Source of the DNA: Agrococcus sp. SGAir0287
Lineage (GTDB): Bacteria; Actinomycetota; Actinomycetes; Actinomycetales; Microbacteriaceae
Length of the DNA: 64,000 bases
Reading direction: 5' to 3'
Assembly (NCBI RefSeq): GCF_005484985.1
Contig: NZ_CP027942.1
Span: 1,364,001 to 1,428,000 of the forward strand
This document shows, one piece after another, positions 1 through 64,000 of this stretch (positions within the stretch are counted from its first letter, which is position 1; every line of letters starts with the position of its first letter). A program made the translations under genes and the position numbers. A model generated the notes under the pieces. It had not been told where the DNA came from. It saw only the letters and a list, made by a program, of their open reading frames with translations, and did no database searches.

Positions 1-589
1 GGCCGCGATCGAGGAGCCGATCGACGACCCCGACGTGTCGATCACGGTCTTCGCCAAGCGCTGGGCCTGGGACTTCATGTACGAGACCCAGCAGGGCGCG
101 GACGGCACGCCTGAGCAGGCGGTGTACTTCCAGGGCATCCAGGGCCAGGAGCTCGAGGGCGGCGGCGTCGACACCGAGCAGCTCCCCACGCTCTACCTCC
201 CGGTGAACTCGTCGGTCGAGATCACGCTCGAGTCGCGCGACGTCGCGCACTCCTTCTGGATCGTCGACTTCCTCTACAAGAAGGACACGCTGCCGGGCGT
301 GACGAACCACTTCTACTTCGAGACGGGCGACGTCGAGGGCGTCTTCCAGGGCAAGTGCGCCGAGCTCTGCGGCGAGTACCACTCGCTCATGCTCTTCCAG
401 GTCGAGGTCGTCTCGCAGGCCGAGTACGACGCGTACCTCGAGAGCCTCGACGCCGAGGGCAACGTGCTCGCGGACGAAGCCGCGATCGAGCAGTTCGGCC
501 AGGGTCTCAACCCGGTCACGAACCCGGCGAACCAGGTGGGCGGCGAGGATTCCACGCCCGAGGCCCCCGCTGATCAGGAAGGCGAGTGA
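1..589 (+). CDS. ctaC: Cytochrome c oxidase subunit II, 5' end outside window
   Basis: This is the C-terminal, extracytoplasmic part of subunit II of the aa3-type oxidase, which takes electrons from cytochrome c and passes them to subunit I through the CuA centre. The frame is open from base 2, so the signal sequence and the membrane hairpin lie upstream of the window. Visible CuA ligands are the histidine in AHSFWIVD (about base 250) and the cluster [12 protein letters not shown] (about 357-392). The tail after it is acidic and proline-rich and is probably disordered. The TGA stop overlaps the ctaD ATG by one base, so the two are almost certainly translated together. Confidence 0.95.
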
Positions 590-2307
590 TGGCCACCGCA
601 ACCGTGCAAGAGGAGCGCATGGGCTCCGAGGGGTTCGAGCGCAAGGGCAACGTGCTCGTCAAGTGGATCACCTCCACCGACGCCAAGACCATCGGGTACA
701 TGTACCTGATCACGTCGTTCATCTACTTCTGCATCGGCGGCGTGATGGCGCTGCTCATCCGTGCGCAGCTCTTCGAGCCCGGCCTCGAGATCGTGCCCAC
801 GAAGGAGCAGTACAACCAGCTCTTCACGATGCACGGCACGATCATGCTGCTCATGTTCGCGACGCCGCTGTTCGCCGGCTTCGCCAACGTGCTCATGCCG
901 ATCCAGATCGGCTCGCCCGACGTCGCCTTCCCGCGCCTCAACGCGTTCGCCTACTGGCTGTACTCGTTCGGCTCGCTCATGGCCGTCGCCGGCTTCCTCA
1001 CGCCCCAGGGTGCCGCCTCGTTCGGCTGGACGGCGTACGCGCCACTGAGCGACGAGACCTTCTCGCCAGGCGCGGGAGCGAACCTCTGGTTCCTCGGATT
1101 GGCGTTGTCGGGCTTCGGCACGATCCTCGGCGGCGTGAACTTCATCACGACGATCATGACGATGCGCGCGCCGGGCATGACGATGTTCCGCATGCCGATC
1201 TTCACCTGGAACGTGCTCATCACGTCGATCCTCGTGATCATCGCCTTCCCGGTGCTCGCGGCCGCGATGTTCGGCATGGCCGCCGACCGCCTCTTCGGCG
1301 CGCACATCTACGACCCGTCGAACGGCGGCGTGCTGCTGTGGCAGCACCTGTTCTGGTTCTTCGGCCACCCCGAGGTGTACATCATCGCGCTGCCCTTCTT
1401 CGGCATCATCTCCGAGGTCCTGCCGGTCTTCTCGCGGAAGCCGATCTTCGGCTACAAGACGCTCGTCTACGCGACGATCGCGATCGCAGCCCTCTCCGTC
1501 GCGGTCTGGGCGCACCACATGTACGTGACGGGATCCGTGCTCCTGCCGTGGTTCGCGCTCATGACGATGCTCATCGCGGTGCCGACGGGCGTGAAGATCT
1601 TCAACTGGATCGGCACGATGTGGCGCGGCTCCATCACGTGGGACGCACCGATGGTGTGGTCGATCGGCTTCCTCGTGACCTTCGTCTTCGGTGGCCTCAC
1701 GGGCGTCATCCTCGCGTCGCCGCCGCTCGACTTCCACCTGTCCGACGGCTACTTCGTCGTCGCGCACTTCCACTACGTCGTCTTCGGCACGGTCGTGTTC
1801 GCCATGTTCGCCGGCTTCTACTTCTGGTGGCCGAAGTGGACCGGCAAGATGCTCAACGACCGCCTCGGCCACGTGCACTTCTGGTTCCTGTTCATCGGCT
1901 TCCACATGACCTTCCTCATCCAGCACTGGCTGGGCGTCGTCGGCATGCCGCGCCGCTACTACAGCTACCTGCCGGAGGACGGCTTCACCTGGATGAACCA
2001 GGTGTCGACGGTCGGCGCGTTCATCCTCGCCTTCTCGATGGTGCCGTTCCTCTGGAACGTGTACATCACCGCCCGACACGGCGAGAAGGTCACGGTCGAC
2101 GACCCGTGGGGCTCGGGCCGCTCGCTCGAGTGGGCAACGAGCTGCCCGCCGCCGCGGCACAACTTCACGTCGATCCCGCGCATCCGCAGCGAGTCGCCGG
2201 CGTTCGACCTGCACCACCCCGAGGTGGGTCCGCAGGTGGGCGTGGGCCCGTTCAAGGACGCCCCGGAGCGACCCGTGATCGACATCTCCGAAGGCAAGGT
2301 GAAGTAG
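589..2307 (+). CDS. ctaD: Cytochrome c oxidase subunit I (aa3 type)
   Basis: Catalytic subunit of the terminal oxidase, reducing O2 to water and pumping protons across the cytoplasmic membrane. It has the expected twelve or so membrane segments. The heme and CuB ligand motifs are present: HGTIMLLM near the N-terminus, FFGHPEVYI, the paired histidines of AHHMYVTG, and AHFHYVVFG. The length of 572 residues is normal for actinobacteria. I chose the ATG at 589 because it overlaps the ctaC stop (TGATG); a GTG one codon upstream is also possible. ctaF follows after three bases. Confidence 0.97.
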
Positions 2308-2310
2308 CCG

Positions 2311-2730
2311 ATGCGCGCCAACATCGCGATCCTCTGGACGCTCTCGGTCTTCTTCCTGCTCTGCTCCGTCGCCTACACGATCTGGCACACGCTGGCCTAC
2401 GCCGGCGAGGTCGAGTGGGTGGGCACGCTGGGAATGGGCCTGTGCGCCATCCTCGCCGCCTTCATCGCCGCCTACATGGGACTCGTGCACCGCACCTCCG
2501 GCGGCACGCTGCCCGAGGACGACCAGACGGCGCTCATCGACGACGGCGACCCCGAGATCGGGCACTTCTCGCCGTGGTCGTGGTGGCCGATCATGCTCGC
2601 CGCCGCGCTCATGCTGACCTTCATGGGCCTGGCGATCTCGGTCTTCATGCTGCCGATCGGCGCTGCGCTCGTCGTCATCATGCTCGTCGGCTGGGTGTAC
2701 GAGTACTACCGCGGCAACTTCGGCCGCTGA
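2311..2730 (+). CDS. ctaF: Cytochrome c oxidase subunit IV, actinobacterial type
   Basis: Small accessory subunit of the actinobacterial aa3 oxidase in the bcc-aa3 supercomplex. The 139 residues carry four predicted membrane segments, an N-terminal pair and a C-terminal pair, separated by an acidic loop (LPEDDQTALIDDGDPEIG). The C-terminus ends in an EYYRGNFGR-like tail typical of the family. It is the third gene of the ctaC-ctaD-ctaF operon and is followed at once by a strong hairpin terminator. Confidence 0.93.
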   Translation: MRANIAILWTLSVFFLLCSVAYTIWHTLAYAGEVEWVGTLGMGLCAILAAFIAAYMGLVHRTSGGTLPEDDQTALIDDGDPEIGHFSPWSWWPIMLAAALMLTFMGLAISVFMLPIGAALVVIMLVGWVYEYYRGNFGR

Positions 2731-2737
2731 GCCTCAC

Positions 2738-2780
2738 GACGACGAACGCCCCGACCGCATCGGTCGGGGCGTTCGTCGTC
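2738..2780. terminator. Bidirectional terminator hairpin after ctaF
   Basis: A perfect 20-bp stem (2738-2757 with 2761-2780) closes a 3-base loop (CAT). It lies between the ctaF stop and the stop of the convergent P-loop gene, so it can serve both. There is no T-run, which is common in high-GC actinobacteria. Confidence 0.9.
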
Positions 2781-2790
2781 CCGGGCCCGG

Positions 2791-3354
2791 TCAGCGGGTC
2801 GCAGCTGCCGACAGGGCGCGCATCCAGCGGTCGACCTCCGCCTGGCTGTGCAGCCGCACGAGCACGAGGTGCGGATGGCGCTCGGCGGCGAGCGCCGGCA
2901 GGTCGCGGTACGTGCGGCGCGTGCGCCAGGCCCACCGCACCACGTGATCGGGGTCGGTGAGGAACGTGCGCAGCGGCGGCTCGACGTTGCCGTTCCACAG
3001 CCGCTCGCGACGCAGGCGACGTCGCAGCGTCCGTCGCAGGACGCGTGCCATCGAGACGCGGACGGGCGGATCGAGCCACACCATGAGCTGCGCGCGCTCG
3101 GCGAGGCGCTCGCGCACCTCGCGGTACTGCCACTCGGTCACCCATCGGTCGCGCACCACGAGCGCCTCGACGTCGGCGACGAACGACGGGCGCGGCGTCC
3201 AGCCCGCGCCCCAGTGGAGGCCGTCGATCTCGACGTGCTCGAGGTCCAGCGCGTCGGCGATGCGACGGGCGAGGGTGGTCTTCCCGGTGCCGGAGACGCC
3301 GGCGACGAGGATGCGGTCGGGGAGTGCGGGGAGGGGGTCGTCGGGTCCGAGCAC
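2791..3354 (-). CDS. P-loop nucleotide kinase-like protein
   Basis: A soluble protein of 187 residues with the Walker A motif GVSGTGKTT at about residues 19-27, followed by an EIDGLHW segment typical of the adenylate/shikimate kinase-like 'topology modulation' family. An arginine-rich stretch (VLRRTLRRRLRRERLW, about 104-119) matches the lid region of that family, and a YRDLPALAAERHPHLVLVRL tail contributes the last strand. The substrate cannot be told from sequence. It stands alone between the ctaF terminator and a small zinc-ribbon gene on the same strand. Confidence 0.75.
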   Translation of the reverse strand: MLGPDDPLPALPDRILVAGVSGTGKTTLARRIADALDLEHVEIDGLHWGAGWTPRPSFVADVEALVVRDRWVTEWQYREVRERLAERAQLMVWLDPPVRVSMARVLRRTLRRRLRRERLWNGNVEPPLRTFLTDPDHVVRWAWRTRRTYRDLPALAAERHPHLVLVRLHSQAEVDRWMRALSAAATR

Positions 3355-3384
3355 CCGCTCGACGCTACCAGCGCAGTGCGCGGG

Positions 3385-3621
3385 CTACGCGGCGTCGACG
3401 GGGCAGACGAGCTTCGCGCGGCCGAGCACGTGGAGGGTCTCGTGCGCGTCCCAGGCGGCGCCGCACTCGGGGCAGCCGCGCGCCGTCGCTCGACCCTCGC
3501 GGTCCTCGCCCCATGCGCCGAGCTGCGCGGGCCCGGCGAGGCGGACGAGTCGGGCGTTCCACCAGCGGTAGAAGCCGCCCGCGGCGCGGATGCGCGTCCG
3601 CAGCGATTCCCTTCGTGCCAT
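3385..3621 (-). CDS. Small zinc-ribbon-like hypothetical protein
   Basis: A 78-residue basic protein. The middle carries a CPECGAAWDAHE segment and a single cysteine in the C-terminal LVCPVDAA, a pattern of a degenerate or partial zinc ribbon (CxxC plus one further Cys). I took the ATG at 3621 because the longer open frame upstream would run through the promoter and start of the divergent regulator. The start lies 37 bases from the OhrR-type gene start, so the two share a promoter region and may be co-regulated. Function unknown. Confidence 0.6.
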   Translation of the reverse strand: MARRESLRTRIRAAGGFYRWWNARLVRLAGPAQLGAWGEDREGRATARGCPECGAAWDAHETLHVLGRAKLVCPVDAA

Positions 3622-3658
3622 GATGATCAGTGTACTCACGAATGAGGGGAGCGTGCGC

Positions 3659-4093
3659 ATGGACGTCCGGGACGACCTCCTGCGGCTCGACGAGCAGGTG
3701 TGCTTCGCGATCGTGACCGCGGCCCGCAACGTCGTCGCGATCTACCGGCCCATCCTCGAGCCGCTCGGCCTCACGCATCCGCAGTACCTCGTCATGCTCG
3801 CGCTCTGGGAGCGGTCGCCCCGCTCGCTCCGCGATCTCGCGGCAGCCGTCGCGCTCGAGCCTGCGACCCTCTCGCCGCTCGTGCGGCGCCTGGAGGCGCA
3901 GGGGCTCCTGTCGCGCGTGCGGAGCGCCTCGGACGAGCGCGTGCTCGACATCGGCCTCACGGACGCGGGGACGGCGCTGCGGGCACGTGCGCTGACCGTG
4001 CCGGAGCAGGTGATGGCCGCGACGGGCATGTCGGTCGAGGCGCTCGCCGCGCTGCGCGACGCCCTCGCGCCGTTCTCGGGTCCGCGCGACTGA
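3659..4093 (+). CDS. MarR-family regulator, OhrR-like
   Basis: A winged-helix repressor of 144 residues. The N-terminal segment DEQVCFAIVTAARNVVAIYR has the lone conserved cysteine seen in OhrR peroxide sensors, followed by the typical GLTHPQYLVMLALWE helix and the LSPLVRRLEAQGLL recognition helix. OhrR proteins are oxidised by organic hydroperoxides and then release DNA. The usual partner, the peroxidase Ohr, is not next to it. The ATG at 3659 is preceded by GAGGGGA at a good distance; a GTG two codons upstream is an alternative. The gene is divergent from the zinc-ribbon protein. Confidence 0.8.
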   Translation: MDVRDDLLRLDEQVCFAIVTAARNVVAIYRPILEPLGLTHPQYLVMLALWERSPRSLRDLAAAVALEPATLSPLVRRLEAQGLLSRVRSASDERVLDIGLTDAGTALRARALTVPEQVMAATGMSVEALAALRDALAPFSGPRD

Positions 4094-4163
4094 CCCCGCG
4101 GCGCCAGGCGCCCGCGGCGTGACGTAGCCTGGTGGACGGTCGACCGCCAAGGAGGAGCCGCCC

Positions 4164-4754
4164 ATGCCCGACCTCGCCAACGGCAGGTACGTGTCGCAGT
4201 CCGACGCCGTGCGGGCCTGGTGGCCCGCCGCGCGCGAGGTGCTCGTCGAGGTCGCCGGCGAGTACGGTGCGTGGATCACCGAGGAGCAGCTCGCCGGGCG
4301 CATCCAGTCGGCGACCGGCATCTCGACCCGGCAGGACGCCGACGAGTGGATGGGGACCGTGCTCGGCAAGGTCGCCGCCGACGCCGAGTCCAGAGGCGAG
4401 CCGCGGCTCGCATCCCTGTGCGTCCGCGCCGACCTCTCGGTCGGCGACCACCCCGGTGCTGCGCCGGGCGCCACCGTCCAGGCGCGCGAGCGTCAGGCCG
4501 CCGAGGATCGCCTCGCCTGCTACCGCGCGTTCGGCGCCACGCTGCCCGCCGACGGCGGCCGCCCGCAGCTGACGCCCAGGACGTCGGCGGCACGGCCCCC
4601 CGCGCGCCAGCGAACCACGACGCGTCGCGAGCCCGCGCGCGCCGCGCGGCCGGCCCCCACCGGCGGCATGCGCGAGGTCACCTGCACGGCCTGCTTCATG
4701 GTCGTGCCGGCGGCTGCGACGTGCCGCGAGTGCGGCGAGCCGCTGCCCGTCTAG
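4164..4754 (+). CDS. Hypothetical protein with C-terminal zinc ribbon
   Basis: A protein of 196 residues that I do not recognise. The N-terminal 120 residues look helical and soluble and include WW and EEQLAGRIQ segments. A basic, proline- and arginine-rich linker (about 135-165) follows, then a C-terminal zinc ribbon with two CxxC pairs (CTACF and CREC). The start has GGAGG (4151-4155) eight bases upstream. The stop shares the bases CTAG with the stop of the convergent oxidoreductase gene, leaving no room for a separate terminator. Confidence 0.6.
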   Translation: MPDLANGRYVSQSDAVRAWWPAAREVLVEVAGEYGAWITEEQLAGRIQSATGISTRQDADEWMGTVLGKVAADAESRGEPRLASLCVRADLSVGDHPGAAPGATVQARERQAAEDRLACYRAFGATLPADGGRPQLTPRTSAARPPARQRTTTRREPARAARPAPTGGMREVTCTACFMVVPAAATCRECGEPLPV

Positions 4755-5794
4755 GGGGCCGGAGCCGACTGGCCGAGGGCGTCGCGCACGCGCGGGATGA
4801 CCTCGGTGCCGAAGAGCTCGATCGTGCGCAGGTTGGCCGCATGCGGCGTGCCGGACGCGTACTTGAGGTCGAAGCGATCCAGCCCGAGGTCGCGGACGGC
4901 GCGCACGATCTTCGCGGCGACGGTCTCGGGTGAGCCGACGAACAGGGCTCCCTCGTCGCTCGCGGCATCGTCGAACTCCCGCGCGGAGGCGGGGCCCCAG
5001 CCGCGCTCGGCGCCGATGCGGTTGCGCTGCACGATCCAGTGCGGCCGTAGCAGCTCGCGCGCCTCGGCGTCCGTGTCCGCGATGAGCCCGGGGGAGTGCA
5101 GCCCGACGCGTCCGCCGTCGTGGCCGAACCGCGTCATCGCCTCCCGGTACAGGCTCGCGAACCGTGCGAACGCCCGCGGGCTGCCGCCGATGACGGCGAG
5201 CATGAGGTCGAAGCCGTGGCGTGCAGCGCGCACGACCGACTGCGGCGTGCCACCGACCCCGACCCACACGGGGATCCGACCGCCGTTCGCGTGCGCCTGC
5301 GATCGCGGCCACACCTGCTGGTCGGCGAGCGCGGAGCGCAGCGTGCCGCTCCACGTCACGGGCTCCTCGGCGACGAGCGCGGCGAGCAGCTCGAGCCGCT
5401 CCTCGAACAGGGTCTCGTAGTCCTCGAGGCGGAAGCCGAACAGTGGGAACGACTCGACGAAGGAGCCGCGCCCGACGATGAGCTCGGCACGCCCGTTCGA
5501 GAGGCCGTCGATCGTCGCGAACTGCTCGAAGACCCGGACGGGATCGGCGGAGGACAGCACCGTGACCGCGGTGCCGAGCCGGATGCGCTGCGTCGCGGTC
5601 GCGAGGGCGCCGAGTACGACCTCGGGTGCAGTGAGCGCGAAGTCCGCGCGATGGTGCTCGCCGAGGCCGAGGAAGTCGACGCCGCTGGCGTCCGCGAGCA
5701 CGCCCTCGGCGACGACCTCGCGGATCGTGCGCGGATGCGCCTCGGGCTCCGCACCCAGGACGTCGCCGAAGGTGTGGAGCCCGAAGCCCAGCAT
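4751..5794 (-). CDS. LLM-class flavin-dependent oxidoreductase
   Basis: A luciferase-like monooxygenase of 347 residues, an F420- or FMN-dependent TIM-barrel enzyme. Supporting motifs are the N-terminal FGLHTFGD strand, LGLGEHHRADFALTAPEVVL with the paired histidines, RIRLGTAVTVLSS, the substrate loop VGRGSFVESF, and a SPETVAAKIV helix near the C-terminus. The substrate is not predictable. The start lies only 11 bases beyond the qcrB stop on the same strand, so it may be read through from the qcr operon although no link to respiration is known. Its last four bases overlap the convergent upstream gene. Confidence 0.85.
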   Translation of the reverse strand: MLGFGLHTFGDVLGAEPEAHPRTIREVVAEGVLADASGVDFLGLGEHHRADFALTAPEVVLGALATATQRIRLGTAVTVLSSADPVRVFEQFATIDGLSNGRAELIVGRGSFVESFPLFGFRLEDYETLFEERLELLAALVAEEPVTWSGTLRSALADQQVWPRSQAHANGGRIPVWVGVGGTPQSVVRAARHGFDLMLAVIGGSPRAFARFASLYREAMTRFGHDGGRVGLHSPGLIADTDAEARELLRPHWIVQRNRIGAERGWGPASAREFDDAASDEGALFVGSPETVAAKIVRAVRDLGLDRFDLKYASGTPHAANLRTIELFGTEVIPRVRDALGQSAPAP

Positions 5795-5805
5795 GGATGC
5801 CGCGC

Positions 5806-7410
5806 TCAGTGGTGCGACACGCGCTCGAGCTCGGCCCTCGTGACCGGCTCGATGCGGTCCTCGAAGAACCAGCGCGACAGCGCCGCGCGCACGTGCGTGC
5901 CCGGCGTGATGCGTCCGCGCTCGTCGGGGCGCACCTTGGCGGGCTCCGGCGATTCGAACGCCTTGAGGCGCCACGACTCGTACTCGTCGAGACCCTGGTG
6001 CACCTCGACGTACTCTCCGCCGGGGCGGCGCACGATGCGGCCGGACTCGAAGCCGTGCAGCAGGATCTCGCGATCCTTCTTCTGCAGCGCGAGCGCGATC
6101 CGCTTCGTCGTCCAGAACGCGATGATCGGGCCGAGGAGCAGGAGCGCCTGCAGCACCCACGTCACCTGGAACACGTTGAGGTGGAAGTGCGTCGCGATGA
6201 GGTCGGACGAGGCGCCCGCCCACATGACGGCGTAGAAGGTGACGCCGGCAGCACCGATCGCGGTGCGCGTCGGCGCGTTGCGCGGACGGTCGGCGAGGTG
6301 GTGCTCCCGCTTGTCCTGCGTCACCCACGCCTCGATGAAGGGGTAGAACATCACGAGCACGATGAAGAGCCCGAGGACCGCCATCGGCAGCAGGATGTTC
6401 CACGAGAACGTCAGCCCGAAGAGCTCGGACTCCCATCCCGGCGCGAGGCGCAGGGCGCCGTCGGCGAAGCCGATGTACCAGTCCGGCTGCGTGCCGGCGG
6501 AGACGGGCGAGGGGTCGTAGGGACCGTAGTTCCAGATCGGGTTGATCGTGAACGTCGCCGCGATCGCCGTGATGACGCCGAAGACGAGGAAGAAGAAGCC
6601 ACCGGCCTTGGCCGCGAACACCGGCATGATCGGCACGCCGACGACGTTCTCGTTCGTCTTGCCCGGGCCCGCGAACTGCGTGTGCTTGTTGAGCACGAGC
6701 AGGACCATGTGCAATCCGAGCAGCACGATGAGGATCGCGGGCAGCAGCATGATGTGCAGCACGAAGAGTCTCGGGATGACGTCGACGCCGGGGAACATGC
6801 CGCCGAAGAGCAGGTACGAGATCCAGCCGCCCACGAGCGGGATGGCCTTCACCATGCCGTTGATGATCGCGAGGCCGTTGCCCGAGAGCAGGTCGTCGGG
6901 GAGCGAGTAGCCCGTGAAGCCCTCGGCCATCGCGAGGATGAAGAGCAGGAAGCCGATGACCCAGTTGAGCTCGCGCGGCTTGCGGAACGCGCCCGTGAAG
7001 AACACGCGCAGCATGTGCAGGCCGATCGAGGCGACGAACAGCAGCGCCGCCCAGTGGTGCACCTGACGCATGAGCAGGCCGCCTCGGATGTCGAACGAGA
7101 TGTCGAGCGCCGACGCGTAGGCGATCGACATCTCGATGCCCTTGAGCGGCACGTACGAGCCCTCGTACGTCGTGTGCCCCATCGACGGGTCGAAGAAGAA
7201 CGTCAGGAACGTGCCCGAGAGCAGGATCACGACGAACGAGTAGAGGGCGACCTCGCCGAGCATGAACGACCAGTGGTCGGGGAAGATCTTGCGGCCGAGG
7301 TAGGCCGTGACGCCCGAGATGCTCGTGCGCTCGTCGAGGTAGTTCGCCGCCCAGGACGTGACGGTCCTGCGCTGCTTGGGCGCCTGCGGCGCGGGTGCGA
7401 TCGCGGTCAT
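5806..7410 (-). CDS. qcrB: Cytochrome bc1 complex cytochrome b subunit
   Basis: Membrane subunit of the menaquinol:cytochrome c oxidoreductase, 534 residues. The four heme-b histidines are in RQVHHWAALLF with GLHMLRVF, and in RLFVLHIMLLP with GLHMVLLVLNKH. The C-terminal half adds further membrane segments and a long cytoplasmic tail typical of actinobacterial QcrB. The ATG at 7410 overlaps the qcrA stop (ATGA). It is the last classic member of ctaE-qcrC-qcrA-qcrB. Confidence 0.96.
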   Translation of the reverse strand: MTAIAPAPQAPKQRRTVTSWAANYLDERTSISGVTAYLGRKIFPDHWSFMLGEVALYSFVVILLSGTFLTFFFDPSMGHTTYEGSYVPLKGIEMSIAYASALDISFDIRGGLLMRQVHHWAALLFVASIGLHMLRVFFTGAFRKPRELNWVIGFLLFILAMAEGFTGYSLPDDLLSGNGLAIINGMVKAIPLVGGWISYLLFGGMFPGVDVIPRLFVLHIMLLPAILIVLLGLHMVLLVLNKHTQFAGPGKTNENVVGVPIMPVFAAKAGGFFFLVFGVITAIAATFTINPIWNYGPYDPSPVSAGTQPDWYIGFADGALRLAPGWESELFGLTFSWNILLPMAVLGLFIVLVMFYPFIEAWVTQDKREHHLADRPRNAPTRTAIGAAGVTFYAVMWAGASSDLIATHFHLNVFQVTWVLQALLLLGPIIAFWTTKRIALALQKKDREILLHGFESGRIVRRPGGEYVEVHQGLDEYESWRLKAFESPEPAKVRPDERGRITPGTHVRAALSRWFFEDRIEPVTRAELERVSHH

Positions 7411-8501
7411 GCTCGCTGCTCCGTGGTGGTGCCGGCGACCTGCACGTGGCCGTCCTCGTCGACGTCGTGGAGACGCTCGAAGTACGAGGGCCCGATGGGC
7501 TCCGTGAAGTCGCGCTGTGCGATGAGGTAGCCCTCGTCGTCGACCGTGATCGGCAGCTGGGGCAGGGGGCGCTTGGCCGGGCCGAAGATCACCTGGCAGT
7601 GGTTCTTCACGTCGAAGGTCGACTGGTGGCACGGGCACAGCAGGTGGTGCGTCTGCTGCTCGTACAGGGCGACGGGGCAGCCGACGTGGGTGCAGATCTT
7701 GGAGTACGCGACGATGCCGTCGTACGACCACCCTGCACGCTCGGGGGACTCGTTGAGCTGGTCGGCGGGGAGGCGCATGAGCAGCACGGCCGCCAGCGCC
7801 TTCTCGTCGAGGGGGTGCTCCGACTCCTCGAGACCCTCGGGGATCACGTGGAAGGCGGAGCCGTAGGACACGTCCTCGGCGCGGATGGGCGTGCCGGTGG
7901 GGTCGAGGCACAGACGCGTGCCCGTCTCCCACATCGTGTGGGCGAAGACGTCGGTCGGCACCTGGTCGGCCGGGCCGAGGTCGCGGAAGAGCACGACCGC
8001 GGGCAGCGGGGCGAGCGCGATCGCGCCGATGAGCGAGTTGCGGATGAGCGAGCGACGCGTGAAGCCGGACTCCTGGTCGCCGAGCGTGAAGACCTCGACG
8101 GCCTTCGCGCGCGTCGTCTCCGTGCCGCGGGTGGGGTGGCGGAGCTCGACGTGCTCCTCGTCGCTCATGAGCTGCTTCGACCAGTGCACGGCGCCGATGC
8201 CGATCGCGAGGAGCGCGAGCGCGATGCCGAGGCCGAGGAACAGGTTGTTGAACCTCGTACTCGTCAGGTCGCCCGGCGTGATCGGCACGGCGACGTAGGC
8301 GGCGACGGCGAGGATCGAGCCGAGCGCCGACACGAGGAACCACGTGAAGACGACGCGCTCCGCGCGCTTCTCCTTCTCGGGGTGGAGGTCCGTCTGGCGC
8401 TTGCGGTGCGGCGGCAGCCCCGGGTTCTCGAACTCGCTCGATCGCTCCAGCTCGGCGTCGCGGTGGAGCTCGACGTCCTGCATCTTCGTCTCCTCGGCCA
8501 T
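7407..8501 (-). CDS. qcrA: Cytochrome bc1 complex Rieske iron-sulfur subunit
   Basis: Rieske protein of 364 residues, passing electrons from menaquinol to the c-type cytochrome. The 2Fe-2S motifs CTHVGCP and CPCHQS lie in the last third. Unlike short proteobacterial Rieske proteins it has a long N-terminal region with three membrane segments (about 50-70, 88-108 and 168-188), as usual in actinobacteria. The third is preceded by FTRRSLIRNS, a basic segment reminiscent of a Tat signal. The ATG at 8501 overlaps the qcrC stop by one base. Confidence 0.96.
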   Translation of the reverse strand: MAEETKMQDVELHRDAELERSSEFENPGLPPHRKRQTDLHPEKEKRAERVVFTWFLVSALGSILAVAAYVAVPITPGDLTSTRFNNLFLGLGIALALLAIGIGAVHWSKQLMSDEEHVELRHPTRGTETTRAKAVEVFTLGDQESGFTRRSLIRNSLIGAIALAPLPAVVLFRDLGPADQVPTDVFAHTMWETGTRLCLDPTGTPIRAEDVSYGSAFHVIPEGLEESEHPLDEKALAAVLLMRLPADQLNESPERAGWSYDGIVAYSKICTHVGCPVALYEQQTHHLLCPCHQSTFDVKNHCQVIFGPAKRPLPQLPITVDDEGYLIAQRDFTEPIGPSYFERLHDVDEDGHVQVAGTTTEQRA

Positions 8502-9298
8502 CAGTTGGGCTTCGCCGTCAGCCAGACCGTGATCGCCACGATGCCGCCGAGACCGAAGATCCAGATGAACAGACCCTCGGAGACGGGGCCCAGCGAGCCC
8601 AGGTCGAAGCCGCCGACGCTCGGGTTCTCGTCGAGGAAGTGGAGGTAGGCGATGATGTCCGCCTTCTCCTCGGGCGAGATGTTGTCGTCGTTGAACACCG
8701 GCATGTTCTGCGGGCCGGTGAGCATGGCCTCGTAGATGTGCGCGGCGTCGATGTCGTGCAGGTCGGGGGCGAACTTGCCCTCCGTGAGCGCACCGCCGGC
8801 GCCGGCCACGTTGTGGCACATGGCGCAGTTGATGCGGAAGATCTCGCCGCCGTTCGCGACGTTGGCGTTCGTCGTGTCGAGCATCTCCTCGCTCGGCACC
8901 TCGGGACCGGGCGCGAGCTCGGCGATGTACGCGCCCATCGCGTCCGACTGCTCCTGCGAGAACTGCGGCGCGCGCGCCATGCCCTGCGGACCCGAGTAGG
9001 CCAGCGGCATGCGGCCCGTCATGACCTGGAAGTCGACGGAGGCCGCGCCGACGCCGATGAGGCTCGGGCCGTCGTTCGTGCCCTCGGCGTTGACGCCGTG
9101 GCAGGTGGCGCAGTTCGCCTGGAAGAGCTGCTCGCCGTCGTCGACCGTGAGCTGCGTCGGCGCCTGCGTCGACGCGTCTGCGGATGCGACCTGCCCGACG
9201 ACCGTCGAGACGCCGCCGGCCGCGACGAGGCCGAGCACGAGGAGACCGAGGCTCGCGAGCGGGTGTCGCCTGCCGGTCTTCTTGCTGCGGTGTGCCAA
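8501..9298 (-). CDS. qcrC: Cytochrome bc1 complex diheme cytochrome c subunit
   Basis: Diheme cytochrome c of 265 residues that replaces a soluble cytochrome c in actinobacteria by feeding electrons directly into the aa3 oxidase. Heme sites are CATCH (about residues 63-67) and CAMCH (about 157-161), with axial methionines expected in GRMPLAY and QNMPVF. An N-terminal membrane anchor (about 15-38) and a C-terminal one (about 238-258) are visible. The start is TTG at 9298, preceded by AGGAAGGG nine bases upstream; no ATG or GTG fits better. Confidence 0.93.
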   Translation of the reverse strand: MAHRSKKTGRRHPLASLGLLVLGLVAAGGVSTVVGQVASADASTQAPTQLTVDDGEQLFQANCATCHGVNAEGTNDGPSLIGVGAASVDFQVMTGRMPLAYSGPQGMARAPQFSQEQSDAMGAYIAELAPGPEVPSEEMLDTTNANVANGGEIFRINCAMCHNVAGAGGALTEGKFAPDLHDIDAAHIYEAMLTGPQNMPVFNDDNISPEEKADIIAYLHFLDENPSVGGFDLGSLGPVSEGLFIWIFGLGGIVAITVWLTAKPN

Positions 9299-9312
9299 GA
9301 GAAGCGCCCTTC

Positions 9313-9948
9313 CTAGCGGAGCCAGTAGATGATGAGGTAGAGCGCGATCCAGACCACGTCCACGAAGTGCCAGTAGTACGACACGACGATGGCGCTGGTC
9401 GCCTCCTTGTGACCGAAGTGCTTCACCGCGTATGCGCGGCCGATCACGAACAGGAAGGCGATGAGGCCGCCCGTCACGTGGAGGCCGTGGAAGCCGGTCG
9501 TGATGTAGAACGCCGAGCCGTACGCGCTCGTCGCGAGGGTCACGCCCTCGTGCACGAGCACCGCGTACTCGAAGACCTGGCCGATGATGAACATCGCGCC
9601 CATGACGTAGGTGAGGAAGAACCACTCGACCATGCCCCACTGCTTGACGTTCCACAGCGAGCCCGTGCGCGTCTTCTGCAGGCGCTCGGCCGCGAAGACG
9701 CCGAACTGGCAGGTCACCGACGACAGCACCAGGATCGACGTGTTCACGGTGGCGAACGGCACGTTCAGCAGCGACGACTCCGTCTGGAACAGGTCGCCGG
9801 TCGTCGAGCGGAGCGTGAAGTACATCGCGAACAGGCCGGCGAAGAACATGACCTCGCTGCCCAGCCAGACGATGGTCCCGACCGCGACGCTGTTGGGTCG
9901 ACGCACGAGCTGCGTCGCCCCGGGGTGGGAGAGGGAGGTGCTGGTCAC
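9313..9948 (-). CDS. ctaE: Cytochrome c oxidase subunit III
   Basis: Subunit III of the aa3 oxidase, 211 residues with five membrane segments, as in other short actinobacterial forms. The N-terminal [18 protein letters not shown] and the C-terminal [14 protein letters not shown] and [14 protein letters not shown] are family hallmarks. It opens the ctaE-qcrC-qcrA-qcrB operon, 14 bases ahead of qcrC. The remaining oxidase subunits are encoded in the separate ctaCDF operon. It is divergent from trpD. Confidence 0.95.
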
Positions 9949-10021
9949 AGGTCCATCCTAGGCGGTTTCGAGGTCGCTCTCGGCCTCGGGGTGCAGGCGT
10001 GGCGTCGATAGGCTGTCGGCC

Positions 10022-11089
10022 ATGGAGCCCAAGTCCTGGCCAGGCGTCCTCGAGACGCTGCTCGTCCCCGAGGATCTCACGATCGGGCAGGCGGAATGGG
10101 CCATGGACCAGGTGGTCTCCGGGCTCGCGGACCCGGCCCAGCTCGGCGCCTTCCTCGTCGCGCTGCGGGCCAAGCGCGAGTCGGTGGACGAGCTCGTCGG
10201 CTTCCGCGACGCGATCCTCGCGCACGCCGTGCCGCTGGCCGGGGACTCGCTCGTGCTCGACATCGTCGGCACGGGCGGCGACCGCCACGGCACCGTCAAC
10301 GTCTCGACGATGGCGAGCATCGTGTGCGCCGCCGCGGGCGTGCCCGTGCTGAAGCACGGCAATCGCGCCGTCTCGTCCCGCACCGGCGCGTCCGACGTGC
10401 TCGGCGAGCTCGGCGTCATCCCCGCCGACGAGGACCCGCAGGTCGTGCGCGCGATCCTCGACGAGGCGGGCATCTCGTTCGCATGGGCGATGCGGTTCCA
10501 CCCGGGATTCCGACACGCCGGCCCCGTCCGCGCGGCGCTCGGCGTGTCGACGGTGTTCAACCAGCTCGGCCCGCTCGTGCACCCCGCGCGGCCGGAGGTC
10601 ACGGCGTGCGGCGTCGCCGATCGCTCGCGCATCCAGAACTTCGTCGGCGTCTACGCGACCCGCGGCGGCACGGCGTTCGTCTTCCGCGGCGAGGACGGCC
10701 TCGACGAGCTCACGACGACGGGGCACTCGGAGCTGTGGGAGGTCGTGCGCGGCGACGTCGTCGAGCACGACGTCGACCCGCGCGAGATCGGCATCCCGCT
10801 CGCCTCGATGGCCGACCTCGTCGGCGGCGACGCCGTCGCGAACGCCGACGTCGTGCGGCGGACGGTCGCGGGGGAGACGGGGCCCGTGCGCGACATCGTG
10901 CTGCTCAACGCCGCCGCGGCGCTCGCCGCCTGGCGCGTGCACGCCGACCCGCGGCAGAGCGATCGCCCGATGCGCGAGCGACTCGCGGAGACGCTCGAGG
11001 TGGCGGCGCAGGCGATCGACTCCGGCGCGGCGTCGGCCACGCTCGAGCGCTGGCAGCAGGCGGCCGCACGCTCGCGGGACGGCGACTGA
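10022..11089 (+). CDS. trpD: Anthranilate phosphoribosyltransferase
   Basis: Catalyses transfer of phosphoribose from PRPP to anthranilate, the second committed step of tryptophan synthesis, in the cytoplasm. The PRPP-binding motif GTGGD is at about residues 83-87, followed by NVSTMAS, KHGNRAVSS and the HPARPEV region. The length of 355 is normal. It stands apart from other trp genes, next to ctaE in divergent orientation, a common actinobacterial arrangement. The next gene starts two bases downstream. Confidence 0.95.
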   Translation: MEPKSWPGVLETLLVPEDLTIGQAEWAMDQVVSGLADPAQLGAFLVALRAKRESVDELVGFRDAILAHAVPLAGDSLVLDIVGTGGDRHGTVNVSTMASIVCAAAGVPVLKHGNRAVSSRTGASDVLGELGVIPADEDPQVVRAILDEAGISFAWAMRFHPGFRHAGPVRAALGVSTVFNQLGPLVHPARPEVTACGVADRSRIQNFVGVYATRGGTAFVFRGEDGLDELTTTGHSELWEVVRGDVVEHDVDPREIGIPLASMADLVGGDAVANADVVRRTVAGETGPVRDIVLLNAAAALAAWRVHADPRQSDRPMRERLAETLEVAAQAIDSGAASATLERWQQAAARSRDGD

Positions 11090-11091
11090 CC

Positions 11092-12069
11092 GTGGAGCGG
11101 CGCGTCGCGGAGCAGGCGCTGGGCGCCGGCCCCATGGCGACGCTGCTCGAGGATCGCACCGTCGATGCGCGGCTGGGGTCGCGCGACACCGTCGAGCCCT
11201 GGCGTCGCGTCGCCGTGCGCTGGGGCGACCACGGCACGCGGTCGCTGCTCGTCTCGGCGCTCACCGCCGGAGCCGTGCTCGTCGCATACGGCATCACGCT
11301 GCTGCTCGAGCAGCCGCCCGCCTTCGAGGCGCTGCTCGCGCTGCGGCTGCTCGGCATCGTGCTCATGGTGCTCGCCATCGCGCTCGCGCCGGCCTCGCGC
11401 GACGCGCGCCTGCTCGCCGCGTGGGCGCTGTGCCTCCACGCGATCGTCGCGTTGGCCGGCACCGTCATGGTCTCGACCGACCTCTTCGGCCGGCTCCGCA
11501 TCGGGGCGGTCTCCGCCGTCGAGTTCGCCGGCTTCATCACGTGGGTCGCCGTCATGCTGCTGCTGCGCATGCGGCATCCGCTCACGGTGCTCACGACCCT
11601 CATGGGCGGCTGCCTCGCGGGCCTGGCCTTCTTCGGCCGCGTGCTGCCGCTCGTGCGCGAGCGCCTCGCGCAGCAGGACGGCGGGCAGGCGGCGATGCTC
11701 ACGATCGACGACGAGGCCATCGCGAGCCTCGTCATCGTCGGCGTCGGGGTCGCGCTCGTCGTGTTCGCGTGGTGGATCGACGGCTGGGCGCGCGTGCTGC
11801 TGCCGCTCGAGGCGCCCGATCCGAGCGTGCCGGTACGGAGCGAGCGCGAGCGCATCCGGCTCGCCGGCATCCTCACCGCGTGCATGCTCGACCCCGTCGC
11901 GATCGTGCTGCTGCACCTCGCGAAGCAGCCGACGGCGCGATCGCGCCTCGACCCGGACGAGGACTGGTTCGCGACGGCGCTGCTCGTCGTCGCCTACGCG
12001 AAGCTCACGATCTGCTGGGTCGCGATCACGACGATCGCGATCTGGCTGCTCGACCCCGCCTGGTCGTAG
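11092..12069 (+). CDS. Polytopic membrane protein, unknown
   Basis: An integral membrane protein of about 325 residues with eight or so hydrophobic segments and a short soluble N-terminus. I see no motif that names its function. The GTG at 11092 would couple it to the trpD stop; an in-frame ATG at 11134 is an alternative that would remove 14 residues. It ends just before a hairpin terminator shared with glpK. Confidence 0.6.
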   Translation: MERRVAEQALGAGPMATLLEDRTVDARLGSRDTVEPWRRVAVRWGDHGTRSLLVSALTAGAVLVAYGITLLLEQPPAFEALLALRLLGIVLMVLAIALAPASRDARLLAAWALCLHAIVALAGTVMVSTDLFGRLRIGAVSAVEFAGFITWVAVMLLLRMRHPLTVLTTLMGGCLAGLAFFGRVLPLVRERLAQQDGGQAAMLTIDDEAIASLVIVGVGVALVVFAWWIDGWARVLLPLEAPDPSVPVRSERERIRLAGILTACMLDPVAIVLLHLAKQPTARSRLDPDEDWFATALLVVAYAKLTICWVAITTIAIWLLDPAWS

Positions 12070-12082
12070 CCCCCGAGCATGC

Positions 12083-12113
12083 GAGAGGGGGCCGGCGATG
12101 CCGACCCCCTCTC
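12083..12113. terminator. Bidirectional terminator between membrane protein and glpK
   Basis: A 14-bp stem with one mismatch (12083-12096 with 12100-12113) closes a GAT loop between two convergent genes. GC-rich and without a T-run. Confidence 0.8.
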
Positions 12114-12131
12114 ACCGCGTGCGACGCGCGG

Positions 12132-13646
12132 CTAGCGCACGTCGTCGTCGACCCAGTCGAGGGTCTTCTGCACGGCCTTCTTCCAGTTGCGGTACGTCCG
12201 GTCGCGCTCCTCCTGGTCGAGGTTCGGAGTCCAGCGGCTGTCCTCCTGCCAGTTCTTGCGCAGCTCGTCGAGGCTGCCCCAGAACCCGACGGCGAGGCCC
12301 GCGGCGTATGCGGCGCCGAGCGCGGTGGTCTCGGCGACCACCGGGCGGACGACCGGCACCTGCAGGATGTCGGCCTGGAACTGCATGAGCGTGTCGTTCG
12401 CGATCATGCCGCCGTCGACCTTCAGCTCCGTGAGGTCGACGCCGGAGTCGGCGTTCACCGCGTCGACGACCTCGGCCGTCTGGAACGCCGTCGCCTCGAG
12501 CGCTGCGCGGGCGATGTGCCCCTTGTTCACGTAGCGCGTCAGGCCCACGAGCGCGCCGCGCGCGTCCGGCCGCCAGTACGGCGCGAAGAGGCCCGAGAAC
12601 GCCGGTACGAAGTACGCGCCGCCGTTGTCCTCGACCGTCTTCGCGAGCGTCTCGACGCTCGGCGCGTCCTGGATGAGGCCCAGGTTGTCGCGCAGCCACT
12701 GGATGAGGGAGCCCGTGACCGCGATCGAACCCTCGAGCGCGTAGTGCGTGGGCTCGTCGCCGATCTTGTAGCCGACGGTCGTCAGCAGGCCGTTCTTCGA
12801 GTGGACGATCTCCTCGCCCGTGTTGAAGATGAGGAAGTTGCCCGTGCCGTAGGTGTTCTTCGCCTCGCCCTTGTCGAACGCCGCCTGGCCGAACGTCGCG
12901 GCCTGCTGGTCGCCGAGGATGCCCGTGATGGGCGTCTCGCGCAGCAGACTCGCGTCGCTCGCGATGCCGAACTCGCCCGACGACGACCGGATCTCGGGCA
13001 GCATCGAGGCGGGCACGCCGAAGTCGGCGAGGATCGACTCGTCCCACGTGAGCGACTCGAGGTCCATGAACAGCGTGCGGGAGGCGTTCGTGACGTCGGT
13101 CGCGTGCACGCCGCCGTCGACTCCGCCCGTGAGGTTCCACAGCACCCACGTGTCGGTCGTGCCGAACAGCAGGTCGCCGGCCTCGGCCTTCTCGCGCGCG
13201 CCCTCGACGTTCTCGAGGATCCACACGATCTTCGTGCCCGAGAAGTAGGTCGCGAGCGGCAGGCCGACCTTGGCCTTGTAGCGCTCGACGTCGCCGTTCG
13301 CGAGGCGGTCGACGATCTTCTGGGTGCGCGTGTCCTGCCAGACGATCGCGTTGTAGACCGGCTCGCCCGTGGTCCTGTCCCAGACGACCGCCGTCTCGCG
13401 CTGGTTCGTGATGCCGATGGCCTTCACGTTGTGGCGGGTGACGTTGGCCTTCGAGAGCGCCTGGCCGATGACCTCGCGCGTGTTGTTCCAGATCTCCTTG
13501 GGGTCGTGCTCGACCCATCCGGCCTGGGGGAAGATCTGCTCGTGCTCCAGCTGGCCCGTGGAGACGATGCTCCCGGCGTGGTCGAACAGGATGGCGCGCG
13601 TCGAGGTGGTGCCCTGATCGATCGCGATGACGTAGTCGTCGGCCAT
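12132..13646 (-). CDS. glpK: Glycerol kinase
   Basis: Phosphorylates glycerol to glycerol 3-phosphate. The 504 residues carry the FGGY-kinase signatures: the N-terminal phosphate loop [13 protein letters not shown], the [13 protein letters not shown] strand, VWQDTRT, and the C-terminal [10 protein letters not shown] adenosine-binding region. The ATG at 13646 has AAGGAG seven bases upstream, so I prefer it to a start 20 codons earlier. It lies downstream of glpF on the same strand with a strong hairpin between them, so expression may be attenuated relative to glpF. Confidence 0.96.
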
Positions 13647-13711
13647 TGTCACTCCTTCGTGGTGGGTGTGCCCGGAGGCTAGGGGTGGTCGCTGTGCGCG
13701 GCCCATGGGGT

Positions 13712-13744
13712 GGCGATGGAGGGGGCGGCGCCCCCTCCATCGCC
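13712..13744 (-). terminator. Hairpin between glpF and glpK
   Basis: A perfect 15-bp stem (13712-13726 with 13730-13744) closes a GGC loop. It lies directly after the glpF stop and before glpK, both on the minus strand, so it is either a terminator or a partial attenuator that sets the glpF:glpK ratio. Confidence 0.75.
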
Positions 13745-13751
13745 GAGTAGG

Positions 13752-14516
13752 TCAGGCCGCCATGCCGCTCGCGAGCAGCACGGGGGCGAGGAGGCCGGCG
13801 AGGGCGCCGCCGATGAGGGGGCCGACGACCGGCACCCACGCGTAGCCCCAGTCGCTGTCGCCCTTGCCCTTGATGGGCAGGACGGCGTGCGCGAGGCGGG
13901 GCATGAGGTCGCGGGCCGGGTTGATGGCGTAGCCCGTCGGACCGCCGAGCGAGGCGCCGATCGCGACGACGAGGAACGCGACCGCGAGGGCGCCGAGCGG
14001 GCCGACGACGTTCGCGTCGCCACCGCCGCCGTTGAGGCCGAACGAGAGGATGACGAACACGAGCACGAAGGTCGCGATGATCTCCGTGACGAGGTTCCAG
14101 CCGTACGAGCGGATGCCGGGCCCGGTCGAGAACGTGCCGAGCTTGGCGCCGGGGTCCTCCTCGGCGTCGAAGTGCTGCTTGTACGCGGCCCACGCGAGCA
14201 CGGCGCCGATGAACGCGCCGACGAGCTGGCCGAGCACCGAGATCAGGTAGAAGCCCCAGCGCACCTCGGTGCCGGTGGCGAGGTCGTTCGTGATGAGGCC
14301 GATGGTGACGGCGGGGTTCAGCTGCGCGCCCGAGTAGCCCGAGACGAGCACGCCCGAGAAGACCGCGAGGCCCCAGCCGAAGTTGATCATGAGGAAGCCG
14401 CCGCCGAAGCCCTTCGTCTTCGCGAGGACGACGTTGGCGACGACGCCGGCGCCGAGGAGCAGCAGCATCGCCGTGCCCACGGTCTCCGACAGGAAGACCA
14501 AACCGAGATTGTCCAA
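13752..14516 (-). CDS. glpF: Glycerol uptake facilitator (aquaglyceroporin)
   Basis: MIP-family channel of 254 residues with six membrane segments. Both pore motifs are present: the NPAVT of the first half and NPARDLMPR of the second, the aspartate after the second NPA being typical of glycerol channels. It lets glycerol enter by diffusion for GlpK to trap. No ATG or GTG with a ribosome site fits; I chose TTG at 14516 with AGG seven bases upstream. It is divergent from dhaK. Confidence 0.92.
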   Translation of the reverse strand: MDNLGLVFLSETVGTAMLLLLGAGVVANVVLAKTKGFGGGFLMINFGWGLAVFSGVLVSGYSGAQLNPAVTIGLITNDLATGTEVRWGFYLISVLGQLVGAFIGAVLAWAAYKQHFDAEEDPGAKLGTFSTGPGIRSYGWNLVTEIIATFVLVFVILSFGLNGGGGDANVVGPLGALAVAFLVVAIGASLGGPTGYAINPARDLMPRLAHAVLPIKGKGDSDWGYAWVPVVGPLIGGALAGLLAPVLLASGMAA

Positions 14517-14629
14517 CAGGTACCTGCTTTCCACATCGACGCGGGCGTGGGCCCGGGACCCTCCCCAGCGAGGGTGGCGCCAGCCTATGCCTGAGCCTTG
14601 CTCGGCGACAGTGGCGACACGACGGGGAT

Positions 14630-14641
14630 GGAACCGGTTCC
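14630..14641. promoter_or_regulatory. Palindromic operator candidate between glpF and dhaK
   Basis: The perfect 12-bp palindrome GGAACCGGTTCC lies in the 192-base gap between the divergent glpF and dhaK genes. LacI- and GntR-type repressors bind sites of this shape, so one regulator could control both directions. No regulator gene is adjacent; this is inference from symmetry and position only. Confidence 0.4.
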
Positions 14642-14708
14642 CTGGATGCGTGCGAGCATCCGGGCGTAGGTTGGCCCTGACGTCCGCCCCCGATGGAAGT
14701 GGGAGACC

Positions 14709-15710
14709 ATGAAGAAGCTCATCAACGACCCCTCGAAGGTGGTGGACGAGGCGGTCGCAGGCATCGCCGCCGCCCACCCCGAGCTCCGCGTCATCCAGGA
14801 TCCGCCCTACGTCATCGCGCGCGGCGACGCGCCCGTCGCGGGCAAGGTCGGCCTCGTCTCGGGCGGCGGCTCCGGCCACGAGCCGCTGCACGGCGGCTTC
14901 GTCGGCCACGGGATGCTCGACGCCGCCGTGCCGGGCGCCGTCTTCACGTCGCCGACGCCCGACCCGATCGTCGCGGCGACGAAGGCGGTCGACGGCGGCG
15001 CAGGCGTGCTGCACATCGTGAAGAACTACACGGGCGACGTGCTCAACTTCGAGACCGCCGCCGACCTGGCGCTCGCCGAGGGCATCGAGGTCGAGTCGGT
15101 CGTGATCGACGACGACGTCGCCGTGAAGGACTCGCTGTACACGGCGGGGCGCCGCGGCGTCGCGGGCACGCTGCTCGTCGAGAAGATCGCGGGCGCCGCC
15201 GCCGAGCGCGGCGACTCGCTCGCCGAGGTCGCCGCGATCGCGCGCGCCGTCAATGCGAACGTCCGCTCGATGGGCATGTCGCTGTCGCCGTGCACCGTGC
15301 CGCATGCGGGGGAGCCCTCGTTCGAGCTGGGCGACGGCGAGATCGAGATCGGCATCGGCATCCATGGCGAGCCGGGCCGCGAGCGCATCGCGATGGAGCC
15401 CGCCGACGCCATCGTCGACCGGCTGCTCGAGCCGATCCTCGAGGACCTGCCCTTCGCGTCGGGCGACCGCGTGCTGCTCTTCGTCAACGGCATGGGAGGC
15501 ACGCCGCTCGTCGAGCTGTACGTCGTGTTCCGGCGCGCCGCCGAGGTGCTCGCGGGCCACGGCATCGAGGTCGCCCGCACGCTCGTCGGCAGCTACGTCA
15601 CGAGTCTCGAGATGCAGGGCTGCTCGATCTCGGTGCTGCGCCTCGACGACGCCATGCTCGAGCTGTGGGACGCGCCGGTGCAGACGCCCGCGCTGCGCTG
15701 GGGTCGCTGA
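14709..15710 (+). CDS. dhaK: Dihydroxyacetone kinase subunit DhaK
   Basis: Substrate-binding subunit of the PTS-dependent dihydroxyacetone kinase, 333 residues. The [18 protein letters not shown] segment near the N-terminus and GIGIHGEPG, whose histidine forms the covalent hemiaminal with dihydroxyacetone, are both present. The protein converts dihydroxyacetone to its phosphate with DhaL and DhaM. The start has GGAAGTGGGAG just upstream. The stop overlaps dhaL by one base. Confidence 0.95.
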
Positions 15711-16321
15711 TGGCGCTCGACGCAGCCTGGACGCGCCGCTGGATCGAGCTCGTCGCCGATCGCGTCGCCGAGCGGAAGGCGGAGCTGACGCACCTCGACC
15801 GCGACATCGGCGACGGCGACCACGGCGAGAACCTCGACCGCGGCTTCACGGCCGTGCGGGCGAGGCTCGCCGACCTCGACGCCGACGCGACGCCCGGCGC
15901 GATCCTCAAGCTCGTCGCGACGACGCTCATCTCGACGGTCGGCGGTGCGAGCGGGCCGCTCTACGGCACCGCCTTCCTCAAGGCGTCGATGGCGGCGGGC
16001 GACGCGGCGACGCTCGACGACTCACTCGTCGACGTCCTCGCGGCCGCTCGCGACGGCATCGTCGCGCGCGGCAAGGCCGAGCCGGGCGACAAGACGATGA
16101 TCGACGCGTGGACCCCGGCGGTGGAGGCGGCGGGGGCGGCCCCCGACCCGGTCGCGGCGCTCGCCGCCGCCGCCGACGCCGCCGAGGCGGGCGCCGCGGC
16201 GACCGAGCCGCTCGTCGCCCGCAAGGGTCGCGCGTCGTACCTGGGCGAGCGGGCGATCGGGCATCGGGATCCGGGCAGCGAGTCGACGGCGCTCATCCTC
16301 CGCGCGGCGGCCGACGCGTGA
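15710..16321 (+). CDS. dhaL: Dihydroxyacetone kinase subunit DhaL
   Basis: ADP-binding subunit, 203 residues, which transfers phosphate from its tightly bound nucleotide to the dihydroxyacetone on DhaK. Metal-binding aspartates lie in DRDIGDGDHGENLDRG, and the nucleotide loop is GGASGPLYGTAF. The C-terminal GRASYLGERAIGHRDPGS is a family signature. The start overlaps the dhaK stop and the stop overlaps the dhaM start, so the three subunits are translated in series. Confidence 0.94.
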   Translation: MALDAAWTRRWIELVADRVAERKAELTHLDRDIGDGDHGENLDRGFTAVRARLADLDADATPGAILKLVATTLISTVGGASGPLYGTAFLKASMAAGDAATLDDSLVDVLAAARDGIVARGKAEPGDKTMIDAWTPAVEAAGAAPDPVAALAAAADAAEAGAAATEPLVARKGRASYLGERAIGHRDPGSESTALILRAAADA

Positions 16322-17001
16322 GCGTCGGGCTCGTCGTCGTCTCCCACTCGGCGAGCATCGCGGCCGGGATCGTGGAGCTCGCCGGCCAGATGGCCGCCGA
16401 CGTCGCCATCGAGCCCGCCGGCGGCACCGACGACGGCGGCGTCGGCACGAGCTTCGACCTCGTGACCGCGGCGCTCGCGCGCGCCGAGTCGGGCGACGGC
16501 GTCGTCGTGCTGTGCGATCTCGGCTCGGCGGTGCTCACGGCCGAGACGGCCCTCGACCTGCTCGACGACGACGCGCGCGAGCGCGTGCGGATCGCCGACG
16601 CCCCGATCGTCGAGGGCTCGGTCGCGGCGGCCGTCGCCGCGCAGTCCGGCGAGGACCTGGACGCGGTGGTGCGCGCGGCGGAGTCGGCAGGCGGGGCGTC
16701 CTCCGAGCCCGCAGGCGCCCCTTCGAGCGCGCCATCGACGCCCGAGGGGCCCTCGCGCACCCTGACGCTGCGCAACGCATCCGGCCTGCATGCGCGCCCG
16801 GCCGCCGAGCTCGTGCAGCTCGCCGCGACCTTCGACGCGACCGTGCTCGTGAACGGCGTCGACGCTCGCAGCATGCTGCGCATCCTCGGGCTCGGGCTCG
16901 ACCGCGGCGCCACGCTCACGGTGTCGGCGACGGGGACGCAGGCGCAGGAGGCGGTCGATGCGATCGCCGCGCTCGTCGAGGACGGGTTCGGCGAGGCCTG
17001 A
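16318..17001 (+). CDS. dhaM: DhaM: EIIA (DhaM) domain fused to HPr
   Basis: Phosphoryl carrier of the dihydroxyacetone kinase, 227 residues. Residues 1-125 are the EIIA-mannose-like DhaM domain with the phospho-histidine His10 (VVVSHS). After a Ser/Pro/Ala-rich linker (126-146) comes an HPr domain with NASGLHARPA and the phospho-histidine His158. The enzyme I-like third domain known from some DhaM proteins is absent, so phosphate must come from general enzyme I encoded elsewhere. GTG start overlapping the dhaL stop (GTGA). Confidence 0.92.
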   Translation: MSVGLVVVSHSASIAAGIVELAGQMAADVAIEPAGGTDDGGVGTSFDLVTAALARAESGDGVVVLCDLGSAVLTAETALDLLDDDARERVRIADAPIVEGSVAAAVAAQSGEDLDAVVRAAESAGGASSEPAGAPSSAPSTPEGPSRTLTLRNASGLHARPAAELVQLAATFDATVLVNGVDARSMLRILGLGLDRGATLTVSATGTQAQEAVDAIAALVEDGFGEA

Positions 17002-17012
17002 ACGCGGTCGCG

Positions 17013-18620
17013 TCAGGCGGGCGGTGCCTCGCGCGCCGCGGGCGCGTCCGAGTCCTCGCCGTCAGCGGGCCGGGACCGCAGGCGCAGGGTCGAGAGCAGG
17101 CCGAGGGCGACGAAGCCGGCCGCGGTGAGCGCCGCGAGGCGCGTGGCGTCGCTGAACGCGATGCGCGCGTCCTCGCCCGCCTGCGCGTCCTGCGCCGCGA
17201 GCGCCGGGATGGCCGTGCCGCTCGAGTCGACGACCGTCGCGACGATCTGCTGCCGCGCCTCGTCGGGCACGGAGCGTTCGGCGAGCCGGGCGTCGAGGAT
17301 GCCGGAGGCGCTCGTGAAGAGGATGGTGCCGAGCAGCGCGATGCCGAGGGCCGAGCCGATCTGGCGCGACGTGCTCTGCGTGCCCGAGCCCTGGCCGCTC
17401 AGCGCGACGGGCACGTCGCGCAGCACGACGTTCGTCAGCTGCGCCGTCGCGAGGCCCACGCCGAAGCCGTAGACGAAGAGGCCGGGCACGATGGCGATCC
17501 ACGAGGCGTCCGGCCCGATGGCGAGGGCGACGGCCGCGAGGCCGACGACCTCCGCCACGAGACCGGCGCGGACGATCGCGACGGCCGAGAGCCTGCCGCC
17601 CATGGCACCCGCGAAGCCACTCGCGACGAACGAGCCAATCGCGAGCGCGAGCAGCACGAGCCCCGTCTGCAGCGCGTCGTACCCGAGCACCCCCTGCAGC
17701 CACAGCGGCAGCGACAGGATGATGCCGAACTCGCCGAGCGCCACGATCATCGCCGCGACGTTGCCATCGCGGAACGAGGGGATGCGCAGCAGCGCGACGT
17801 CGAGCATCGCCGGGAGGCCCAGGCGATCGCGACGCACGCCCCACCACACGAAGGCGCCGCCAGCGACGAGGGTGACCGCGAAGGCGATCGGCACGGGCGA
17901 GAGGCTCGGGGCCCACCACGAGGGCACGGCGTCCGTCGCCGTCCACCATCCGTAGCTGCGGCCCTCGATGAGCCCGAAGACGAGCGTGCCCGTAGTGACG
18001 ACCGCGAGCAGGGCGCCGACGACGTCGATGCCGCGGGCGTCCGCATCCCGTGACTCCGCCACGAACAGCAGGAGCCCGACGACGATGAGCGCGCCGATCG
18101 GCACGTTCACGCCGAAGGCCCAGCGCCACGAGAACGACGTCGTGAGCCAGCCGCCGAGCAGCGGGCCGACAGCCGCCATGCCGCCGATCGTCGAGCCCCA
18201 CACCGCGAAGGCGATGCCGCGATCGCGACCGCGGAAGCCCGCGTTGATGAGCGAGAGCGTCGTCGGCAGGATCATGGCGCCGCCGACGCCCTGCACGACG
18301 CGGGCGGCGATGAGCAGATCGCCCGTGGGGGCGGAGGCGGCGAGGATGGACGCGGCGACGAAGATCAAGACGCCGACGAGCACCATGCGGCGTCGGCCGA
18401 CGCGGTCGGCGAGCGCGCCGAACACGAGCAGCAGCGCGGCGAACACGAGGGTGTAGCTCTCCTGCACCCACTGGACCTGGGTCGAGCCGATGCCGAGATC
18501 GTCGACGATCGAGGGGATCGCGACGTTGACGATCGTGGAGTCGACGATGATGATCGCGACCGCGAGGCTGATGGCGACGAGGCCCAGCCAGCGCGCGCGG
18601 GAGCCGGTGGAGTGCTGCAC
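17013..18620 (-). CDS. MFS drug exporter, DHA2 (14-segment) family
   Basis: A major-facilitator permease of 535 residues with about 14 membrane segments. Motif A is seen as GALADRVGRRRMVLVG, motif C as WGSTIGGMAAVGPLLGG, and the N-terminal DSTIVNVAIPSI is characteristic of EmrB/QacA-type proton-drug antiporters. Substrate unknown. I take the GTG at 18620; the open frame upstream is rich in repeats of low-quality sequence and has no better start. It converges on dhaM with 11 bases between stops. Confidence 0.88.
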   Translation of the reverse strand: MQHSTGSRARWLGLVAISLAVAIIIVDSTIVNVAIPSIVDDLGIGSTQVQWVQESYTLVFAALLLVFGALADRVGRRRMVLVGVLIFVAASILAASAPTGDLLIAARVVQGVGGAMILPTTLSLINAGFRGRDRGIAFAVWGSTIGGMAAVGPLLGGWLTTSFSWRWAFGVNVPIGALIVVGLLLFVAESRDADARGIDVVGALLAVVTTGTLVFGLIEGRSYGWWTATDAVPSWWAPSLSPVPIAFAVTLVAGGAFVWWGVRRDRLGLPAMLDVALLRIPSFRDGNVAAMIVALGEFGIILSLPLWLQGVLGYDALQTGLVLLALAIGSFVASGFAGAMGGRLSAVAIVRAGLVAEVVGLAAVALAIGPDASWIAIVPGLFVYGFGVGLATAQLTNVVLRDVPVALSGQGSGTQSTSRQIGSALGIALLGTILFTSASGILDARLAERSVPDEARQQIVATVVDSSGTAIPALAAQDAQAGEDARIAFSDATRLAALTAAGFVALGLLSTLRLRSRPADGEDSDAPAAREAPPA

Positions 18621-18739
18621 GGAAGCGACTCTGCGCCTCCACGCGCTCCGCTGCAACCGCCGTGCGGCGGGTGTAGCCTTCGCCGCTGCCGCAGTCCGAT
18701 GGGTCAGGTGCGTCCGGCGGTCCAGGGCTGTCCGGTGGG

Positions 18740-19027
18740 TCAGGCGAGCAGCGCGCCGTACGCATCCGGGTGCTGCTCGACGACCGCTCGCACGAACGGG
18801 CACGAGGGCACGATCTGACGACCCTCGGCGACCGCCTCGTCGAGCGCCGCGCGCACGACGCGCGTGCCGTAGCCGCGTCCGCCGAACTCCGAGAAGGTCT
18901 GCGTGTGCGGGAAGACGCGGCGACCGTCGATGTCGGCGTAGTCGACGAAGCTCACGAGCTCGCCGTCGACGCGCAGCTCGAACCGGCCCTGCTGGGGTGC
19001 GTCGAGGATCTCGACCGACTCGCTCAT
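18740..19027 (-). CDS. Short GNAT-type acetyltransferase
   Basis: A 95-residue protein of the small NATD1/YjdJ-like acetyltransferase family, which has only the acetyl-CoA-binding half of the GNAT fold. The core is GRRVFPHTQTFSEFGGRGYG, with the pyrophosphate loop GGRGYGTRV, and a closing CPFVRAVVEQHPDA. The acceptor substrate is unknown. Single-gene unit. Confidence 0.8.
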   Translation of the reverse strand: MSESVEILDAPQQGRFELRVDGELVSFVDYADIDGRRVFPHTQTFSEFGGRGYGTRVVRAALDEAVAEGRQIVPSCPFVRAVVEQHPDAYGALLA

Positions 19028-19091
19028 GCAGCCAGGGTAGGGCGCGCGGGTGCTCGGCACGAGGGCGTGTCGCGGTCGCCTCGAGCCGTGC

Positions 19092-19793
19092 TCAGGCGAC
19101 GACGACCTGCAGGGCGCGCGTCGCGATGGCGTCCGCGTGCGCGGCCATAGAGTCGATGACGGGCACGGCGACGTCGCCCGGGCCGAGCAGCAGCTGGATC
19201 TCGGTGCAGGCGAGCACGACGCCCTCGGCGCCCTGCGCCACGAGCCGCTCGACGACGCCGCGATACGCGTCGCGCGACGCATCGCGCACGATGCCGCGCG
19301 TCAGCTCGTCCCACACGATGCGGTCGACGATGGCGCGATCCTCCGGCCCGGGCACGACGGCGTCGACGCCGTGGGCAGCGAGCCGGTCGGCGTAGAAGCG
19401 CTCGCGCATGACCCAGTCGGTGCCGAGGATGCCGAGCCGCGCGATGCCGCGCTCGCGCGCTGCGAGCGCGACGGCATCGCCGATGTGGTCGAGCGGCACG
19501 TCGATCGCGGCCTCGACCGCGGGAGCGACCTTGTGCATGAGGTTCGTGCAGAGGGCGATGCGATCGGCGCCCGCCGTCTCGAGCCGGCGCGCCTCCTCGG
19601 CGAGCATCGCGCCCGCGGCATCCCAGTCCTCGCGCACCTGGCAGTCGCGGACGGCGTCGAAGTCGAGGCTCGTGAGGAGGATGCGCGCGGAGTGGTGGCC
19701 GCCGAGCGCTTCCGCGACGCGCGCGTTGATGGCACGGTAGTAGTCGAGCGTCGAGTGCCAGCTCATGCCGCCGATGAGGCCGATCGTGTCCAT
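19092..19793 (-). CDS. Aspartate/glutamate racemase family protein
   Basis: A 233-residue protein of the aspartate/glutamate racemase superfamily, with catalytic cysteines expected in LCTNLMHK (first half) and VLACTEIQLLL (second half), and the N-terminal GLIGGMSWHST. Such enzymes interconvert D- and L-amino acids through a two-cysteine mechanism. Substrate not determined. It is divergent from a LysR-type regulator, 77 bases away, which is its most likely controller. Confidence 0.88.
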   Translation of the reverse strand: MDTIGLIGGMSWHSTLDYYRAINARVAEALGGHHSARILLTSLDFDAVRDCQVREDWDAAGAMLAEEARRLETAGADRIALCTNLMHKVAPAVEAAIDVPLDHIGDAVALAARERGIARLGILGTDWVMRERFYADRLAAHGVDAVVPGPEDRAIVDRIVWDELTRGIVRDASRDAYRGVVERLVAQGAEGVVLACTEIQLLLGPGDVAVPVIDSMAAHADAIATRALQVVVA

Positions 19794-19869
19794 GCCTCCA
19801 TCGCAGCAGGCATGAGCGCCATTGGCTAGGCTTGTATTGCTACGACGATCCATAACGTATGCTTCTAGC

Positions 19870-20751
19870 ATGGACCTCGATCCTCGTCGCGTGCTCATCT
19901 TCCGCGCCGTCGCACGCGCCGGCTCCGTCTCCGGCGGCGCCCGCTCGCTGGGATGGACGCAGCCGGCCGTCAGCCAGCACCTCCGCACGCTCGAGGGCGA
20001 GCTCGGCACGGCGCTGCTGCTGCGCGGACCGACGGGCGTGACGCTCACGGAGGCAGGGGAGCGGCTGCTCGCGCGCGCCGACGCGATCGACGCCTCGCTG
20101 CGGCAGGCCGAGGCGGAGCTCGCCGAGCTTGTCGCCGGCGGAGGCACCGTGACGCTCGCCGCGTTCCCGTCGGCGATGGCCGACCTCGTGCCGCGTGCGA
20201 TCGCCAGGCTCCTGCGGGACGCGCCGCAGGTGCAGGTGCGCGTCGTCGAGGCCGAGCCGCCCGAGGCGCTCGCGGCGGTCGCCGGCAACGACGTCGACCT
20301 CGCCGTGGTCTTCGAGTACGCCGAGTCGCACGACGACGTCGGCCTCGAGCGCGTGCCGCTCGGCGACGACCCCAGCATGGTGGTGGTGCCGAGCGATCAC
20401 GCGCTCGCCGCCGGCGACGCGATCGCGCTCGCCGACCTCGCGCAGGAGCGCTGGGTCGCGGGATGCCCTCGCTGCCGACAGCACCTCGAGCTCCTCGCCG
20501 ATCGGGCGGGCTTCGCGCCCGACGTCCAGCACTCCACCGACGACCTCGTCGCCGCGCAGTCGTTCGTCGCGCGCACGGGCGCGGTGGCGCTGCTGCCCTC
20601 CATGGCGATGGCGGCGCATCGTCGCGAGGGCGTCGCCGCGCTGCCGCTCGCCGACGGATCGGGACGCGTCCTCAGCATCCGCCACCGTGCGGGAGCGGAC
20701 CGCGTCCCGGCCATCCGCGCCGTGGTCGACGCGATCGCCGCCGTCGTGTGA
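19870..20751 (+). CDS. LysR-type transcriptional regulator
   Basis: A 293-residue LysR-type protein. The N-terminal helix-turn-helix reads SVSGGARSLGWTQPAVSQHL (about 20-39), followed by the linker helix and a two-lobed effector domain. I start at the ATG at 19870; an earlier frame-open ATG lacks support. The position, divergent from the racemase gene, is the classic arrangement in which the regulator controls both itself and its neighbour. The ligand is unknown. Confidence 0.88.
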   Translation: MDLDPRRVLIFRAVARAGSVSGGARSLGWTQPAVSQHLRTLEGELGTALLLRGPTGVTLTEAGERLLARADAIDASLRQAEAELAELVAGGGTVTLAAFPSAMADLVPRAIARLLRDAPQVQVRVVEAEPPEALAAVAGNDVDLAVVFEYAESHDDVGLERVPLGDDPSMVVVPSDHALAAGDAIALADLAQERWVAGCPRCRQHLELLADRAGFAPDVQHSTDDLVAAQSFVARTGAVALLPSMAMAAHRREGVAALPLADGSGRVLSIRHRAGADRVPAIRAVVDAIAAVV

Positions 20752-20756
20752 GCGCA

Positions 20757-20784
20757 GGCGGCGACGCCGTCAGCGTCGCTCGCC
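20757..20784. terminator. Hairpin between LysR gene and M4 protease gene
   Basis: An 11-bp GC-rich stem (20757-20767 with 20773-20784, one bulged T) and a five-base loop. It lies between convergent genes, and its loop holds the stop codon of the M4 protease gene (complement 20770-20772). Probably a shared terminator. Confidence 0.5.
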
Positions 20785-22131
20785 GAGCTCGAGGATGCGG
20801 TGCAGCAGGACGAGCACGTCGTCGGGCAGCGCAGGCTCGACGAGCGTCACGTCGATCCGGGTCTCGATCGTGACGCGCCAGACGTACCCGTCGCGCACGC
20901 GCGCATCCTCCTGCGCCGAGAGCTCGGCGAGCGTGCCGGTCTCGATGAGGGACTCGAGCGCGCGCTGATCGCGGCTCGGCAGCGCCGACTCCGGGAGGAC
21001 GCCGACGCGCTCGCGCCCCAGCATCCCGCCGGAGCGCTCGACGCGCACGACCTCCGCGCGCTCCTGGGGTGCGGACGGCACGGCAGCATCCTCGCCGGTG
21101 ACGCCCACGGCATCCCACGCGTCGGCGATCGCGCGACGCTCGACGGAGTCGGCACCGAAGCGAGCCTCCGCAGCAGCGACCGTCGCCGTCGCGAACGCGA
21201 GGAAGTCGGCGCGCTCGTCGATGGAGCCGTTCGTGAGCACGTCGAGCCACACGAGGCCCGCGTGCTCCCACGCGAACCCGCCGATCGCCGTCGCCGCCAG
21301 GTAGAACGCGTGGTTCGGGATGCCGGAGTTGATGTGCACGCCGCCGTTGTCGCTCGTCGTCACGACGTAGTCGGCCATCGTCGCCGGCTGGGGGTCGGTG
21401 CCGAGCACGTCGTCGTCGTAGGCGGTGCCCGGCGCTGCGAGCGATCGCAGCGCGACGCCCTGCACGCCCTCGGCGAAGAGCCCAGCGCCCACGAGCCAGT
21501 CGGCCTCGTCGGCCCGCTGGCCGAGCGCGTGCTGCTTCGCGAGCGAGCCGATGACGTCGGCGACCGACTCGTTGAGCGCACCCGACTGGCCTTGGTACAC
21601 GAGGTCGGTCGTCGCCTGCACGAGCCCGTGGGCGAGCTCGTGGCCGATGACGTCGACCGCTGACGTGAAGCCGAGGAAGACCTCGCCGTCGCCATCGCCG
21701 AAGACCATGCGCTCGCCGTTCCAGAACGCGTTGTCGTACGCCTCGCCGTAGTGGACCGTCGCGAGCAGCGGCATGCCCGCGCCGTCGAGGGAGTCGCGCC
21801 CGAAGGCGTCGTGCAGCAGCGTCCAGGTGATGCCGAGCCCGTCGTACGCCTCGTCGACCGCGACGTCGCCCGTCGGCGCGTCGCCCTCGTTGCGCACCGT
21901 CGTGCCCGGCAGGCGCATGGTGCGCTGCGCGTCCGCGATCGTGCGGCGCGGGGCGGGTGCGCCGTCCGCCACGAGCCCGCGGGCGCCGGAGGCCGCGCGC
22001 GGGCTCGTCGTGCGACGCGCGTCGCGGAGCGCCTCGTCGAGCGTGAGGGTGCGCTGTGCGCAGCGAGCGACCGAGGCGGTGGGGTGGTCGCCGAGCCTCT
22101 CGAGCAGGAACGGGGGGACGATGCCGTGCAT
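20770..22131 (-). CDS. Protealysin-like M4 metalloprotease with fused emfourin-like domain
   Basis: A 453-residue thermolysin-family protease. The short N-terminal propeptide has the PPFLL motif (residues 6-10) of the protealysin group, and there is no signal peptide, so it is probably cytoplasmic or released by an unusual route. Zinc site: HELAH (164-168) with the third ligand in GALNESVAD (Glu188). The catalytic His266 is in GGVHINSGI. Residues about 362-445, beginning VRVERSGGM and ending in a hydrophobic helix, resemble emfourin, the small protein inhibitor that is normally encoded by a separate gene next to protealysin. If so, enzyme and inhibitor are joined here in one chain. Confidence 0.87.
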   Translation of the reverse strand: MHGIVPPFLLERLGDHPTASVARCAQRTLTLDEALRDARRTTSPRAASGARGLVADGAPAPRRTIADAQRTMRLPGTTVRNEGDAPTGDVAVDEAYDGLGITWTLLHDAFGRDSLDGAGMPLLATVHYGEAYDNAFWNGERMVFGDGDGEVFLGFTSAVDVIGHELAHGLVQATTDLVYQGQSGALNESVADVIGSLAKQHALGQRADEADWLVGAGLFAEGVQGVALRSLAAPGTAYDDDVLGTDPQPATMADYVVTTSDNGGVHINSGIPNHAFYLAATAIGGFAWEHAGLVWLDVLTNGSIDERADFLAFATATVAAAEARFGADSVERRAIADAWDAVGVTGEDAAVPSAPQERAEVVRVERSGGMLGRERVGVLPESALPSRDQRALESLIETGTLAELSAQEDARVRDGYVWRVTIETRIDVTLVEPALPDDVLVLLHRILELGERR

Positions 22132-22247
22132 GGCACGACCCTACGAGGGGGCGCCGACACGGTGCGAGCGGCTCATGGGCGTTGCATGGCCGCGCTGCCT
22201 AGGCTGGCAGCATCCCTGCCCCACGACGACCGAGAGGCCGCCGCACC

Positions 22248-22907
22248 ATGACCGCCAAGACCTGGAACATCCTCGGCATCGTCGCCGCTGCCGTCGTCAT
22301 CGTCGGCATCACGATCGCGCTCGTCGTGCGTCCGTGGGAGCAGCCCGGTGCCGCGGGCCCCGACGGGGACGTCACGGCCGCCGACACGCTCGACGCGACG
22401 ACCCACGTCCTCGACGACGCGGGCGAGGGCGCGCCCGTCGTGGTCGAGTTCCTCGACTTCGAGTGCCCGTCGTGCGCGCTCGTCTACCCCGAGATGGAGT
22501 CGCTGCGGGCCGAGCATGCGGGCGAGGTCACGTTCGCCGTGCGGTACTTCCCGCTCGCGTCGCACCAGAACGCCTTCCCGGCCGCGCTCGCCGCCGAGGC
22601 CGCCGCGCAGCAGGGCGAGTTCGAGGCCATGTACCAGCGCCTGTTCGAGACGCACAGCGACTGGGCGGGCACCGACGACGCCGCCGCGACGTTCCGCGGC
22701 TTCGCCGAGGAGCTCGGCCTCGACATGGCCGCGTACGACGCCGCGATCGCGGATCCTGCGACGGGCGACCGCATCGAGGCGGACTACGAGGCGGGCGTCG
22801 CGCTCGGCGTGCAGAGCACGCCGACGATCTTCATCGACGGGCAGCGCCTCGAGCTGAGCCACGTCGACGACATCGGTGCCGGCATCGACGCGGCACTCGC
22901 CGACTGA
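22248..22907 (+). CDS. Membrane-anchored DsbA-like thioredoxin-fold protein
   Basis: A 219-residue protein with one N-terminal membrane segment (about 7-28) and an extracytoplasmic DsbA/thioredoxin domain. The redox motif CPSC lies in FLDFECPSCALVYPEM, and the cis-proline loop is VQSTPTIFIDG. It probably oxidises or isomerises disulfides in secreted proteins. The start has GAGAGG upstream. It is divergent from the protease gene and on its own. Confidence 0.85.
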   Translation: MTAKTWNILGIVAAAVVIVGITIALVVRPWEQPGAAGPDGDVTAADTLDATTHVLDDAGEGAPVVVEFLDFECPSCALVYPEMESLRAEHAGEVTFAVRYFPLASHQNAFPAALAAEAAAQQGEFEAMYQRLFETHSDWAGTDDAAATFRGFAEELGLDMAAYDAAIADPATGDRIEADYEAGVALGVQSTPTIFIDGQRLELSHVDDIGAGIDAALAD

Positions 22908-22949
22908 GCGTCGCAGGCTCGTGCGAGGATGCCGCGCACAGGAGGCGGC

Positions 22950-23234
22950 ATGGACGTGACCATCGAGGGCGACGTGATCGAGTGGCGCGGCCCCGCGCCG
23001 TACCACTTCGTGCGCGTGCCCGACGCGGAGGCCGAGGCCATCCGCGAGCTGCGCGCCATCGTGTCGTACGGGTGGGGCGTCATCCCCGTGCGCGGGTGGC
23101 TCGGCGAGACGGCCTTCACGACCTCGCTGTTCCCTCGCGAGGGCGACTACCTCGTGCCGCTGAAGGACGCGGTGCGGCGCGCCGAGGGCGTCGAGCTCGG
23201 CGACCGCGTCGTGCTGCGCCTGCGCATCGGCTGA
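22950..23234 (+). CDS. DUF1905 domain protein
   Basis: A 94-residue DUF1905 protein: an N-terminal EGDVIEWRGPAPYHFVRVP strand pair, a GWGVIPVRGWLGETAFTTSLF core and a C-terminal EGVELGDRVVLRL. The family has a small beta-barrel fold with no assigned activity. I took the ATG at 22950 because GGAGG is placed just upstream. A second, diverged DUF1905 gene lies 3.2 kb away. Confidence 0.85.
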   Translation: MDVTIEGDVIEWRGPAPYHFVRVPDAEAEAIRELRAIVSYGWGVIPVRGWLGETAFTTSLFPREGDYLVPLKDAVRRAEGVELGDRVVLRLRIG

Positions 23235-23238
23235 GCGG

Positions 23239-23820
23239 CTAGAGCGCCGCGAGCAGCTCGCGCATCTCGTCGACCTCCGCCTGCTGCGTCTCGACGATCA
23301 ACGCGGCGAGGGCCAGGGCGTCCGGATCGGATCCGTCCGCGAGCTGCTGCTCGGCCATGGCGATCGCGCCCTCGTGGTGCGCGATCATGCCCTCGAGGAA
23401 GAGCCGGGACGCCGTGGCGCCGTCGGCTGCCTCGAGCGCCGCGATCTCGTCGTCGCCCAGCATGCCGTCGTCGCCGTGGTCCATGCCCTCGTGCGCGTCG
23501 GCATCCGCGCCCCACGCCTCGAGCCATGCCTGCATCGTGGCGATCTCGGGCGCCTGCGCGTCGCGGATGCGACTCGCGAGCTCCGCGACCCGCGGGTCGA
23601 GGTCGGGCTTCGCGAGCACGATGTCGGCCATCTCCACGGCCTGCTCGTGGTGCGGGATCATCATGCTCGCGAACATGACGTCCGCCGACGAGGCGTGGGT
23701 GGTCGCCGTGGGGGAGGCGTGGCCGTCGTGGCCGGATCCGGCGTCCGAGGACGCGCAGCCGGCGAGGGCGAGGCCCGCGACCGCGAGGCCGGCGGCGATG
23801 GAGACGAGTCGGCGGGTCAT
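23239..23820 (-). CDS. DUF305 (CopM-type) lipoprotein, chromosomal copy
   Basis: A 193-residue exported lipoprotein: signal peptide with lipobox LALAGC (cysteine about 22), then two copies of the DUF305 helix-hairpin motif, MMIPHHEQAVEMA and IAHHEGAIAMA, plus a Met/His-rich EGMDHGDDGM loop. Members of this family bind copper outside the membrane. It is translationally coupled (ATGA) to the upstream copper P-ATPase gene. A close paralogue lies at 42694-43284 in the copper island. Confidence 0.88.
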   Translation of the reverse strand: MTRRLVSIAAGLAVAGLALAGCASSDAGSGHDGHASPTATTHASSADVMFASMMIPHHEQAVEMADIVLAKPDLDPRVAELASRIRDAQAPEIATMQAWLEAWGADADAHEGMDHGDDGMLGDDEIAALEAADGATASRLFLEGMIAHHEGAIAMAEQQLADGSDPDALALAALIVETQQAEVDEMRELLAAL

Positions 23821-25967
23821 GATGCTCCCTGCGAGGTGGTGGTCGGTCGGCGGTCGGCGAGCACGGCGTCGACGCTGCGGTCGGGGCGCAGGTCGAGCCT
23901 GCGCAGCAGCTGCGCGTTGGCGGCGACGACGATCGTGGAGACGGACATGAGGAGGGCGCCGACCGACATCGGCAGCACGACTCCGATCGGAGCGAGCACG
24001 CCCGCGGCCAGCGGCACCGAGAGCAGGTTGTAGCCAGCGGCCCACCAGAGGTTCTGCCGCATCTTCGCGGCGCCGGCCCGCGAGAGCTCGATCACCGACA
24101 CGACCGAGCGCGGATCGGAGCCGGCGAGCACGACGCCGGCCGACGCGATCGCCACGTCGGTGCCCGCGCCGATGGCGATGCCGACGTCGGCGCGTGCGAG
24201 CGCGGGTGCGTCGTTGACGCCGTCGCCCACCATCGCGACGGTGCGACCGTCGGCCTGGAGCGCTGCGACGTGCTGCGCCTTGTCCTCGGGTCGCACGCCG
24301 GCGACGAACCGATCGATGCCGAGCGATGCCGCCACGCTGCGCGCGACGGGCTCGGCATCGCCCGTGAGCATCACGACCTCGACGCCGAGCGCATGCAGGG
24401 CGCGGATGGCGTCGGCCGACTCCGGACGGATCTCGTCGGCGAGGCGCAGCGCGCCGATCACCTGGTCGTCGCGCACGACGTGGAGCACGGTCGAGCCCTC
24501 GCGCGACCACGCGGACGCAGCATCCGTCGCAGCCAGGCCGTGCTCCTCGAGCATGCGCGGCCCGCCCACCCGCACGCGCGCGCCGGCGACGGTCGCGGCG
24601 ACGCCGACCGCGGGGGAGGACGAGGCGTCGACCGCCTGCTCGCGACGCAGCCCGCGCTCGTCGGCGGCGCGCACGATCGCGCGCGCGAGCGGATGCTCGG
24701 AGTCGGCCTCCGCCGCGGCGGCGAGCGCGAGCACCGCGTCCGCCTCCGCATCGCCCACCCCCGTCGCGTCGAGCACCGCGGGCTCGCCGCGCGTGAGGGT
24801 GCCGGTCTTGTCGAGCACGACGACGTCGACGAGCCGCATGCGCTCGAGCGCGAGCCGATCGCGCACGAGCACGCCGCCGCGCGCGGCCCGCTCCGTCGAG
24901 ATCGCGACGACGAGCGGGATGGCGAGGCCGAGCGCATGCGGGCACGCGATGACGAGCACCGTGACGGTGCGCACGACCGCATCCTCGGGCGTGCCGACGA
25001 GCAGCCATGCGGTCGCGGTGACGACCGCGGCGGCCAGCGCGAACCAGAAGAGCCAGCCCGCCGCGCGGTCGGCGAGGCGCTGCGCGCGGGAGGTCGACGA
25101 CTGCGCCTCGGCGACGAGCCTCGCGATGCCGGCGAGCGCCGTGTCGTCACCGATCGCGGTCACCGCGATCCTGAGGCTCGAGTCCGTCGCGACCGTGCCC
25201 GCGGTCACCGCGTCGCCGACGCCGCGCTGCACGGAGCGGGACTCGCCCGTGACCATCGACTCGTCGATCGCGGCCGCACCGTCGACGACGCGGCCGTCGG
25301 CCGGCAGCGCCGCGCCCGGCCGCACGACGACGACGTCGCCGACGCGGAGCTCGGAGGGCGCGACGCGCTCCACGCCGTGCTCGGTGACGCGCTCGGCAGC
25401 GTCCGGCAGCAGGGCCGCGAGCGCGTCGAGCGCGGAGCTCGTCGCGGCGAGCGAGCGCATCTCGAGCCAGTGGCCGAGCAGCATGATCGTGACGAGCAGC
25501 GCGAGCTCCCACCAGAAGTCGAGGTGATGGGGAGCGAGGCCGAGCGTCGCCGCCCAGGAGGCGACGAACGCGACGGTGATCGCGAGCGCGACGAGCAGCA
25601 TCATGCCCGGGCGGCGTGCGCGGACCTCGTCGACGGCGCCGCGCAGGAACGGCCACCCGTCCCAAGCGTACAGGATCGTGCCGAGCACCGGCGAGACCCA
25701 CGATGCACCGGGCACGTCGGGCACCCGGTAGCCGACGATCGAGGCGACCATGCCCGACAGCGCGACGGTGGGCACCGTGAGCGCGAGGGCGATCCAGAAC
25801 CGCGAGCGGAACTGCGCGGCGTGATCGCCGTGGCCGCCGTGGCCGCCGTGGCCGCCGTGGCCGCCGTGGCCGCCGTGGCCGCCGTGCTGGTGGCCGGCGT
25901 CGTGCTCGCTCGTGGCCGCACGGTCGTGCGACGCGACGTGGTGGGTCGTGTGCGCGTCGTGGTCCAT
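23817..25967 (-). CDS. Copper-translocating P-type ATPase (CopB-like, CPH type), chromosomal copy
   Basis: A 716-residue P1B-type ATPase. It has the transmembrane metal motif CPH (IACPHALGLAIP), which marks the CopB-like subgroup, plus TGES, DKTGT, SEHPLARAI and GDGVND. The N-terminus has no HMA domain but a His-rich tail with a run of HGG units encoded by a 9-bp tandem repeat. It should export copper ions. A CsoR-type operator lies 40 bases upstream of the start and GGAGGG gives a good ribosome site. It is a paralogue of the ATPase at 44094-46256. Confidence 0.93.
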   Translation of the reverse strand: MDHDAHTTHHVASHDRAATSEHDAGHQHGGHGGHGGHGGHGGHGGHGDHAAQFRSRFWIALALTVPTVALSGMVASIVGYRVPDVPGASWVSPVLGTILYAWDGWPFLRGAVDEVRARRPGMMLLVALAITVAFVASWAATLGLAPHHLDFWWELALLVTIMLLGHWLEMRSLAATSSALDALAALLPDAAERVTEHGVERVAPSELRVGDVVVVRPGAALPADGRVVDGAAAIDESMVTGESRSVQRGVGDAVTAGTVATDSSLRIAVTAIGDDTALAGIARLVAEAQSSTSRAQRLADRAAGWLFWFALAAAVVTATAWLLVGTPEDAVVRTVTVLVIACPHALGLAIPLVVAISTERAARGGVLVRDRLALERMRLVDVVVLDKTGTLTRGEPAVLDATGVGDAEADAVLALAAAAEADSEHPLARAIVRAADERGLRREQAVDASSSPAVGVAATVAGARVRVGGPRMLEEHGLAATDAASAWSREGSTVLHVVRDDQVIGALRLADEIRPESADAIRALHALGVEVVMLTGDAEPVARSVAASLGIDRFVAGVRPEDKAQHVAALQADGRTVAMVGDGVNDAPALARADVGIAIGAGTDVAIASAGVVLAGSDPRSVVSVIELSRAGAAKMRQNLWWAAGYNLLSVPLAAGVLAPIGVVLPMSVGALLMSVSTIVVAANAQLLRRLDLRPDRSVDAVLADRRPTTTSQGAS
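25827..25886. repeat. 9-bp tandem repeat encoding (His-Gly-Gly)n
   Basis: Six perfect copies of GCCGTGGCC and a partial seventh lie head to tail inside the N-terminal region of the copper ATPase gene. Read on the minus strand they encode the HGG run. Perfect DNA identity suggests recent slippage, so copy number is likely to vary between strains. Confidence 0.95.
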
Positions 25968-26006
25968 GGTCCCTCCGGATCGCTCGACGATGGCGTGCGT
26001 CGAAGA

Positions 26007-26023
26007 ATACCCCTAGGGGGTAT
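26007..26023. promoter_or_regulatory. CsoR-type copper operator
   Basis: ATACCCCTAGGGGGTAT is an almost perfect inverted repeat of the kind bound by CsoR (A/T-flanked C-run and G-run). It sits 40 bases upstream of the copper ATPase start. No csoR gene is nearby; the only one in the window is at 43795-44097. Confidence 0.85.
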
Positions 26024-26287
26024 CGAGGTCAACGGCGCGACGAGCGCGCAGGACGCATCCGACACGCGCGCCTGGCGAAGACGAACGCCGCGCATGCGGC
26101 TCGGGCTGCTCGTCGAAGCGGGATCCTCGTCGTCACGCTCAAGAACTCGCGATCTTTCCGCGCGCATCGGTGCATGGGACGCCGCCCGAGGCGCATGCTG
26201 GGGGAGCGGGCCGATGATCGTCGGCTCGCCTCATCCCGCCCCGATCCGCGACCCGGACGGCGAGCGGCCGCACGAGGGGAGCGTCCC
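26024..26287. other. Intergenic stretch without a convincing gene
   Basis: About 260 bases between the CsoR box and a tiny open frame. I see no conserved coding pattern, RNA structure or repeat here. Confidence 0.5.
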
Positions 26288-26395
26288 ATGGCCGAGCGCG
26301 ACAGCGACATGCAGGCAGGGCAGGCGGGATGGCCGGACGAGCCCATCGAGGCGCCGTTCGGGCAGTGGCTCGGGCTCATCAACCACGGCGACTGA
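26288..26395 (+). CDS. Possible 35-residue small protein
   Basis: A short open frame starting at ATG 26288 with GAGGGGAG about seven bases upstream and ending in LINHGD before a TGA. The sequence is acidic with tryptophans and no membrane segment. The ribosome site is the main support. It may simply be chance coding. Confidence 0.3.
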   Translation: MAERDSDMQAGQAGWPDEPIEAPFGQWLGLINHGD

Positions 26396-26419
26396 CGACC
26401 GCACGCGCACGTTGCGCGA

Positions 26420-26716
26420 TCAGTGGTCGACGAGCTCGATCTCCACGTCGCGGACGAGGCGGTCGACGACGAGGCCCTCGGCGTCGCGTACCGCGCGCTT
26501 GACGGGCAGCACGAACGCGCCGTCCGCGCCGCCGAAGATCGACGTGCGGAATCGCGTCGCGCCGATCCTCGCGTCGACCCGCACCGATGCGAAGCCGCCC
26601 ATGCGGCCGACGACCTCGCGGATCTCGGCGCTCGCCTCGTCGGGCACGCGCACGAAGGTCCACAGCTCGCGCCGCGCAGCCCAGCGGAAGAGCGCCGCGT
26701 CGAAGACGTAGCGCAT
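26420..26716 (-). CDS. DUF1905 domain protein
   Basis: A 98-residue DUF1905 protein. The pattern FVRVPDEASAEIREVVGRMG and the FVLPVKRAVRDAEGL segment match the one at 22950-23234, although the two are well diverged. It starts two bases after the stop of the flavin oxidoreductase gene and is probably co-transcribed with it. Confidence 0.82.
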   Translation of the reverse strand: MRYVFDAALFRWAARRELWTFVRVPDEASAEIREVVGRMGGFASVRVDARIGATRFRTSIFGGADGAFVLPVKRAVRDAEGLVVDRLVRDVEIELVDH

Positions 26717-26718
26717 CG

Positions 26719-27777
26719 TCAGGGCTCCAGGTCGTCGAGGATCGTCGCGATGGGCGCCTCGCGCGCCGAACGCCAGCCCGTGCCCGCCCACAGGTGCAGG
26801 AGCGAGGCGTCGCCCGCGGTCGCGGCGGCGGCGCGCATGGGACGCGTGAGGTGGTGCAGCGCCGGGTAGCCGGAGGGGGCGTCGGCGTGCGCGGTCACGA
26901 ACGGCGTGACGAGGGCGCGTGCGTAGCGACCCGTGAAGGCCCGCGTGAGCGCGGTGCGATCGACGCCGTCGCCCGCGAGCGCCGCGCGATACGTGGCGGA
27001 CGTGCCGACCTCGTCGGCACGCAGCGCGGCGGTGCCGACGGCGACGGCGTCCGCGCCGGCCTCGAGCGCAGCGCGCGCATCCCCTCGCGAGGCGATGCCG
27101 CCCGCCGCGACGATCGGCAGCGTCGTGGCGGCGCGGACCTCGCCGACCAGCTGCGGCAGCGGAACGTCGGCGGGCACGACGTCCGGCGCCCACACGCCCG
27201 AGTGCCCGCCGGCGGCCGCAGCCTGCACGACGAGCGCGTCGACCCCGGCTCGCGCCGCGGCCGCGGCCTCGGCTGCCGTGGTGACCGTCTGCACGGTCAC
27301 GACCCCGGCATCCCGGAGTCGGGCGAGGGATGCCGGATCGGGAAGCCCGAACGTGATGCTCACCACCGGCACGCGCTCGGCGAGAACGACGTCGACCTTG
27401 GCGTGCCAGTCGTCGTCGTCCTCCATGAGCGGCGGCATCGTCGCGTCCGGCAGGACGCGCCGCGCGTCGCCCGCGATCTCGCTCCAGTACGCGGCGTAGC
27501 GGTCGGGGGCGATGGCATGCGGATGCGGCGCGAACAGGTTGACGCCGAAGCGGGAGGCGCCCAGCGCGCGCGTCCGCCGGATGCGGTCGCGCAGCGTCGC
27601 CGCGTCGAGGTAGCCGGCGGCGAGCTGCGCGAACGCGCCGTGCCGCTCGGCGGCGGCGACGAGTCCGGGCGTCGTCGCGCCGCCCGCCATCGGCGCCACC
27701 GTGACGCGCCTGCCCCATCCCATCGCCTCGGGCAGGGGCGCGCGTGCCGTCGTCACGGCACCATCATGGCAAGCCAT
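26719..27777 (-). CDS. Nitronate monooxygenase-like flavin oxidoreductase
   Basis: A TIM-barrel FMN enzyme of the nitronate monooxygenase / 2-nitropropane dioxygenase family, about 350 residues. Visible landmarks are APMAGGATTPGLVAA, the ITFGLPDP strand, QAAAAGGHSG with the histidine that acts as base in family members, VAAGGIASRGDA, and the FMN-phosphate segment AVAVGTAALRADE. The ATG at 27777 has no clear ribosome site; a GTG at 27756 is equally likely. Confidence 0.85.
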   Translation of the reverse strand: MACHDGAVTTARAPLPEAMGWGRRVTVAPMAGGATTPGLVAAAERHGAFAQLAAGYLDAATLRDRIRRTRALGASRFGVNLFAPHPHAIAPDRYAAYWSEIAGDARRVLPDATMPPLMEDDDDWHAKVDVVLAERVPVVSITFGLPDPASLARLRDAGVVTVQTVTTAAEAAAAARAGVDALVVQAAAAGGHSGVWAPDVVPADVPLPQLVGEVRAATTLPIVAAGGIASRGDARAALEAGADAVAVGTAALRADEVGTSATYRAALAGDGVDRTALTRAFTGRYARALVTPFVTAHADAPSGYPALHHLTRPMRAAAATAGDASLLHLWAGTGWRSAREAPIATILDDLEP

Positions 27778-27810
27778 CCGGTGGTGGCGTCGCGGCGACG
27801 GCGCGGCGCG

Positions 27811-28677
27811 TCAGGCGCGCTCCACGGGCAGCCAGAGCTCGCACGTCGCCGTCCGGAAGTCCTCCGAGCGCTCGAGCACCGCCACGATCGACGGCCCCGG
27901 TCGCAGGCGCCACGGGTTCGACGGCAGCCACTCGGTGGCGGTCGCGGCCCAGGTCGTCTGGAGCGCCTCGGGATGCGGACCCGAGGTGCGGAACACGGCC
28001 CACTCGCCGCCCGGCACGTCGATGACGTCGAGGTCGGCCGGCGCGGCGGCGTCCGCGGGGATGGCGACGCCGTGCAGATAGGTGAGCTCCGTGCCCTCGC
28101 GTCCGTCGGGATCCACGTCGGCGCTCACCTGCAGGATGCCGGCCGGCTCGGCGGCACTCAGCGCGCGCAGGCGCGCATGCTCCTCGGCCGGCAGGGACTG
28201 CACGTGGGCGACGATGTGCGGGTTCGCGCCCTCGTGGATGAGCGGGACGCGTGCGGCGTGCCCGACGAGGCGGATGGGCGGGTGGTCGGCGATGCGGACG
28301 TCCATGGACGTGCTCCCTTCGACGGTCAGGCGGAACCTGACGAGCGGTTGCGGACGAAGGGGGCCGCCGTCGCGCCGCGCGTCGGCGGGTGCGACGCCGT
28401 GCACGGCGCGGAACGCGCGGGCGAAGGCCTCGGTGGAGCCGTAGCCGTGCCGCACGGCGACGTCGAGCAGGCTCGCGTCGCCGAGCACCTCGGCGGCTGC
28501 GAGCGTCATGCGCCGACGACGCACGTACTCGGACAGCGGCATGCCCGCGAGCGACGAGAACATGCGCCGCAGGTGGTAGCCGGTGGTGCCGGCCTCGCGC
28601 GCGAGCGCGTCGAGGTCGACGTCGTCGCCGATGCGATCCTCGACGAGGTCGACGATGCGGTTGAGCGTGGCGATCAC
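27811..28677 (-). CDS. AraC-family regulator with GyrI-like effector domain
   Basis: A 288-residue regulator. The first 105 residues are an AraC-type double helix-turn-helix (AREAGTTGYHLRRMFSSLAG and VAVRHGYGSTEAFARAFRAV). Residues about 125-288 form a GyrI-like ligand-binding domain, with the closing WLPVERA. This layout is that of Rob/BmrR-type multidrug sensors. Starts at GTG with GGGAGG upstream. It is followed at 33 bases by the flavin oxidoreductase gene on the same strand. Confidence 0.87.
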   Translation of the reverse strand: MIATLNRIVDLVEDRIGDDVDLDALAREAGTTGYHLRRMFSSLAGMPLSEYVRRRRMTLAAAEVLGDASLLDVAVRHGYGSTEAFARAFRAVHGVAPADARRDGGPLRPQPLVRFRLTVEGSTSMDVRIADHPPIRLVGHAARVPLIHEGANPHIVAHVQSLPAEEHARLRALSAAEPAGILQVSADVDPDGREGTELTYLHGVAIPADAAAPADLDVIDVPGGEWAVFRTSGPHPEALQTTWAATATEWLPSNPWRLRPGPSIVAVLERSEDFRTATCELWLPVERA

Positions 28678-28791
28678 GAGCGGCCTCCCTTCGTCGTCGA
28701 TCGTCGCGCGGCCGATGGCCGACGCACCCGATCATGGCGGTTCGATGCGATCGGCGCGGGGTCGCGGGGTGGTCGCCCGTAGGGTCGCAGC

Positions 28792-29763
28792 GTGCCCGCG
28801 CTCGACCTGCCCACCGTGCTGCCGACGCCGGACGCGCGGCTCGAGTGGGTGCCGCGGCATCCGACCTCGGTGCGTCTGACCCTCGGTCGCGCGCAGCAGG
28901 GCGGCGCGGACCCGACGCAGCAGCGGGCCAGCGACGGCGCGATCTGGCGCACGATCCGCACGCCCGTCGGCGATGCCGTCGCGCGGTTCGACCACGTCGC
29001 GGATGCGGTGCGGTGCCTCGCCTGGGGCGACGGGGCGGCGCACGCGGTCGCGCAGGCGCCCGCGCTGCTCGGCGACCACGACGATCCCAGCGGCTTCGTG
29101 CCCGCGCATCCCTACCTCGCGGTCGCCCACCGCATGCATCCCGGCCTGCGCATCGCGGGCAGCGGCGACATGCTGCACGGCATGGTCGGAGCGATCCTCG
29201 AGCAGCGCGTCGAGGCGCTCGTCGCGTTCACGTCGTGGACGCGGCTCGTGCGCCGGCTCGGCGAGCCGGCCCCCGAGCCGGCGCCCGCGGGCATGCGCAT
29301 GTTCCCCTCGGGCGCGGCGTGGCTGGGCGTCGAGCAGGGGGAGTGGCGCGCGTTCGACGTCGACCTCGGACGCGCGGCGGCGATCCGCTGGGCTGCGGCG
29401 CGCGAGCGCAGCCTGCAGCGGCTCGTCGAGGAGGGTCGCGCTCTCGCCGACGTCGATCGCGCGCTGCGATCGCTGCCGGGCATCGGGCCCTGGACGTCGG
29501 CCGAGGTGCGGCAGCGGGTGCTCGGCGATGCGGATGCCGTGTCGATCGGCGACTTCCATCTTGCGACGGTCGTCGGCCGCACGCTGGCGGGTCGCGCCTT
29601 CGACGACGCCGAGCTCGTCGCATTCCTCGAGCCATGGCGGGGTCATCGCTACCGTGTCGCGCGGCTCGTGTACGCCGGGGGCTTCGAGCGCGCGCCGCGT
29701 CGGGCGCCGCGCCGATCGCCCGGGCCGCAGCCGCGCGCCGCGCGTCCGGGGGCGGGAGGCTAG
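28792..29763 (+). CDS. DNA-3-methyladenine glycosylase family protein (AlkA-like)
   Basis: A base-excision repair glycosylase of 323 residues with the HhH-GPD fold: helix-hairpin-helix at LPGIGPWTSAEV and the catalytic aspartate in SIGDFHLATVV. The N-terminal third, with the FDHVADAVRCLAWGD segment, is shorter than in E. coli AlkA and lacks an Ada domain. The C-terminal 25 residues are a basic Arg/Pro tail. GTG start. The stop overlaps that of the convergent acetyltransferase gene by the bases CTAG. Confidence 0.85.
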   Translation: MPALDLPTVLPTPDARLEWVPRHPTSVRLTLGRAQQGGADPTQQRASDGAIWRTIRTPVGDAVARFDHVADAVRCLAWGDGAAHAVAQAPALLGDHDDPSGFVPAHPYLAVAHRMHPGLRIAGSGDMLHGMVGAILEQRVEALVAFTSWTRLVRRLGEPAPEPAPAGMRMFPSGAAWLGVEQGEWRAFDVDLGRAAAIRWAAARERSLQRLVEEGRALADVDRALRSLPGIGPWTSAEVRQRVLGDADAVSIGDFHLATVVGRTLAGRAFDDAELVAFLEPWRGHRYRVARLVYAGGFERAPRRAPRRSPGPQPRAARPGAGG

Positions 29764-30371
29764 CGCAGCGCGGGTGCGGGCAGCGGCCGCGCGTCGCGCC
29801 ACATCGCGACGGGATAGCCGCCGGGCGCGAGGCCGATGCTCGCTCGGGCGACGAAGCCGTGCCGCTCGTAGAGGCGCCTGCTCGCGGCCGTCGTCGCCTC
29901 GAGGTAGGCGTCGCCGTCGACGAGCGCCAGTCCGTGCTCGACGAGCGCACCGCCGATGCCGAGGCCGCGCGCGTGCTCGGCGACGGCGACGTCGGCGAGC
30001 ATCCAGTGCGCTGCGTCGGGCCGTGCGGCGCGTCGGATGCGCTGCGCGCGCAGGGCGCCGGCGGCGTGCAGCGGCCCGACGGCGAACGCGTAGCGGGGCG
30101 CCTGGCGGAGCGCGGCGACGAGGTCGGGCGACGCCATCGGGGCGACCCAGGCGGCGACGCCGACGATCGCGCCGTCCACCTCCGCGACGTCGACGCGGCC
30201 GTGGGCGAAGGCGCCGAGCCGGAGCTCCGCCTCGTAGAGCGCCCGCATCCGGCGCAGGCGTCCGTGGCGGGCGCGCACGGCGCGCACGCCGACCGGGTCG
30301 TCGAGCAGCGCCTCCGCGACGAGCGCGGCGCAGCGACGGACCTCGCCGATCGATGCGGTGCGGATGCGCAC
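29760..30371 (-). CDS. GNAT-family N-acetyltransferase
   Basis: A 203-residue GNAT protein. The acetyl-CoA loop is VAEHARGLGIGGALVEHGL (about 126-144), followed by YLEATTAASRRLYERHGF, the typical second half of the fold. The acceptor is unknown. It starts at GTG (30371) and converges with the glycosylase gene, sharing four bases at the stops. Confidence 0.85.
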   Translation of the reverse strand: MRIRTASIGEVRRCAALVAEALLDDPVGVRAVRARHGRLRRMRALYEAELRLGAFAHGRVDVAEVDGAIVGVAAWVAPMASPDLVAALRQAPRYAFAVGPLHAAGALRAQRIRRAARPDAAHWMLADVAVAEHARGLGIGGALVEHGLALVDGDAYLEATTAASRRLYERHGFVARASIGLAPGGYPVAMWRDARPLPAPALR

Positions 30372-30472
30372 GAGAAGCCTCCAAAGATGAGCCGGATTCA
30401 GGATAGCGCGTGCGGGCGGGGTCGCATGCCGCCACCGCTCCGCCGCGCGACGTCGAGCGCTACCGTGGGCGC

Positions 30473-31132
30473 GTGACCAGGCTCCGCGTCCACAACCTCG
30501 CCGTCTCGCTCGATGGGTTCGCGACCGGCGAGCGGCGCACCGTCGAGGCGCCCTTCGGGCATGCCGGTGGCCGCCTCATGCAGTGGTTCTTCCCGACCAG
30601 GACGTTCGTGACGGCGTCAGGGCACGAGTCGGAGGCTGAGGGATCCGGCACGGTGGGCGTCGACGACGCGCTCGCGGCGACGACGAACCTCGACATCGGC
30701 GCGGAGATCATGGGCCGAGGCAAGTTCGGTCCGCACGTCGGGCCGTGGCCGGACGAGGAGTGGCGCGGCTGGTGGGGTGACGAGCCGCCGTTCCGCACGC
30801 CCGTCGTCGTGCTGACGCATCACGAGCGGCCGGACCTCGTGCTGGGCGAGACGACGTTCCACTTCCGCGATCTGGCTCCGGCGGATGCGCTCGACCTCGC
30901 GCGCGAGCTCGCGGGCGGGTTGGACGTCCGTCTCGGCGGCGGACCGACGACCGTGCGGAGCTTCCTCGAGGCTGGTCTCGTCGACGAGATGCATCTCGTG
31001 CTGGTGCCGATCGTGCTGGGGCGCGGCGTGCGGCTCTGGGAGGGCCTGGAGGGCGTCGAGGAGCAGTTCGCGATCGAGTCGGTCGCCTCGCCCACCGGCG
31101 TCGTGCATCAGCGGTTCACGCGTCGTCGCTGA
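30473..31132 (+). CDS. Dihydrofolate reductase-like (RibD C-terminal) family protein
   Basis: A 219-residue protein of the DHFR/RibD-C fold family. The N-terminal NLAVSLDGFATG, the EIMGRGKFGPHVGPW loop, TFHFRDL and LDVRLGGGPTTVRSFLEAGLVDE form the nucleotide-binding elements, and LVPIVLGRGVRLWEGL closes the fold. True folate reduction is unlikely; most such proteins have unknown reductase activity. GTG start with a weak ribosome site. The 3' end overlaps the convergent gene by 17 bases. Confidence 0.85.
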   Translation: MTRLRVHNLAVSLDGFATGERRTVEAPFGHAGGRLMQWFFPTRTFVTASGHESEAEGSGTVGVDDALAATTNLDIGAEIMGRGKFGPHVGPWPDEEWRGWWGDEPPFRTPVVVLTHHERPDLVLGETTFHFRDLAPADALDLARELAGGLDVRLGGGPTTVRSFLEAGLVDEMHLVLVPIVLGRGVRLWEGLEGVEEQFAIESVASPTGVVHQRFTRRR

Positions 31133-31805
31133 TCGTCTGCGGCCTCCAGCGCGTGGCGAAGGCCAGGCGCACGAATGACAGGTGCTCGCGCAGCACGGCG
31201 ACCGTGAGCTGCGCCTCGCCGAGGTCGACGCCGATGCCGATGGCGTGCTCGCCGTCCAGGCGGCGACCGGGCAGCAGGCGTCCGTCGACCTCGACCTCGA
31301 CGGCGCTCAGGCCGGCGGCGGCGACGTCGGGCCGGTCCTGCCGGGGCTCGTGCGCGCCCGGCACACGATCGCGCACGACGTGCTGCAGGTGCTCGACGAG
31401 CGTGTCCCGGATCGGTCGGCGGTGCTCCGCAGGCATCCAGGTGGTGCGCACCGCCTCCCACAGCAGCGGCAGCCGGATGCGCTGACGCGCCTCGCGCAGC
31501 CACGGCGGGAGGGATCGGTCGTCGGACGACTCGAGCGCCGCCGCCGTCGCATCGTCGAGGATCGCGAGGTTGCGCGGGTCGCCGCGGTCGTCCGGATGCC
31601 GCCAGAGGGTCGAGGAGATCGACACCGCCATCCGCACGCGCTCGCCGGCGACGTCCGCCGACTCGATGCTCCAGAGGGAGACGTCCTCGAGCGTCGGCTG
31701 CTCGACGAACCCGAGCACGGGCAGGGGCATGCGTGCGAGCCGCGCCCGCTGCTCGCGCTCGGGCTCCCATGGCGGAGGAGGGACGAACCCGTTCGGCACG
31801 TGCAT
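31116..31805 (-). CDS. Hypothetical protein, 229 residues
   Basis: I do not recognise this protein. It is soluble, begins with a proline-rich segment (NGFVPPPPWEPE), has an Arg/Trp-rich middle and a C-terminal beta-rich part (VEVEVDGRLLPGRRLDG, IGIGVDLGEAQL). Codon use is normal for the window, and third-position GC is high throughout, which supports coding. It overlaps the stop of the convergent DHFR-like gene. Confidence 0.55.
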   Translation of the reverse strand: MHVPNGFVPPPPWEPEREQRARLARMPLPVLGFVEQPTLEDVSLWSIESADVAGERVRMAVSISSTLWRHPDDRGDPRNLAILDDATAAALESSDDRSLPPWLREARQRIRLPLLWEAVRTTWMPAEHRRPIRDTLVEHLQHVVRDRVPGAHEPRQDRPDVAAAGLSAVEVEVDGRLLPGRRLDGEHAIGIGVDLGEAQLTVAVLREHLSFVRLAFATRWRPQTISDDA

Positions 31806-31950
31806 GCGTCGATCCTGCCGCGTCCCGCTGGACGGTGACCGGCGGGCCGCGCGTCCTGTCCGGCCCGGCGCAGGCGGTCCTGCCGTGCTCATGCTCGCCG
31901 TGTACCCAGGAGCGCGTCGTACGGGGGCGACCACCGACGAAGGAGCGATC

Positions 31951-32400
31951 ATGGCCCGCACGCCCACCGAGATCGGCATCCAGCGCACGACGCTCGACGC
32001 CTCGGCGCTGGTCGTCGAGCGGACGACCGACGGATCGGGCCGACGCGGCGAGACCATGCCGGGCACGGGTCGACGCATCGCCGTCGGACTCGCCATGCTC
32101 GTCGGCGGCCTCGTCGCCGCCATGGCGGCGCTCGGCGTGCTCGGCGCGCGCGTCGGCGCCACGGCGGAGGCGGTGCGGGGGACCTCGCAGGACGCGACGG
32201 CCGCGTACTTCCTCGGCACGGCCGGCTCGGGCGCCGAGCTCGCGCTCGTGATCGGGCTCATGGCGCTCGCGCCCGTCGGGATCGTGCTCGCCGCGATCGG
32301 CTGCCGCCGCGTCACGGACGACGGCCCGTCGCTGCCCGCGGTGCACATCGCCAGCTCGCCGAACGGCATCATCGGCAGGCACGCCGAGCAGGTCCGCTGA
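31951..32400 (+). CDS. Small membrane protein, unknown
   Basis: A 149-residue protein with a charged N-terminal 50 residues and two hydrophobic segments (about 46-66 and 95-118) that would form a hairpin in the membrane. The ATG has AAGGAG seven bases upstream. No family recognised. Confidence 0.6.
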   Translation: MARTPTEIGIQRTTLDASALVVERTTDGSGRRGETMPGTGRRIAVGLAMLVGGLVAAMAALGVLGARVGATAEAVRGTSQDATAAYFLGTAGSGAELALVIGLMALAPVGIVLAAIGCRRVTDDGPSLPAVHIASSPNGIIGRHAEQVR

Positions 32401-32412
32401 CCCGCGGCCGCC

Positions 32413-32802
32413 TCAGCCGTCGCGCCGGCGGCGGTGCGGCGTCTCCCACACGGTGTCGACGCCGCGCGGGATCGTCCGCCACCCCGTCCACGGAGCACGG
32501 TCGACGTCGCGCGCGGGCAGCGGCTTCTGCGGCGTCATCGCTCGCCTCTCGTGCGACGTCGACGTGCCGGTCGCCATCCATGCGCCGGGCAGCTGCTGCT
32601 CGACGAACGCGAGGGCGTTGTGCGAGGCCTCCTCGAACGTGCCCCAGTAGCCGACGAGTCGTCGACGCGAGCGGTCGTCCTCGCCCGTCACGACGCGCCA
32701 GAAGTCGTCGTCGCCGCCGATCGTGACCCGGCGGATCACCGCGTACGTGATGCGATGCACGACGACGATCCACTCGCTCGCGTGCACCCTCAGCTCGGGC
32801 AC
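32413..32802 (-). CDS. Uncharacterised protein under an SOS box
   Basis: A 129-residue basic protein that I do not recognise. The first 85 residues are probably one folded domain (SEWIVVVHRITYAVIRR, FWRVVTGEDDR, RRLVGYWGTFEEASHNALAFV), and the C-terminus is Arg/Pro-rich and probably disordered. I chose the GTG at 32802 because GGAGG is six bases upstream. A longer frame from an ATG at 32856 would run through the SOS box and is unlikely. The perfect LexA-type operator 24 bases upstream implies induction by DNA damage. Confidence 0.65.
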   Translation of the reverse strand: MPELRVHASEWIVVVHRITYAVIRRVTIGGDDDFWRVVTGEDDRSRRRLVGYWGTFEEASHNALAFVEQQLPGAWMATGTSTSHERRAMTPQKPLPARDVDRAPWTGWRTIPRGVDTVWETPHRRRRDG

Positions 32803-32825
32803 CGGGGACCTCCGCTCGCCCGTCG

Positions 32826-32843
32826 TTCGAACATGCGTTCGAA
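32826..32843 (-). promoter_or_regulatory. SOS box (LexA operator)
   Basis: TTCGAACATGCGTTCGAA is a perfect 18-bp palindrome matching the actinobacterial/Gram-positive LexA consensus TCGAAC-N4-GTTCGA. On the minus strand it overlaps a plausible -10 (TACGTT), which is 18 bases from a TTGGCG -35 element, in front of the gene starting at 32802. Confidence 0.88.
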
Positions 32844-32894
32844 CGTAGAGATGCATCGCGCGACGCGCCAAGCGGCGTCGCCGCAACGCGCCCG

Positions 32895-34316
32895 TCAGCG
32901 CGACGCCGGGTGCCGCGCGAGCAGCTTCGAGGCGACCATCATCGCGCCGCCGAGCACGGCGGGGATGCCGCCGCCGGGGTGCACGGACGCGCCGACCCGC
33001 CAGAGCCACGGCCTGCGGAGGTCATGGTGCCCGGGGCGATGCAGCGGGCCGCTCATCCACAGCGGATGCGTCGCGCCGTAGAGCGCGCCGTGCGGCTCGC
33101 CGACGGTGCCGAAGTGCCGCGGATCGAGCACGATGGGGTCGGTCATGGCGTCCGTGAGCGGCGCGTCGAGGCCCATCTCGGCGGAGATGCGCTCGATCTC
33201 GCGACGCACGAAGGGATGCTCCGGCCCGTAGGAGCGACCGTCGGCGGGGCTCGTGAGCAGGATCGCGAGCGTGGATCGGTCGTTCGGGTAGACCTCGCCG
33301 GCACGGTAGTGGTTCACGAACGCCATGGTCTCGGCGGGCTCGTCGCCGGCGGCGAGGCTGCGATGCAGCGCGGCAGGATCCCGCGGCAGCACGACGCTGT
33401 GCGCGGCGTACGACGCCGGCAGCGGCTCCCGCAGCACGCCGTAGAGCGCGACGGCCGAGCACGACAGGCGGCTCGCGGGCCTGGGGGTCGGGCGGTCGCC
33501 GCCGAGCAGCGCCTCCGCCCGATCCGCGTCGAGCGCGCTCACGACCACGTCGGCGGCGTGCACCGTCTCGGTCGTGCGCACGCGGCCGCGCTCCATGCGC
33601 ACGACCGTCTCGCTCGTGCGCACCTCGACGCCCGCCGCCTCCGCGAGCCGGCGCAGCGCGAGGGCGATCTCGAACACGCCGCCGCGCGGCACCCAGACGC
33701 CCGAAGAGGCCATGATCGCCGGCATGCTCGCATACAGCGCAGGCGTGCGGTGCGGGGCGACGCCGGCGTTCAGCGTGTGGATGGCGATGATCTCGCGGAG
33801 GCCGTCGGGCAGCCAGGGCAGGCTGTCGAGGTAGGCGCGCGTGCTCAGCCTGGGGCCGTAGACGGCGAGCAGTCGCCGCAGCGCCGGCAGCGACCTGCGA
33901 TCGAGGGGATCCGCGACGAGCAGCGCCGTGACGTCGTCGGCGAGCGGCGCGTGCAGCTCGCTGAACCGCTGCCAGGCCGCATCCCACGGGTGGCCTGCCT
34001 CGACCGGCAGCGTCGTGCTCTCGCCGTCGAGGTAGTAGCGCCCGACCTCCGGCAGTCGCAGCAGGTCGAGGGCCCCGACGTCGGCGATCGCGCGCGGTCC
34101 GGCGTCGAGCCGTCGCAGGAGTCGCTCCCAGACGGCGGGGAACGTGACGAGCGACGGGCCGGTGTCGATCCGCTGCCCGTCGAGCTCGATGCGTCGGCTC
34201 TTGCCGCCGACGGCGTCGTGCGCCTCCAGCAGAGTCACCGTGTGGCCCGCGTGGGCGAGCAGCGCGGAGACCGCGAGGCCGCCGAGCCCGGCGCCGACGA
34301 CGACGATGCGGCTCAC
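32895..34316 (-). CDS. crtI: Carotenoid desaturase (CrtI family)
   Basis: A 473-residue FAD-dependent carotene desaturase. The N-terminal dinucleotide fold is VVVGAGLGGLAVSALL with LEAHDAVGGKSRR, then DTGPSLVTFP. The C-terminal FAD segment is VGASVHPGGGIPAVLGGAMM. It could be the phytoene desaturase, or, given its pairing with a lycopene elongase-like gene, a later 3,4-desaturase of C50 carotenoid synthesis. GTG start overlaps the upstream stop (GTGA). No crtE or crtB is present in the window. Confidence 0.85.
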   Translation of the reverse strand: MSRIVVVGAGLGGLAVSALLAHAGHTVTLLEAHDAVGGKSRRIELDGQRIDTGPSLVTFPAVWERLLRRLDAGPRAIADVGALDLLRLPEVGRYYLDGESTTLPVEAGHPWDAAWQRFSELHAPLADDVTALLVADPLDRRSLPALRRLLAVYGPRLSTRAYLDSLPWLPDGLREIIAIHTLNAGVAPHRTPALYASMPAIMASSGVWVPRGGVFEIALALRRLAEAAGVEVRTSETVVRMERGRVRTTETVHAADVVVSALDADRAEALLGGDRPTPRPASRLSCSAVALYGVLREPLPASYAAHSVVLPRDPAALHRSLAAGDEPAETMAFVNHYRAGEVYPNDRSTLAILLTSPADGRSYGPEHPFVRREIERISAEMGLDAPLTDAMTDPIVLDPRHFGTVGEPHGALYGATHPLWMSGPLHRPGHHDLRRPWLWRVGASVHPGGGIPAVLGGAMMVASKLLARHPASR

Positions 34317-35191
34317 GGCCACGTCCCGAGCACGATCGCCGCGAGCACGAGGATGCTGGCGATGCCGCCCGCGACGTACGGGAACGCCACCGAGAGGCGG
34401 TAGAGGCGGTGCGCCGTGGCCGGCGTGGGTCGTCGCAGCAGCAGCAGCACGAGCGCGCCGGCGATGAGCAGGTTCACGACGGCGACCGGGATGCTCACGA
34501 TCGCGAACAGCGCCGTCGACGCCGCCCACCACGCGGCGCTCCAGATCGCCGTGCCGCGCGGTCCGAGCAGCACGGCCGTCGTCGTGATGCCGGCCGCGCG
34601 ATCCTCCTCGATGTCCTGCACCGCGTCGTAGGCGTGCTTCGCCACGCTCCACACGAGGAGCCCGGCGACCGCCGGCCACACCGGCGGCGCGCCGAGCGCC
34701 AGCGGCATGACGAGCAGCGGCAGGCCGTACGCGGCGTTGCTCAGCGAGTCGAGGAAGGGGCGCCGCTTGAAGTGCAGCGGGGGAGCGGAGTAGAAGACGA
34801 AGACGGCGGCGTAGAGCGCGATGACGACGATGGCGGCCGGTGGGAGCACGATGACGAACCACACGAGGAACGGCACGTTCGTCGCCACCACGCCCCAGAC
34901 GATCGCGCGCACCTCCCGCGGCTCGATGCGCGCGCCCTCGATCGACCCCTTCCGCGGGTTCAGCGCGTCCGTGTCCTGGTCGAAGATGTCGTTCACGCCG
35001 TAGATCAGCAGGTTGAACGGCAGCGTGAGCCACAGCAGGATCGGGATCGCGGTCGGGTCGAGGAGCTCGCCCGTCAGCCACATCCCGAGCAGGCCGGTGC
35101 CGATCGTGTTGATCCACAGCACGGGGCGTGAGATGTGCACGAGTCGCCGCAGCGTCGACCACGCTCCGGCGCGATCGGCGACGGGCGTCAT
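34313..35191 (-). CDS. UbiA-family prenyltransferase, lycopene elongase-like
   Basis: A polytopic UbiA-superfamily prenyltransferase of 292 residues. The first aspartate-rich motif is NDIFDQDTD and the second is DAVQDIEEDRAAG, which bind Mg-diphosphate. The sequence around these (GVNDIFDQDTDALNPRKGSI) matches lycopene elongases (CrtEb/LbtB/LyeJ) that add C5 units to make C50 carotenoids. It heads a two-gene unit with the desaturase. The DNA 190 bases upstream is disturbed by the breakpoint near 35655. Confidence 0.85.
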   Translation of the reverse strand: MTPVADRAGAWSTLRRLVHISRPVLWINTIGTGLLGMWLTGELLDPTAIPILLWLTLPFNLLIYGVNDIFDQDTDALNPRKGSIEGARIEPREVRAIVWGVVATNVPFLVWFVIVLPPAAIVVIALYAAVFVFYSAPPLHFKRRPFLDSLSNAAYGLPLLVMPLALGAPPVWPAVAGLLVWSVAKHAYDAVQDIEEDRAAGITTTAVLLGPRGTAIWSAAWWAASTALFAIVSIPVAVVNLLIAGALVLLLLRRPTPATAHRLYRLSVAFPYVAGGIASILVLAAIVLGTWP

Positions 35192-35380
35192 CGTGCCCTG
35201 CGCGGCGAGGATGCGCGGCGATCGTGGATGGCGGAGCTCCTCGGATGGTGCGGGACGACGGGGCGAGCGCCCGTCACGATCGTACCGCCGGAGCCTGCGC
35301 GACGCCGATGCTGGACCGCGCTGCGAACGTGCGGTACGGCGTCGGCGAGGCTTCGAGCATCCGCCGGGCGCGCCGTGACG

Positions 35381-35656
35381 TCAGCCGACGTCGTCGACGC
35401 GTGGATCCGCGTCGCGCGGCGCGAAGATCAGCGCTCCTGGCCGATCGCCGTGCGGTGCCATGACGAGCGTCGCGTCGATCGCGAACCCGGCATCGCGCAT
35501 CCACCTCTCGACCCGCTCGGGGGGTCGTCGATGGGTGTCGACCGCGATCGGCCGACCCGTGTACCCCTGCGTGCTGCGCTGGACGTCGTCGCCGACATGG
35601 AACCCCACGAGCAGCGCACCCTGCGGACGCAGCACGCGCCGCAGCTCGGCTTCTCC
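35381..35656 (-). pseudogene. 3' remnant of a SAM-dependent methyltransferase gene
   Basis: About 91 codons encode the C-terminal part of a class I methyltransferase: ELRRVLRPQGALLVGFHVGD followed by a GYTGRPIAVDTHRRPPERV helix, DAGFAIDATLV and GALIFAPRD. The SAM-binding half is missing. Upstream of the GEAELRR codons the frame runs into the antisense of the conjugation gene, so the 5' part has been lost at this point. Confidence 0.75.
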
Positions 35657-36571
35657 CGCAGCTACATCCTCTCGGCCACCGACTGCGGGGCCGACGGCGA
35701 ATGCCTCGGCAGCCGCATGGTCGAGCTCTTCTGGATCACGGGCGGGGGATCGAACCCGCTGCCTGCGGTCGCAACGATCGTGCTGGGCATCCTGCTCGGC
35801 CTGTTCGGCGCGATCCAGTTCGCCCTCATGCTCGGCCGCGTCGCGATCCTCATCCTGCTCGTGGGCGTGCTGCCGCTCGCCTCGAGCTTCACGAACACCG
35901 AGCTCGGCATGCAGTGGATGCGTCGCATCGTCGCGTGGACGCTCGCGTTCCTGCTCTACAAGCCCGTCGCCGCGCTGATCTTCGGCACCGCGATGCGGAT
36001 GGTCGGCACCGACGTGTTCGGCGGCGAGGGCCTGCCCGAGCAGGTCACGCTCGCGATCCGCGTCGTGCTCGGCCTCATCATCTTCGGCCTGGGCGTCGTG
36101 GCGCTGCCCGCACTCATGCGGCTCATGATGCCTGCCGTGTCGCCGATCGTCGGCGGCAGTGCAGGCATGGGCCTGGCGGTCGCGGGCATGGCCGCGATCC
36201 CCGCGGGAGCCTCGGCCATCACCGAGCTCACCGGCAAGGGCGGACGCAGCGCGACGGTAGCGCCGCCCGGAGCGACGCCGTCGCCCTCCTCCGGCCAGGG
36301 CCCCTCCGGGGGCCTGCAGAGCGCCACGCGCTCGTCGACGACGTCGACCGCGGCCGCCGGCTCGGGCTCGGCTGGCGCAGGCGCTGGTGCCGCGGCAGGT
36401 GCCGGCGTCGGAGCCGCCGTGAAGGGCGGTGCCGCGATCGCCGGTGGCGCCGCGACGGCAGGCACGGCAACCGCCGTGCTCGCGGCCGCAGAGGTCGCGT
36501 CGAAGGTCGGCAAGGCCGGCGCCGACGGCGTACAGAAGATGGCGCGCGGCGCCACCGGCGACGAGGAGTGA
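35654..36571 (+). pseudogene. 5'-truncated VirB6/TrbL-like conjugation membrane protein
   Basis: The C-terminal 300 or so residues of a type IV secretion inner-membrane protein: five or six hydrophobic segments (from WITGGGSNPLPAVATIVLG through MRLMMPAVSPIVGGSAGMG), then a Gly/Ala/Ser-rich tail. Such proteins normally have several hundred further N-terminal residues. Here the coherent part begins around ATDCGADGECLGSRM, immediately after the methyltransferase remnant. The first internal ATG is at 35717. The 3' end is intact and spaced normally from the next conjugation gene. Confidence 0.75.
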
Positions 36572-36574
36572 GTG

Positions 36575-38066
36575 ATGAACGAGACGGTTCGCGGCTACGG
36601 CAACTGGCGAAAGCCCTCGACGGCTGGCGTGTTCGGCCTCGGCCAGTCGGGCACGGTGCTGCTGTTCCTCGGAGCGTTCACGGTGATCGTCGTGATGATG
36701 TTCGCCCCGCTGTACGTCGCAGCATCGGTCGCGGCTGGCGTCGCGATCGTGCTGCTCCTGCTGCTGGTGCGCGACGCATCCGGCCAGAACCTCGCCACGC
36801 GTGGCCTGAACGGCCTGCTGTGGATGCGCACCGTCATGGAGGGAGCGAACGTGTACCGAGCATCGCCCATCGGCCGCGGCTCGAAGGACGGCAGCAACCG
36901 CCTGCCCGGCCTCGGCTCGACGACGGAGGTCACCGAGCACTACGACTCGTTCCGTCGACCGTTCGCCATGCTGCGCCTGCGCGCACGCGGGCAGTGGTCG
37001 TACACCGTCGTGATCGGCACCGAGCCTGACGGCGCCGCACTCGTCGACCAGGATCAGATCGACTCCTGGGTGGCGAAGTGGGGCCACTACCTCGCACGCC
37101 TCGGCCGCGAGCCCGGCCTCGAGGCCGCCTCGGTGACCGTCGAGACGGCGCCCGATCCGGGCACCCGTCTCACGACGCAGCTCGCCGCGGCTACCGACAC
37201 GGACGCGCCCGCGTTCGCACTCGACGTGCTCGAGGAGGTCGCCGTGACGTACCCGGCGTCGTCGTCGACGGTGCGCGCGTACGTGGCGCTGACGTTCAAG
37301 GGCCGCACGCGCGGCCGCGAGCGTGACCACGACGCGGTCGCGCGGGATCTCGCCTCGCGCATCTACGGCCTCACGTCCGCGCTCGAGGCGACCGGCGCAG
37401 GCGCGTCGGCGCCGCTGTCGGCGTCGCAGCTCGCAGAGGTCGTGCGCGTGGCGTACAGCCCCACGGACGCGCTGCTGTTCGAGCAGGCGCGAGCGCAGGG
37501 CGATCGCAACGTGGCGACGTGGAGCGACGCCGGTCCGATGGCCGCCGATGCGCACTACTCCTGGTACCGCCACGACGAGGCGAAGAGCATCACCTGGTCG
37601 ATGATCGGAGCCCCGGAGGGCATCGTGCAGGCCGACGTGCTCGCGCCGCTGCTTGCACCGCACCCCCGACATCCTCCGCAAGCGCGTGACGATGCTCTAC
37701 CGGCCGAAGTCGCCGGCAGAGGCGGCGAAGATCGTCGATCGCGACGTCGCTGCAGCGTCGTTCCGCAACACGGCCAAGCGCGCCGAGTCGGCGCGCGCGT
37801 CGCGCGCGGTGCGCGCGGCGCAGGCGACTGCGCAAGAGGAGGCGCAGGGCGCCGGCCTGGTCAACTTCGGCACCCTCATCACGGCGACCGTGCTCGAGGA
37901 GACCGACCTGTCGGACGCCGCGGCGATGGTCGACGACCTCGCCGCGGAGGCGCGTCTGCGCATCCGCCGCATGTACGGCAGACAGGACTCCGGCTTCCTC
38001 GGCGCACTGCCCATCGGGCTCGTGCTGGCGAAGTTCATGGCCGCCCCGTCGCTCGAGGACGCGTGA
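36575..38066 (+). pseudogene. SCO6880-family conjugation protein, frameshifted
   Basis: Second gene of the conjugation block. The N-terminus has two membrane segments (about 27-68), then a long soluble domain of the SCO6880 family found with VirB4 and TraG genes in actinobacterial conjugative elements. The frame breaks at the C5 run 37663-37667: one C too many moves the reading from LLAPHP into noise, while PDILRKRVTMLYRPKSPAEA continues in the next frame to the stop at 38066. Either a real inactivation, a sequencing error, or slippage. Start at ATG 36575 with GAGGAG upstream. Confidence 0.8.
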
Positions 38067-39583
38067 TGTTCGGACGCTCGAAGTCGAAGGCGAAGCCGCG
38101 CCCCACGCGTGAGCCGCAGCCCCTCGTCGACCCGGCCTTCGGCCTGGCCGGCAGGGGAGGCGGCCGCATGCGGCTCGTGCAGGCACCCACCGAGTACCGC
38201 GCGTCGACGATGCAGGCGTGCGGCCTGTGGCCGTTCGCCGTCGGCGCCGGCGCACCCATCGAGGGTGCCCCGTTGGGACACCACCTCTCGACCGGCGCCG
38301 CGGTGTGCGCGGACCCGATCTCGTGGTTCCGCGCGGGCATCATCCGCAACCCCTCGGCCGTCGTGCTGTCGAACCCCGGCGTCGGCAAGTCGACGACGGT
38401 CGCGCACCAGCTGATCGGGCTGTCGGCATTCGGCACGATCCCGCTCGTGCTGGGCGACACCCGCCCCGACTACGTCGAGACGGTTCGGGCGCTGGGCGGC
38501 CAGGTGATCTCCATCGGTCCCGGCCGCGGCAGCCTCAACGTGCTCGACCCCGGCGAAGCGCTCGAAGCGGCAAAGCGGCTGCAGGACGCGGGCAAGCACG
38601 CCGAGTACGAAGCCGTCATGGGCGATGCGCTCTCGCGCATCACGACGATGGTCAACGCGCTCATCACGATCCACCGCGCCGGCCCGGTCAACGAGGAGGA
38701 GACGATCGTCCTCGACCGGGCGATCCGGCTCCTGCTCGAGCGCGCGTCGTACGTGCCCCCGGTGCTCGGCGACCTGCTCGCGCTCGTGAAGGAGGCGCCC
38801 GAGCCGCTGCGCGCCGCGGTGCTCGCCCTCGATGAGGCCGACTACCGGATGCGCACGCGCGGGCTCGTGCTGAGCCTGTCGGGCCTCACGGGCGGCGGCA
38901 CGCTCGGCAGCATGTTCTCGCGCCGCACGAGCGAGCCGATGCGCCGCGATCGTCCGGCCGTGTACGACCTCTCGGCCATTGCCGAGACCGACACGGACGT
39001 GCGCGCTGCAGCGCTCATGGCGTGCTGGTCGGCAGGCTTCGGCACCGTCTCGGTGGCGCAGGCGCTCGCCGACGCCGGCCTCGAGCGGCGTCGGCACTAC
39101 GTCGTGGTCCTCGACGAGCTCTGGCAGGCGCTCCGCGTCGGCCACGGCATGGCGCAGCGCATCGACGTTCTCACGCGACTCAACCGGCGCGAGGGCATCG
39201 GCCAGATCATGATCTTCCACACCATGAAGGACCTCGACTCGCTTAGCAACGAGGAGGACCGCGCGATCGCGCGCGGCTTCGTCGAGCGCGCCGGCATGGT
39301 CATGTGCGGCGCTCTGCCGCGCTCGGAGATGGCGCGGCTGACGTCGGTCGTCGACTTCTCGCAGACCGAGCAGGATCTGCTCGTGTCGTGGAACGACGCT
39401 CCGCCGTGGACCCTCGACCAGTTCGGGGGAGAGGCCCCGCCGCCGCCTGGTCGCGGGCGCTTCCTCATCAAGGTCGGTGGCCGACCGGGCATCCCGATCG
39501 AGGTGAAGCTGACGTCGCACGAGCTACGCCTGGCCAACTCGAACCGTCGCTGGACCGAAGCATCCAGGATCGGTGCCCGATGA
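38066..39583 (+). CDS. VirB4-like conjugation ATPase
   Basis: A 505-residue ATPase of the VirB4/TraC class that powers type IV secretion. Walker A is NPGVGKST (103-110), Walker B is HYVVVLDELW, and the arginine-finger region follows RLNRREGIGQIMIFHT. The N-terminal domain present in full-length VirB4 is missing, as usual for the actinobacterial version that is split with the SCO6880-type gene. It overlaps the upstream gene by one base and the coupling protein gene by four. Confidence 0.87.
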   Translation: MFGRSKSKAKPRPTREPQPLVDPAFGLAGRGGGRMRLVQAPTEYRASTMQACGLWPFAVGAGAPIEGAPLGHHLSTGAAVCADPISWFRAGIIRNPSAVVLSNPGVGKSTTVAHQLIGLSAFGTIPLVLGDTRPDYVETVRALGGQVISIGPGRGSLNVLDPGEALEAAKRLQDAGKHAEYEAVMGDALSRITTMVNALITIHRAGPVNEEETIVLDRAIRLLLERASYVPPVLGDLLALVKEAPEPLRAAVLALDEADYRMRTRGLVLSLSGLTGGGTLGSMFSRRTSEPMRRDRPAVYDLSAIAETDTDVRAAALMACWSAGFGTVSVAQALADAGLERRRHYVVVLDELWQALRVGHGMAQRIDVLTRLNRREGIGQIMIFHTMKDLDSLSNEEDRAIARGFVERAGMVMCGALPRSEMARLTSVVDFSQTEQDLLVSWNDAPPWTLDQFGGEAPPPPGRGRFLIKVGGRPGIPIEVKLTSHELRLANSNRRWTEASRIGAR

Positions 39584-41361
39584 GCAGCACTCGGAAGTCG
39601 TCGCCCGGAGGCGACGCCGGGGGAGCGGTGCTCCTCATCCTCGTGCTCGGCGGGCTCGCCCTCTACGCCGCGGTGTGGGGTGTCATGGCGCTGTCGCACC
39701 AGGTCGACGGCACGGGCGCAGAGGTCCCCATCAACCCGATCGAGTTCGTCGCGGCCATCGCGACGGGCTCGCTGGCATGGGCGCCGTCGGCGCTCATGCT
39801 CGGCATCGCCGCCACGATCGTCGTCGCCGTCGTCGTGATCGGTGGCGCGTTCCTCATCGGCCGCGCACGCGGCAAGCGCTCGCGCGTCGACGCCGCAGCA
39901 CGGCACATGGGCCACGGCCGCGACGTCGAGGGCCTGACGCGGCAGAACGCCGTGGCGATCGCTAAGCGGCTCGGCGTCGCAGGCTCGCCCGGCGTGGTCG
40001 TCGGCGAGTCCGTGGCCACGAAGGCCACGCTCTACGGCTCGTGGGAGGACCTGCACGTGACAATCGCCGGCCCTCGCACCGGCAAGACGACGTCGCTCGT
40101 CGTCCCGGCGGTCGTCGACGCACCGGGCACAGTCGTAACGACGTCGAACAAGCGCGACGTCGTCGACGCGACGCGCGACGTGCGCGCCATGCACGGCCAG
40201 GTGTGGGTGTTCGACCCGCAGGGTGTCGCCGAGGAGCCCGCGACGTGGTGGTGGGATCCGCTGTCGTACGTCACCGACGACGAGAAGGCGCGCACGCTCG
40301 CGACGCACTTCGCCACCGGCAGCCGCGACGCCGGCGCCAAGACGGATGCGTACTTCGACGGCGCCGGCCTCGACCTGCTCGCCGGTCTCCTGCTCGCCGC
40401 GGCCGTCGACCGCCGCCCGATCACCGACGTGTACCGATGGCTCACGCGCCCCACCGACGAGACAGCCGCGGATGTGCTGCGCGAGCCCTACCCCGTGATC
40501 GCCGACCAGCTGCTCGGGGCGATGCAATCGCCCGAGAAGCAGCGCGGCGGCATCTACGGCACCGCGCAGCAGATGGCCGCGTGCCTGACCAACTCGCGCA
40601 TCCTCCCGTGGGTGACGCCGCCCGAGGGCGCCGACAAGTGGACTCGGGCCGCGTTCGACCCGCACACGTTCGTGCAGCACTCTGACACGCTCTATGCGCT
40701 CTCGAAGGAGGGCGCCGGCAACGCCGGCCCCCTCGTCACCGCGCTCACCGTCGCGGTGATCGAGGCGGCCGAAGAGCTCGCGAAGCGCTCGCCGAACGGC
40801 CGGCTCGTCGCGCCGATGCTCGGCGTGCTCGACGAGGCCGCGAACGTGTGCCGTTGGCGCGACCTGCCCTCGCTCTACTCGCACTACGGCTCGCGGGGCA
40901 TCATCCTCATGACGGTGCTGCAGTCGTGGTCGCAGGGCGTCGACGTCTGGACCGAGTCGGGCATGCGCAAGCTGTGGTCGGCTGCGAACGTCGCCACCTA
41001 CCTCGGCGGCGTGAAGGAGACGGGCTTCCTCGAGGACCTCTCCAAACTCGTCGGCTCCTACGACCGCGTCACCTCGTCGGTGACGTCGGGCCAGCGCACG
41101 TCGGTGTCCAGGTCGCTGCAGCGCGACCGCATCCTCGACGTCGACGAGCTCGCAGCCCTCCCCAAGGGCCGTGCGATCGTGCTCGCGTCCGGCTCGCGCG
41201 CGACGCTCGTGCGCACCCTGCCGTGGATGGCAGGGCGGCACGCCGACGCGATCCGCGCGTCGATCCAGGCACACGACCCGCACAGCGCATCGACGCTCGA
41301 GGACGCGTACGTGAGCCTCGCGAGCGTGCAGACGGCTGAGAAGGTGGAGGAGGCAGCATGA
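39580..41361 (+). CDS. TraG/VirD4-like type IV coupling protein
   Basis: A 593-residue coupling protein that would bring DNA to the conjugation channel. Two N-terminal membrane segments (about 15-38 and 68-95) precede a TraM/TraG-type ATPase domain with Walker A AGPRTGKTT (163-171), the EDLHVTIAG lead-in, Walker B GVLDEAAN and the RGIILMTVLQSWSQG strand. No relaxase is visible in the window. Linked by four-base overlaps to both neighbours. Confidence 0.88.
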   Translation: MSSTRKSSPGGDAGGAVLLILVLGGLALYAAVWGVMALSHQVDGTGAEVPINPIEFVAAIATGSLAWAPSALMLGIAATIVVAVVVIGGAFLIGRARGKRSRVDAAARHMGHGRDVEGLTRQNAVAIAKRLGVAGSPGVVVGESVATKATLYGSWEDLHVTIAGPRTGKTTSLVVPAVVDAPGTVVTTSNKRDVVDATRDVRAMHGQVWVFDPQGVAEEPATWWWDPLSYVTDDEKARTLATHFATGSRDAGAKTDAYFDGAGLDLLAGLLLAAAVDRRPITDVYRWLTRPTDETAADVLREPYPVIADQLLGAMQSPEKQRGGIYGTAQQMAACLTNSRILPWVTPPEGADKWTRAAFDPHTFVQHSDTLYALSKEGAGNAGPLVTALTVAVIEAAEELAKRSPNGRLVAPMLGVLDEAANVCRWRDLPSLYSHYGSRGIILMTVLQSWSQGVDVWTESGMRKLWSAANVATYLGGVKETGFLEDLSKLVGSYDRVTSSVTSGQRTSVSRSLQRDRILDVDELAALPKGRAIVLASGSRATLVRTLPWMAGRHADAIRASIQAHDPHSASTLEDAYVSLASVQTAEKVEEAA

Positions 41362-41672
41362 GCGACGACGTCGACGCGAACCTCGCGACGGGCGAGGTCG
41401 GCGAGGATGCGGCGCCGGAGGTGCCGAGTCTCGTCTACGGCAACTGCGTCGAGTTCTCCGACGCATTCCTGCGCCGCATCTACGTGCGCACCATTAACGG
41501 CCGCGACACCCACTGGTCGGCCCGCTGGTGGGAGAGCGCCGAAGCCATCTACCGGATCGACGCGCTCTGGCGCGCATGGGAAGCACTGCGACTCGACGCC
41601 GCGTTCGGCGCCTCGACCTGGCTACGCGACCACATGGACTACCACATGGGGATACTGACGTCGTCCGGCTGA
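41358..41672 (+). CDS. DUF4913 protein
   Basis: A 104-residue protein with a DUF4913 domain: YVRTINGRDTHWSARWWESA, RIDALWRAWEALRLD and WLRDHMDYHM. Genes of this family regularly follow traG-like genes in actinobacterial plasmids and integrative elements. Its role is unknown. It ends the conjugation block. Confidence 0.85.
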   Translation: MSDDVDANLATGEVGEDAAPEVPSLVYGNCVEFSDAFLRRIYVRTINGRDTHWSARWWESAEAIYRIDALWRAWEALRLDAAFGASTWLRDHMDYHMGILTSSG

Positions 41673-41826
41673 CCATTCGCCCACGACGACACCCGGCATA
41701 GCGCGAAGGATGGCCCGATCCCGCACGAGGCGCCGCCGGAGGGCATGTTTCCTGACGAGCGATTGTAAGCGGAGCGCTGGCTCGACGACCGAGCGTTGGT
41801 TGCACCAGCAGCCGCTCGGTCTCTCC

Positions 41827-41861
41827 GGTGCGAGCGGGCCTGGTACCGGCCCGCTCGCACC
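41827..41861 (-). terminator. Terminator of the CAP-domain gene
   Basis: A perfect 14-bp stem (41827-41840 with 41848-41861) with a 7-base loop lies three bases after the stop of the minus-strand CAP-domain gene. Confidence 0.85.
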
Positions 41862-41864
41862 GGC

Positions 41865-42563
41865 TCAGCAGTTGGCGAAGTTCAGCGTGTAATACGTGAG
41901 GCCGTTGCTGGAGGTGGCGGCGCCGACGCCGATGTGGGTCGCATTGCCAAGGATGTTTGCGCGGTGTGGCGGGGAGTCCATCCAGGGTCCGACGGGGGAA
42001 GCGTTGCCCATGGCGGATGCGACGTTCTCGGTCGCGCCGCCGCAGCCGACCGCTCCAACCTCGGATGCGAACGACGGATTGTGATACATCCTGGCGGACT
42101 GCGCTTGGCTGACGGACCATCGCTGTGCGACGCCTGTTACGCCGTCGTGCGCAGTGAACGGCGGCAGTCCGGCGGCTGCGCGTTGCGCGTTGAGGTCGGC
42201 GAGGATGGCTCCGGGCGAGACACCGCCGGCGACGGGTGCGAGCGCCCCGGTCGCAGCTTGTTGGGGCTGTGGCGGCGCCGGTGCAGTTCCACCGGTCGGC
42301 GCGGCGGTCGGTGCTGGAGCGGGTTCGGGAGCGGGTGCTGGTTCTGGTTCGGGTTCGATCCAGACCGTCAGCTCGTCTCGGTCGACGGTCTCGGGCGAGC
42401 TGCCGTCGACACCGACGCTCGCGTCGATGCTGGTGGTTTCGAGTGCGGCGGGTTCGTTCGCCCAGGCTGGGGCGATCTGCCAGGGCGCGCTCGTGCCAAG
42501 CACGAGGACGACGGTCGCGGCGGCTGCCGGGACGGCGAACAGGGGTGAGGTCTTGATTCTCAT
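41865..42563 (-). CDS. Secreted CAP-domain (SCP/PR1-like) protein
   Basis: A 232-residue exported protein: signal peptide (1-35, ending near PAWA), a Pro/Ala/Glu-rich linker (about 68-100) and a C-terminal CAP domain (about 112-232). CAP landmarks are ILADLNAQRAAAGLPP, MYHNPSF, ENVASAMG and SPPHRANILGN. CAP proteins are secreted and their activity in bacteria is mostly unknown. It lies downstream of the copper operon but behind that operon's terminator, so it is a separate unit. Confidence 0.87.
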   Translation of the reverse strand: MRIKTSPLFAVPAAAATVVLVLGTSAPWQIAPAWANEPAALETTSIDASVGVDGSSPETVDRDELTVWIEPEPEPAPAPEPAPAPTAAPTGGTAPAPPQPQQAATGALAPVAGGVSPGAILADLNAQRAAAGLPPFTAHDGVTGVAQRWSVSQAQSARMYHNPSFASEVGAVGCGGATENVASAMGNASPVGPWMDSPPHRANILGNATHIGVGAATSSNGLTYYTLNFANC

Positions 42564-42584
42564 GATGAGCGACGCGGGAGCGTC

Positions 42585-42627
42585 GGTGCAGCGCTGAGTC
42601 GCCGATGGGTCGGCTCAGCGCTGCACC
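42585..42627 (-). terminator. Terminator of the copper operon
   Basis: A 14-bp perfect stem (42585-42598 with 42614-42627) with a 15-base loop, 66 bases after the DUF305 gene stop on the minus strand and just ahead of the CAP gene start. Confidence 0.8.
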
Positions 42628-42693
42628 GCAGCTCGTGCCTCCCTAGGTACCGGGTGGTGGCGTCGCGTCCGCGGCGCACCACGTCGTGAGGTC

Positions 42694-43284
42694 CTAGAGA
42701 GCGGTCAGCAGCTCCTGCATCTCCTCGATCTCGGCCTGCTGGGTGTCGACGATCGTCTGCGCGAGCTCGACGGCGTCGGGGTTCTGGCCGTTGTCGACCT
42801 CGTCCTGAGCCATGTCGATCGCGCCCTCGTGGTGCTGGATCATCTGCTCGAGGAACAGGCGGGAGGCGTCGACGCCGGTGGCGTCTTCGAGCTCGGCCAT
42901 GTCCTCCTCGCTCATCATCCCGTCCTCGCCGTGATCCATGCCCTCGTGGACGGACGCGTCGACGCCCCAGTCCTCGAGCCAGGCGTTCATGGTGTCGATT
43001 TCGGGACCCTGGGCGTCCATGATGCGCTGAGCGAGATCGGCGACGTCGGCAGGGACGTCGTCCTTGGCGAGCAGCATCTCCGACATCTCGACGGCCTGCT
43101 CGTGATGGGGGATCATCATCGATGCGAACATGGCGTCCGCATCGTTGAAGTCGGCGTTCGAAGACTCAGCCGGGGCGCTGGAGCCGTGGTCCATACCCTC
43201 CATGGAGGAGGAGCCCTGCGAGCAACCAGCGAGGGCGATGACGGCCGCTGCTGCGGCCGCTGCAAGTGCGAGCTTGCGCGTCAT
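42694..43284 (-). CDS. DUF305 (CopM-type) lipoprotein, island copy
   Basis: A 196-residue copper-associated lipoprotein: lipobox IALAGC (cysteine about 21), two MMIPHHEQAVEM/IQHHEGAIDMA motifs and Met/His-rich loops EGMDHG. It is a clear paralogue of the chromosomal protein at 23239-23820, with the same length and motif spacing. Last gene of the copper operon. It probably holds extracytoplasmic copper delivered or exported by the ATPases. Confidence 0.88.
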   Translation of the reverse strand: MTRKLALAAAAAAAVIALAGCSQGSSSMEGMDHGSSAPAESSNADFNDADAMFASMMIPHHEQAVEMSEMLLAKDDVPADVADLAQRIMDAQGPEIDTMNAWLEDWGVDASVHEGMDHGEDGMMSEEDMAELEDATGVDASRLFLEQMIQHHEGAIDMAQDEVDNGQNPDAVELAQTIVDTQQAEIEEMQELLTAL

Positions 43285-43358
43285 TGTGTGTTCCTTTGCG
43301 TCTACGAATGGGGTGCCCGAGTGGGCGTGATGTGGTGCGGAGGTCTGCTCCGCACGCA

Positions 43359-43790
43359 TCACGTACGGATCACCGAGAGTTCGTAGAGCGAGGGGAGCGG
43401 GAAGGTGCCGCGGACTGTCGGCGCGCGCGTCGCCGTCCAGGAGTGCACGAGTACGGCGTTCAGCCAGGAGGTGGTCGCGCGTGGCAGGAGGAGCAGCGTG
43501 GCGAGGAGCGCGAGGACGCAGGCTGCAGCAGCGTCGTGCCCGGCGCCTCCCGCTTCGTTGCAGTCGTCGCAAGGTACGGCGGGCGAGGCGGCGTGATCGT
43601 GCGTGCTGCTCGAAGCGATCGGGGGCTCAGCCTCGTGCTGCGCGTCGATGGCGTGGCCGCTGACTGCGTGCTGCGGACCGCCACCGTGGAGATTGAGCGC
43701 GTGCATCCCGAGCAGGCCGCCGATGATGGCGACAGCGACCGCCAACCACAGCAACAGGCGTGGGTGGAGGGTCGCTCGCAGCGGGCGCAT
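43359..43790 (-). CDS. DUF6153-like membrane protein
   Basis: A 143-residue protein with two membrane segments (about 12-32 and 90-108) and between them a His-rich extracytoplasmic loop with a CDDC motif. It resembles the DUF6153 family seen next to copper genes. A second member lies at 50056-50517 with the same layout (His-rich loop and CEDC). It may bind copper outside the membrane; this is inference from composition. It begins four bases after the csoR stop. Confidence 0.7.
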   Translation of the reverse strand: MRPLRATLHPRLLLWLAVAVAIIGGLLGMHALNLHGGGPQHAVSGHAIDAQHEAEPPIASSSTHDHAASPAVPCDDCNEAGGAGHDAAAACVLALLATLLLLPRATTSWLNAVLVHSWTATRAPTVRGTFPLPSLYELSVIRT

Positions 43791-43794
43791 GGGT

Positions 43795-44097
43795 TCAGCG
43801 CACCAGCCGTGCGATGGCTTGTGAGACTTCGGCGATGCGTGCCTCGGCGACGTCTCCGCCCTCTGCTGCCGCGTCGGCGACGCAGTGGCGCAGGTGATCG
43901 TCAACGAGCCCGATGGCGACGGACTGCAGCGCGCTGGTGAGTGCGCTGATCTGCGTGAGGATGTCGATGCAGTACTGCTCTTCGTCGATCATCCGGGAGA
44001 TGCCGCGAGCCTGACCCTCGAGGCGCTTCATGCGCCGCAGGTACCGGTCCTTGTCGGAGATGTACCCGTGCTCGTGGTGCTCGGTGGTGGTCGTCAT
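43795..44097 (-). CDS. csoR: Copper-sensing repressor CsoR
   Basis: A 100-residue CsoR/RcnR-family repressor. The copper triad Cys43-His68-Cys72 (in EEQYCIDILTQ and DDHLRHCV) has the exact spacing of M. tuberculosis CsoR. The N-terminal KDRYLRRMKRLEGQARGI is the DNA-binding helix. Copper binding should release it from the operators ahead of copZ, and possibly from the one at 26007. It is encoded inside the operon it probably controls, with an ATGA overlap with the ATPase gene. Confidence 0.93.
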   Translation of the reverse strand: MTTTTEHHEHGYISDKDRYLRRMKRLEGQARGISRMIDEEQYCIDILTQISALTSALQSVAIGLVDDHLRHCVADAAAEGGDVAEARIAEVSQAIARLVR

Positions 44098-46256
44098 GCG
44101 TGCTGCTCCGTCTTCGAGTGTGCCAGAGCGGCCGTGGCGCTGCGATCTGGGCGCAAGTCGAGGCGGCGCAGCAGCTGCGCGTTCAGTGCGACGACGATGG
44201 TCGAGACCGACATGAGGATCGCGCCGATCGACATCGGCAGGATGAAGCCGACGGGGGCGAGGATGCCGGCGGCGAGCGGGACGGACAGCAGGTTGTAGCC
44301 GGCTGCCCACCAGAGGTTCTGCTGCATCTTGCGGTAGCTCGCTCGCGACAGTTCGATGACGGACAGCACCGAGCGGGGGTCGTCGCTGGCGAGGATGACG
44401 CCGGCGCTGGCGATCGCGACGTCGGTGCCGGCGCCGATTGCGATGCCGACGTCGGCCTGCGCGAGCGCGGGGGCGTCGTTGACGCCATCGCCGACCATCG
44501 CCACCGACAGCCCCTCGCGCTGCAGCTCTGCGACCTTGGCGGCCTTGTCCTCGGGTCGCACTCCGGCGAAGAAACGGTCGATGCCGAGTTCGGTGGCGAC
44601 GGAGCGGGCGACCGCCTCGGCGTCGCCGGTGATCATCACGACCTGCACGCCTGCAGCATGCAGCGCGTCTACGGCGTCGCGCGACTCCTGTCGGATCTCG
44701 TCGGCCAGGCGCAGCCCGCCGATCACGGCGCCGTCCACGATGACGTGCAGGATGATCGCCCCTTCGCTGCGCCACAGCTCGGCGGCGTCGACCTCGTCGA
44801 CGCCTTCCTCGTCGAGCAGACGCGGGCCGCCGACACGGACGGTGGCGCCGTCGACGGTGGCGGTGACGCCGACGGCGGGGGAGGAGCTCGTGCTCGTGGC
44901 ACGAGCCGGGGAGAGACTGCGGCGGCGGGCGGCGTCGACGATCGCGCGGGCGAGCGGATGCTCGCTGTCGGCCTCGGCGGCGGCGGCGAGCGCAAGCACG
45001 TCATCCTCCGAGCGTCCGGCGACCGGGTAAACGGCGGTGACGGTCGGCTCGCCCTTGGTGAGAGTGCCGGTCTTGTCGAACAGCACGGCGTCGACCGTGC
45101 GCATCCGCTCGAGCGCGAGACGATCCTTCACGAGCACGCCGCCGCGGGCGGCGCGTTCGGTGGCGATCGACACAACGAGCGGGATCGCGAGGCCGAGCGC
45201 GTGGGGGCAGGCGATGACAAGGACGGTGATGGTGCGGATGACGGCCTGGTCCGGCGATCCCACAAGCGTCCACACGCTCGCGGTGATGACGCCGGCGCCG
45301 AGCGCGAACCAGAACAGGAGCGCGGCTGCCTTGTCTGCGATGCGCTGCGCGCGGGATGACGACGACTGCGCCTCGGTTACGAGGCGTTGGATGCCGGCGA
45401 GCGCGGTGTCGTCGCCGACGGCGGTGATCTCCACGCGCAGGTTGGAGTCGGTCGCGACGGTGCCGGCGGTGACGGCGTCGCCGGTCGAGCGGGTCACGGT
45501 TCGCGACTCGCCGGTGACCATCGACTCGTCGACGGCGGCCGTGCCGTCGACGATCGTGCCGTCGGCGGGGATGCTGGCGCCGGGGCGGACGATGACGAGA
45601 TCGCCGACGCGCAGGTCACCCGGGGCGACGGTGACGATGTCGTCGCCCTCGATGCGCTCGGCTTCGTCGGGCAGCAGCGCGGCGAGGGAGTCGAGTGCAG
45701 AGGTCGTCTGCGCGAGGGAACGCATCTCGATCCAGTGGCCGAGCAGCATGATGACCACTAGCAGCGCGAGCTCCCACCAGAAGTCGAGGTGGTGGTCGAC
45801 GACGCCGAGGCTGGCCAGCCAGGAGGCGACGAAGGCGACGGTGATCGCCAGCGCCACCAGCAGCATCATCCCCGGCTGCTTCGCGCGCAGCTCGGAGAGC
45901 GCGCCCGTGAGGAACGGCCAGCCGCCCCACAGGTACATGACGGTGCCGAGGACTGGCGAGACCCACTGGACGAGCGGGATGTCGGGCAGGGCATAGCCCA
46001 GCAGCATTGAGAACATGCTCGACAGCGCCACCGTCGGCACAGCCAGCGCGAGCATGATCCAGAACAGGCGACGGAACTGCGCCACATGCCCGCCATGACC
46101 GCTGTGGCCGCCGTGCCCGGCGTGCTGGTCGGGCGTGTGGTGATGCGCCTCAACGCTCGAGGCGGCGTCCGCAGATGATGCGTCGTGCGCGCGCGCGCGG
46201 TGCGCGTGCTCGTCGTGGCCGTGGTGGCCGGCGTGCTCGTGCTGGGCGTTGCTCAT
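44094..46256 (-). CDS. Copper-translocating P-type ATPase (CopB-like, CPH type), island copy
   Basis: A 720-residue P1B ATPase closely related to the one at 23817-25967. It has CPH (IACPHALGLAIP), TGES, DKTGT, SEHPLARAI and GDGVND, no HMA domain and a 57-residue His-rich N-terminus (HAGHGGHSGHGGHVAQF) that lacks the long perfect repeat of its paralogue. Role: export of copper from the cytoplasm. Positioned between the YHS gene (22-base gap) and csoR (overlap). Confidence 0.94.
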   Translation of the reverse strand: MSNAQHEHAGHHGHDEHAHRARAHDASSADAASSVEAHHHTPDQHAGHGGHSGHGGHVAQFRRLFWIMLALAVPTVALSSMFSMLLGYALPDIPLVQWVSPVLGTVMYLWGGWPFLTGALSELRAKQPGMMLLVALAITVAFVASWLASLGVVDHHLDFWWELALLVVIMLLGHWIEMRSLAQTTSALDSLAALLPDEAERIEGDDIVTVAPGDLRVGDLVIVRPGASIPADGTIVDGTAAVDESMVTGESRTVTRSTGDAVTAGTVATDSNLRVEITAVGDDTALAGIQRLVTEAQSSSSRAQRIADKAAALLFWFALGAGVITASVWTLVGSPDQAVIRTITVLVIACPHALGLAIPLVVSIATERAARGGVLVKDRLALERMRTVDAVLFDKTGTLTKGEPTVTAVYPVAGRSEDDVLALAAAAEADSEHPLARAIVDAARRRSLSPARATSTSSSPAVGVTATVDGATVRVGGPRLLDEEGVDEVDAAELWRSEGAIILHVIVDGAVIGGLRLADEIRQESRDAVDALHAAGVQVVMITGDAEAVARSVATELGIDRFFAGVRPEDKAAKVAELQREGLSVAMVGDGVNDAPALAQADVGIAIGAGTDVAIASAGVILASDDPRSVLSVIELSRASYRKMQQNLWWAAGYNLLSVPLAAGILAPVGFILPMSIGAILMSVSTIVVALNAQLLRRLDLRPDRSATAALAHSKTEQHA

Positions 46257-46278
46257 GGCGGCTCCTCGGGTGGAGGGT

Positions 46279-46500
46279 TCAGTGGGCGGCGGCGTACCGT
46301 GCTGGGTCGGCGTCGAACTTCGGCCCGCAGCCTGCGCAGCAGAGGTAGTAGCGGGTGCCGTCGTGGTCGCGCACCAGTCCTGCGGCCTCGGCGTCGGCCT
46401 TGGCGATGAAGCTGCCGGGCATGATGGGGCACTCGGCCATGTCGGTGTCGGTGTTCTCGGGCGTGTGGCTGTGTCCGTGGCAGGCGGATCCGTTGGTCAT
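46279..46500 (-). CDS. YHS-domain metal-binding protein
   Basis: A 73-residue protein with a YHS-type domain: [19 protein letters not shown], then [19 protein letters not shown]. The cysteines (CP, CCAGC) and the N-terminal histidines (CHGHSH) suggest metal binding. Small YHS proteins often accompany copper ATPases, as chaperones or as detached domains. The ATG overlaps the copA stop. Confidence 0.85.
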
Positions 46501-48776
46501 CGGGTGGTCCTTTCGGTGAGTGTGGCGGTGATGCTTCGGAAGGAGCGCAGCCGCAGGCTGTTGCCGACGACGAAGACGCTGGAGAACGCCATCGCTGCGC
46601 CGGCGAGCATGGGGTTGAGCAGGCCGAGGGCTGCCAGCGGGATCGCGGCGGCGTTGTACGAGAACGCCCAGAAGAGGTTGGTCTTGATGGTCGTGAGCGT
46701 GCGGCGTGACAGTCGGATGGCGTCGACGGCTCCGAGCAGGTCCGATCGGACGAGCGTGATGTCGGCGGCCTCGATGGCCGCGTCGGTGCCCGACCCCATC
46801 GCGAGTCCCAGGTCGGCCCGCGCGAGCGCGGCGGCGTCGTTCACTCCGTCGCCTACCATCGCCACCTTGCGGCCCTGCTGCTGGAGTCGGGCGATGACGT
46901 CGACCTTCTCTGCCGGCAGCACCTCGGCGATGACCTCGTCGATCCCGACCGAATCGGCAACGCGCCTCGCCACCGTTTCGTTGTCGCCGGTCAGCAGCAC
47001 GGGCCGCAGACCCAAGGCGCGCAGGCGACGGATGGCGTCAGCGCTGGTGGCCTTCACCTCGTCGGCGACGACGAGCGCGCCGCGCGCTTGCCCGTCCCAG
47101 GCGACCAGCACGACCGTGCTGCCGGCGGCTTGTGCCCGCTCTTGCGCCTGGCGGAGCTCGTTCGGAATCACGACGGCCCAGTCGGCGAGCAGCGTGGCGC
47201 GGCCGACGACCGCGGCATGCCCGTCGACGACGCCTGTGACGCCACGACCTTCATCGTTCTGGAAGCCCTCGACCGCGGGCAACGCTCCGAGACGGTCGCG
47301 GGCCGCGGTCGCGATCGCCGTCGCGATCGGATGCTCCGACGCATCTTCGAGCGCTCCCGCGATGCGCAGGACGTCCACCTCCGACGTGTCGGCGACGGTC
47401 TCGACCGCGGTCAGCGCCATCGATCCGGTCGTGACGGTGCCGGTCTTGTCCAGGACGATCGTGTCGATGCCGCGGCTGGTCTCGAGCACCTCGGGGCCCT
47501 TGATGAGCACGCCCATCTGCGCGCCGCGGCCGGTGCCGACGAGCAGTGCGATCGGCGTCGCGAGGCCGAGCGCGCATGGGCAGGCGATGATCAGCACGGC
47601 GACCGCCGCGGTGAAGGCGGCGCTGAGCGGGAACCCGGCACCGATCCACGCGCCCAGTGCGGCGACGGCGATCGCGATCGCGATCGGCACGAAGACGCCC
47701 GAGATGCGGTCGGCGAGCCGCTGCATCTCCGCCTTACCGGACTGCGCGTCCTCGACCAGGCGGGCCATCTGCGCGAGCTGCGTGTCAGCACCGATGCGGG
47801 TGGCGCGCACGACGAGCCGTCCACCAGCGTTCACGGTGGCGCCGGTGACGGCATCGCCCGCTGCGACCTCGACGGGCACGGACTCGCCGGTGAGCATCGA
47901 CGCGTCGACGGCGGAGGTGCCGTCGACGACCACGCCGTCGGTCGCGATCTTCTCGCCGGGCCGGACGAGGAACTCATCGTTGACGGCGAGCTCGGCGATG
48001 GGGATGCGTCGCTCGACGCCGTCGCGGAGCACGGCGACGTCCTTCGCGCCCATGTCGAGCAGGGCGCGCAGGGCGGCGCCGGCTTGCCGCTTCGACCGCT
48101 TCTCGAAGTAGCGGCCCGCGAGGACGAACGTCGTTACGCCCGCTGCGACCTCGAGGTATATGTTCGCGGCGCCGTCGGAGGGTGCGATGGTGAGCTCGAA
48201 CGGGTGCGTCATCCCCGGGATGCCGGCGGTGCCGAAGAACAGGGCGTACAGGGACCACAGGAATGCCGCTGTGGTGCCGACCGAGATGAGGGTGTCCATC
48301 GTCGCGGCGCCGTGGCGCAGGTTCAGCCACGCGGCGCGGTGGAACGGCCACGCCGCCCACACGATGACGGGTGCTGCGAGCGTCAGTGACGCCCATTGCC
48401 AGTAGGTGAACTGCAGTGCGGGCACCATCGCCATGGCAACGACCGGCACGGACAGCGCGAGGGAGATGAGGACACGGCGACGCAGCGACCGAAGCTCGTC
48501 GCCCTCGGCGTCCGGCTCGGCGCGCTCGTCGTCGACGACTGCAGGCAGCGTCGCGGTGTAACCGGTCTTCTCCACCTCGGCGATGAGTGCAGCGGCGTCG
48601 ATTGGATCGACCGATCGGATCTGCGCTTTCTCGGTCGCGTAGTTCACCGACGCCTCGACGCCGTCGAGCTTGTTCAGCTTCCTTTCGATGCGCATCGCGC
48701 AGGAGGCGCAGGTCATCCCGCCGATCTCGAGCTCGATCGTCGAGCCGGTGCTTGCGGTGGTGTTCGACACGGTCAT
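46497..48776 (-). CDS. copA: Copper-exporting P-type ATPase CopA
   Basis: A 759-residue Cu(I) P1B-1 ATPase. It has one N-terminal heavy-metal-associated domain with [13 protein letters not shown], eight membrane segments, the metal motif CPC ([12 protein letters not shown]), [18 protein letters not shown] and [10 protein letters not shown]. It pumps cytoplasmic Cu(I) outward, fed by CopZ. The start at 48776 is 12 bases after the stop of the exported His-rich protein gene. Confidence 0.96.
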
Positions 48777-48788
48777 GATGTCCGCTCC

Positions 48789-49694
48789 TCAGTGAGAGTC
48801 GGTCGTGGGGGAGTCGGTGGTGAGCGCGAGCGTTGCGGTGTGCACCTCGTCGTCGACCTGGAAGTCGAAGTAGAGGAGGTATAGCCCCGGAGTCGGCACC
48901 GATGCGGTGAACGCCACATCGGGTCCAGCGGTCCCGCCGCTCGCCGAATCGTTCGGATGCACGTGCTGGTAGGCGAGGTCGCCCTGGCGCAGTGCCACCA
49001 GGTGGCCGAATGCGCCCAGGTAGGGCTGCAGCGCGGTGACGGGCTCTCCATCTCGCTGGACGGAGAGGGTCACCGTGCTCTGCTCGCCTGCGGTCAGCGT
49101 GCCGTCGACGGAGACGTCGAACGGGCCCGCCGTCGTCGAGGCGATGTCCGAGGTAGGACCCTCGGGGGTGACGTCGCCTGCGACCGACACCGTCTGGCTG
49201 AGGGTCACGGATGCCGCTGCGTCGCCATCGCCAGCGATGAAGTCGGCGAAGATGCGGTAGCTGCCCGGAGCACTCCACTGCCACGGCAGCGACCATGTGC
49301 CGCTCTCGCCACGTTCCGGGTGCACATGACGAAACTGCGTGCCATCGTCACGAACGACGATCGCGTGCAGGTCCTGCTGGTGCTCCTCGACGTAGTCAGT
49401 CAGCACGCTCCCATGAGCATCCAGCACCCGGAACTGCAGGGTGCCGACGACGGCAACGGTTGCTGGCGCGCTGACAGCGTCGAGGCGATACCCATTGGAC
49501 TCGATCGCCAGACCATCCGAGTGCTCGGCCACCGACGAGCCATGCGCGTCTGCATGCTCGGCGTCGGCGCCTGCTGCTGCTTCCCACTCGCCGACGACCG
49601 AGTCAGGCACGACGGCCTTGCCTGCGAAGGTCGCGACGGCGAAGACGAGCGCGAGGACGCCCCCGTAGAGGCCCAGCCGCGCGAGCGGCTTCAC
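48789..49694 (-). CDS. Exported His-rich protein of the copper operon, unknown
   Basis: A 301-residue protein with one N-terminal membrane segment or signal (about 7-28) and an extracytoplasmic part of two beta-rich domains. The motif xHVHP occurs twice (QFRHVHPERG and AYQHVHPND), and a His-rich stretch follows the signal. The placement between copZ and copA and the histidines suggest copper binding outside the membrane. The fold resembles FixG/cupredoxin-like accessory domains only loosely. GTG start overlapping the copZ stop. Confidence 0.7.
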   Translation of the reverse strand: MKPLARLGLYGGVLALVFAVATFAGKAVVPDSVVGEWEAAAGADAEHADAHGSSVAEHSDGLAIESNGYRLDAVSAPATVAVVGTLQFRVLDAHGSVLTDYVEEHQQDLHAIVVRDDGTQFRHVHPERGESGTWSLPWQWSAPGSYRIFADFIAGDGDAAASVTLSQTVSVAGDVTPEGPTSDIASTTAGPFDVSVDGTLTAGEQSTVTLSVQRDGEPVTALQPYLGAFGHLVALRQGDLAYQHVHPNDSASGGTAGPDVAFTASVPTPGLYLLYFDFQVDDEVHTATLALTTDSPTTDSH

Positions 49695-49903
49695 TGGCTT
49701 CGCGTGGCGGAGTAGCCGGCCTCATCCACGGCGGCCAGCACTGCCGCGTCATCGACCGGGCCTTCGGCGTCGATGACGAGGCGGCCGGACTGCGCGTCGA
49801 CGTCGACGACGCTGACGCCATCGATCTGCGAGACCTCCTCGCGCACGGACCCCTCGCAGTGGCTGCAGGTCATCCCGGTGACGGTGTACTCGATGGTGCT
49901 CAT
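49691..49903 (-). CDS. copZ: Copper chaperone CopZ
   Basis: A 70-residue heavy-metal-associated protein with GMTCSHCEGSVREEV at residues 10-24 and the standard ferredoxin-like fold length. It carries Cu(I) to CopA. First gene of the minus-strand copper operon, just downstream of two CsoR-type boxes, with GAGGAGCACGAC ahead of the ATG. Confidence 0.93.
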   Translation of the reverse strand: MSTIEYTVTGMTCSHCEGSVREEVSQIDGVSVVDVDAQSGRLVIDAEGPVDDAAVLAAVDEAGYSATRSQ

Positions 49904-49928
49904 GTCGTGCTCCTCGCTGACGTCTTGG

Positions 49929-49945
49929 ATACCCCCAGGGGGTAC
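49929..49945. promoter_or_regulatory. CsoR-type operator, copZ-proximal
   Basis: ATACCCCCAGGGGGTAC, an inverted repeat matching the CsoR box at 26007. It lies 26 bases upstream of the copZ start. Confidence 0.85.
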
Positions 49946-49958
49946 GGCGCACGCCACG

Positions 49959-49975
49959 ATACCCATAGGGGGTAT
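49959..49975. promoter_or_regulatory. CsoR-type operator, distal
   Basis: ATACCCATAGGGGGTAT, a second CsoR-type box centred 30 bases (about three helical turns) from the first. It lies between copZ and the divergent DUF6153 gene, so the pair can control both directions. Confidence 0.83.
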
Positions 49976-50055
49976 GCGGCGCAACCCCCGAAAGGTGGTG
50001 CGCGATGCTGCACCCCTGGCGGGGCGAATAGTGTCACCTGGTACTGTCGGCGCCC

Positions 50056-50517
50056 ATGACCGTCCGCGATGGCTGGCGCTTCCGCGCCGCGCATCGCATC
50101 CACCGACCCCTGGAGCAGGTGCTGCGCTCGGCGCTGGGTCGGCCTGCATCATTCCTTGCCCTGGCGCTCGTGGTCGCGGCGACCGCGGTCGGGTTGGTCG
50201 CCATGCACTCCTTGACCGGGGCCGCAGGGCAGCACGAGCATGCGTCCGCGCACGCTCCGTCCGCGGAGATCGCTGACTTCGCCGCGGCCCCTGACCCCGG
50301 CGGCAATGCCGCAGGGTGTGAGGACTGCGGCCATCACGCGGCGATGGCGGGCGCCCTGTGCTCGCTTGCGCTGATCGCGCTGGCCGTCGTGCTCTTGGTG
50401 CGGCCGACAGGGTCGGTCGCCATGTCACGGGCGCCCTGGATGCACGCGAGGTCGGTGCTGCCGGTGCTGCCGCGCGCCGCGCGCTCTTTGCAGGAGCTCG
50501 GTCTCAGTCGAACGTGA
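50056..50517 (+). CDS. DUF6153-like membrane protein
   Basis: A 153-residue protein with a cytoplasmic N-terminus, a membrane segment (about 31-52), a His-rich loop (HEHASAHAPS) with CEDCGHH, a second membrane segment (about 95-115) and a basic C-terminus. It is the second member of its kind in the island (see 43359-43790). It is divergent from copZ over the CsoR boxes, so copper control is likely. Exact function unknown. Confidence 0.7.
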   Translation: MTVRDGWRFRAAHRIHRPLEQVLRSALGRPASFLALALVVAATAVGLVAMHSLTGAAGQHEHASAHAPSAEIADFAAAPDPGGNAAGCEDCGHHAAMAGALCSLALIALAVVLLVRPTGSVAMSRAPWMHARSVLPVLPRAARSLQELGLSRT

Positions 50518-50595
50518 GGGGCGGGTCGGCCTGCCGACTTTCGCCCCTTGCATGCGCTCGCGCGCTGCACCGATCGACCCTGAAGGAACCCCACC

Positions 50596-51480
50596 GTGCT
50601 CTCTCGCGCTCTCGCGCCCTCATCGAATCGACAACTCACCCGACTCGCTCCTGCAGCCATTGCGGCGCTAACCCTTGTCGCGCTCACGGCTTGCTCCACG
50701 GAGCCCGAGCCTCTCGCAGTCCCGCAGGCGCCAACCCACATCCATGACGTCGCCTTCTCCGCCGACGGCACCCTGCTGGTCGGCACTCACACCGGCGTCT
50801 TGGTGACCGCACCGGGTGAACCCGCTTCGCTGCTCGGCGACACGTCCTTCGACGCCATGGGCCTCGTCGCGACGAGCGACGCCATCCACGCATCGGGGCA
50901 TCCTTCCGCGTCCACACCCGAGTTCGCCTACCCCAACGTGGGCTTGCTCACCTTCGATGGCGACGCGTGGACGACGACGTCGCCTGCCGACGGCGCAGAC
51001 TTCCACGCGCTCGCCGCTGGCGACGCCGACCCGAGCCGCCTCGTGGGATTGCGCTCGGATTCACCCACCTTGCAGATCACGGCCGACGGAGGCGCGTCGT
51101 GGTCATCTGGTGCGGCGCTCGCCGCCCGTGATCTCGTCGTCGACGACGGAGACCCCGACGTGGTCCTCGCCACCACAGCAGACGGGCCCGTGCTCAGCGT
51201 CGACGGCGGCGCAACGTTCGGCGCCTTGCCCGAGGCCCCGTTGCTCGTCGTCGCCGCGACCGCCGGCCCCGGCGCCATGATCGGCGTCGACCCCGACGGC
51301 ACCATCTGGCGCGCAGAGCCCCGAAGCGCGACGTGGCAGGAGGTCGGCACCGTCGAACCCGGCGTCGTCGCCATCGCCGCAGACGACGGCGCAGACACCC
51401 TCGCCATCGCCTACGAGAGCTCCGCATTGCTGTCGACCGATGCCGGCGCGACCTGGTCGCCGGTGGAGCTCACCGCGTGA
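50596..51480 (+). CDS. BNR/sortilin-type beta-propeller lipoprotein (F510_1955 type)
   Basis: A 294-residue lipoprotein with lipobox LTAC (cysteine about 35) and a repeated beta-propeller pattern (IHDVAFSADGTLLVGTHTGV, LQITADGGASWSSG, VLSVDGGATFGA, LLSTDAGATWSPV). The Asp-box SxDGGxxW repeats are those of photosystem-stability/sortilin-like or F510_1955-type proteins, frequent in copper islands of actinobacteria. Enzyme activity is doubtful. GTG start with AAGGAA upstream; the stop overlaps the next gene. Confidence 0.8.
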   Translation: MLSRALAPSSNRQLTRLAPAAIAALTLVALTACSTEPEPLAVPQAPTHIHDVAFSADGTLLVGTHTGVLVTAPGEPASLLGDTSFDAMGLVATSDAIHASGHPSASTPEFAYPNVGLLTFDGDAWTTTSPADGADFHALAAGDADPSRLVGLRSDSPTLQITADGGASWSSGAALAARDLVVDDGDPDVVLATTADGPVLSVDGGATFGALPEAPLLVVAATAGPGAMIGVDPDGTIWRAEPRSATWQEVGTVEPGVVAIAADDGADTLAIAYESSALLSTDAGATWSPVELTA

Positions 51481-52496
51481 CCGCCGCAACGCAGACCCCT
51501 GTCCCCACGGAATCCCGCATCAGTGACCTTCCCTCCCCGCTGACGCGGCGAGAGCGTCGCCAGCGCGAAGCGGCCCTGATAGCAAGGCAGGGGATCAAAG
51601 CGGCAAGCGACCACGACGGACCGGCGGTCGCGGGAGCGATCGCGCACGCTCGACCTCGACCCGTAGGGCCGCGTCCCGAGCGGGTCATGACGGTGCAGCC
51701 CCCGGTAGCTACGGGTCGGGGAACCGATGCGCGACGCCGGACGCTCGCCGCCGTTGCCGCCAGCTTCGCCTTCGCACTCACCCTGACCGTCAGCCTCCCC
51801 GCCGTCGCTGCGGTGAACGACAACAACGCGGCACAACCGCTGCAGATGTGGGCCACCACCCAGGAGCTCCAGGTCCAAGGACAGGCCGCCGCAGACCTCG
51901 CCGGGCCAGAGTCGTTCGGCGTCGTCCAGGACCCCTACGCCGCAGCGTTGCTCGATCCTCAGCAGACCGCATCCCTAGAGGCAGCGACGTCCGCCGCCGC
52001 CGGCAACTACTTCGACGCGAACCCGGCGTATGACGAGGTCTGGTCGCAGCTGTCGACGACCTACGTGCAGACACCCTTCCCGTCCCGAGCGGAACTGCCG
52101 ATCTCGAGCCCGTTCGCTCCACGGTGGGGGAAGTTCCACTATGGCCTCGACGTCCCGCTGGCCCAAGGGGAGCCGATCTTTCCTGTAGCCAACGGCGTCG
52201 TGACCGCCGTGTTCCAGGGGGACGAGCCCGGCGGAGGCGGCTACATGGTCGTCGTCGAGCACAACATCGACGGCAGGTTCTTCCAGTCCTGGTACGCCCA
52301 CATGCAGGCCGGCTCGATCGACGTCGCCCTCGGCGACGTCGTCACGCTCGACACCCAGCTCGGCGCCGTCGGTTCGACCGGCAACTCGACTGGACCGCAC
52401 CTGCACCTGGAGATCAAGAATCCCGATTACGAATCGATCGACCCCATCGCCTGGATGGAGTCTCGAGCCGAGGTGACCGCACCCGGCGGCTACTAG
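51477..52496 (+). CDS. Exported M23-family peptidase (LytM type)
   Basis: A 339-residue protein with a long basic cytoplasmic N-terminus, a membrane/signal segment (about 85-105) and a C-terminal M23 peptidase domain (about 205-325). Zinc ligands are in KFHYGLDVP (HxxxD) and GPHLHLEI, and the central WYAHMQAGS also fits. It should cleave cell-wall peptide bridges. The reason for its presence in the copper island is unknown. GTG start overlaps the lipoprotein stop. Confidence 0.88.
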   Translation: MTAATQTPVPTESRISDLPSPLTRRERRQREAALIARQGIKAASDHDGPAVAGAIAHARPRPVGPRPERVMTVQPPVATGRGTDARRRTLAAVAASFAFALTLTVSLPAVAAVNDNNAAQPLQMWATTQELQVQGQAAADLAGPESFGVVQDPYAAALLDPQQTASLEAATSAAAGNYFDANPAYDEVWSQLSTTYVQTPFPSRAELPISSPFAPRWGKFHYGLDVPLAQGEPIFPVANGVVTAVFQGDEPGGGGYMVVVEHNIDGRFFQSWYAHMQAGSIDVALGDVVTLDTQLGAVGSTGNSTGPHLHLEIKNPDYESIDPIAWMESRAEVTAPGGY

Positions 52497-52595
52497 GCCG
52501 CCACCAGTACCAGCGCACCGGACGGCGTACAAGCGCCTCGGGGAGCACCCCGACCTTCCGTAGCCTCGGCACCACCAACGCAAGGAGAGATCAGC

Positions 52596-52997
52596 ATGAC
52601 TGCCATCACGGAGATGATCACGACTCACCCAAAGGCATCGCAGAGCGCCGACGCAAGCGAGCTGGCCGAGTGCATCGAGGCATGTGTCGAATGCGCTCAG
52701 GTATGCACCACGTGCGCAGACGCGTGCCTGTCGGAAGCCATGGTCGCGGAGCTCACAGCGTGCATCCGCACCAACCTGGACTGCGCGGACGCGTGCTCGA
52801 CCGCGGCACGAACCCTCGCTCGCAACGTGGCCGATCCGGCCCGAGCGCGAGCCGCAGTGGAGGCAGCGCTCGCCGCCGCCCGAGCTTGCGCGCAGGAATG
52901 CGACTCTCATGCCGACATGCACGAGCACTGTCGAATCTGCGCTGACGCCTGCCGACGGTGCGAGGCTGCGTGCGAGCGGCTACTTCAGACGCTCTGA
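52596..52997 (+). CDS. Four-helix copper-storage protein (Csp/DUF326-like)
   Basis: A 133-residue protein with 16 cysteines placed along four helices (ECIEACVECAQVCTTC, NLDCADACS, CAQECDSH, HEHCRICADACRRC), as in Csp-type copper-storage proteins that hold many Cu(I) ions inside a four-helix bundle. There is no signal peptide, so a cytosolic (Csp3-like) role is likely. AAGGAG precedes the ATG. It is the last gene before the first 35-bp boundary repeat. Confidence 0.88.
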   Translation: MTAITEMITTHPKASQSADASELAECIEACVECAQVCTTCADACLSEAMVAELTACIRTNLDCADACSTAARTLARNVADPARARAAVEAALAAARACAQECDSHADMHEHCRICADACRRCEAACERLLQTL

Positions 52998-53088
52998 GCA
53001 CCAGGGAATCCCACCTCGCATACGCCGAAGCAACTCATGGCCCGGTAGTGGCGCTGGAGCCGTCACATCCGCCTTCAGCGTCTGGAAC

Positions 53089-53123
53089 GACTGGATACCG
53101 GGGATATCAACCTAGGTCGTGAG
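53089..53123 (+). repeat. Module-boundary repeat, copy A
   Basis: First of four 35-bp direct repeats with the core GGGGATATCAAC followed by CTAGGTCGTGAG. It separates the copper island from the arsenic module. Position 10 is C, as in copy C. Confidence 0.92.
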
Positions 53124-53186
53124 CTCCTTCGCGAAGTCCTCTGGTTCTGAGGTCGACGCGCTCCACGCGCATGAACCCTCGACGCG

Positions 53187-53600
53187 CTATCGACGAGCGG
53201 GGGCGATCTCCTCGATCAGGCTGGCGATGCGTCCGCGGATCTCGTCGCGGATGGGGCGCACGTCCTCGATGCCCTGACCCGCGGGGTCGTCGAGCTCCCA
53301 GTCCTCGTAGCGCTTCCCCGGGAAGATCGGGCAGGCGTCGCCGCAGCCCATCGTGATGACGACGTCGGACTCGCGCACGGCGTCGACGGTCAGCACCTTC
53401 GGCTGCTCCGCGGTGATGTCGATGCCTTCCTCCGCCATCGCGGCGACGGCAACCGGGTTGATCTGCTCAGCAGGCATCGAGCCTGCCGACCGGACGTCGA
53501 TGCGGCCTTCGCCGAGGCTGCGAAGGTAGCCGGCGGCCATCTGCGAGCGGCCGGCGTTGTGAACGCAGACGAACAGGACGGTGGGCTTGGAATCGGTCAT
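53187..53600 (-). CDS. arsC: Arsenate reductase, low-molecular-weight phosphatase type
   Basis: A 137-residue ArsC of the phosphatase fold: the P-loop reads CVHNAGRS (Cys12), followed by VITMGCGDACPIFPGKRYEDW, whose cysteines form the redox relay. It reduces arsenate to arsenite for export by Acr3, regenerated by thioredoxin or mycothiol. Last gene of the minus-strand ars operon, 12 bases after the ArsR-ArsC fusion gene. Confidence 0.93.
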   Translation of the reverse strand: MTDSKPTVLFVCVHNAGRSQMAAGYLRSLGEGRIDVRSAGSMPAEQINPVAVAAMAEEGIDITAEQPKVLTVDAVRESDVVITMGCGDACPIFPGKRYEDWELDDPAGQGIEDVRPIRDEIRGRIASLIEEIAPARR

Positions 53601-53612
53601 GGGTCTTTCCGT

Positions 53613-54599
53613 TCAGCGGGTGGGGGAGAGGTCGGTGAGGAGCTGCTGGACGCGGGCTGCGATGTCGTCGCGGATCGCTGCAACGCCCTCGGGGGAGGCA
53701 AGGGCGGGGTCGCCCACGGCCCAATCCTCGTAGCGGACGCCGGGAATGACGGGGCACACGTCGCCGCAGCCCATCGTGATGACGACGTCCGCGGCACGGA
53801 CTGCGTCGTCGGTCAGCGGCTTCGGGAAGGCGGTCGCCGCGGTGGGGGCGTCGATCTCCTCGAGGAGGGGTCGCACGTTCGGGTGGACGTCGGCGGCGGG
53901 CGTCGAGCCGGCGGAGCGTGCGACGACGCGACCGCCGGCGTACTGATTGACGAGCGCGGCCGCGAGCTGGGAGCGGCCAGCGTTCGCTACGCACACGAAC
54001 AGCACCTGCGGCACCGAGCCACCGCGATCGCGCTCGAGGTCGCTCAGGCGCTGCCTGGCGAAGCGCTCCGTCAGCGGCACCAGGTGCGCGGTGACGCGAG
54101 CCGTGCGAGCGAGTCCCGTGTAGGACTCTCGGACGATGGATGCGACGACGTCTGCGCTGAGGGCTGGATGAGTGGCGGCGAGGGTGTGGGCGAGGTGGTC
54201 GAGCGCCTCGTCGACGTCTGCCAGGCCGCGGTAGCCGTCGCGGACGGCGGGATTCACGGCGGCGGGCGCGAACGAGTCGAGCAGTGTGGTGACGGCGGGC
54301 TGGAGTGCGGGGGTGATGCGGTACCAGACCCAGGTGCCGCGACGTTCGGAGGTGACGACGCCGGCGTCCTTGAGGACCTTGAGGTGATGCGAGACGGTCG
54401 GTTGCGACACCTCAGCGAGCTCGGCGAGGTCGCACACGCACGACTCGCCGCGTCCGTCGGTGGCGATCGCGGACAGCATCCGCAGCCGCAGCGGGTCGGA
54501 GAGCGCCTTCAGCGTCGTCGCGAGCGATCCGGCAGCGGCCTCGCTGATGGCGTGCGTGTCGGCGGCGACGCAGGCGTCCGTGGTGGTGGGAGTGCTCAT
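53613..54599 (-). CDS. ArsR-ArsC fusion protein
   Basis: A 328-residue protein of three parts. Residues about 20-110 are an ArsR winged helix (SQPTVSHHLKVLKDAG) with CVC in ESCVCDLAEL as arsenite ligands. Residues about 125-192 form a three-helix segment (ALDHLAHTLAATHPALSADV) of the kind found next to ArsC. Residues about 198-325 are a second ArsC domain with P-loop CVANAGRS (Cys203) and GCGDVCPVIPG. It could therefore both sense arsenite and reduce arsenate. The start overlaps the acr3 stop (ATGA). Confidence 0.9.
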   Translation of the reverse strand: MSTPTTTDACVAADTHAISEAAAGSLATTLKALSDPLRLRMLSAIATDGRGESCVCDLAELAEVSQPTVSHHLKVLKDAGVVTSERRGTWVWYRITPALQPAVTTLLDSFAPAAVNPAVRDGYRGLADVDEALDHLAHTLAATHPALSADVVASIVRESYTGLARTARVTAHLVPLTERFARQRLSDLERDRGGSVPQVLFVCVANAGRSQLAAALVNQYAGGRVVARSAGSTPAADVHPNVRPLLEEIDAPTAATAFPKPLTDDAVRAADVVITMGCGDVCPVIPGVRYEDWAVGDPALASPEGVAAIRDDIAARVQQLLTDLSPTR

Positions 54600-55717
54600 C
54601 GTCGAGTCCTCTCGATGGGCCGCGCGGCCGCGGTGGAATCCGGGTCGGTGGCGGTGGGGTCGGTGCGGAACCAGGATCGGGCGATCCAGAGCGAGACGTA
54701 GACGAGGCCCACGAGCACGGGGACCTCGATGAGGGGGCCGACGACGCCTGCCAGCGCTTCGCCGGAGGTCGCGCCGAAGGTGCCGATCGCGACGGCGATC
54801 GCGAGCTCGAAGTTGTTGCCGGCGGCGGTGAACGCCAGCGTGGTGGCGCGGGCGTAGCCGAGGCCGAGCAGCTTGCCGGTGACGATGCCGATGGTCCACA
54901 TGAGCGCGAAGTAGGCCAGCAGCGGCAGCGCGATGCGCACCACGTCGAGCGGCTGCGAGGTGATCGCGTCGCCCTGGAGGGCGAACAGCAGCACGATCGT
55001 GAACAGCAGACCGTAGAGCGCCCACGGTCCGACCTTCGGCAGGAATCGGTCCTCGTACCAGGCGCGTCCCCGGCGGCGCTCGCCGATCCACCGCGACGCG
55101 AATCCGGCCAGCAGCGGCAGGCCGAGGAAGATCAGCACGTTCAGGGCGATCTCGCCGATCGAGACGTTCAGACCCTGCGAGTCGAGGCCGAGCCAGCCCG
55201 GCAGGACGGTCAGGTAGAACCAGCCGAGCAGGGCGAACGCGACGACCTGGAAGGCGGAGTTGATGGCGACGAGCACCGCGGCGGCCTCTCGGTCGCCGCA
55301 TGCGAGGTCATTCCAGATGACGACCATGGCGATGCAGCGGGCGAGGCCGACGATGATGAGGCCGGTGCGGTACTCGGGCAGGTCCGGCAGGAACGTCCAG
55401 GCGAGCGCGAACATGAGCGCAGGCCCGACGATCCCGTTGAGCAGCAGCGATGCCAGCAGCAGCTTCCGGTCGCCGGTGACCGCGGCGACGCGGTCGTAAC
55501 GGACCTTCGCCAGCACCGGGTACATCATCACCAGCAGGCCGAGCGCGATCGGGATCGAGATCCCGCCGACCTCGAGCGCGGCGAGCACGTCGGACACGCC
55601 CGGCAACGCGGAGCCGATGACGAGCCCGGCGACCATGGCCAGGCCGATCCACGCGGGCAGCCAGCGGTCGAGCGTAGATAGGCGACGCATCGCGCCCGTC
55701 CCGGTCGCGTCGGTCAT
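54596..55717 (-). CDS. acr3: Arsenite efflux permease Acr3
   Basis: A 373-residue Acr3-family arsenite/H+ antiporter with ten membrane segments. The essential cysteine is in [18 protein letters not shown] and the conserved [15 protein letters not shown] is present in the second half. It removes arsenite made by ArsC. The start overlaps the trxB stop and the stop overlaps the fusion gene, so translation is coupled along the operon. Confidence 0.95.
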
Positions 55718-56688
55718 GCCACGACCGCCTCAGGGGCTGCAGCCGGAGCGTCGGCGTCGAGGGCGGAGAGGTAGTGCTGCGCGTCCTGCGCGGCGGCGCA
55801 GCCGGTGCCGGCTGCGGTGATCGCCTGCCGGTAGGTGTGGTCGACGAGGTCGCCGGCGGCGAACACGCCCGGCAGGTTCGTGCGGGTGGAGGGGTGGTCG
55901 ACGAGCACGTAGCCGTCGGCGTCGACGTCGACCTGGTCGGCGACGAGCTCGGAGCGCGGGTCGTGACCGATCGCGACGAACACGCCGGTCGCGTCGAGTA
56001 CGCGCTCGGCGCCGGTGACGGTGTCGCGCAGCGTCACGCCCTCGATCTTCGCATCGCCGACGAACCCCGCGATCTCGCTGTTCCAGGCAACCTCGATCTT
56101 CGGGTCGGCGAGGGCACGAGCAGCCATGATCGCCGACGCGCGGAAGGTGTCGCGGCGGTGCACGATCGTCACCTTCGACGCGAACCGGGTCAGGAACAGC
56201 GCCTCCTCCATCGCCGAATCGCCGCCACCGACGACGACGATCTCTTGCTGGCGGAAGAAGAATCCGTCGCAGGTCGCGCACCACGACAGGCCGTGACCGG
56301 TCAGGCGCTCCTCGTCGGCCAGCCCCAGCTTGCGGTAGGCAGACCCCATCGTGAGGATCGCAGTGCGAGCGAGGACCGCCTCGCCAAGCCCCGTCTCGAC
56401 GCGCTTCACATCGCCCGCCAGATCGACCCGCACCGCGTCGTCGAACACGATGCGCGCACCGAACCGCTCGGCCTGCGCACGCATCGACTCCATCAGGTCA
56501 GGGCCCTGGATGCCGTCGACGAAGCCGGGGAAGTTCTCCACCTCGGTCGTCGTCATGAGCGCGCCGCCGGCGGTCACCGACCCGGCCAGCACCACCGGCT
56601 CCAGGCCCGCGCGCGCGGCGTACACCGCTGCGGTATAGCCGGCCGGCCCCGATCCGATGATCACGACATCCATGATCTGATTCGACAT
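55714..56688 (-). CDS. trxB: Thioredoxin reductase
   Basis: A 324-residue NADPH-dependent FAD disulfide reductase. FAD motif [10 protein letters not shown] at the N-terminus, redox pair CATC in [16 protein letters not shown] motif [12 protein letters not shown], and the C-terminal [16 protein letters not shown]. Inside the ars operon it probably supplies electrons to ArsC through a thioredoxin. The gap to the upstream flavoprotein gene is 52 bases with a short palindrome (CCTC-N6-GAGG), possibly an internal promoter or operator. Confidence 0.94.
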
Positions 56689-56740
56689 GCCTCTATATTG
56701 AGGTTTGTCGAATCAGCGCGCAAGTCGCGCCGGATGAACA

Positions 56741-58042
56741 TCAGGTGACGGGGCGCGCGCCGATCTGGACCAGGGCGGGCGCGGGCGCGCAGCATCCGGA
56801 GGCGGCAGGCGCGTCGAACGCGCTCGCGCCGCCGCAGACGCCGGTGTCGGGCAGGACGAGCTCGTCGCGGGCTGCAGCCTCATGGTCGCCAGCGATGTGC
56901 GCTGCGACGCTGCGGACCTGCTCGTATCCGGTGAGCGCGAGGAACGTCGGGGCGCGACCGTAGGACTTCGCGCCCACGACGAAGAGGTTCGCGTCGGGCT
57001 GGGCGAGCTCGGCCGCGCCGGTGGCACCGACCGAGCCGCAGGAGTGGAGGTTCGGGTCGATCGACGCGGCGATCCCGTCGACGGCGTCCAGCGACGAGTC
57101 GATCGCCAGTCGCAGCTCAGACAGGATCGACAGGTCGGGGCGGAAGCCCGTCAGCGCGAACGCATGGCCGACGTCCTGGATGACGCGTCCGTCCTCGCCG
57201 ACGATCGCGAGCCCGTCGCCGCTCTGCCGCACCTCAGCGACCCGGAACCCGCTGACGAGGTCGACGCGGCCGGCGTCGACGGCGCGACGCGCCCGCGCGC
57301 CCAGCGCCGCCCGCTCGGGCAACTCGTCGCCGATGCCGCCGCCGAACACGTTCGCCGTCGAGCCGCGGCGCAGCAGCCAGGTGATGCGCGTATCGGGTGC
57401 GCGTCGCGCGAGGCGATCGAGCTGCAGCAGCGCATGCGTGGCCGAATGGCCGGCGCCGACGACCACGACGTGCTGACTGGCGAACGCCTGAACATCGTCC
57501 GGGATCCGGTACGAGATCCGGTCGGCTGCAGCACGCTCGCCGATGGCGGGCACGCCATCCGCGCCCATCGGACCCGGCTGCCCCCACGTGCCGCTCGCGT
57601 CGACGACGGCGCGTGCGCTGATGCGCTCCTCGCTGCCGTCTGCGCCGGTGACATGCACGATGAACGGAACCTCCACGCGACCCTGCGAGACGACCTTGTC
57701 TCGGCCCTGCTTCGTCACCGCCGTCACCCTCTGGCCGGTGCGCACCCGCTCGCCCAGGGCGGTAGCCAAGGGTGCGAGGTAGCGCTCCACCCACTGCGCA
57801 CCTGTCGGGTAGGCGCGCTCGGGAGCGACCCACCCAGACCGCTCGAGCAGTCGAACCGCTGCGGCGTCCACGAGCTCATCCCATGCCGAGAACAGCCGAA
57901 CATGGCCCCACTCGGCCACCGCTGCGCCAGCAGATCCGCCGCGCTCGAGCACCACCGCCTCGACACCCCGCTCCGTCAGATGCGCCGCCATCGCAAGTCC
58001 CTGCGGACCCGCACCGATCACGACCACCGGCTGCTCAGCCAT
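56741..58042 (-). CDS. FAD/NAD(P)-dependent oxidoreductase of the ars operon (ArsO-like)
   Basis: A 433-residue flavoprotein of the group often annotated ArsO. FAD fold VVVIGAGPQGLAMAAHL at the N-terminus and a second dinucleotide site VVVVGAGHSATHALL (about 190-204). The C-terminus carries a cysteine cluster (SGCCAP) that could bind arsenic. The reaction is unknown. It heads the minus-strand ars operon, with GGAG before the ATG, and is divergent from arsR. Confidence 0.83.
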   Translation of the reverse strand: MAEQPVVVIGAGPQGLAMAAHLTERGVEAVVLERGGSAGAAVAEWGHVRLFSAWDELVDAAAVRLLERSGWVAPERAYPTGAQWVERYLAPLATALGERVRTGQRVTAVTKQGRDKVVSQGRVEVPFIVHVTGADGSEERISARAVVDASGTWGQPGPMGADGVPAIGERAAADRISYRIPDDVQAFASQHVVVVGAGHSATHALLQLDRLARRAPDTRITWLLRRGSTANVFGGGIGDELPERAALGARARRAVDAGRVDLVSGFRVAEVRQSGDGLAIVGEDGRVIQDVGHAFALTGFRPDLSILSELRLAIDSSLDAVDGIAASIDPNLHSCGSVGATGAAELAQPDANLFVVGAKSYGRAPTFLALTGYEQVRSVAAHIAGDHEAAARDELVLPDTGVCGGASAFDAPAASGCCAPAPALVQIGARPVT

Positions 58043-58119
58043 CACCACTCCTAGGATCGAAGAACGTCGATGCGATGAGCATGCAGCATCCATCGACGAA
58101 CGTCAATCAATGTGTCAGG

Positions 58120-58464
58120 ATGGTGCGCGTGACGACCACGACCGCCGCCGACGCGTGCTGCACTCCTGTGGGAGAGGCGGCGATCGATGCCGCCGCCGCT
58201 GAGCAGCTCGCAGTGCGCTTCAAGGCGCTCGGTGACCCGACGCGTGTGCGTCTGCTGTCGCTGATCGCTGCGAGCGACGGGGGAGAGGCGTGCATCTGCG
58301 ACCTCACCGAGCCGGTGGGACTCTCCCAGGGCACGGTGTCGCACCACATGAAGATCCTCGCCGAGGCGGGCTTCGTCACTCGGGATCAGCGCGGGCGCTG
58401 GGCGTACTACGCGATCGCACCCGGTGCCCTTGACGCCACTGCGGCGTCCCTCCGCGCACTCTGA
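58120..58464 (+). CDS. arsR: ArsR-family arsenic repressor
   Basis: A 114-residue ArsR-type repressor with the helix-turn-helix GLSQGTVSHHMKILAEAG. Candidate arsenite ligands are CIC in GEACICDL and a CC pair near the N-terminus (ADACCTP). It probably controls itself and the divergent operon; the 77-base gap has an interrupted inverted repeat (CGTCGATG...CATCGACG). The ATG at 58120 and a GTG at 58129 are both possible starts. An MFS gene began two bases downstream but is cut off. Confidence 0.9.
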   Translation: MVRVTTTTAADACCTPVGEAAIDAAAAEQLAVRFKALGDPTRVRLLSLIAASDGGEACICDLTEPVGLSQGTVSHHMKILAEAGFVTRDQRGRWAYYAIAPGALDATAASLRAL

Positions 58465-58465
58465 C

Positions 58466-58543
58466 GTGACCGCCTCCGTCGACGAGCGCCTCGACTGGCG
58501 TCTCGCCGCCCTCGCCGTCGGCCAGGTCATCAGCTGGGGCTAA
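58466..58543 (+). pseudogene. N-terminal fragment of an MFS transporter
   Basis: A GTG two bases after the arsR stop opens a frame reading DERLDWRLAALAVGQVISWG and then stops. This is the start of an MFS permease of the kind that often follows arsR (the family continues with a hydrophobic segment after ISWG). The match ends at about 58539, where sequence belonging to the boundary repeat region begins, so the rest of the gene was lost in the recombination. Confidence 0.75.
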
Positions 58544-58630
58544 GCGCCGGTCAGCGGTTGATTCCTTCGTGCCTACCCGGTCGCACGGGGAGGCGTATCG
58601 CCACGACGTGAGTACTTCATCCCTGTTTAC

Positions 58631-58665
58631 GACTGGATATCGGGGATATCAACTTACGTCGTGAG
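58631..58665 (+). repeat. Module-boundary repeat, copy B
   Basis: Second copy of the 35-bp repeat, with T at position 10 and two differences in the right part (CTTACGTC for CCTAGGTC). About 45 bases on its left (58586-58630) resemble those left of copy D. It separates the arsenic module from the cadmium/lead-type module. Confidence 0.92.
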
Positions 58666-58685
58666 CTCCCGCCAGGCACTGAGGA

Positions 58686-59246
58686 CTAGGGCCGCATGGG
58701 TCTACCCATGAAGGCCAAGACGATGCACAGCGCCAGACCACCGAAGACGAACACGTCGGCGACGTTTCCGATGAACCAGTCGGCGTAGGCGATGAAGTCC
58801 ACGACGTGACCACGGGCGGGACCAGGGGGTCGTGCCAGGCGGTCGATGACGTTCCCGAGGCCGCCGCCGAGGATGAGGCCAAGGCTCAGTGCCCATGGCA
58901 ACGACGTGGTTCTCCAGGTGAGCCAAGCCGCGAACATCGTGCCTCCGGCGGCGAGGACGGTAATGAGCGGCGTTGCGCTGGCGCCGAGAGAGAATGCCGC
59001 CCCAGGGTTGTAGGTGAGTTGCATCGCGAGCATGTCGCCCAGTAGTGGATGACGCTCGCCGACAGCGAGGCTCGCCTCTGCCCAGACCTTGCTGAGTTGA
59101 TCGATCGCCACGGCTGCGAGCGCGGCGACGTAGCCGAGCAGTGTCACCCTCCACAGTCGAGGTCTCGTGTGTGGTGAGGGGGCGATCCCCTCGACGACTG
59201 TCTGTGCCGCCGAGGGACCTGGTGCGCTGCTGCCAGTCGTCGACAT
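58686..59246 (-). CDS. lspA: Signal peptidase II (LspA) paralogue in metal operon
   Basis: A 186-residue LspA-family aspartic protease with four membrane segments. Motifs: AIDQLSKVW, YNPGAAFSLG, LGNVIDRL with the first catalytic aspartate, and FIGNVADVFVF with the second. The family processes lipoproteins; copies encoded in metal-resistance operons (as in pbr systems) have been linked to lead resistance. The start overlaps the cadD stop by one base. It is the last gene of the cmtR-CDF-cadD-lspA series. Confidence 0.92.
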   Translation of the reverse strand: MSTTGSSAPGPSAAQTVVEGIAPSPHTRPRLWRVTLLGYVAALAAVAIDQLSKVWAEASLAVGERHPLLGDMLAMQLTYNPGAAFSLGASATPLITVLAAGGTMFAAWLTWRTTSLPWALSLGLILGGGLGNVIDRLARPPGPARGHVVDFIAYADWFIGNVADVFVFGGLALCIVLAFMGRPMRP

Positions 59247-59854
59247 CAGGCCAGTACCTCGAATAGGCGCGGAATGACGCCGGACTCGATCAGGATGAAC
59301 AGGCCGAGACCGATGAACACGGCGGGGACCAGCCAGTGCTCGATCCGCTCGAGAGTCTCGGTGACGGCTTTGTGTGTGCCGATGAGCTTGCCGAAGAGGC
59401 ACCAGACGCTCACCAGAGCGAGGAACACGACGATGGTGATCGCGGTGTCCGCGGGCGAGATGGTTCGGAACACCGGCGTGTAGAGGCTGATGTTGTCCGC
59501 CCCATTTGCGATGGTGATTCCGGCGACGCCGAGCAAGCCGAGGTCTTTCATCGCCGACTCGTCAGGATCTGCATCGTCACGATCGCGCAGTCCCCGGATG
59601 AGTCCGATTACACCGATCAGCAGCGGGATGAGCCCGAGGAAGCCGACCCACTCGTCCGGGATGATCGTGAGCCCGAGTGCCGCGACCACGCTGATCGCAA
59701 CGAGCGTCGCGAATCCGAGGTATTGGCCGAGGACGCTCTGCCAGGGCCGCGGCCCGCCGCGGGATGATGCGAGGAAGAGCACGGTGAGTATGACGATGTC
59801 GTCGATGTTGGTTGCCGCGAACATGCCGATCGCGGAGGCGATGGTCGCGAGCAT
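59246..59854 (-). CDS. cadD: Cadmium resistance transporter CadD
   Basis: A 202-residue CadD-family membrane protein with five or six segments: FAATNIDDIVILTVLFLAS at the N-terminus and ITIANGADNISLYTPVF in the middle carry the conserved acidic residues. It confers resistance to cadmium by efflux or binding. The ATG begins immediately beside the IS element, whose CTAG end sits directly upstream; before insertion the gene followed the CDF gene stop without any gap. The IS may now supply or block its transcription. Confidence 0.92.
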   Translation of the reverse strand: MLATIASAIGMFAATNIDDIVILTVLFLASSRGGPRPWQSVLGQYLGFATLVAISVVAALGLTIIPDEWVGFLGLIPLLIGVIGLIRGLRDRDDADPDESAMKDLGLLGVAGITIANGADNISLYTPVFRTISPADTAITIVVFLALVSVWCLFGKLIGTHKAVTETLERIEHWLVPAVFIGLGLFILIESGVIPRLFEVLA

Positions 59855-59921
59855 CTAGGGCGTGTTGATCAAGAAGGTGCGGGGTGGCCAGCCGCCGCGA
59901 GTTGCGCGGGAGAATGGGCGT

Positions 59922-60251
59922 GTGAAGATCCAGGTGCTGCATATCGAGGATTGCCCGAATTGGCAGGAGGCGGGCGATCGAGTACGGCTGGTGCTCGACT
60001 CGATCGGACGGGGCGATGTTCCGGTGGAGTTCGTGTTGATCCGCACCGAGGCTGAGGCGGTGAGCTCTGGTTTCGCGGGCTCGCCCACGATTCTTCTGGA
60101 CGGTCAGGACTTGTTCCCGTCCCAGGGGAACACTGCCGACTTGGCGTGCAGGGTCTATCTGACCGAGCGCGGCATTGCGGGTGCGCCGACGGTGGGACAG
60201 CTTGAGCGCACGCTGCAGGAGCGCGAAGCGCTCAGCGGAGATCGGTCTTGA
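59922..60251 (+). CDS. Thioredoxin-fold protein, IS passenger
   Basis: A 109-residue protein of the small thioredoxin-like ('DF family') group, with HIEDCPNWQEAGDRV at the position of the redox motif (only one cysteine remains) and the cis-proline loop GFAGSPTILLDGQ. In actinobacteria such genes often lie with mercury or organomercury genes. GTG start with GGGAGAATGGGC upstream. Its 3' end overlaps the end of the convergent transposase gene by 20 bases. It lies wholly between the IS inverted repeats. Confidence 0.75.
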   Translation: MKIQVLHIEDCPNWQEAGDRVRLVLDSIGRGDVPVEFVLIRTEAEAVSSGFAGSPTILLDGQDLFPSQGNTADLACRVYLTERGIAGAPTVGQLERTLQEREALSGDRS

Positions 60252-61117
60252 TCCAGATCAGCGCCGCGGCGAGGCTGACGGCGGCTCGGTAGTTGCGGGC
60301 GAGTTTGGTCGAGCGCATCGCGATGCCGCGCCACTGCTTGAGACGGTTGAAGCAGCGTTCTACGACGTTGCGTCCCTTGTAGCGTTCCTTCTGCTTGTCG
60401 CCGAAAGCGATCGGCCGGCCCGGCTTCTTGCGGCGGTGCGCGATCTGGTCGTCCCGCTCGGGGATGGTCGCCGCGATCCTCCGGTCGCGGAGCCAGGCGC
60501 GGTTCGCCCTTGAGGGGTACCCCTTGTCGGCGAGCACCCGGTCGGGGCGGGTGCGGGGGCGGCCCTTCCCGTCGCGGGGAACGCGGATGTTCTCCAGCAC
60601 CGCGCTCATCATCGTGGTGTCGTTGATGTTCCCGGCGGTGATCATCATGCTCAGCGGCCGGCCGCGGCCGTCGCAGACCAGGTGCAGTTTGGTCGTCAGC
60701 CCGCCGCGGGAGCGTCCGATCCCGTGATCAGGCGGCTCGGACCACGGATTCTTGTGATTCGGCACAGCCCCCTGTGTCCCGGGCGAGGGTCGCGCCGTGC
60801 TGATGCACGCGCGCGATCGTGGAGTCGATCGCGACGACCCAGTCGATTTCCCCAGCGGCGTCGGCCTGCTTCTGCACCTCGGTGAGCAGCTTCTGCCAGG
60901 TGCCGTCCCCGGCCCACCGGTTGAACCGCTTGTAGATCGAGTTCCACTTCCCGAACCGTTCCGGAACGTCACGCCACGGCGCACCGGTCCGGTACTTCCA
61001 CGCCATCCCCTCGATAGCGAGCCGGTGATCCGCCCACGGCCGCGACCGACCGGTCACCGTCGGCATCAACGGCTCCATCACGGCCCACACCTCGTCAGAG
61101 ATCTCCTGTCGCGTCAC
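60232..61117 (-). CDS. IS5-family transposase in two frames
   Basis: The first frame (61117 to about 60770) encodes MTRQEISDEVWAVMEPLMP and the first catalytic aspartate in VVAIDSTIARVHQHG. The second frame (to 60232) has the second aspartate in HLVCDGRGRPLSMMITAG and the glutamate in NVVERCFNRLKQWRGIAM. The switch falls at the run of five Gs (complement 60768-60772), a usual site of programmed slippage in this family. The joined product is about 295 residues, a normal length, so the element may be active. Confidence 0.88.
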
Positions 61118-61165
61118 CGTTCAAGACTCACCCACCGAGGAGCGGAACCTCTTGATCAACACGCC

Positions 61166-61819
61166 CTAGTCGTTCTTCGCTTCGAGCTCGCCCAGGACTT
61201 CGAAGGGCGATTCGACATCGCCGCGCCACGCCTCGATGCCTTCGCGGATCGCGAGCCCAGCGACGATGAGGGCAGCCACGGAATCTGCCCACATCCAGCC
61301 GAAGAGCAGGTTGAGCAGCAGGCCGATGAGCACCGTGCCCGACAGGTAAATGCAGAGGAGCAATTGCTTGGCGTCCGCTTGCACGCTGCGCGAGCCGAGC
61401 TCGCGGCCGGTGCGGAACTCGAACCAGGCGAGCGCCGGCATGACGAGCAGGCTGAGGGTGGCGATGCCGATGCCGAGCGGGCTGTGGTCAACCTCTTCCA
61501 CGCCGGTCAGCGTGAGGACCGCGTCGATGATGACGTAGGCGGCGAGGGCGAAGAATGCGATGCCGATCGCGCGGACGGTGGCCTTCTCCCACCGTTCCGG
61601 ATTCTTGCGTGTGAACTGCCACGCGACTGCGGCCGCGGAGAGCACCTCGACGATCGAATCAAGCCCGAACCCGATCAGCGCGGCCGAGGAGGCCATCGAG
61701 CCCGCCCATATCGCGACGATCGCCTCGATGACGTTGTAGGTGATCGTGAAGCCGACGATGAACCGCACGCGGCGATGCAGGGTGCTCCGTCGTGCCTCGG
61801 TCAGCGTCCCCGCGCTCAT
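61166..61819 (-). CDS. Cation diffusion facilitator family transporter
   Basis: A 217-residue CDF-type transporter of six membrane segments: GFTITYNVIEAIVAIWAG, GFGLDSIVEVLSA with the metal-site aspartate, and RSVQADAKQLLLCIYLS and WADSVAALIVAG with the second pair. There is no long cytoplasmic domain. Likely exports Cd, Zn or Co. Its TAG stop is part of the CTAG target repeat of the IS, so the coding region survived the insertion intact. The ATG overlaps the cmtR stop (ATGA). Confidence 0.87.
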   Translation of the reverse strand: MSAGTLTEARRSTLHRRVRFIVGFTITYNVIEAIVAIWAGSMASSAALIGFGLDSIVEVLSAAAVAWQFTRKNPERWEKATVRAIGIAFFALAAYVIIDAVLTLTGVEEVDHSPLGIGIATLSLLVMPALAWFEFRTGRELGSRSVQADAKQLLLCIYLSGTVLIGLLLNLLFGWMWADSVAALIVAGLAIREGIEAWRGDVESPFEVLGELEAKND

Positions 61820-62169
61820 CGGACCGACTCGCAGCAGCCGGGGACCGAACACTCCGGGTCGAGGCATGGCGCTTGCTCGTCCACGGCCAATGTCACCTCG
61901 ACCAGCGCAGTCAGCGCCCGTGCGAGGTGCGGGTCGGCGATCTCGTACCGCGTCTGGCGGCCCTCAGGCTCGGTCACGACGATGCCGCAATCACGTAGGC
62001 AGGCGAGATGATTCGATACGTTCGAGCGCGTCAGCTCGAGCGCGCGCGCAAGGACCGCGGGATAGTTCGGTCCTTGCAGCAAGGTCAGCAAGATGCGTGA
62101 GCGGGTCGGATCCGCCATCGCCCGGCCCAGCCGATGCATGACGTCCAGTCGGTTCGCAATAGTCGGCAC
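61816..62169 (-). CDS. cmtR: Cadmium/lead-sensing repressor CmtR
   Basis: A 117-residue ArsR/SmtB-family sensor. Counting from the GTG at 62169 the cysteines fall at 57, 61 and 102 (in NHLACLRDCG and QAPCLDPEC), exactly the Cd/Pb ligands of M. tuberculosis CmtR, which supports this start. There is no ribosome site; TATAGT lies just six bases upstream of the GTG, so the mRNA is probably leaderless. The gene leads the cmtR-CDF-cadD-lspA operon, which it should repress. Confidence 0.93.
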   Translation of the reverse strand: MPTIANRLDVMHRLGRAMADPTRSRILLTLLQGPNYPAVLARALELTRSNVSNHLACLRDCGIVVTEPEGRQTRYEIADPHLARALTALVEVTLAVDEQAPCLDPECSVPGCCESVR

Positions 62170-62180
62170 ACACTGACTAT
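62159..62180. promoter_or_regulatory. CmtR operator overlapping its own start codon
   Basis: ATAGTC-N10-GACTAT, a perfect inverted repeat with the GTG start of cmtR inside the spacer. It also covers the -10 hexamer TATAGT on the minus strand. Bound CmtR would block promoter and start together. Confidence 0.7.
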
Positions 62181-62395
62181 ACAGCAAACGCTGTCGTGTC
62201 GACGATCATGGAGGCGCAGACGGACGGCACGCGGCGCATCCGGTTGGTGCAGCTGCTGCAGCAACTGAAGCGCTCGGGCGCCGACCAGACCCTCGCGATT
62301 CCGGCATAACACACCGGCCAGGCGGCTTGCTGGAGCGTTCCGCCGCGGCCTGGAGGAGCGATACCAGTGGTGCGAGTGGAGGTACTACCCGATTT
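62181..62395. other. Region upstream of cmtR up to repeat C
   Basis: About 215 bases. On the plus strand an ATG at 62208 opens 33 codons (MEAQTDGTRRIRLVQLLQQL...) ending at 62309; it looks helical and could be the tail of a lost gene, but I cannot name it. No other feature seen. Confidence 0.4.
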
Positions 62396-62430
62396 GACTG
62401 GATACCGGGGATATCAACCTAGGTCGTGAA
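62396..62430 (+). repeat. Module-boundary repeat, copy C
   Basis: Third copy of the 35-bp repeat, identical to copy A except the last base (A for G). It separates the cadmium/lead module from a single-gene module. Confidence 0.92.
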
Positions 62431-62483
62431 GGAGCGTCGCGAGCCATCTCCGACAGGAAAGCGGTCGAGGCTACGCTCGCGAC

Positions 62484-63224
62484 GTGCCCACAGACCCGGA
62501 CCAGCAGACGGCGCACGCGCTCCTTACTGCTTTGCGCGCGTTCGCGGGCGGGACGTTCATGTCGACCTCTCCCGCGCCCGGGGAACTACGTCTGACTCCG
62601 GTCTCTCAGCCCCGCCGGAACGTGCATGTCTCCTTCCTTCGAGGGGGCGCCTTCATCGGCTTTGGACCATTCACCGCGGAGAGCGACGTCGCGCTCGCAG
62701 ACGTCAACGACGGTGATAGTCCGCAGGATCCGGCGCTTCACTTCGACTGGGCTCTCACCCAGCTCACTTGGCTCATCGAGTGGGGCGCGTTCCGGCGGCT
62801 ACCTCTGCTCGAGCTCGTGATCCCCGACACTGCTGAGAAGGCGCGATCGTTGGCACGATCCCCGCTGGCGATCAGGTACTCCCGACCCTGGTGGGACGAT
62901 CACAACCGCCGCGAGGCAATCCCGTGGTCGGGCCCAGACGCACCTGCGACCCGTGTAGAACTCGCGGCCCGTCTGACTCATGAACTCCGCAACCAATGGA
63001 ACCACTGGGAGGGACGGAGCGAAGCTGGAGTCGACCCACTCAGCGCAGCGATGACGGCGTCCGCCTTGGTCCCCGTCTCAGAGGAAGACGTCAAAGTGAT
63101 CATCGAGACGTTCTCGGCGCAGTTGACCACAGGTGATGATGGCGACCTCGATGTCGACGCGGCCGTCGACTGGCTCATTGATCGCTACCGCGATCGTCTG
63201 CCAGGTCAGAACGAGACGCTCTAG
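62484..63224 (+). CDS. Unknown protein, sole gene of module C-D
   Basis: A 246-residue soluble acidic protein I do not recognise. It starts at GTG 62484 without a clear ribosome site. Features are a beta-rich first third (ELRLTPVSQPRRNVHVSFLR, GGAFIGFGPFTAESD), an aromatic middle (LTQLTWLIEWGAFRRLPLLE, YSRPWWDDHNRRE), a helical NQWNHWEGRSEAG and an acidic C-terminal helix. Its base composition is somewhat less GC-rich than the neighbours. It is the only cargo between repeats C and D. Confidence 0.65.
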   Translation: MPTDPDQQTAHALLTALRAFAGGTFMSTSPAPGELRLTPVSQPRRNVHVSFLRGGAFIGFGPFTAESDVALADVNDGDSPQDPALHFDWALTQLTWLIEWGAFRRLPLLELVIPDTAEKARSLARSPLAIRYSRPWWDDHNRREAIPWSGPDAPATRVELAARLTHELRNQWNHWEGRSEAGVDPLSAAMTASALVPVSEEDVKVIIETFSAQLTTGDDGDLDVDAAVDWLIDRYRDRLPGQNETL

Positions 63225-63264
63225 ACGATCAAACGGCGTGGCCGAGGACCACCGGTTTCGAGAT

Positions 63265-63281
63265 CTGCACCATTGGTGCAG
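63265..63281. repeat. Palindrome in the region left of repeat D
   Basis: CTGCACCATTGGTGCAG, a perfect inverted repeat of 8-bp arms around one base. GATCTGCACCAT recurs at about 63341, 79 bases downstream. Possibly a binding site or part of the recombination region. Confidence 0.5.
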
Positions 63282-63480
63282 TTTCTGCAAGTCATCAGAC
63301 GAAATCTGCGGCCAGGACGTAGTTCCGGATGTTGCAAGATCTGCACCATCCGAGCTGGCGCGCTGGCATCGCGCGACGCGGTTCGCTCAGAGGAAGCCCC
63401 GGTCGAAAGCCGATCTCGGCAGATCCACTCCGGCGTGCGGGGAGGCGCATCAGGAGGGCGTGAGTGCGTCATCCCTCCTC

Positions 63481-63515
63481 AACTGGATATCGGGGATATC
63501 AACCTAGGTCGTGAG
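63481..63515 (+). repeat. Module-boundary repeat, copy D
   Basis: Fourth copy of the 35-bp repeat (A for G at position 1; T at position 10 as in copy B). The 44 bases to its left share GGGGAGGCG and TCATCCCT with the left flank of copy B. Confidence 0.92.
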
Positions 63516-63595
63516 CCGGCACGCGTCGAGTGATTGAGAGCAGCAGCATGGCCCGAGCCGTCGTGCTCGAGATGCAGATCCGCGGTGCCACAATC

Positions 63596-64000
63596 TCACG
63601 CAAGGGCGCGTGCGAGGTTCGTGAAGGCTCGAGCTGCGGGCGATCGCTCTCCTGTCCAGATGGCGGTGAACGTGCGCAGGATCGGGTCCCCGGAGTGCGC
63701 GATGCGGGCCAGCTCTCCGGTAGCGAGGTCGGGCTCGGCGGATCTGAGGCTGAGTACCGCCGGGGCGACACCTGCGCGTGCGGTGGCCCGGATGATCGCG
63801 GTCGTCTCGAGCTCTGCTGCGGGCGCCGCGGGCGCGAGCCCCATGTGGGCGAACCAGGCTTCGATGGTGGCGCGTGTCCCGGAGCCAGGTTCGCGCATCA
63901 GCAGCGGCGTCGCTGCAATGTCTACTGGAGCGACGGGCTGCTCCTCGGTCCAAGGGTGGTCCAATGTCGCGACGAGGACCAGCTCGTCATCGAGGAGCGG
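63596..64000 (-). CDS. LysR-type regulator, C-terminal part (5' end outside window)
   Basis: The frame is open to the window edge and gives the last 134 residues of a LysR-type effector-binding domain: PLLDDELVLVATLDHPW, LLMREPGSGTRATIEAWF, AIIRATARAGVAPAVLSL and a C-terminal helix TNLARALA. The DNA-binding domain lies beyond the window. First gene right of repeat D, so it may belong to a further module. Target unknown. Confidence 0.78.
   Translation of the reverse strand, partial: PLLDDELVLVATLDHPWTEEQPVAPVDIAATPLLMREPGSGTRATIEAWFAHMGLAPAAPAAELETTAIIRATARAGVAPAVLSLRSAEPDLATGELARIAHSGDPILRTFTAIWTGERSPAARAFTNLARALA

Follow-up and report, generated by a model that had tools for sequence, protein, structure and literature searches.

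In Agrococcus sp. SGAir0287 (genome G000), five discrete gene units stand side by side next to dif, the spot at which the two copies of a bacterial chromosome are separated. These units are probably non-autonomous relatives within a family of tyrosine-recombinase transposons that integrate at Xer sites, presumably mobilized in trans. This reading is built on features visible in the DNA itself: the ends of the units, the units and their target, a dif that is preserved, a unit order that is reversed between two species, and the co-location of a recombinase module with Xer sites.

The window (the whole stretch of 64,000 nucleotides that was analyzed) contains four near-identical 35-bp direct repeats, all on the forward strand (Table 1), in agreement with the original prediction. 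They begin GACTGGATA.., except for the fourth copy, which begins AACTGG.. instead. The pattern CTGGATAYCGGGGATATCAACYTASGTCGTGA, allowing ≤3 mismatches, matched four times in the window against a maximum of 0 in 100 dinucleotide shuffles, and a 22-base core at the same tolerance matched five times in the whole genome, always on the forward strand (reversed-pattern control, 0). The fifth copy, E, lies 6.3 kb past the window end; a scan of the window and the following 19 kb at ≤6 mismatches yielded the same five copies, A to E, and none further. Neither the genome scan nor the array scan found a second, inverted copy. The predicted details of the copies were likewise recovered: copies A and C have C at base 10, whereas copies B and D have T, and the roughly 45 bases said to be common to B and D on their left form part of a shared 81-column stretch (81.5% similar) that includes 45 bp to the left of each. 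The proposed division into A-B and C-D units, in contrast, does not hold. All five intervals are units; the left flanks of B and D are part of the preceding unit's right end, and a right end of another flank family directly precedes copy C. Nor is there a symmetric site on both sides of a unit, as the repeat forms the left end only. We considered the repeat itself as an Xer/dif site and rejected this, because it aligns poorly to dif by eye and dif is separate and single-copy. A pattern scan of a contig collection returned 17 stretches, six of them Agrococcus records; the other 11 were dismissed as apparent chance matches, with flanks unlike those in Agrococcus.

Table 1. Repeat copies, units, and right ends in the window numbering
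Feature	Position	Strand	Remarks
Copy A, left end of U1 (arsenic)	53089..53123	+	travels with the ars unit to G010
U1, 5542 bp, arsenic	53089..58630	+	Pfam; bounds from repeat scan
U1 right end, flank family 3	58547..58630	+	starts at CCGGTCA motif
Copy B, left end of U2 (cadmium)	58631..58665	+	
U2, 3765 bp, cadmium	58631..62395	+	Pfam
U2 right end, flank family 2	62314..62395	+	starts at CCGGCCA motif
Copy C, left end of U3	62396..62430	+	
U3, 1085 bp	62396..63480	+	one 246-aa orphan frame (62484-63224)
Copy D, left end of U4	63481..63515	+	
U4, 6855 bp	63481..64000 (in-window start)	+	to 70335
U5, 2524 bp, CBASS pair	starts at copy E, 70336		dif follows from 72860

Each unit opens with the 35-bp left end and finishes with a right end of ~80 to 120 bp. 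Unit sizes range from 1.1 to 6.9 kb, and several units are multi-gene with their own regulators. Gene annotation covered copy A rightwards, starting after the "copper" region, and the U4 and U5 genes were read from a sequence running past the window (L006). By Pfam, U1 encodes an LMWP-phosphatase-family (ArsC-type) protein, an SBF-family (ACR3-type) transporter, an ArsR-family regulator, and two pyridine-nucleotide/FAD oxidoreductases; among PLSDB plasmids, 68 records match parts of this unit and 0 cover 80% of it. U2 encodes signal peptidase II, a CadD-type transporter, and a cation-efflux protein, and is interrupted at ~59.86 to 61.17 kb by an insert bearing a piece of a DDE_Tnp_1 transposase. 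G010 carries U2 without this insert, and related units occur in G001, G002, and G016. The orphan frame of U3 had no match in Pfam or PADLOC, and the right end of this unit belongs to flank family 3, with CCGGTCG replacing CCGGYCA. U4 encodes a LysR regulator, an SLAC1-family channel, CrcB, a zf-HC2 protein, and Lipoprotein_15. The genes annotated in the units rightwards of copy A include no recombinase, and a whole-genome scan for PF00589 (Phage_integrase) gave only two matches, neither inside the window, as the original prediction had it. A piece of an HTH gene lies beside dif.

Comparison across the genus identifies dif as the fixed end of the array. In G000, the array stops exactly at the chromosomal dif, which is single-copy in each of 24 Agrococcus genomes. 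The repeat is present in seven of the 24, the window's own included, and in all seven a copy lies 2.4 to 20.2 kb from dif, always on the same side and in the same orientation. The arsenic and cadmium units of a second species, G010, are 99.7 to 99.8% identical to those of G000 (U1 versus the unit ending at dif, 99.7% over 5540 bp), and the order is opposite: ars, cad, and further units precede dif in G000, whereas in G010 cad adjoins the chromosome and ars adjoins dif, an order pieced together across two contigs. In G010, the sequence ahead of the leftmost left end is the chromosomal flank that in G011 abuts dif directly (a related flank does so in G015), an empty-site comparison between sister species rather than within one strain. 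The discrete units, their common ends, the reversed order, and the fixed stop at dif support the serial site-specific integration first proposed, in which successive units would have entered at the outer edge of the XerD arm while dif stayed whole. A candidate chromosomal anchor, GGTCGTGAACCTGAGCACAGAGTC (4/24 genomes), was rejected, since the mer unit begins with it. Near dif there is also a GGGGAG motif that resembles E. coli KOPS; because 6 of the 17 dif flanks in genomes without the repeat have it too, nothing is drawn from it.

The junctions bear on whether the host's own recombinases could have built the array. Xer-exploiting integrative elements and the dif modules of Acinetobacter use host XerCD and are bordered by dif-type sites, and they resemble the Agrococcus array in that accessory genes gather at dif or plasmid dif sites. 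Host XerC/XerD might have integrated circles with a dif-like site, leaving the 35-bp repeats as worn hybrid dif sites; the target is indeed dif, dif is kept, a third Phage_integrase match is absent from G000, and the gene predictions for the units of G000 and G001 include no recombinase. Xer exchange, however, takes place at the borders of the 6-bp central region, so left junctions should retain the chromosomal XerD arm. They lack it, and with it the dif-like attP of an IMEX: left ends read ACTGGATAYCG in 7/7 genomes, two degenerate copies apart, and not ATCCGACATAA, which dif reads at the corresponding place in G010 and G011. The junctions fall at the arm's outer edge, the left ends of the units are not dif sequences, one dif remains at one border, and relatives carry a dedicated recombinase module at the site. 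Host-driven integration is unlikely.

The right ends are more variable. An exact CCGGYCA lies 77 to 82 bp from the junction at 15/24 unit right ends and at 0/5 leftmost flanks and 0/17 dif flanks of repeat-less genomes; the nine unit ends without it include both flank-4 ends of G000. The U1 right-end family also directly precedes dif in G010, and the U2 family precedes dif in G006 and the recombinase-bearing G014. The mer unit ends in family 2 in G001 and in family 1 in G006 and G016, and the right-end family of the cad unit likewise varies between genomes. The same cargo with different right ends implies that right ends swap or that the units are older mosaics. Such mosaic ends, the IS-type insert in U2, and an IS256-like transposase (named by eye) in one G014 unit would also suit a metal-resistance island built by homologous recombination or insertion sequences, with the repeats as old IS ends. 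Against this quite improbable account, the borders beside dif are reproducible in several species, orientation is conserved in 7/7 genomes, and the repeat has no inverted second copy. The original prediction had named the terminus of a known IS as one finding that would speak against it. The repeat is a terminal sequence, but one that belongs to a tyrosine-recombinase element, and cargo differs between copies.

A candidate recombinase was present in relatives. In both G014 and G016, the unit nearest dif starts with the same left end and contains a module of tyrosine recombinase, HTH protein, and inactive recombinase, with no further left-end site inside it on the forward strand at ≤7 mismatches. 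In G014, a Phage_integrase protein occupies the position next to dif, and the module comprises one catalytic recombinase, one HTH_26 protein, and one inactive recombinase-fold protein. Homology revealed the same three-gene order in 18/18 fetched Microbacteriaceae stretches (L144-L161), and the catalytic R, K, H, R, H, Y set was present in 30/30 aligned recombinases. The third protein was assigned a recombinase fold by fold search, with modest matches (TM-scores by query, 0.22 to 0.38); its catalytic motifs are replaced (by eye in the alignment), profile-profile comparison to the recombinase gave a weaker result (probability 2%, E 0.022) than the fold search, and a sequence search of solved structures matched no recombinase to it. 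A recombinase that has all the catalytic residues and is carried by a unit whose ends are reproducible and whose target is specific points to a tyrosine-recombinase transposon in the general sense, one that would move by transposition. Against this reading, no recombinase homologue at E 1e-20 is present in G000 or in the array-bearing G001, G006, and G010, so that their units would have had to move in trans. Cassette-type capture was also suggested originally; an integron-like form of it, with dif as attI and the right ends as attC, is the least credible reading: serial insertion at one restored site, varied adaptive cargo, and palindromic right ends in other genera (by eye) would fit it, but the target is Xer/dif, the recombinase scores 29.6 bits against an integron-integrase (IntI) cut-off of 265 bits, autonomous members have the recombinase inside the mobile unit, and the units span 1.1 to 6.9 kb, several being multi-gene with their own regulators.

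The association of the module with Xer sites extends beyond Agrococcus. Among the 16 Microbacteriaceae loci with the best scores, one of which is the query, 14 have an Xer site upstream of the recombinase, 13 of them at 303 to 369 bp, against a chance expectation of 0.0028 per 600 bp (mononucleotide shuffles). In this Microbacteriaceae set, the site of L123 is 882 bp away, and that of L122 has two mismatches. An upstream Xer site is also present in 9 of 12 plasmid loci fetched. No Xer site was found near the lower-scoring loci of the Microbacteriaceae set (0/14) or in a 21-row homologue clade (0/21). In G225, one 4.3-kb element occupies dif and three dif-like sites on another contig (copies 99.84 to 99.93% identical), and in G348 another element occupies two sites (99.82% identical). 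In both genomes, the ~5 bases that separate right end and Xer arm vary in sequence from one copy of an element to another.

No published family matching this element was found, and a literature search (titles and abstract starts of the best-ranked matches, with few subscription journals) returned no description of a tyrosine-recombinase dif hunter in Actinobacteria. The closest parallel in targeting is the IS1202 family (ISAjo2 group), the "dif site hunters" of Acinetobacter, described as having chromosomal dif and plasmid dif-like targets, a single DDE transposase of ~440 to 460 aa in 1.5 kb, 24- to 26-bp inverted repeats, and insertion 5 bp from the XerC arm with duplication of 5 bp of the target (PMC10132070). 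On that description, both groups insert near an Xer arm of dif or dif-like sites and always in the same orientation, but the Agrococcus-type elements have a tyrosine recombinase, the XerD side, and multi-gene cargo, with no duplication seen (PMC10132070). In G014 a Phage_integrase protein lies next to dif and the left end is not inverted at the right end; insertion is on the XerD side, and no matching 5-bp flanks were seen by eye in the G225 and G348 copies. Strand-biased circularizing elements (SE) have two catalytic recombinases plus Tfp and Srap and have been reported solely from Gammaproteobacteria, and GInt is reported from Gamma- and Betaproteobacteria, according to excerpts of PMC10214605 that mention no dif targeting by either. 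By the same excerpts, a catalytic tyrosine recombinase with a recombinase-fold partner lacking the catalytic motif, a small accessory protein, target-specific insertion, and cargo are common ground, whereas the actinobacterial module combines a single catalytic recombinase with an HTH protein and an inactive zinc-finger recombinase (PMC10214605). The G014 module accordingly lacks the set of two catalytic recombinases, an inactive recombinase-fold protein, and an Srap/GinD-type protein. Further marks of SE and GInt are a 6-bp spacer footprint and a strand-biased circle; in the G225 and G348 elements, the stretch that varies between right end and Xer arm is about 5 bases. The Tn554 family likewise consists of tyrosine-recombinase transposons with a site-specific target and no target duplication, but carries tnpA/tnpB/tnpC, uses another target, and has no counterpart of the inactive recombinase (in part from the same excerpts of PMC10214605).

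On balance, we favor a broader proposal: an undescribed, Actinobacteria-wide tyrosine-recombinase transposon family may hunt Xer sites on chromosomes (dif) and plasmids, with either the XerD arm or bound XerD as the guide, and leave the site working. The core of this model is more probable than its broad form. In it, members recognize an Xer site and insert where its XerD arm ends on the outer side. The site would be left whole, so that the next element could enter at the same place and newer units should sit nearer dif. Autonomous members would carry the three-gene module, which encodes a tyrosine recombinase with all catalytic residues, presumably the catalyst, a small Cro/C1-type HTH protein, and a zinc-finger recombinase-fold protein without catalytic motifs; the first of these genes starts ~300 to 420 bp from the target. 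The module-less G000 units were presumably moved in trans by a module-bearing element, of which the HTH-gene piece beside dif may be a remnant. A circular intermediate and the order in which units arrived are likewise predictions from sequence, and the guide could be bound XerC/XerD or DNA sequence only.

Dif would thus serve as a growing dock for trans-mobilized metal-resistance and anti-phage packages, which accounts for the piling up of arsenic, cadmium, mercury, and anti-phage sets at one place in the Agrococcus chromosome. The left end, the right end, and the module ~300 to 420 bp from an Xer site provide a searchable signature for mobile cargo on actinobacterial chromosomes and plasmids. 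The proposal raises the question of whether a recombinase can use the host dimer-resolution complex as a landing platform. If true, it would place beside the IS1202 family a second and mechanistically unrelated way of "dif hunting".

The four direct copies of a 35-bp repeat (A to D) in the original prediction were borne out, with four matches in the window compared with a maximum of 0 in 100 shuffles. Throughout the 3.08-Mb, single-contig genome of Agrococcus sp. SGAir0287 (G000), the repeat occurred five times (≤3 mismatches), on a single strand and inside 17.3 kb; the fifth copy lay 6.9 kb past copy D, and the window plus 19 kb yielded the same five copies at ≤6 mismatches. The repeat is a trait of the genus Agrococcus: it was present in 7 of 24 genomes, including the window's own, and named records carrying it with similar flanks (6 of 17 pattern-matching stretches) were Agrococcus baldri, A. 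lahaulensis, and Agrococcus sp. KRD186.

The array in G000 stops at dif, the chromosomal Xer site, 46.6% of the way round the chromosome from dnaA. With a pattern allowing ≤3 mismatches, dif was found exactly once in each of the 24 Agrococcus genomes; it matched CGATAATGCACATTATGTC without any difference in 19 of them and differed by one base in G014, G015, G017, and G018. The Frankia dif, as quoted in PMC3025954, agrees with CGATAATGCACATTATGTC over 19 bases. In all seven genomes with the repeat, the copy closest to dif on the same contig was 2.4 to 20.2 kb away, always on one side and in one relative orientation, and the sequences abutting dif belonged to the same families as those abutting repeats.

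Coordinates and contents of the array units (U1 to U5, the intervals between repeats and dif), with the right-end sequence types (flank families) found at dif
Feature	Position or genome	Size	Content or basis
dif, G000	1,436,864		pattern match
dnaA, G000	307		
U1		5542 bp	arsenic genes
U2		3765 bp	signal peptidase II, CadD, cation efflux
U3		1085 bp	one 246-aa orphan
U4		6855 bp	LysR, SLAC1, CrcB, others
U5		2524 bp	CD-NTase with AGS-C domain and SLATT 2TM effector (CBASS-type pair)
CBASS-type pair in dif-proximal U5	L006:7417-9092 (70417-72092, window numbering)		AGS-C sensor domain CD-NTase, SLATT_4 2TM effector
Dif-touching unit	G014		tyrosine recombinase (342 aa as searched), 112-aa HTH_26 protein, 473-aa protein
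Flank family 1 at dif	G001, G002		
Flank family 2 at dif	G006, G014		
Flank family 3 at dif	G010, and less alike G016		
Flank family 4 at dif	G000		

Individual units recurred in other genomes. Over 5540 bp, U1 shared 99.7% identity with a G010 unit running from repeat to dif, and U2 matched the other G010 unit at 99.7 to 99.8% identity in aligned pieces, except for a 1.3-kb insertion present in the window. This insertion (window 59859-61165) breaks U2 and carries a partial DDE_Tnp_1 transposase; the G010 counterpart is free of it. Unit order was reversed: read across two contigs, G010 has the chromosomal flank, then the cadmium unit, with the arsenic unit before dif, whereas the arsenic unit comes first in G000. 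Because the repeat's single-base variants (C/T at base 10; CTAGG/TTACG after) stay with their unit between genomes, the repeat represents the left end of the unit. G001, G006, and G016 share a mercury unit at 97 to 98% (genes named by eye as MerR- and MerA-like). With its CBASS-type pair, U5 places anti-phage genes and metal resistance in one array. The sole sizeable predicted gene of U3 (window 62484-63224) had no match in Pfam or PADLOC.

The search for empty sites located the insertion point. In G011, the chromosomal flank directly abuts dif without a unit (...CAACCAACG|AATCCGACATAATG...), and in G010 the counterpart flank (91% similar, 1355 columns) abuts the left end (...CAACCAACG|GACTGGATATC...). 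Together, these junctions indicate insertion at the outer edge of the XerD arm, with dif retained on the right. At the opposite end, 15 of 24 unit right ends carried an exact CCGGYCA at a distance of 77 to 82 bp from the junction. None of five chromosomal flanks that we read as leftmost did so, nor did any of 17 dif flanks of repeat-less genomes; in G004 the motif lay at 29 bp. The nine right ends lacking the exact motif were both G000 flank family 4 ends and seven others. One cargo can have differing right ends, indicating that ends have been exchanged. By eye, many right ends (L115-L129, L172-L179) hold, about 15 to 35 bp from the Xer arm, an imperfect palindrome (e.g., ATTCGCAT...ATGCGAAT) that is a candidate core site for the recombinase.

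A recombinase gene, sought beside repeat copies, was found elsewhere in the genus. The two Phage_integrase matches in G000 are most likely XerC and XerD. The dif-touching units of G014 and G016 start with the same left end as the window's repeats and encode a tyrosine recombinase; no second left-end site was found within them (same strand, ≤7 mismatches). G016 carries nucleotide homologues of the G014 module genes (77% over 3000 columns). Both units also hold a small serine resolvase (L053:280-861, with a counterpart gene in G016). A truncated recombinase copy at the left of the G016 array (array positions 11332-11982) may be what remains of an earlier autonomous element. All 30 aligned recombinase homologues have R190, K223, H298, R301, H325, and Y334. 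In the third protein (473 aa in G014), six cysteines are invariant across 46 aligned homologues and, by eye, other residues stand at the recombinase's H-x-x-R, LGH, and tyrosine positions. For its predicted model (mean pLDDT 86.5), the 50 fold matches listed were all tyrosine recombinases (best E 4.8e-5; TM-score 0.37 to 0.59 by target, 0.22 to 0.38 by query); tyrosine recombinases were also among the matches of the recombinase's middling model (pLDDT 75.3). G000 and three further array-bearing genomes lack the recombinase. Beside dif in G000, a surviving stretch with 75 to 78% similarity to the HTH gene looks like what a decayed autonomous element would leave.

Recombinase homologues occurred in 39 of 398 Microbacteriaceae genomes. 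In the loci of the 30 best, we searched upstream for GACATAA-N6-TTATC[AG] (≤2 mismatches), which was present in 14 of the 16 best-scoring loci, query included (13 at 303 to 369 bp, one at 882 bp; chance expectation 0.0028 per 600 bp in mononucleotide shuffles), and in none of the remaining 14. The two misses were a G348 copy separated from dif by a second element and a locus 215 bp from a contig end. Among 188 plasmid records with a homologue, 12 were sampled from the matches listed; all 12 had an integrase, then an HTH gene, then a third gene (by annotation alone, recombinase/integrase in 8 and hypothetical in 4), and 9 had an Xer-like site (0 to 1 mismatches) 326 to 417 bp upstream. Of the three lacking it, one locus closely follows another recombinase gene, one adjoins IS6100, and one is on a Streptomyces plasmid recorded linear. 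Because an M. riyadhense plasmid that is likewise recorded linear does have the site, linearity by itself cannot account for its absence. In the phylum sample, 9 of 396 genomes had a homologue, and the site occurred at the two best-scoring of 10 loci. On a recombinase tree of 56 rows (54 different), 28 had an Xer site within 1 kb, and this label required 6 changes, compared with 18.8 in shuffles. A 21-row clade (support 100/98; L130-L143, L164, L166-L170, L182) had no upstream Xer site; the recombinase family is thus not bound to Xer sites.

Target choice and stacking both recurred outside Agrococcus. In G225, a 4.31-kb element occurs at the main-contig dif and, on a second contig of 124 kb that is presumably a plasmid, at three further sites (copies 99.84 to 99.93% identical). 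The second-contig targets read GACATAA, differing central bases, then TATCGG; left ends were identical across the 90 bases shown, and the roughly 5 bases that separate the right end from the Xer arm varied among copies. One copy lies, by eye, directly behind the apparent right end of a related element. G348 has a 3.36-kb element (99.82%) at dif and at another dif-like site, and at dif a second element with a full module stands behind the first.

No description of a tyrosine-recombinase dif hunter in Actinobacteria was found in the open-access literature searched. As described in PMC10132070, IS1202-family elements also hunt dif, but they differ from the Agrococcus-type elements in their DDE transposase, XerC-side insertion, and 5-bp duplication. 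SE and GInt elements, described in PMC10214605, likewise team a catalytic recombinase with an inactive protein of recombinase fold, but they include additional components, and their reported hosts are Proteobacteria. At the level of sequence, our comparisons establish the unit ends, the fixed target, the preserved dif, stacking, and co-location of module and target. Exchanged right ends, recombinase-less array genomes, and the non-dif clade argue against the simplest picture. In the mechanism we propose, the module's recombinase would carry out integration through a circular intermediate, units without a recombinase would move in trans, and integration would leave a short spacer like that described for SE and Tn554 elements.
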